A stretch of DNA of 19,565 nt, from positions 1-19,565 of the forward strand of contig CAKUFW010000033.1 of NCBI GenBank assembly GCA_934650975.1, in the 5' to 3' direction. The notes below the pieces were generated by a model. That model worked only from the letters and a program-made list of their open reading frames with translations, was not told where the DNA came from and searched no databases. The stretch is from an uncultured Collinsella sp. (GTDB lineage: Bacteria > Actinomycetota > Coriobacteriia > Coriobacteriales > Coriobacteriaceae). The translations under genes and the position numbers were made by a program. Shown here piece after piece: positions 1-19,565 of the stretch. Position 1 is the first letter of the stretch; every line of letters begins with the position of its first letter.

Positions 1-231
1 GGTGCCGTGCAGAAGCTCTTTAACAAGGTGAAGGCTCCTGCAGCCGACGCTGAGCGCAAACTCGCCGCTGCCGCCGCCGAGGCCGAGCAGCCTACCGAGC
101 GCGTCCTGATTGGCGAGGCCGAGGACGAGGCCGCCGACGGTGCGGATGCGGCTCAGAAGCCTGCGGCCAAGTCGGCTCAGTATTACACCTATACGCCTGC
201 CGAGACTGCCGAGGAGTCCTGCGATGAGTAG
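1..231 (+). CDS. C-terminal end of an unidentified protein (5' truncated by the window)
   Basis: The reading frame is open from the first base and ends at TAG 229-231, so this is the last 76 codons of a gene that begins outside the window. A GTG at position 7 could act as a start, but nothing marks it as one. The visible part is rich in Ala, Glu and Asp, with no hydrophobic segment, and ends in a Tyr/Thr-rich acidic tail (YYTYTPAETAEESCDE). It looks like a disordered tail rather than a folded domain, and I recognise no family. The next gene starts inside its last codons (ATG at 224, an 8-nt overlap), so the two are very likely cotranscribed and translationally coupled. It may therefore belong to the sigma-factor module that follows, but no function can be assigned. 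Confidence 0.6.
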   Translation, partial: GAVQKLFNKVKAPAADAERKLAAAAAEAEQPTERVLIGEAEDEAADGADAAQKPAAKSAQYYTYTPAETAEESCDE

Positions 232-601
232 CGAAGCAACCTGCCCCATCACGCTGACCGTTGCCGGTGATCCGCGTTTTGCGCGCTTGGTGCGCATGAC
301 GGCCGCAAACGTCGGCGCTCTGTGCTCTATGTCCGTCGATCGCATCGAGGACATTCGCATGGCTGCCGAGGAGGCCTTCATCTTTGGTTGTACCGCGGTC
401 GACTGCAACGACATCACGATTAAATTTGACGTCGACGAGACCCACGTTGGTATGACTTTTACCTTTGGCGACCAGGCCACCGTCGATGAGGATGACCAGG
501 CTGCCGTGTATGCCGAGCTCATTCTTGCAAGTGTGTGCGATTCCTACGAAAAGACATCGGCGCCCCTAACGCTTTCCCTCGACCTCAAGGCGGATATCTA
601 A
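224..601 (+). CDS. RsbW-like anti-sigma factor with degenerate ATP-binding site
   Basis: The 125-residue product aligns by eye with the RsbW/SpoIIAB (HATPase_c_2) anti-sigma family. The N-terminal part resembles the family strand and helix leading to IEDIRMAAEEAF, the equivalent of the N-box helix of RsbW (IED..vAvsEAcTNAv). Family members bind a sigma factor and phosphorylate an anti-anti-sigma partner using ATP. Here the N-box Asn is missing (EAFIFG), the D-G-G metal/ATP motif is reduced to FGDQATVDE, and there is no GxGL lid motif near the C terminus. Kinase activity is therefore doubtful, while sigma binding could remain. The ATG at 224 is preferred over the in-frame ATG at 110 because it overlaps the upstream stop and gives normal family length. 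The sigma gene follows after one base, the usual anti-sigma/sigma pairing. Confidence 0.72.
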   Translation: MSSEATCPITLTVAGDPRFARLVRMTAANVGALCSMSVDRIEDIRMAAEEAFIFGCTAVDCNDITIKFDVDETHVGMTFTFGDQATVDEDDQAAVYAELILASVCDSYEKTSAPLTLSLDLKADI

Positions 602-602
602 T

Positions 603-1394
603 ATGACCGAACGTTCCCGGAGCGGTAAGACCGCTTGGGACAAGGAGAAAACCCGCGAGCTGTTTCGTCGCTACAAGGAGACCGGTGATCCGGACGCCCG
701 CGAGCAACTCGTCATGTCCCATATGAACCTGGTAAGGTTTCTTGCCAACAAATTTAAAAACCGCGGCGAGCCTCTCGACGACCTTATGCAGGTCGGCTAC
801 CTGGGCCTGCTCAAAGCTATCGATCGCTTTGATCCTGAGCGCGGACTCGAGTTTACGACGTTTGCGACGCCCACCATCTTGGGCGAGATCAAGCGCCATT
901 TTCGCGACAAGGGCTGGAGCGTGCGCGTGCCTCGTCGCTTGCAGGAGCTCTCGGCCAAGGTCAACCAGGCTACCGATAAGCTCACCAACGAGCTGCAGCG
1001 TTCGCCCAAGGTTGAGGAAATCGCCGAATACCTAGACGTGACCGTTGACGAGGTCCTCGAGGCAATGGAATCGTCCTCGGCCTACACCTCGGTGCCCATC
1101 GAGGCTCCGGGTGCGTCCGATTCGGACGATGCGCCTTCGATTCTCGACCGCTATGCCGACGAGGACAATGAGCTTGACTTTACCGATGACCGTCTGGTGA
1201 TCGAGGAAGCCATCCGCGATTTCTCGCCGCGCGAGCGCGAGGTGATCGAGCTGCGCTTTGTGAAAGGCATGACCCAGATCGAAATCGCCAAGAAGCTGGG
1301 CATCTCGCAGGTGCAGGTGTCGCGCCTGCTGCGCCGCACGCTTAAGAAGATTCAGGACAAGATCGACCCCGACGGAGTGATGATTCGTTCATGA
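603..1394 (+). CDS. RNA polymerase sigma factor, SigB/SigF/SigG family
   Basis: This 263-residue sigma-70 family protein has the group 3 layout of SigB/SigF. Region 2 is clear around residues 60-110, with DLMQVGYLGLLKAIDRF, then FTTFATPTILGEIKRHFRD and WSVRVPRRLQEL, typical of region 2 core binding and -10 recognition. Region 3 follows (about 115-160). Region 4 starts near 207 with SPREREVIELRF and a helix-turn-helix TQIEIAKKLGISQVQVSRLL for -35 contacts. It would direct RNA polymerase to a special set of promoters. Its gene lies one base after the RsbW-like gene, the classic arrangement in which the anti-sigma protein holds it inactive. The sub-family (general stress versus another role) cannot be fixed from sequence. 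No sporulation genes are visible here. Its stop overlaps the next start as ATGA. Confidence 0.93.
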   Translation: MTERSRSGKTAWDKEKTRELFRRYKETGDPDAREQLVMSHMNLVRFLANKFKNRGEPLDDLMQVGYLGLLKAIDRFDPERGLEFTTFATPTILGEIKRHFRDKGWSVRVPRRLQELSAKVNQATDKLTNELQRSPKVEEIAEYLDVTVDEVLEAMESSSAYTSVPIEAPGASDSDDAPSILDRYADEDNELDFTDDRLVIEEAIRDFSPREREVIELRFVKGMTQIEIAKKLGISQVQVSRLLRRTLKKIQDKIDPDGVMIRS

Positions 1395-2803
1395 GTGAGC
1401 ACCCCCAACAAACCGACCGCACGCTGCGTGATACCCGTATTCTGACTCTGCGCATCTGGGCCGTTGTCGGTTGCATTGTGATTGCTGCCGTCATCTTTAA
1501 CCTCATGGGCATCTTGGCGCCGGTTATCGAGTTTCTGGCCGTCGGCTCCATCATCGCCTTTGTGATGTCGCCGATTACCAACTGGCTCGAGCACCATGGC
1601 GTGAATCGCGGCATTGGTTCACTCATCGCGCTCATCGTGGTCGTTGCCGTGCTCGTCGGTGTCGTTTGCGTTCTGTCGCCGATTCTGTTTGGTCAGATTA
1701 TGGAGGTCTTGAGCCGCCTGCCCGAGCAGCTGCGCGCTGCGGGTGGCGACCTCAACGAGATGGTCTCACGTGCGAAGACGCTCAACAACACGCCGCTCAA
1801 GGAGTACTTGGACGATAATCTGTCGTCGCTCGTTACCGTGGCATCGAAGTATGTTTCCCAGATTGCCGCTGAACTTGGCCGTGGCGTGTTCCCGCTCATT
1901 ACCAACACGGCCTCGCAGCTGTTCGTCATTTTCCTTGGTCTGGTGCTTGCCTACTGGCTTGCCTGCGATTATCCCCGCATGCACCATGAGGTTTGCACCA
2001 TCCTCGGCCAGGAAAAGGAGACCTCGTATCGCTTTATGGTCGCCATTCTTTCGCGCTCCGTTGGTGGCTACATGCGTGGCATGGTCGTGACGTCCATCTG
2101 CGGCGGCATTTTAGCCTTTATTGGCTTCACGATCATCGGGCATCCGTATGCGGCACTCATGGCTATCTTTACCGGCATCATGCACTTGGTTCCGGTCGTC
2201 GGTCCCTGGGTAAGCGCTGCAATTGCTACAGTCCTCGGCTTTATGTTCAGCCCCATGCTGGCGTTGTGGACGCTCATCGTGACGATGGTCGCGCAAAATA
2301 TCACCGATAACGTGATTTCGCCCAAGGTCATGCAGAGCTCGGTCCAGGTACATCCCATCATGAGTCTGACGGCGCTCGTTATTGGTTCGGCGCTCATGGG
2401 TCCCATCGGCATGGTCATTGCCATTCCGCTGTGCGCAGCGCTCAAGGGCATCTTTGTGTATTACTTCGAGAACGAGACCGGTCGCCAGCTCGTGGCCTAC
2501 GACGGCGCCGTGTTTAAGGGCACGCCGTATCGCGATGCCGAGGGCAACCCGGTCGCCGCCTACGACGCACTCGGTGACGATACCTTCATCTATGAGTCTG
2601 AGCTCATCGGCAACGAGACCGCTCCCGAGGCCCAGGCCATGCCCAAGCCCGAGCTCGATAACCCTTGGATTAAGCTTTCGGGTCTGCAGCCCGACGCCAC
2701 GGGTTTCTTCAAGAACCCCTTCGCCAAGGACGACGATTCCAGCTCTGACGACGACACCAAAACCGGCATCGACGGCTCCATGGACGATTCGGATTCCAAA
2801 TAG
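1391..2803 (+). CDS. AI-2E (YdiK/PerM) family transporter
   Basis: The 470-residue polytopic membrane protein starts at ATG 1391, which overlaps the sigma-factor TGA by 4 nt. Three hydrophobic segments fill roughly residues 16-96, a soluble stretch covers 97-170, and further segments run to about 355. The motif LVPVVGPW (266-273) matches the conserved P-x-x-G-P of the AI-2E family (PF01594). Some members export autoinducer-2 or act in Na+/H+ antiport, but most have unknown substrates. The last 110 residues are hydrophilic and acidic, with Asp/Ser runs, and are probably cytoplasmic and disordered. That tail is longer than usual. The overlap means the protein is translated with the sigma factor and is likely part of its module, although no direct functional link is shown. 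Confidence 0.88.
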   Translation: MSEHPQQTDRTLRDTRILTLRIWAVVGCIVIAAVIFNLMGILAPVIEFLAVGSIIAFVMSPITNWLEHHGVNRGIGSLIALIVVVAVLVGVVCVLSPILFGQIMEVLSRLPEQLRAAGGDLNEMVSRAKTLNNTPLKEYLDDNLSSLVTVASKYVSQIAAELGRGVFPLITNTASQLFVIFLGLVLAYWLACDYPRMHHEVCTILGQEKETSYRFMVAILSRSVGGYMRGMVVTSICGGILAFIGFTIIGHPYAALMAIFTGIMHLVPVVGPWVSAAIATVLGFMFSPMLALWTLIVTMVAQNITDNVISPKVMQSSVQVHPIMSLTALVIGSALMGPIGMVIAIPLCAALKGIFVYYFENETGRQLVAYDGAVFKGTPYRDAEGNPVAAYDALGDDTFIYESELIGNETAPEAQAMPKPELDNPWIKLSGLQPDATGFFKNPFAKDDDSSSDDDTKTGIDGSMDDSDSK

Positions 2804-2809
2804 ATCTTG

Positions 2810-3049
2810 TTAGCGTTTCTTGATGTTGTAAATGACAAGAAACGCGAGCAAGGCGATTGATAAGGGGCCAGCTACATAGAAAAAGAGAACGTCAATTGCG
2901 TGCAGAGCGTAATAAGTCTTATCGCCGGACATTACTGCATACAATACGTAGCCAAATGCTGGTTGGTTTGCGTACCAGCAGGAGAAACCCAAAAGCACGA
3001 AAAGTGCTACTACCAGAAGTGCATTAAGGACAAATCGTTTGCTTTTCAT
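2810..3049 (-). CDS. Small two-helix membrane protein, unidentified
   Basis: This 79-residue protein has two clear hydrophobic segments, about residues 8-24 and 51-73, separated by a polar loop, and a basic end (YNIKKR). No family is recognised. I chose the ATG at 3049 because AGGAG sits 7 nt upstream of it on the - strand. A longer frame from TTG 3109 would add a basic segment encoded partly by an A10 run and lacks such a site. The gene is markedly more AT-rich than its neighbours and uses codons such as TTA, AAA and ATA, suggesting foreign origin. It is convergent with the AI-2E gene (6 nt between stops) and divergent from alaS. Coding status rests on the ribosome-binding site, the promoter match and the membrane pattern. 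Confidence 0.6.
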   Translation of the reverse strand: MKSKRFVLNALLVVALFVLLGFSCWYANQPAFGYVLYAVMSGDKTYYALHAIDVLFFYVAGPLSIALLAFLVIYNIKKR

Positions 3050-3081
3050 CGATCGCTCCTCCCGGATAAGTCTTATATGTA

Positions 3082-3109
3082 ATTCTACAGCAGCCATTTT
3101 TTTTTTCAA
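3082..3109 (-). promoter_or_regulatory. Promoter of the small membrane-protein gene, with an A10 tract in the spacer
   Basis: Read on the - strand there is TTGAAA (3104-3109), a 16-nt spacer and TAGAAT (3082-3087). Each hexamer matches 5 of 6 consensus positions. The implied start of transcription is near 3075, about 25 nt before the start codon. Ten consecutive A residues (3097-3106) span the end of the -35 box and the first part of the spacer. Confidence 0.55.
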
Positions 3110-3146
3110 AGAATATGACTGTCCAAAATAACATGCACTTTCGCTG

Positions 3147-3176
3147 GAGGGTCGCTGTTTGGCGGCCCTCTTTTTT
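3147..3176 (+). terminator. Rho-independent terminator upstream of alaS
   Basis: A 9-bp stem (3147-3155 with 3162-3170, one G-U pair) closes a 6-nt loop and is followed by six T residues (3171-3176). On the + strand it would stop transcripts coming from the sigma/AI-2E operon. No T-box signature (AGGGTGGAACCGCG type) is seen, so it is not read as an aminoacyl-tRNA leader attenuator. Confidence 0.75.
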
Positions 3177-3202
3177 GCACTGGGGCGGTGGGATGGTAAT
3201 AT
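3175..3202 (+). promoter_or_regulatory. Candidate alaS promoter
   Basis: TTGCAC (3175-3180) and TAATAT (3197-3202) are separated by 16 nt, with a start expected near 3209, some 40 nt before the alaS ATG. The -35 box matches only half of the consensus and overlaps the terminator's T tract. This is a weak call supported mainly by location. Confidence 0.4.
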
Positions 3203-3248
3203 CGTTACGTTTGAACTGTTTCGATGTGAAACCGAGGAGATTCCCTCT

Positions 3249-5906
3249 ATGAGTGCTGACTACCCGTCAATGACTACGGCCGAGATCCGCTCTAAGTTCC
3301 TCAACTTCTTTGAGGAGCGCGGTCTTAAGCTCTATCCTTCTTCGTCCCTCGTTCCCGACGATCCTTCGCTGCTGCTTGCCAACGCCGGCATGAACCAGTT
3401 TAAGGAGTACTACCAGGGCAAGAAGACCATGAAGGAGATCGGCGCGATCTCCTGCCAGAAGTGCGTCCGCACCAACGATATCGATTGCATCGGCGAGGAT
3501 GGCCGTCACCTGTCCTTCTTCGAGATGCTCGGCGATTTCTCCTTTGGTGGCGTCTCCAAGCAGCAGGCATGCGCCTGGGCTTTTGAGCTCATTACCAAGG
3601 AGTTCAAGCTGCCGCTCGACCGCCTGTACTTCACCGTCTTTACCGAGGACGATGAGACCCACGACGTGTGGCGTTCCCTGGGCGTTGCCGAGGACCACAT
3701 CTCCCGTCTGGGCGAGGACGACAACTTCTGGGCTGCTGGCCCCACCGGCCCCTGCGGTCCGTGCTCCGAGATTTACTTTGATATGGGCGAGGAGGTCGGC
3801 TGCGGCAAGCCCGACTGCAAGCCCGGTTGCGACTGCGACCGCTTCCTGGAGTTCTGGAACCTCGTGTTTACCCAGTACGACCGCCAGGAGGACGGCTCCA
3901 TGCCGGAGCTGCCGCACCGCAACCTCGATACGGGCATGGGCCTGGAGCGCATGGCCGCTATCATGCAGCACAAGACCGCCAACTACGATGGCGATCTGAT
4001 GCAGCACCTCATTAAACTGGGCGAGGAGATCAGCGGCAAGACCTATGTCGCCGACGACTACTCCGGTGCCAGCCGCTCTCTGCGCATTATCGCCGACCAC
4101 TCCCGTGCCGTCGACTTCATGATTTCCGACGGCATCCTGCCCGGCAACGAGGGTCGCGAGTACGTCCTGCGCCGCCTGCTCCGCCGCGCCGTGTTCCACG
4201 GCCGCCTGCTGGGCATCGAGGGCGCCTTCCTGACCAAGTTCATCGATGAGGTCAACGCTCAGATGGGCGAGGCCTATCCCGAGCTGCTCAAGAACGTCGC
4301 GCTCGTCAAGGGCATCGTCGCCTCCGAGGAGGAGCGCTTCTCCACGACGCTCGACAACGGCCGCGTCTACCTGGACGAGGCCCTGGCAGCGCTTTCCGAG
4401 GGCGCTGTTCTTCCGGGCGATGTTGCCTTTAAGCTGCACGACACCTTTGGCTTCCCCATCGACCTGACCGTCGAGATCGCCGGCACCGCTGGTCACGACG
4501 TCGACATGGAAGGCTTTACCGCCTGCATGGAGGACCAGAAAGCCCGCGCCCGCGCCAACGCCAAGGGCGATGCCTGGGGCAGCTTCAACGACGTGTGGGT
4601 CGAGCTTTCCGATAAGGTCGCCGTGACCGAGTTCGACGGCTATGACAACGATGTGATCGAGGGCGCCAAGGTTGTCGCCATCGTGCGCAACGGCGAGTCC
4701 GTCGAGTCCGCTGCCGCTGGCGAGGATGTCGAGGTCGTGCTTGACCGCACTCCGTTCTACGCCGAGATGGGTGGCCAGCAGGGCGACGCCGGCGAGCTTT
4801 CTGCCGAGGGCGTCGTGCTGACCGTTGCCGACACCAAGAATCACAACGGCCTGTATGCCCACGTCGCACACGTTGCCGAGGGCACGCTGACCGTCGGTGC
4901 TGCCGTGACCGCCGCGCTCGACGCCGAGCGCCGTGGCTTCCTGCGCCGCAACCACACCGCTACGCACCTGCTCGACGCCGCCCTTAAGCAGGTCCTGGGC
5001 GAGCATGTCTCCCAGGCCGGCTCGCTGGTGACGCCCGAGCACCTGCGCTTTGACTTCACGCACTTCGAGGCCCTGTCTTCCGAGCAGCTCAAGGCTGTCG
5101 AGGACCTGGTCAACCAACAGATCTTCGCTTCCAAGCCGGTCGTGACCCGCGTCATGGGCATCGACGAGGCCAAGGCTGCCGGCGCTGTCGCCCTCTTTGG
5201 CGAGAAGTACGGCGACGTCGTGCGCGTCGTCTCCGTGGGCGCCGAGGACCAGCCGTTCTCCCGCGAGCTCTGCGGTGGTACGCACGCCGCCAACACCGCC
5301 GAGATCGGCCTGTTCAAGATCATTTCCGAGTCCTCCACGGGCTCGAACGTCCGCCGTATCGAGGCCGTGACCTCCAAGGGCGCGCTCGACTACATGGCCG
5401 ACCGCCTGGCGCTCGTCGACGCCGCCGCCGCTGCGCTCAAGTGCCGCGTCGACGAGGTCCCGGCGCGCGTGGAGAACCTGCAGGCCGAGCTGCGTGAGAC
5501 TTCCAACAAGCTCAAGAAGGCGCTCACCGGTGGCTCCTCCGATGCCATCTCCGGCGCCATCGACGCCGCTGTCGAGCTCGACGGCTACAAGCTCGTTGTC
5601 GCCGAGCTTCAGGGTCTCGAGGCCGCTGACCTGCGCAACGTGTGGGATACCGTGCACCAGAAGGTCGCCGGCCCCGTCGCCTGCGTCGTTGCCAGCGTGA
5701 CCGAGAAGGGCACCCCGGCCCTGCTCGCCGCCGGTTCCGATGACGCCGTCAAGGCCGGTTTCCACGCCGGTAACGTGATCAAGCAGATCGCGGGCCTGGT
5801 CGACGGTCGCGGTGGCGGTCGTCCCAACATGGCCCAGGCCGGTGGCAAGAACGCCGCCGGTATCGCTGATGCCCTCGCGGCCGCCAAGACCGCGCTCGGC
5901 GCCTAA
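3249..5906 (+). CDS. alaS: Alanine-tRNA ligase
   Basis: This cytoplasmic enzyme charges tRNA-Ala with alanine. The 885-residue length is normal. The N-terminal class II catalytic core includes FLNFFEERGLKLYPSSSLVP, the Cys-bearing insertion at C185, C190, C194 and C196, and LDTGMGLERM. The editing domain carries both conserved zinc motifs, HTATH (H569, H573) and CGGTH (C675, H679), so hydrolysis of Ser- and Gly-tRNA-Ala should be intact. The Gly-rich C-terminal part (GRGGGRPNMAQAGGK) matches the C-Ala domain. The ATG at 3249 has GAGGAG 9 nt upstream. A more upstream in-frame ATG at 3159 lies inside the terminator and is not used. It heads an operon, with ruvX 17 nt downstream. Codon use is strongly biased, as in a highly expressed gene. 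Confidence 0.98.
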   Translation: MSADYPSMTTAEIRSKFLNFFEERGLKLYPSSSLVPDDPSLLLANAGMNQFKEYYQGKKTMKEIGAISCQKCVRTNDIDCIGEDGRHLSFFEMLGDFSFGGVSKQQACAWAFELITKEFKLPLDRLYFTVFTEDDETHDVWRSLGVAEDHISRLGEDDNFWAAGPTGPCGPCSEIYFDMGEEVGCGKPDCKPGCDCDRFLEFWNLVFTQYDRQEDGSMPELPHRNLDTGMGLERMAAIMQHKTANYDGDLMQHLIKLGEEISGKTYVADDYSGASRSLRIIADHSRAVDFMISDGILPGNEGREYVLRRLLRRAVFHGRLLGIEGAFLTKFIDEVNAQMGEAYPELLKNVALVKGIVASEEERFSTTLDNGRVYLDEALAALSEGAVLPGDVAFKLHDTFGFPIDLTVEIAGTAGHDVDMEGFTACMEDQKARARANAKGDAWGSFNDVWVELSDKVAVTEFDGYDNDVIEGAKVVAIVRNGESVESAAAGEDVEVVLDRTPFYAEMGGQQGDAGELSAEGVVLTVADTKNHNGLYAHVAHVAEGTLTVGAAVTAALDAERRGFLRRNHTATHLLDAALKQVLGEHVSQAGSLVTPEHLRFDFTHFEALSSEQLKAVEDLVNQQIFASKPVVTRVMGIDEAKAAGAVALFGEKYGDVVRVVSVGAEDQPFSRELCGGTHAANTAEIGLFKIISESSTGSNVRRIEAVTSKGALDYMADRLALVDAAAAALKCRVDEVPARVENLQAELRETSNKLKKALTGGSSDAISGAIDAAVELDGYKLVVAELQGLEAADLRNVWDTVHQKVAGPVACVVASVTEKGTPALLAAGSDDAVKAGFHAGNVIKQIAGLVDGRGGGRPNMAQAGGKNAAGIADALAAAKTALGA

Positions 5907-5923
5907 GAACCTAAGTAGTCGCT

Positions 5924-6352
5924 GTGGTCGCGCTCGCACTGGACATAGGGGAGACCAGGATCGGCATTGCCGTCTCGAGCCGTGATGGCAAGATGGCGAT
6001 GCCCGTCAAGGTGCTCCCGGCTGCCGAGGTCACTGGTATGGCTAAGACGTTTCGCTACCTGGTCGAGGACTATGAGCCCGACATTCTGGTAAGCGGACGT
6101 CCCCTGACCATGGCCGGTGAGCCTGGTCCCCAGGCCGAGCGCGTCGCCGCTGTGGCCCAAAAGATTGCCGACGAGCTCGATCTTCCGCTGGAGTTTGAGG
6201 ACGAGCGTCTGTCCTCGCAAGAGGCCAAGCGTATTCTGCGCGAGCAGGGGCTCAACGAAAAGCAGATGAGGGGCAAAATTGACATGATCGCCGCCAGCCT
6301 GTTTTTGCAGACGTGGCTCGATCGCAAGAACGAGGAGGTCCAGCATGTCTAG
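5924..6352 (+). CDS. ruvX: RuvX/YqgF-family Holliday junction resolvase-like nuclease
   Basis: The 142-residue product has the RNase H-like fold signature of YqgF: ALDIGETRIGIAV at the start (acidic residue D7), SGRPLTMAGEPG in the middle, DERLSS (E94) and KIDMIAASLFLQTWLD (D120). These three acidic positions correspond to the family's proposed metal-binding site. Family members are implicated in processing of the 16S rRNA 5' end and were first proposed as Holliday junction resolvases; the two roles are not separable from sequence. The start is GTG 5924, the first start after an in-frame stop at 5912. No good ribosome-binding site is seen, so coupling to alaS is likely. Its last 8 nt overlap the mltG start, a common alaS-ruvX-mltG arrangement. 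Confidence 0.93.
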   Translation: MVALALDIGETRIGIAVSSRDGKMAMPVKVLPAAEVTGMAKTFRYLVEDYEPDILVSGRPLTMAGEPGPQAERVAAVAQKIADELDLPLEFEDERLSSQEAKRILREQGLNEKQMRGKIDMIAASLFLQTWLDRKNEEVQHV

Positions 6353-7736
6353 CGCTTCCGATCCGCGCCAGCCGAATCGCCAGGGTCAGCCCGCACCGCG
6401 CCCCGCACAGCCCGGTCAGCGTCCGGTGCAGCCGACGCAACGTGCGGCTCAGCCTGTTGCGCGTCCGGCGCAGTCCTCCTCGCGTGCCGCTCAGCCAACT
6501 CTGCGTGCTACTCAACAGCCTGCCGCTCGTCCCGCGCAGCCCGCTGGCGGCGCTCGCTTTAAGCAGCAGGCTCCTACGCAGCGCGCGCAGGCCCCTCAGT
6601 CGCACACGCACGCACATCGTTCTCACGGCACGCATGGTGTAGCTCCGGCCTCGCGCTCGAGCTATAACACGCATGCTCGCCGTGGCGCCCAAAAGAAGAG
6701 CTCTCCGGTGCCCATGATTATCGGCGCCGTGGCAGCCGTGCTCGCGCTTGCTGTGATTGCCTTCTTTGTCGTGCCAGCCGTCAAGGGTTTCCTTGCCGGT
6801 GAGGATACGAAGGTTGCTGCCGGCCAGCAGGTCACGATCACGATTCCCGAGGGCGCATCGGGCGATACCATCGCCTCGATCCTTTCCGAGAACCATATCG
6901 TCGAGAATCCCAAGGATTATTACGCGGCGGTCAAAAAGCTCAACGCCGACATGTCGCTCAAGCCTGGCACCTACTCGTTTACCACGCTCATGGACGCGAC
7001 CAAGGTCGTCCAGCAGCTCATGGAAGGCCCCAATGCGGGCTCCGATGCCCTGACGATTCCTGAGGGCCTGACGGTCGACCAGGTTGCCGATCGCGTGGCC
7101 GCGGCATACGACAGTATCTCCAAGGAGGACTTCCTCAATCAGGCAAAGGCCTCCAACTATGTGAAGGACTATGGCTTCCTCGAAGGCGCTGCAAATGATT
7201 CGCTTGAGGGCTTCCTGTTTCCCAAGACGTATTCGCTTGGCAAGGACCCGTCTGCCGATGACGTGATTCGTGCCATGCTCGACCAGTTCAACACCGAGTA
7301 CAAGTCGCTCGACTTTGCCAGCTGCGAGGCCAAGATCAAGGAGCGCTACGGTGTGGAGATGTCCGATTACGACATCGTTAACCTTGCCTCCATTGTCGAG
7401 CGTGAGGGCCTCAACGCCGATCAACGCGCACACGTTGCCTCGGTTTTCTATAACCGCCTGGCGGGTAAGCTCGATGGCCTGCGTTATCTCAACAGCGATG
7501 CGACCATGATGTATGTCACCGGTGGCGAGGTTACCGCCGATGACCTGCAAAGCGATAGCCCGTATAACACATACAAGCACGAGGGCCTGCCGCCCACGCC
7601 CATCTGCTCTCCGTCGCTCGAGGCGCTCAAGGCCACGCTTGAGCCGACCGACTCCGATGACCTGTATTTCTACATTACGCAGGACGAGGAGTATTTCTCG
7701 AAGACTTACGAAGAGCATCAACAGTCTTGGAATTGA
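6345..7736 (+). CDS. mltG: Endolytic murein transglycosylase MltG with long N-terminal cytoplasmic tail
   Basis: The 463-residue protein cuts nascent glycan strands at the outer face of the membrane and helps set glycan length. Residues 1-120 are low complexity, rich in Pro, Gln, Arg and Ala with repeated RPAQP-like units, followed by a His-rich patch. One membrane helix lies at about 124-146, giving an inside-N topology. The extracellular YceG domain shows IPEGASGDTIASIL, PKTYSLGKDP, the catalytic motif LASIVEREG with Glu352 equivalent to E. coli Glu218, and YNTYKHEGLPPTPICSPS near the end. The ATG 6345 start overlaps the ruvX stop. The enzyme domain looks complete. The tail is longer than in most Firmicutes homologues. 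Confidence 0.95.
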   Translation: MSSASDPRQPNRQGQPAPRPAQPGQRPVQPTQRAAQPVARPAQSSSRAAQPTLRATQQPAARPAQPAGGARFKQQAPTQRAQAPQSHTHAHRSHGTHGVAPASRSSYNTHARRGAQKKSSPVPMIIGAVAAVLALAVIAFFVVPAVKGFLAGEDTKVAAGQQVTITIPEGASGDTIASILSENHIVENPKDYYAAVKKLNADMSLKPGTYSFTTLMDATKVVQQLMEGPNAGSDALTIPEGLTVDQVADRVAAAYDSISKEDFLNQAKASNYVKDYGFLEGAANDSLEGFLFPKTYSLGKDPSADDVIRAMLDQFNTEYKSLDFASCEAKIKERYGVEMSDYDIVNLASIVEREGLNADQRAHVASVFYNRLAGKLDGLRYLNSDATMMYVTGGEVTADDLQSDSPYNTYKHEGLPPTPICSPSLEALKATLEPTDSDDLYFYITQDEEYFSKTYEEHQQSWN

Positions 7737-7738
7737 TC

Positions 7739-8236
7739 ATGAGGATTTTTAGCCCCAAACGATATGTTGCCTCGGTCGATCGCATCGACCTCGATACCCT
7801 GTGGGCCGACGGCAAGCGAGCCATTCTGCTCGACCGCGACAACACCCTGGTTCCGCGTGATACCGAGCAGGTTCCCGCCGCGGTTTCCGCTTGGCTCCAA
7901 GCCGCCCATGCCAAGGGCTTTAAACTGTGTATGGTGTCCAATAACTGGCATCGCGACCAGGTCATGGCGTCTGCCCGCGAGCTGGGGCTCGAGGCCATCA
8001 GCCACGCCATGAAGCCGGCGCCGTTTGCCCTCAAGGCAGGACTTAAGCGCCTGGGTGCCACGGCCGACGAGGCTGTGCTGATCGGCGACCAGCTCTACAC
8101 GGACGTGTGGAGCGGCAATTTTGCCGGCGTTGACACTATCCTGGTAAAGCCGCAGGCAACTCAGGACCTGTGGTATACGCAGATCTTCCGCATCTTTGAG
8201 CGCCGGGCCCTGCGCGACCTTCCCTGCGAGGAATAG
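7739..8236 (+). CDS. yqeG: YqeG-family HAD phosphatase
   Basis: The 165-residue protein belongs to the HAD superfamily subfamily IIIA and resembles B. subtilis YqeG. Motif I is LLDRDNTLVPRD with D32 as nucleophile and D34 as general acid. Motif II is the Ser of MVSNNW, the motif III Lys is in the region FALKAGLKRL, and motif IV is IGDQLYTDVW (D117, D122). The reaction should be hydrolysis of a small phosphorylated compound, but the substrate is unknown. The ATG at 7739 lies 2 nt after the mltG stop and matches the expected N terminus (RIFSPKRYVAS). A TTG at 7727 in the same frame is a less likely alternative. In Firmicutes this family sits with aroE. Here it lies directly before aroK, which keeps a link with shikimate genes. 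Confidence 0.88.
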   Translation: MRIFSPKRYVASVDRIDLDTLWADGKRAILLDRDNTLVPRDTEQVPAAVSAWLQAAHAKGFKLCMVSNNWHRDQVMASARELGLEAISHAMKPAPFALKAGLKRLGATADEAVLIGDQLYTDVWSGNFAGVDTILVKPQATQDLWYTQIFRIFERRALRDLPCEE

Positions 8237-8244
8237 GTCTCGCC

Positions 8245-8778
8245 ATGTCCCAGCACACCAAACACGGCTGCGACCATATTTTCTTTATCGGCTTTTTGGG
8301 CGCGGGCAAGTCGACACTTGCACGCAACGTCGGCACCATGTTCAAGCGCCGATTCATCGATACCGACCGCCTGGTCGTGCGCCGGTGCGGCAAGTCGGTG
8401 ACCGAGATTTTCGAGACCGAGGGCGAGGATCGTTTCCGTGAGCTCGAGACCTCGGCGCTCCGTTCGCTCCAAAGCGAGCGCAGCCTGCTGGTTTCGTGTG
8501 GGGGCGGCATCGTCGAGACGCCGGTGAACATTGAGTTGATGCACGAGATGGGCACGTGCGTGTACCTCGAAGGAGACTTTGAGGACTCGATGCGCCAGAT
8601 TCGCCGCTCCGATACCCGGCCCGATTTCCGCTCGCCCGAGCATGCGGCGCGCTTGTTTGAGCACCGCCGCCCGCTGTATCGCCAAGCCGCCGATATAACC
8701 CTTGATATTCGCAACAAGTCCTTTGAGGACGTTTCCTACGTTTGTGCCGAGATGCTTTTGGAGCGTGGACTGCTATGA
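8245..8778 (+). CDS. aroK: Shikimate kinase
   Basis: This 177-residue P-loop kinase would phosphorylate shikimate at the 3-hydroxyl with ATP, the fifth step of aromatic amino-acid synthesis. Key residues are intact: Walker A GFLGAGKST (16-24), IDTDR with Asp39 and Asp41 for Mg2+ and shikimate, FRELE as the shikimate-binding Arg region, SCGGG (84-88), and the lid Arg in RRPLYRQAA. Length and order match AroK. It starts 8 nt after the YqeG-like gene. Its TGA overlaps the next ATG (ATGA), so it is translationally coupled to the AroB-like protein. Gluconate kinase is a conceivable alternative, but the FR and GGG motifs and the neighbourhood favour AroK. Confidence 0.92.
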   Translation: MSQHTKHGCDHIFFIGFLGAGKSTLARNVGTMFKRRFIDTDRLVVRRCGKSVTEIFETEGEDRFRELETSALRSLQSERSLLVSCGGGIVETPVNIELMHEMGTCVYLEGDFEDSMRQIRRSDTRPDFRSPEHAARLFEHRRPLYRQAADITLDIRNKSFEDVSYVCAEMLLERGLL

Positions 8779-9884
8779 TTCGCCGTCAACTTATCAATTT
8801 CCAAAACCGCAGCGTCGATGTCCGCGTCGGACTAGGCGCGTTCGAGGAACTGTCGCGCATGTTTGCCTCGGCGGTGGGCAAGCCCAAGCGTGCGATGGTG
8901 GTTTGGAACGCCGGAACGTCCGAGCGTTTTGGCGAGGTCGTCGAGCATGCGCTGGTCGACGCCGGTTTTGTCGTGTCGCAGCTCATCCTCGAGGTTTCGC
9001 CTGCCGGCGCTGCGCTTGCCGATGCCGATGCCGTCTTTGGTGCTTTGTCTGCTAACGGCATTACCTGCGACGATCTTGTTGTCGCCGTTGGCGACGCGGC
9101 GACCTGTTCGGTCGTTTGCTGGTGTGCCAACCAGTGGTGCGGTCGCACCGAGTGTGCCCTGCTGCCGACGACATTCGATGCCATGATCACGGTCGCGACG
9201 ACTATGGAGCCGCTCGTCGCTTCTGCGGCCAACGCGCTTCCCGCCATCGCATTCCGTCCCGAACCGGGCTTGGTCGTGTGCGACCTCGATCTTGTGCGCG
9301 AGGCCGACCCCGAGGACCTCAAGCGCGGATATGCCGTGCTCGTGGGCACCATGCTCTCCAGCAGCAAGTCGCGCTGGAATCAGTTTACCGAGACCGTCCC
9401 CGAGATTCTTGCGGGCGAGGAGGTTGCGCTCGTCAATGCCGTGCAGTGGTCCCAGACCGCGCGCAAGGACGTGCTCATGGCTACGAACCCGAGCGCCCGC
9501 CATGCGCTCGACTTTGGCAAGACAGGGGAGCGCACCCTGCGCGCCTGCCTGGGCGAAGCCGCGGCGCGGGTCCCCGCGTACCAGCTGCTGTCCGAGGGCA
9601 TGCGTTTTGAGGTGCGCCTTGCCCATGATGCTTGCGACTTCGATATTGATTACGTCTTTGAGGTCGACGACTGCCTGGAGGACTTTGGTATCGAGGAGCT
9701 CGCCTTTAATCTGGAGCCCGCTGCCTTTATTGCAGAGTTCCGCAAGCAGCAGTTTGCGCGCTCGAACCGCAGCATGTTGCCGCTGCCCGCGGCGCTTGGC
9801 GCCATTCGTCTGACGAACGTCGAGGACGAGGTTCTCGAGCGCCATGCCCAGGCCTACTTGGCCTCTCGTAAAGAACTTCTCTAA
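8775..9884 (+). CDS. 3-dehydroquinate synthase homologue lacking catalytic residues
   Basis: The 369-residue product aligns over its whole length with 3-dehydroquinate synthase (AroB), which turns DAHP into 3-dehydroquinate using NAD and a divalent metal. Framework matches include the N terminus (INFQNRSVDVRVGLGAF), LLPTTFDAM and VVCDLDLVREADPEDLKRGYA. The functional motifs are changed. The NAD loop GGGvvGD reads VGDAATC (105-111). The metal/substrate segment DSSVGGK after PTT is absent. AEVIK reads AVLVG (187-191). The metal-binding GHTFGHAIE reads GKTGERTLR from 248, and the HGEAVAIGM histidine is gone (LLSEGMRF). All three metal ligands appear lost, yet the frame is open and well formed. 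It is either a pseudoenzyme or a protein with a new role. The aroK-aroB order and 4-nt overlap support descent from a normal aroKB operon. Confidence 0.8.
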   Translation: MIRRQLINFQNRSVDVRVGLGAFEELSRMFASAVGKPKRAMVVWNAGTSERFGEVVEHALVDAGFVVSQLILEVSPAGAALADADAVFGALSANGITCDDLVVAVGDAATCSVVCWCANQWCGRTECALLPTTFDAMITVATTMEPLVASAANALPAIAFRPEPGLVVCDLDLVREADPEDLKRGYAVLVGTMLSSSKSRWNQFTETVPEILAGEEVALVNAVQWSQTARKDVLMATNPSARHALDFGKTGERTLRACLGEAAARVPAYQLLSEGMRFEVRLAHDACDFDIDYVFEVDDCLEDFGIEELAFNLEPAAFIAEFRKQQFARSNRSMLPLPAALGAIRLTNVEDEVLERHAQAYLASRKELL

Positions 9885-9890
9885 GATTTA

Positions 9891-9916
9891 TTGACATCCA
9901 TCGTCTTTCGTATCAT
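9891..9916 (+). promoter_or_regulatory. Possible pepP promoter
   Basis: A perfect TTGACA lies at 9891-9896 and TATCAT at 9911-9916, but the spacer is only 14 nt. Hexamers placed at 16-18 nt are poor. The true -10 element is therefore uncertain. Confidence 0.35.
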
Positions 9917-9921
9917 GTTGA

Positions 9922-9984
9922 GGGGCGGCTTTCCAATCGGTTACGGATCGCGCGTGATTCCGTTGCTCGGTTGAGGCCCGCCCC
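9922..9984 (+). other. Long structured hairpin between the aroB-like gene and pepP
   Basis: Three stacked helices can be paired by hand: 9922-9928 with 9978-9984 (7 GC-rich pairs), 9934-9939 with 9968-9973 (6 pairs, one G-U), and 9943-9949 with 9956-9963 (7 pairs, one bulged T). They are separated by short internal loops and capped by a 6-nt loop. The tail after it is only moderately T-rich (GTCTTTATT). It may be a terminator for the upstream operon or a structured pepP leader. It matches no riboswitch class I recognise. Confidence 0.55.
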
Positions 9985-10016
9985 GTCTTTATTGAGACAA
10001 CAAGAAAGGAATCTGC

Positions 10017-11147
10017 ATGTCTGAGTTTGCTGCCGGTCCTGCCGGTCGTATCGAGCGTGTCCGCGCCCTGATGGTCGAGCGCGGCTACGACGCTATCGTG
10101 GTGCGCGACGAGGCCAACCTTCGTTGGCTTACGGGCGTGAAGGGCGTCTTTGACTACACCTTCGAGTTCCCGCACGCCGCGTTTATTACGGCCGACCAGT
10201 GCCTGTTCCATACCGACTCGCGCTATCTCAACAGCTTTGAGGAGAACACGCCCGCCGGCAGCCCCTGGGTCTACGACATGGACGAGGGCACCATCCCCGG
10301 TTGGGTCGCCGGCAAGATCGCGGCCAACAAGTGCCGCGTCTGTGCTGTCGAGGACGACATGCAGATCAACTTCTACCAGGGTATTCAGCGTGGCCTGGAG
10401 GACCGCTCCGTCGCCTGCATGCTGCCGCTGATGCATGACGACATTCGCAAGATGCGCGCCATCAAGGACGCCGAGGAGATTGAGCTCATGCGCCATGCGC
10501 AGTCGATCACCGATGCCGCCTTCCAGCATATGCTCGGATTTATAAAACCCGGCATGACCGAGAAGCAGGTTCGCAACGAGCTCGAGAACTTTATGTTCGC
10601 CAACGGCGCCGACAGCCTGGCCTTTGGCTCCATCGTGGCGAGCGGCCCCAATACCGCCAACCCGCATGCCGTCCCGAGCGACCGCGTGATCGAGAAGGGC
10701 GACTTCGTTCTCATGGATTATGGCGCGGGCTACTGCGACTATCGCTCCGACATGACCCGTACCGTTGTAATGGGCGAGCCCACGCCCGAGCAGCTCGACC
10801 TGTACGCGCTCGTGCGCCGCACGCACGAGGAGTGCGTCGCCGCCATCCATCCGGGCGTCGAGGGCAACGACATTTTCAAGCTTTCCAAGAAGATCATCGG
10901 CGATGCCGGCTATGGCGACTACTACAACCATGGCCTGGGCCACGGCGTCGGTATCGACATTCACGAGCTGCCCAACTTCAACCGCAGCAAGAATATCATC
11001 GAGGTCGGCTCGGTTGTCACCATGGAGCCCGGCGTCTACCTGCCCGGCGTGGGCGGCGTGCGCCTGGAGGATTACGGTGTCGTCACCGAGAACGGCTACG
11101 AGCCCTTCACCAAGACCCCGCATGACCTTCACGTCATTGACTGCTAG
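10017..11147 (+). CDS. pepP: M24-family Xaa-Pro aminopeptidase
   Basis: The 376-residue metallopeptidase would remove N-terminal residues next to proline in the cytoplasm. It has the two-part layout of the family: a creatinase-like N-terminal domain (about 1-135) and a pita-bread catalytic domain from about 140. All five dinuclear-metal ligands are present: D234 in LMDYGAGYCDY, D245 in YRSDMTRT, H309 in GHGVGIDIHE, E337 in VTMEPGVYLPG and E351 in RLEDYG. The ATG at 10017 is preceded by AAGAAAGGA. The gene lies just before efp, a conserved order in Gram-positive bacteria, but a strong terminator separates the two here. The exact dipeptide preference cannot be read from sequence. Confidence 0.94.
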   Translation: MSEFAAGPAGRIERVRALMVERGYDAIVVRDEANLRWLTGVKGVFDYTFEFPHAAFITADQCLFHTDSRYLNSFEENTPAGSPWVYDMDEGTIPGWVAGKIAANKCRVCAVEDDMQINFYQGIQRGLEDRSVACMLPLMHDDIRKMRAIKDAEEIELMRHAQSITDAAFQHMLGFIKPGMTEKQVRNELENFMFANGADSLAFGSIVASGPNTANPHAVPSDRVIEKGDFVLMDYGAGYCDYRSDMTRTVVMGEPTPEQLDLYALVRRTHEECVAAIHPGVEGNDIFKLSKKIIGDAGYGDYYNHGLGHGVGIDIHELPNFNRSKNIIEVGSVVTMEPGVYLPGVGGVRLEDYGVVTENGYEPFTKTPHDLHVIDC

Positions 11148-11169
11148 CCCATTTCGATAGATTTTTGGG

Positions 11170-11212
11170 GCGGGGCGTCCGAAATGATTCGGGCGCCCCG
11201 CGTTCTCTTTTT
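11170..11212 (+). terminator. Strong Rho-independent terminator after pepP
   Basis: A 14-bp stem (11170-11183 with 11188-11201, one G-U pair) closes a 4-nt ATGA loop, and a T-rich tail follows (11203-11212). It lies 22 nt past the pepP stop. Confidence 0.9.
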
Positions 11213-11243
11213 ATGCGCTCGCTGCAGCCGCCGTCTGCAAGTG

Positions 11244-11249
11244 TATAAT
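11244..11249 (+). promoter_or_regulatory. -10 box of the efp promoter
   Basis: A perfect TATAAT lies about 57 nt upstream of the efp ATG. The -35 position at 17 nt spacing (11221-11226, GCTGCA) is a poor match. Transcription would start near 11256, giving a leader of about 50 nt, and this promoter could serve the run from efp to recN. Confidence 0.55.
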
Positions 11250-11306
11250 TTCGGTCGTATGTAATTTGGACGCTCGTGCGTTCTGCCCATAACAAGAAAG
11301 GTCGCT

Positions 11307-11870
11307 ATGCCTACCATTTCTACCGCCGACTTCAAGAACGGCCTCGGTCTCCGCATTAAAGACAAGGTCTACACCATCGTCGAGTTCCAGCATGTCAAGC
11401 CGGGCAAGGGCGGCGCGTTCGTGCGCTACAAGACCCGCGACATCAAGAGCGGCCGCGTCGTCGAGAACACCTGCAACGCCGGCACCAAGTTCGAGAGCGT
11501 CATGCTCACCACCCGTGAGTTCCAGTACCTCTACAACGATGGCACCGACTACATCTTCATGGACAACGAGTCCTATGAGCAGGTTCCCGTTCCCGAGGAC
11601 ATGGTGGGCGAGAACTCCAAGTGGCTGCGCGAGAACGACATCTGCCAGCTGCTCTTCGCTGACGATGAGCTCATGGGTGTGACCCCGCCGATGTTCATCG
11701 AGACCACCATCGTCCAGACCGACCCGGGCTTTAAGGGCGATACCGTCCAGGGTTCCACCAAGCCGGCCACGATCGACACCGGCGCTGTCATCCAGGTCCC
11801 CATGTACCTCAACGAGGGCGAGGTCATCAAGGTTGACACCCGCGACGGCAAGTTCGTCTCCCGCGTCTAG
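11307..11870 (+). CDS. efp: Translation elongation factor P
   Basis: EF-P binds between the P and E sites and rescues ribosomes stalled on polyproline. The 187-residue length and three-domain layout are standard: a KOW-like domain I (1-65), an OB domain II (about 67-128, EYLYNDG...YIFMDNESYEQ type) and domain III (about 130-187) ending in KVDTRDGKFVSRV. The tip loop reads KPGKGGAF, so the modifiable residue is Lys34. This is compatible with lysylation-type or aminopentanol-type modification, or none, and excludes the Arg/rhamnose type. No modification enzyme gene is in this window. GAAAGG lies 5 nt before the ATG. Confidence 0.97.
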   Translation: MPTISTADFKNGLGLRIKDKVYTIVEFQHVKPGKGGAFVRYKTRDIKSGRVVENTCNAGTKFESVMLTTREFQYLYNDGTDYIFMDNESYEQVPVPEDMVGENSKWLRENDICQLLFADDELMGVTPPMFIETTIVQTDPGFKGDTVQGSTKPATIDTGAVIQVPMYLNEGEVIKVDTRDGKFVSRV

Positions 11871-11894
11871 CAACCAACTCTTCTAGGAGGACTC

Positions 11895-12257
11895 ATGCCC
11901 CAGGAAATCAAGATTGACGGCATCGGCATTTCGCCCGATGTTCTGACCGCCATCGTCTCGCGCGCCGTGTCGGATGTCGAGGGCATCGCCTCCGTTGGCG
12001 TCAAGGACCTTGCCACCAACCTTGTCTCCATGATGCTCTCGTCCAAGGCCCCGGCTTCCGAGCCGGCGGTCGAGGCCGAGGTCGTCGGCGACAAGCTCGC
12101 ACTCACCGTGCGTGTCGTGGTGTTCTTTGGCTATCCGTTCAAGAAACTCGCCGAGGCCGTTCGCGCCGCCGTGGTCGTCGCCATCGATGCCCAGGTGGGC
12201 GTCGAGGTCGAGCGCGTTGACGTTTGCATCGACGGCCTCGTTTTCCCCAAGGAGTAA
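11895..12257 (+). CDS. Asp23/Gls24 family envelope stress protein (YqhY type)
   Basis: The 120-residue protein matches the Asp23 family: an N-terminal strand, then ISPDVLTAIVSRAVSDVEGIASV (first helix and V-x-G-V), a variable middle, and LALTVRVVVFFGYPFKKLAEAVR leading into the second helix, ending with VERVDVCIDGLVFP. Family proteins are linked to cell-wall stress and to lipid metabolism (YqhY in B. subtilis). They are small and soluble and may associate with a membrane anchor, though no AmaP-type anchor is encoded here. It begins 24 nt after efp with a strong AGGAGG site. Its place between efp and nusB is the conserved one for yqhY. Confidence 0.88.
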   Translation: MPQEIKIDGIGISPDVLTAIVSRAVSDVEGIASVGVKDLATNLVSMMLSSKAPASEPAVEAEVVGDKLALTVRVVVFFGYPFKKLAEAVRAAVVVAIDAQVGVEVERVDVCIDGLVFPKE

Positions 12258-12260
12258 CCT

Positions 12261-12848
12261 TTGAGCCTTAAGGTTTATCGCGGGCGTACGCTTGCCCGCA
12301 GTCAGGCGCTGCAGCTGCTGTTCCAGGCCGAGGCCACGGACAGCCCGCTCGAGCGCGTCCTCGAGGGCGATTTCCTGATCTCGAAGGGTCCCCTCGACCC
12401 CTATGCGCTGGAGCTTTGTCGCGGTGCCTACGAGCATATCGATCGCATCGACTGTGCCCTTCGCGCCGTCGCCAAGAACTGGGATCTTATGCGCATGCCC
12501 GGCGCCGACCGTAACCTGCTGCGCATCGCCGTCTACGAGATGCGCTTCCTCACCGATGAGGAGGTTTCGGACGCTATCGTGATCAATGAGGCCGTCGAGA
12601 TCGCCAAGGCTTATGGTACCGACCAGTCCGCATCGTTTGTCAACGGCGTGCTGGGCAAGATCGCTCGCAGCGAGGAGCTGCCGGGCGAGGACCTGTACCA
12701 AGAGCTGCTGGCCGAGGATCGTGCTCGCGAGGAGGCACAGGCTGCTGAGGCGGCCGCCAAGGTCGCTGCGGCTCAGGCTGCCGCCGGTGTGCTTGCCGAT
12801 GATGCGGACGCTGTTGAGGCCGTCGAGGCCGACTCCGTCGAGGAGTAG
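12261..12848 (+). CDS. nusB: Transcription antitermination factor NusB with C-terminal extension
   Basis: NusB pairs with NusE (S10) on boxA RNA during rRNA antitermination. The core spans about residues 1-150: RTLARSQALQLLFQAEATD at the N terminus, then the RNLLRIAVYEMRFL and AIVINEAVEIAKAYG motifs and SASFVNGVLGKIA. The start is TTG 12261, with AAGGAG six bases upstream, 3 nt after the Asp23-family stop. The total of 195 residues exceeds the usual 130-150. The surplus is a C-terminal tail rich in Ala, Glu and Asp with no visible fold. It probably does not affect RNA binding. xseB follows directly, where xseA is often found. Confidence 0.93.
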   Translation: MSLKVYRGRTLARSQALQLLFQAEATDSPLERVLEGDFLISKGPLDPYALELCRGAYEHIDRIDCALRAVAKNWDLMRMPGADRNLLRIAVYEMRFLTDEEVSDAIVINEAVEIAKAYGTDQSASFVNGVLGKIARSEELPGEDLYQELLAEDRAREEAQAAEAAAKVAAAQAAAGVLADDADAVEAVEADSVEE

Positions 12849-12850
12849 CC

Positions 12851-13117
12851 ATGCCAGAGGGTTCCGTCCGTAACTTCGATGAGATCTCGGATCGCCTGGA
12901 CCAGATCATCGCTACCGTTCGCTCCAAGGATACGTCCCTGGAGCGTTCGCTCGATTTGTTTGACGAGGCGATCGAGCTAGGCTCCCGTGCGGTCGATATG
13001 GTCGACAAGTTTGAGCTGACGCCGCGTGAGGCCGACAAGCTCGAGCGGGAATACGATGAGGACGCGGCAAACGAATCCCAGGATAGGCAGGCCGCGTCTC
13101 CGGATACGAATGGTTGA
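12851..13117 (+). CDS. xseB: Exodeoxyribonuclease VII small subunit
   Basis: The 88-residue XseB has the short two-helix pattern of the family: FDEISDRLDQIIATV, then LERSLDLFDEAIELGSRAV. A polar, probably disordered tail of about 30 residues follows. XseB chains wrap the XseA catalytic subunit to form exonuclease VII, which degrades single-stranded DNA from either end. XseA is not encoded in this window, although it normally lies immediately upstream. The start at 12851 follows the nusB stop by two bases. The stop overlaps the tlyA start as TGATG. Confidence 0.9.
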   Translation: MPEGSVRNFDEISDRLDQIIATVRSKDTSLERSLDLFDEAIELGSRAVDMVDKFELTPREADKLEREYDEDAANESQDRQAASPDTNG

Positions 13118-13929
13118 TGGCATTCATGAAACGTGTGCGTCTTGATGACGAACTGATTTCACAGGGCATCTGCGCCGATCGCGCGGATGCCCTTCGCACT
13201 CTTATGGCCGGCTTGGTCTCGAGCGGTGGTGAGCGCTTGACCTCTCCGGGGCTCAAGGTGACGCCGGGCCTGCCACTGCATGTGAAGGGGCGCATCCCCT
13301 ACGTTGGTCGCGGTGGTCTTAAGCTCGAGGGCGCACTCGATGCGTTTGGCATCGATCCGACGGACCTTGCCTGCCTGGATGTGGGGTGCTCTACCGGCGG
13401 CTTTACCGATTGCCTGCTCAAGCGTGGTGCTGCGACCGTTGTCTCGGTCGATGTGGGCCGCGCCCAGTTTGATTGGTCGCTGCGCCAGGACGATCGCGTG
13501 ACGCTCCACGAGCGCACCAACGTGACGCAGTTGCCTGAGCTGGGTTATGCCAGCGCCATCGACTTGGCTGTGTGCGATGTTTCGTTTACGAGCATTGCGA
13601 ACATCATCGACGCCGTGCTGGTGTGCCTGAAGTCTTCGGGTTCGTTCTGTACGCTCGTAAAGCCGCAGTTTGAGGCTCCGGCAGCGCTGGTGGGCGAGGG
13701 CGGTATCGTGACAGATCCTGCCGTCCGCCGCGATACGCTCGTGGCGGCGATTGAGCTCTTTGCCGCAAAGGGTTTGTTACCGCTTGACGTGTGCGTGTCG
13801 CCCATCCATGGCGCCAAGGGCAACGTAGAGTTTTTCCTGTACGGCACGAGGTTTGCCCCCGGCGAGCGCTCCGATGACGAGTTGCAATCCCAGGTATCGG
13901 GTTTGAGCGAGAAAGCTGCAACGCTATGA
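13117..13929 (+). CDS. tlyA: TlyA-family rRNA 2'-O-methyltransferase
   Basis: The 270-residue protein has an N-terminal S4 RNA-binding domain (RVRLDDELISQGICADRADA, about 4-63) and a C-terminal FtsJ-like methyltransferase domain. The linker holds the family mark YVGRGGLKLEGAL. The SAM site is LDVGCSTGGFTDCLL (from L87), followed by the VVSVDVGRAQFDW strand and helix. Family members methylate ribose in 16S and 23S rRNA (C1409/C1920 in M. tuberculosis, which gives capreomycin sensitivity); some are called hemolysins for historical reasons. The ATG 13117 start overlaps the xseB stop. TTG 13114 and ATG 13126 are alternatives. The gene is coupled to nadK by an ATGA overlap, as in other Gram-positive clusters. 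Confidence 0.93.
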   Translation: MAFMKRVRLDDELISQGICADRADALRTLMAGLVSSGGERLTSPGLKVTPGLPLHVKGRIPYVGRGGLKLEGALDAFGIDPTDLACLDVGCSTGGFTDCLLKRGAATVVSVDVGRAQFDWSLRQDDRVTLHERTNVTQLPELGYASAIDLAVCDVSFTSIANIIDAVLVCLKSSGSFCTLVKPQFEAPAALVGEGGIVTDPAVRRDTLVAAIELFAAKGLLPLDVCVSPIHGAKGNVEFFLYGTRFAPGERSDDELQSQVSGLSEKAATL

Positions 13930-14786
13930 AGGTCTTTCTGGTTCCCAATTACTACAAGCAAGAGGCGGTCGAGAGCGGCCTGATGCTCGAGCTTTGGCTG
14001 ACGCGCCAGGGCTACGAGGTCGCATGGGCGGCCGATCAGCGCTCGAAGATTCAGAGCGCGCCCGATGTCGACGATGCCGACCTGGTCATTACGCTCGGCG
14101 GCGACGGCACGCTGCTGCGCGCCGCCCGCATTCTCAACTACCGTGAGATTCCCATTTTGGGTCTTTCCTATGGTCACCTGGGCTTTTTGACGGCGGCCAG
14201 TCCCGAGGAACGCGACGTTTTGCAGGTTGTGAGCGATGCCCTGTCCGGTGAGCTCCACGTGAGTCGCCGCGCCACGATCGCCGCAGACATCGTTTCCGTG
14301 CGTGAGGACGGCACGAAGGACGTCGTGCGTTCGTTCGCCCTCAACGACATGGCGCTCACACGTGGGCCCTTGTCCGATATGGTCGAGTTCGACATCACCG
14401 TGTCGGGCCACCATATCGATCGCCTGCGCGGCGACGGTGTCGTTGTGTCTACGGCGACCGGCTCTACGGGCTATGCGCTGAGCGCCGGCGGCCCCATCGT
14501 CAGCCCTGATTACACGGGTATGGTTTGCGTGCCCATCGCGCCGCACACCATTCAAGCTCGCGCTTTCTTGACTTCGCCAAGTGATGTCGTCGAGATCTTT
14601 ATGTCCGACGACCGCCCGAGTGTGCCTGCCATCGCTATCGACGGACAGTTTATTACCTGCGACGGCACGGTCGAGAGCGTGGCCGTGCGTCGCGGTCCCG
14701 GCGATGTGCTGCTGCTCGACTATGGCCCCGAGAGCTTCTATAACTCGGTGAGCCGCGTATTCTACGGAGTTCGTCATGATCGATGA
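13926..14786 (+). CDS. nadK: NAD kinase
   Basis: The 286-residue enzyme phosphorylates NAD to NADP with ATP or polyphosphate. It has the GGDGT motif (58-62, catalytic D60), LGLSYGHLGFLT for the next substrate-binding loop, and TATGSTGYALSAGGP, the second diagnostic motif. The conserved NE of the substrate-binding strand reads ND here (LNDMALTRG), a conservative change. The fold looks complete to the C terminus. The start ATG 13926 overlaps the tlyA stop by 4 nt, and the end overlaps the recN start by 11 nt, so tlyA-nadK-recN are one coupled unit. No argR lies between nadK and recN, unlike many Gram-positive genomes. Confidence 0.95.
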   Translation: MKVFLVPNYYKQEAVESGLMLELWLTRQGYEVAWAADQRSKIQSAPDVDDADLVITLGGDGTLLRAARILNYREIPILGLSYGHLGFLTAASPEERDVLQVVSDALSGELHVSRRATIAADIVSVREDGTKDVVRSFALNDMALTRGPLSDMVEFDITVSGHHIDRLRGDGVVVSTATGSTGYALSAGGPIVSPDYTGMVCVPIAPHTIQARAFLTSPSDVVEIFMSDDRPSVPAIAIDGQFITCDGTVESVAVRRGPGDVLLLDYGPESFYNSVSRVFYGVRHDR

Positions 14787-16404
14787 GCTGCAGGTTTCTA
14801 ACATCGCTCTCATTCGCGAGGCGACGTTGGTGCCGAGTGCGGGCCTAACGGTTTTGACTGGCGAGACTGGCGCCGGCAAGACTGCGCTGCTCTCGGCGCT
14901 TAAGCTCATCTTGGGCGAACGAGCAGATTCGTCGACCGTGCGCGAGGGCGAGGCGCTTGCGAGCGTCGAGGCGCGCTTGTTCGATGGCCCGCACGACACG
15001 GAGGGCTTCATCGTGCAGCGCAGCCTTTCTGCCGAGGGCCGCAGCCGCGTTAAAATTGATGGTCGCATTGCCAGCGTGCGCGAGCTTTCCGAGCGCGTCG
15101 GCGTGATGATGGATCTGTGCGGCCAGCATGAACATCAGCGCCTGTTCGATCCGGCACATCATGTTGCCATGGTCGATGCCTGGGCTGGTCGCTCTGCGCT
15201 CGAGGCGCTGGAAAAGTACCGTGCCTGCTTTAAGGCGTCGCGTGCGGCTGCCAAGGAGATCCGTCGCGTAGAGGAGGCGTCGCGTGCGCAGGGGAGTCGC
15301 GTCGAGGAGGCGCGCTTCGCCCTGGAGCGTATCGCCGAGGTCGACCCCAAGCCGGGTGAGTATGAGGAACTTGAGGAGCTGCTGCCGCGCTCGGAGCATG
15401 CCGAGGTCTTGGTGGCGACGGCCAACGATGCCCATGCATCGCTTACTGCCGAAGGGGGAGCGCTCGATGCCGTGAACGGCGCCGTGGCAGAACTGTCGCG
15501 CATGGCGACCGTCGATCGCAAACTGGGTGACATCGCCGACGCACTTTCGGACGCCTGCATCTCACTTGAGGATTGCGCCAACGAGCTGCGTGCTTATCGC
15601 GATAACGTTGCGTTTGACCCTCGCGAGCTGGCTCGCATGCGCGAGCGGTATTCCGACCTCAAGGGTCTGCTGCGTCAGTGGGGTCCCACCATGGACGACG
15701 TGTTTGCCATGCGCGATCGCTCGCAAGAGCTGTTGTCGCTGGTGGACGATGGTGACGAGCAGATTAGGAAGGCACGCGAGGCACTTGGTGCGGCTGAACG
15801 CGAGCTCTTTGCTGCCGCCAAGGCACTCAAGCGTGCGCGCAATACCGCTGCTCCGCGTTTTTGTCACGAGGTGGGTCGTCAGATGGCGCGCCTCGAGATG
15901 GGCGGCGCTGAGCTGGTCTGGGAGTCGCGTGATCTTCCGCGTGCCGAGTGGACGCCGGCGGGCCCTTCAAGCTACGAGCTTTTGTATCGCAGCGGTGCCG
16001 GATTGACGCCGCGTCCCTTGCGCCGCATTGCGTCGGGCGGCGAGCTCAGCCGCGTCATGCTGGCGAGCAAGGTTGTCCTCGGTAACGCGGATGGCGTCGA
16101 TACACTGGTGTTCGACGAGGTCGATGCCGGTGTCGGCGGTTCGACGGCGCGTGCCCTCGCGAGCGTGCTGGCAGATCTCGCCGCTACACACCAGGTGATT
16201 GTCGTAACCCATCTCGCTCAGGTTGCCGTCATGGCCGACAAACATTACGTGGTCAGCAAGGAGCCCGGAGATGTTCCTCAGACGCACCTGAACGAGGTAA
16301 CCGGCGAGGCCCGAACCGCCGAGATTGCCCGCATGCTCAGCGGCGATCAATCGGAGGCAAGCCTGGCCCACGCAAAGCAGATGCTCGATGAAGCGCGGGG
16401 GTAA
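14776..16404 (+). CDS. recN: DNA repair protein RecN
   Basis: RecN is an SMC-like ATPase recruited to double-strand breaks. The 542-residue protein has the Walker A motif GETGAGKT (29-36), an R-rich signal near residues 75-115, a long central coiled-coil region (about 150-370, Glu/Arg/Ala-rich), the ABC signature SGGELSRVMLASK (from S420) and Walker B LVFDEVDAGVGG (D447, E448), then the D-loop and H-loop region (QVIVVTHLAQVAVMAD). Length and order are typical. The start ATG overlaps nadK by 11 nt. It is the last gene of the run and ends at a large inverted-repeat terminator region. No LexA-type site can be judged because the gene is inside an operon. Confidence 0.95.
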   Translation: MIDELQVSNIALIREATLVPSAGLTVLTGETGAGKTALLSALKLILGERADSSTVREGEALASVEARLFDGPHDTEGFIVQRSLSAEGRSRVKIDGRIASVRELSERVGVMMDLCGQHEHQRLFDPAHHVAMVDAWAGRSALEALEKYRACFKASRAAAKEIRRVEEASRAQGSRVEEARFALERIAEVDPKPGEYEELEELLPRSEHAEVLVATANDAHASLTAEGGALDAVNGAVAELSRMATVDRKLGDIADALSDACISLEDCANELRAYRDNVAFDPRELARMRERYSDLKGLLRQWGPTMDDVFAMRDRSQELLSLVDDGDEQIRKAREALGAAERELFAAAKALKRARNTAAPRFCHEVGRQMARLEMGGAELVWESRDLPRAEWTPAGPSSYELLYRSGAGLTPRPLRRIASGGELSRVMLASKVVLGNADGVDTLVFDEVDAGVGGSTARALASVLADLAATHQVIVVTHLAQVAVMADKHYVVSKEPGDVPQTHLNEVTGEARTAEIARMLSGDQSEASLAHAKQMLDEARG

Positions 16405-16428
16405 TTTTGTCCCAACACGTGCTTGTCC

Positions 16429-16608
16429 GGCACCGCCCGCCACGAAATGCGGCTATCTCCTACGTTTAATAGGGTACCGGCTACCATACCAATATTTGCA
16501 AATAGAAAACCGCAGGTAGAACGCCTGCGGTTTTCTTAGTTTTGCGTGTATGGTTGGCGCCTGCGGTTTAAACGTAGTAGATAGGCACGTTTCGTGGCGG
16601 ACGGCGCC
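16429..16608. repeat. 180-bp nested inverted repeat between recN and the RpiR-family gene
   Basis: The outer arms are 16429-16469 and 16568-16608, 41 nt each, identical at 35 of 41 positions when one is reverse-complemented. Inside, ACCATAC (16483-16489) is inverted at 16548-16554, a perfect 10-bp palindrome lies at 16494-16503, and a terminator hairpin sits at 16506-16534. A 12-bp direct repeat (16522-16533 and 16558-16569) lets the terminator's left arm pair with either copy. I find no target-site duplication. In the - strand transcript three of the six mismatches become G-U pairs; in the + strand transcript only one does. The 16405-16627 gap between convergent genes holds nothing else. Confidence 0.85.
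16506..16534. terminator. Bidirectional Rho-independent terminator
   Basis: A perfect 11-bp stem (16506-16516 with 16524-16534) closes a 7-nt loop and has A4 at one foot and T4 at the other. It can serve both recN (+) and the RpiR-family gene (-). Confidence 0.88.
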
Positions 16609-16627
16609 TATCGGCTCCCCAAGTTGA

Positions 16628-17485
16628 CTACTCCACGACCTTATCCGGCTGGATGAGCTCCTCGTAGTAGCTAATGTGTTCGCGCGCGTCCTCAATCTCG
16701 GGCAGCAGGAAGTTGTAGATAACCTCGATGATCATCGTTGCGCTGATCTTGGAGAACGCAAAGTCGCCCGTCGTGAGCAGCGCCTCGTGGTTCACCGTAT
16801 TAAAGGTATAGTCGGCCAGACGCGCGAGCGGGGATTTGTTGTCGCCGCTGATGACGACCACGGTGGCGCCAGCCTCACGTGCGGCCTTGGCCATACGGTT
16901 AAGACGGCGCGACTTGCCGGAGTTCGAGATCAACACGATGACGTCGCCGGGCTTCAGGGTCAGGGCAAAACCGATCGCGGTCTCGCTGATAGTGCTCGCC
17001 ATGCAGCGCAGGCCCAGCTGCGAAAACTTAAACGTCGCATCGAGCGCGACCGCGTTCGTATTACCCACGGCGGCGAACTCGATAACGCCGGCATTCTTAA
17101 GCGCATGTACAACTGCTGCCAGCGTATCGTGGTCGATGCCGTCGATGGTCGCGTTGAGCTCGCTCACCTTGGCGGCGAGGATGTTCTTAAGACTCTGCTC
17201 CATGCTGTCGAGCGAGACTTCGTCGGTCAGGCCCTCGTTACGCTGACTTTCCAAGTCGCGCGCCAGCGAAAACTGAAAACTGCGGAAGCTGCCAAAGCCC
17301 AGCTTGCGGCAAAAGCGCGAAACCGTCGCCTCGGACGTGGCGGCGGCTCTTGAGAGCTGGGCGGCCGTCAGACGCGGCGCCTCGGACTGGTGCTCCAATA
17401 TATAGTCGACAATGCGCTGCTCGGATTCGCTGTATCCCTTGTGGGTGCTAATAAGGGAGAGCGCGCTCTTGCTGCTATCGGTCAT
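16628..17485 (-). CDS. RpiR (MurR/RpiR) family transcriptional regulator
   Basis: The 285-residue protein has an N-terminal HTH (about 20-85; core TAAQLSRAAATSEATVSRFC at 40-59, then RKLGFGSFRSFQF) and a C-terminal SIS sugar-phosphate-binding domain (about 125-260) with VLISNSGKSRRLNRMA as the phosphosugar loop. Family members respond to sugar phosphates and control nearby carbohydrate genes. The ATG 17485 start has AGGAG six bases upstream. A longer frame from 17599 adds 38 residues without an RBS and would run into the upstream control region. It is divergent from the PTS gene, which is its likely target. Whether it represses or activates cannot be read from sequence. Confidence 0.93.
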   Translation of the reverse strand: MTDSSKSALSLISTHKGYSESEQRIVDYILEHQSEAPRLTAAQLSRAAATSEATVSRFCRKLGFGSFRSFQFSLARDLESQRNEGLTDEVSLDSMEQSLKNILAAKVSELNATIDGIDHDTLAAVVHALKNAGVIEFAAVGNTNAVALDATFKFSQLGLRCMASTISETAIGFALTLKPGDVIVLISNSGKSRRLNRMAKAAREAGATVVVISGDNKSPLARLADYTFNTVNHEALLTTGDFAFSKISATMIIEVIYNFLLPEIEDAREHISYYEELIQPDKVVE

Positions 17486-17533
17486 GGATGACTCCTGGTT
17501 GGCATGAAAATCGAACTCGTTCTTCAATGCCAT

Positions 17534-17539
17534 AGTATA
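17534..17539 (-). promoter_or_regulatory. Candidate -10 box of the RpiR-family gene
   Basis: TATACT on the - strand, about 49 nt upstream of the start codon. The -35 region at 17 nt spacing is a weak match, so the call rests on the -10 box and location. Confidence 0.4.
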
Positions 17540-17586
17540 CGGGCATTTTCTATTACAAGATACACCTTGCCGTTTCAAGCGTTGAT

Positions 17587-17632
17587 GGTAAACTTTCACC
17601 TACCGTTTACGGTTATGAAAGAACCTTTCACC
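17587..17632. promoter_or_regulatory. Cluster of inverted repeats, candidate operators
   Basis: In the divergent region, GTAAAC (17588-17593) is inverted as GTTTAC (17605-17610). TGAAAG (17616-17621) and CTTTCA (17625-17630) form a perfect 6-bp inverted repeat with a 3-nt spacer. CTTTCACC occurs directly repeated at 17593-17600 and 17625-17632, 32 bp or about three helical turns apart. This fits binding of a dimeric regulator, most simply the adjacent RpiR-family protein. A cre-like catabolite site is an alternative. Confidence 0.5.
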
Positions 17633-17696
17633 GGAGAATTGCGCCTTGTCTCTTCTCACGCAAGCGGTGGGTTGGTATCTTTCAGTTGTGGAAAAG

Positions 17697-17735
17697 CGCG
17701 CCACGAGGCGCGTGTAGGGGAGCGCCCGCGGGCGC
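17697..17735 (+). other. Paired GC-rich hairpins in the PTS gene leader
   Basis: Hairpin 1 pairs 17697-17702 with 17707-17712 around an ACGA loop. The second element, 17722-17735, is a perfect 14-bp palindrome of G and C. GGCGC (17707-17711) can instead pair with GCGCC (17722-17726), which excludes both. No T tract follows, and the ribosome-binding site lies beyond the structure. Confidence 0.45.
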
Positions 17736-17757
17736 AGAACTCAAGAAGGAGGGACAC

Positions 17758-19565
17758 ATGGCTAAGTTTGACATCATCGCCGCCACCGGTTGCCCGACCG
17801 GTATCGCGCACACCTTCATGGCGAAGGAGGCGCTGGAGAAGGCGGCTGCCGAGCGCGGTCTGACCATTAAGGTCGAGACCCATGGCCAGGTCGGTGTCGA
17901 GAACGAGCTCACGAAGGGTGAGATCGCCGGTGCCAAGGCCGTCGTCGTCGCAGCCGACAAGGATGTCCAGGCGGAGCGTTTCGCCGGTAAGCCCATGGTT
18001 TCCGTTGGCGTTTCCAAGGCCCTGTCCGTCGAGGCCGCCGGCAAGCTGATTGACCGCGCGCTCGCCGCCAAGGGCGACGACTCGGTTGCTGCCGCAGCTG
18101 ATGTCGAGGACGAGGTCGAGGAGAAGGAGTCTATCGGCCACGTCATCTATAAGCACCTCATGAACGGCGTCAGCCACATGCTGGTCTTCGTCGTCGCCGG
18201 TGGTGTTCTGACCGCTGTCTCGTTCCTGTGGGGCATCACGTCCTTCGATTCGACGGCTTCTGACTACAACACCTTCGCCGCGATGCTCAAGATCATCGGC
18301 GGCATTGCCATGAACCTCATGGTTCCCGTGCTTTCCGCCTACATCGCCGAGTCCATCGGTAAGCGCCCGGCGCTCGTCCCCGGTTTCGTTGCCGGTATGA
18401 TCGCCATCCAGGGTCTGCCCGTTAATGCCGAGACCGGTATGATCGACGCCGGCGGCGCCGGCGTGGGCTTCGGCTTCCTGGGCGGCATCGTCGGCGGCTT
18501 CCTCGCTGGCTATGTCATCCTGCTGCTCGAGAAGGTTTTCGCCGGTCTGCCCAAGAACCTGGACGGCCTCAAGGCAATCTTCCTGTACCCGCTGTTCTCG
18601 ACGGCTATCGTCGGCCTCGTGATGCTCGGCATCTCCGGCCCCATGGCTGCCATCAACACCGCCATGATGGACTTCCTCAAGGGTCTGTCCGCCTCTGGCG
18701 CCATCGTCCTGGGTCTTGCCATCGGCTGCATGTGCGCCTTTGACATGGGTGGCCCGGTCAACAAGGCTGCCTACGTCACCGGTACCGCTATGCTCACCGA
18801 GGCCCTGGCCGCCGGTGTCGGCACTGAGACCTACAACTTCGGCACTAACTTTATGGCTGCCGTCTCCGCCGCCTGCATCGTTCCGCCGCTGATCACCACC
18901 TTCGCCGTCGTCGTCGGCAAGAAGTACTTCAGCCAGGAGGACCATGACGCCGGTATCGTCAACCTCATCCTTGGTTGCACCCACATCACCGAGGGCGCCA
19001 TTCCGTTCATGACCAAGAACATCTGGCCCGTCATGCCCATCATGATGCTCGGCTCCTCCATCGCTTCGATCCTGACCATCATGTTTAACGTCCACGATCC
19101 GGCGCCCCACGGCGGCTTCCTGGTCCTGCCCGTTGTCGAGAACGGTCCGCTGTGGGTCCTCGCGATCCTCATCGGCGCCGTGGTCGGTGGCATCCTGTTC
19201 GTGGCCTTCAAGAAGTATGACTTCGAGAAGAACCAGAAGGCTGCTCCTGCTGCCCCCGCTGCCAAGCCGGTCGAGGCTCCCAAGGCCGAGGCTGCCGACT
19301 TCGTGAAGGTCGAGAACGTCTTTGTCGCCGAGGACTTCGCTTCTCGTGACGAGGCCCTGAGCTTTGTCTCCAACCAGGCTGTCAAGGCCGGTCTCGCCAA
19401 CGATGCCGACGCTGTTATGAACGCCTTCCTGGCCCGCGAGGCCGAGGGCACCACGGGCATGATGGAGGGCTTCGCCATCCCGCATGCCAAGTCCGATGCC
19501 ATCACCGAGGCCGCCGTCATCGTCGTCAAGGACGAGTCCGGCGTGACCGGTTGGGACACCATGGA
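17758..19565 (+). CDS. fruA: Fructose-type PTS transporter, IIB-IIC-IIA (3' end outside the window)
   Basis: The frame is open to the last base, giving 602 codons, so the C terminus is missing. It is a fused phosphotransferase permease. IIB covers about 1-105, with the phosphocysteine in ATGCPTGIAHTF (Cys12). An acidic linker follows (about 106-128). IIC spans about 135-485, with many membrane helices and motifs such as GGPVNKAAY and HITEGAIPF. An Ala/Pro/Lys-rich linker leads to IIA (from about 513), whose active His576 lies in FAIPHAKS. It would import and phosphorylate fructose or a similar sugar at the expense of HPr-phosphate. AAGGAGGG precedes the ATG. The divergent RpiR-family gene is its likely regulator. 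FruA naming follows the family; the true substrate could be a related sugar. Confidence 0.92.
   Translation, partial: MAKFDIIAATGCPTGIAHTFMAKEALEKAAAERGLTIKVETHGQVGVENELTKGEIAGAKAVVVAADKDVQAERFAGKPMVSVGVSKALSVEAAGKLIDRALAAKGDDSVAAAADVEDEVEEKESIGHVIYKHLMNGVSHMLVFVVAGGVLTAVSFLWGITSFDSTASDYNTFAAMLKIIGGIAMNLMVPVLSAYIAESIGKRPALVPGFVAGMIAIQGLPVNAETGMIDAGGAGVGFGFLGGIVGGFLAGYVILLLEKVFAGLPKNLDGLKAIFLYPLFSTAIVGLVMLGISGPMAAINTAMMDFLKGLSASGAIVLGLAIGCMCAFDMGGPVNKAAYVTGTAMLTEALAAGVGTETYNFGTNFMAAVSAACIVPPLITTFAVVVGKKYFSQEDHDAGIVNLILGCTHITEGAIPFMTKNIWPVMPIMMLGSSIASILTIMFNVHDPAPHGGFLVLPVVENGPLWVLAILIGAVVGGILFVAFKKYDFEKNQKAAPAAPAAKPVEAPKAEAADFVKVENVFVAEDFASRDEALSFVSNQAVKAGLANDADAVMNAFLAREAEGTTGMMEGFAIPHAKSDAITEAAVIVVKDESGVTGWDTM

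Follow-up and report, generated by a model that had tools for sequence, protein, structure and literature searches.

A Pseudo-AroB Lacking the Metal and NAD Residues of 3-Dehydroquinate Synthase Is Retained Beside an AroK Paralogue in Coriobacteriaceae and Atopobiaceae

The gene that follows aroK in the analyzed window, a stretch of 19,565 nucleotides from an uncultured Collinsella sp. (contig CAKUFW010000033.1), was found to encode a protein with the fold of 3-dehydroquinate synthase (DHQS, AroB) and without its active site, which was named PSB (pseudo-AroB). The loss of the active site, the retention of the gene, its coupling to aroK, the presence of a second AroB and the persistence of both genes in the absence of a chorismate synthase match were all observed. 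Sequence comparison and the structure model indicate that PSB is likely to be a non-catalytic pseudoenzyme. With less assurance, we consider it rather probable that PSB has been retained as a non-catalytic subunit, most likely a dimer, which would bind or regulate the AroK paralogue in a role outside chorismate synthesis. If this is true, almost all genomes of two families, Coriobacteriaceae (f1; Collinsella and Enorma) and Atopobiaceae (f3; Olsenella, Thermophilibacter and Parafannyhessea), would carry a pseudoenzyme of the AroB fold, and PSB would be a natural experiment on the re-use of a displaced biosynthetic enzyme. Both families are frequent inhabitants of the human gut and mouth.

Table 1. 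Genes and features of the PSB locus in the window.
Feature	Position	Strand	Remarks
PSB (pseudo-AroB)	8775..9884	+	369-aa protein with the DHQS fold; metal ligands, NAD loop and catalytic lysines absent
AroK paralogue	8245..8778	+	PF01202, 133.1 bits, above cut-off; relatives have two shikimate kinases, of which this is the second
aroK/PSB stop/start overlap, ATGA	8775..8778	+	
Gene that we take to be yqeG-type, HAD phosphatase-like	7727..8236	+	Upstream synteny marker of the ancestral aro locus
Gene that we take to be a pepP-like aminopeptidase	10017..11147	+	Downstream synteny marker

Results

The Fold of AroB Is Kept and Its Active Site Is Lost

The DHQS fold spanned the entire length of PSB, both by homology and in the structure model, which was confident, comprised one fold and was least certain at residues 151–160, within the old substrate loop. 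This agreed with the whole-length kinship to DHQS that had been claimed for this protein in the original prediction, made from the sequence alone. The score of the window PSB against the curated AroB model (NCBIfam TIGR01357) was 42.3 bits, below the cut-off of 305; it was not recognized in the Pfam search, and no added domain was found by the domain search or in the model.

The active site was analyzed in an alignment of 48 PSBs from the two families and 36 canonical AroBs, which was scored at 16 positions that we take to be catalytic in the Aspergillus nidulans enzyme, with its residue numbers. All 16 were invariant in the 36 canonical sequences, whereas 15 of them were changed in the window PSB and nine were retained in none of the 48 PSBs. 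At the positions of the metal ligands Glu, His and His the window protein had V188, K249 and A268; these ligands, each invariant in the canonical AroBs (36/36), were retained in 4, 3, and 0 of the 48 PSBs, where their positions were variable, never all three together, and the best case (G067) had two of them. The NAD loop GGGxxGD had lost its third Gly and its Asp in all of the 34 PSBs compared, and the Asp was also missing in 48/48 of the larger alignment. PSB can hardly be a DHQS, since the metal ligands and most of the catalytic residues have been lost, as the original prediction had stated for the NAD- and metal-binding residues.

Other sugar phosphate cyclases presumably use the same NAD and metal positions as AroB. 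The AroB-equivalent positions of this superfamily site for NAD and a divalent metal were lost in PSB, while the PDB titles of 2-deoxy-scyllo-inosose synthase (2gru), ValA (4p53) and desmethyl-4-deoxygadusol synthase (5tpr) give NAD+ with Zn2+ or Co2+. PSB is similar to AroB (TIGR01357; 5eks, 3okf, 3qbd, 1dqs) in its whole-length fold, its position adjoining aroK and its descent, and differs from it in the absence of the Glu/His/His site and the GGGxxGD loop.

Four single catalytic positions were strongly fixed in PSB: D119 was replaced by Ser in 47/48 and R130 by Gly in 40/48, K250 had become Arg in 44/48, and R264 was retained in 44/48. Additionally, W121 was invariant (34/34), and S112, R230, R242 and W121, all near-invariant, aligned at or beside the old pocket positions. 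A new ligand or a new chemistry could also explain these last four residues, which counts against the subunit role that we favor. PSB would in that case be a new enzyme with a rebuilt pocket, needing neither metal nor NAD and using what the neighboring kinase makes or consumes; the fixed residues and a lineage-specific Asp in that kinase (see below), as a changed substrate would give, are consistent with it. Nevertheless, the 16 old catalytic positions were jointly no better conserved than random columns (2.12 versus 1.93 bits, P 0.82), the confidence of the model was lowest within the old substrate loop, and the metal-ligand positions varied, so we judge this possibility to be rather unlikely.

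A Second aro Operon and the Origin of PSB

In G001, the nearest genome, a separate operon was found that encoded DAHP synthase, TyrA, a canonical AroB, AroA, AroC, PheA, an AroE::AroK fusion and AroQ, the names beyond those matched by Pfam being our own presumed assignments. A strong canonical AroB match and chorismate synthase were detected in 68/68 genomes of the order searched. The second canonical aroB whose search had been proposed was thus present in relatives, PSB was ruled out as their sole AroB, and the suggestion that the pathway must start differently was not supported for them. Whole-length homology and fold would suit an active DHQS whose catalytic residues have moved to other positions, but a complete set of ligands in none of the 48 PSBs, with two at best (G067), and the canonical match in every genome searched make this reading very improbable.

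In the outgroup families f2, f4, f5 (which we take to be Eggerthellaceae), f8 and f10, aroK-aroB was accompanied by variable aroC, aroE and aroQ, followed by pepP and efp and, in most cases, preceded by alaS-ruvX-mltG-yqeG, while Coriobacteriaceae and Atopobiaceae retained only aroK and PSB in this slot. The pair Arg277-Phe278 was common to PSB and to 18/18 presumed ancestral-locus AroBs (11 annotated in place, six assigned by adjacent aroC and shikimate kinase (SKI) matches, and G044 as a presumed further one), and occurred in 0/18 operon AroBs. In a tree, the PSBs of the two families fell on one side of a branch (100/100) and the operon AroBs likewise; this tree was rooted at the midpoint, and the ancestry of PSB is therefore argued from synteny and shared residues. 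Taken together, synteny, shared residues and tree point to an old AroB that was freed by the second operon.

The tree also set the AroB of G040 (f5, genus g28) beside PSB, possibly by long-branch attraction. G040 had a divergent AroB at the ancestral locus (L063, 4935–6050), with Asp, Glu and Pro at the ligand positions and K84 and D119 retained, and an operon-type AroB elsewhere; G362, of the same genus, carried an 83% identical copy of the divergent protein and a second AroB match (L212 and L225 for G040 and G362). An apparently separate, parallel start of AroB divergence is seen in g28. In G073 (L202, L201) the ancestral locus retained aroC-aroK without aroB, and a second aroC lay elsewhere, in an aro cluster of the operon type. 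Other g45 genomes gave weak or no AroB matches of the ancestral type.

Selection and Distribution

The dN/dS ratios were calculated (NG86) for 11 close relatives, with 54/55 pairs used and with ORFs taken from the first in-frame start, so that some codons overlapping aroK were included. The median was 0.101 for PSB, 0.027 for aroK, 0.067 for yqeG and 0.025 for pepP; that of the canonical aroB, in nine relatives, was 0.062. PSB has kept an enzyme fold with its catalytic residues lost and is maintained by selection, two features of a pseudoenzyme, and the gene proved to be maintained rather than decaying, as had been predicted.

By best E-value, PSB was present in 64/65 genomes of Coriobacteriaceae, the sole miss being G288 (72% complete), and in 137/140 of Atopobiaceae, where G131 (masked), G159 (57% complete) and G170 were missed and some matches were partial (G183, G201, G203, G266); the two families together gave 201/205. 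The following cases were not counted as loss: G131 (N over the PSB region), G287 (N over most of the aro operon), G097 (contig end before aroE), G183 (locus rearranged, probably by assembly), G203 and G214 (PSB at the contig edge), G288, and G293 and the C. vaginalis record L159 (split pieces). G156 was not settled by ORF. The long N stretches of G131 and G287 were seen in L206 and L234, and in L159 alaS was joined straight to the PSB tail at an N (3014), probably a misassembly.

PSB diverged faster than pepP, with a mean ratio of 2.67 over 164 Atopobiaceae pairs and genome means of 2.26–3.52 in Coriobacteriaceae. A stop inside the match was reported for 23 PSBs among the matches listed; 11 of them were checked and the frame was unbroken, so in these the reported stop was the terminal one. 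Fast divergence, such reported stops and a redundancy with the operon AroB that is real would be expected if the old aroB, made redundant when the second operon arrived, were simply decaying. However, the dN/dS of 0.10, the wide distribution and the confident fold ruled out a plain pseudogene, and with the retention of PSB where chorismate synthase was not detected they leave decay hardly any credibility.

The AroK Paralogue and Its Coupling to PSB

The P-loop Lys and the equivalents of Asp34, Arg58, GGG and Arg117 of AroK were kept at 37/37 PSB loci and that of Arg136 at 35/37, in what we take to be the shikimate kinase numbering. The residue after Arg-Pro was Asp in all 37 of these AroKs, and hydrophobic (Leu, Ile, Met, Val, Phe or Tyr) in 20/20 other AroKs of the class. 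The aroK stop overlapped the PSB start ([AG]TGA) at 37/37 loci examined, which extended the coupling by ATGA noted originally for the window; the overlap was TTGA in G301. All of these 37-locus counts omit the near copies L003–L011. Furthermore, AroK and AroB formed a single ORF of 583 aa in one f4 genome (G004), as in the bifunctional AroK-AroB proteins (PRK14021, PRK13951), where the same two proteins form one chain; the AroB half of G004, which was among the 36 canonical sequences aligned, keeps 16/16 catalytic positions, unlike PSB. The overlap, the kept AroK residues and the 583-aa ORF fit a pair that probably once worked together and may still do so.

Two shikimate kinases were present in 25/25 Coriobacteriaceae genomes, the second in addition to a complete chorismate pathway. 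The binding residues of the window kinase, described originally as intact, were indeed kept, but its lineage-specific Asp and the survival of its counterpart in G301, where chorismate synthase was not detected, suggest that it may also have changed its role.

PSB Without a Neighboring AroK

An AroK orthologue was found in 124/140 Atopobiaceae genomes (E 1.7e-50 or better). PSB had no AroK neighbor in 11 genomes of five Atopobiaceae genera (g55, g83, g86, g88 and g97), and the gap was read directly in the DNA for 10 of them. In g55, the one genus tested for rate, PSB was not faster: the pair G093–G099 ranked 45 of 164 for the PSB/pepP ratio, and the means were 2.43 and 2.09 versus 2.67 overall. 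Ten AroK-less PSBs showed 0–3 changes at 20 conserved columns, and 32 AroK-bearing ones, treated by leave-one-out, a mean of 0.9 and a maximum of 4 at 21–23 columns; the conserved residues were not unusually eroded where AroK was missing. AroK binding is consequently either not the sole role of PSB or not a role at all, and an obligate AroK partner, the strict form of the candidate, was weakened. The partner or regulator of AroK that the original prediction proposed is still plausible, with these five genera against it. In the aroK slot of g55 (L049, about 4679–5149; L055, about 6350–6830) an ORF resembling a prepilin peptidase was noticed by sequence reading.

The same genera would be expected if PSB were a regulator independent of AroK, a metabolite sensor or a partner of another protein, by analogy with fungal QutR, which would derive from relatives of pathway enzymes; fungal repressors related to the C-terminal domains of AROM do exist (PMC10512348). 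The stop/start overlap at every examined locus with an adjacent AroK, and the single fold of the window PSB with no added domain, speak against it, and we give it a small chance.

Genomes Without a Detected Chorismate Synthase

Chorismate synthase was searched for in the 68 genomes and in 24 odd-looking ones plus a few controls. In the latter set it was not found in G301, G287 (masked), G157, G158, G159, G170 and G265, and the completeness of the last five was 57–94%. G158 and G265 kept AroK and PSB; they prove little, since their assemblies are incomplete.

The search was also negative in G301, a single 2.1-Mb contig that is 99% complete. Its one SKI was the PSB neighbor, its one AroB-like match was PSB, and the pair was intact. 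Neither the 120 kb around the pair nor 60 probes, spaced at about 34 kb or less, contained N letters, which makes a long mask unlikely; masks below about 34 kb could escape. The mean distances of G301 for PSB (1.03), AroK (0.40) and pepP (0.46) were the highest among 16 Coriobacteriaceae genomes, and its ratios to pepP the lowest (PSB 2.26, AroK 0.88), in a comparison that omits near copies and L024; these low ratios indicated no extra relaxation of PSB and AroK. G170 (Atopobiaceae, 1.0 Mb, 94% complete) was without chorismate synthase, SKI and a clear PSB, and therefore the role of PSB is not universal. Both the absence of a clear PSB in G170 and the long branch of G301 weigh against the subunit role proposed here, as does PSB without AroK in the five genera.

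Discussion

In the mechanism that we propose, the class-wide locus alaS-ruvX-mltG-yqeG-(aroE)-(aroC)-aroK-aroB-(aroQ)-pepP-efp has been cut down to aroK and aroB in Coriobacteriaceae and Atopobiaceae, presumably from a common ancestor, and the chorismate pathway is carried there by the second aro operon, which includes an aroB and an aroE::aroK fusion, as the gene orders show. By sequence and model, the metal, NAD and substrate residues are gone from the AroB left behind, and the fold has stayed. This protein would have been retained as a non-catalytic subunit, most likely as a dimer of the AroB type that binds the AroK paralogue to which it is translationally coupled and organizes or regulates it; an anion might be sensed at the arginines that are left (R230, R242 and R253). 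The survival of the pair in G301 suggests that the PSB-AroK reaction would lie outside chorismate synthesis. Annotation may count PSB or the neighboring AroK as genes of the shikimate pathway and so misjudge which species make aromatics, of which G301 would be an example.

A more specific proposal is offered only tentatively: the AroK-AroB pair may have been re-used outside aromatic synthesis as a non-shikimate polyol kinase, set by a metal-free and NAD-free AroB-fold subunit that would sense a phosphorylated or acidic metabolite. It would have been kept where the shikimate pathway was lost, with a similar separate step in g28.

Fungal systems offer comparisons. In Aro1 of Candida albicans, the DHQase domain is inactive through active-site substitutions and a second enzyme performs the step, and a double mutant of the DHQS histidines is DHQS-inactive (PMC9074039). 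The likeness to PSB is that a shikimate-pathway domain has been inactivated and its step is left to another enzyme; the Aro1 domain is a different enzyme within a multi-enzyme protein, whereas PSB is a free-standing DHQS fold across two bacterial families. Repressors of the QutR/QutX type, related to the AROM C-terminal domains, similarly illustrate the re-use of shikimate-enzyme domains in regulation, but the domains named there are SK, DHQase and SDH, unlike the DHQS fold of PSB (PMC10512348, PMC12610400). Plant SKL1, which is related to shikimate kinase, has a function unconnected with the pathway; it differs in being a plant protein, and an AroB-fold partner goes unmentioned in the portion of the article available (PMC12203367).

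In the literature searched, dehydroquinate synthase pseudoenzymes yielded no case of the AroB fold, the pseudoenzyme met being a TrpC-TrpF protein; shikimate or aroB in Collinsella yielded rumen metagenome work only, and dehydroquinate synthase in Coriobacteriia yielded nothing. The QutA activator is related to the DHQS/EPSPS half of AROM, a relation for which literature support was not found in our search. Among the proteins listed as similar to PSB there was also a metagenome protein of 514 aa (P0109) with a PF01416 domain, which may be a fusion or an artefact.
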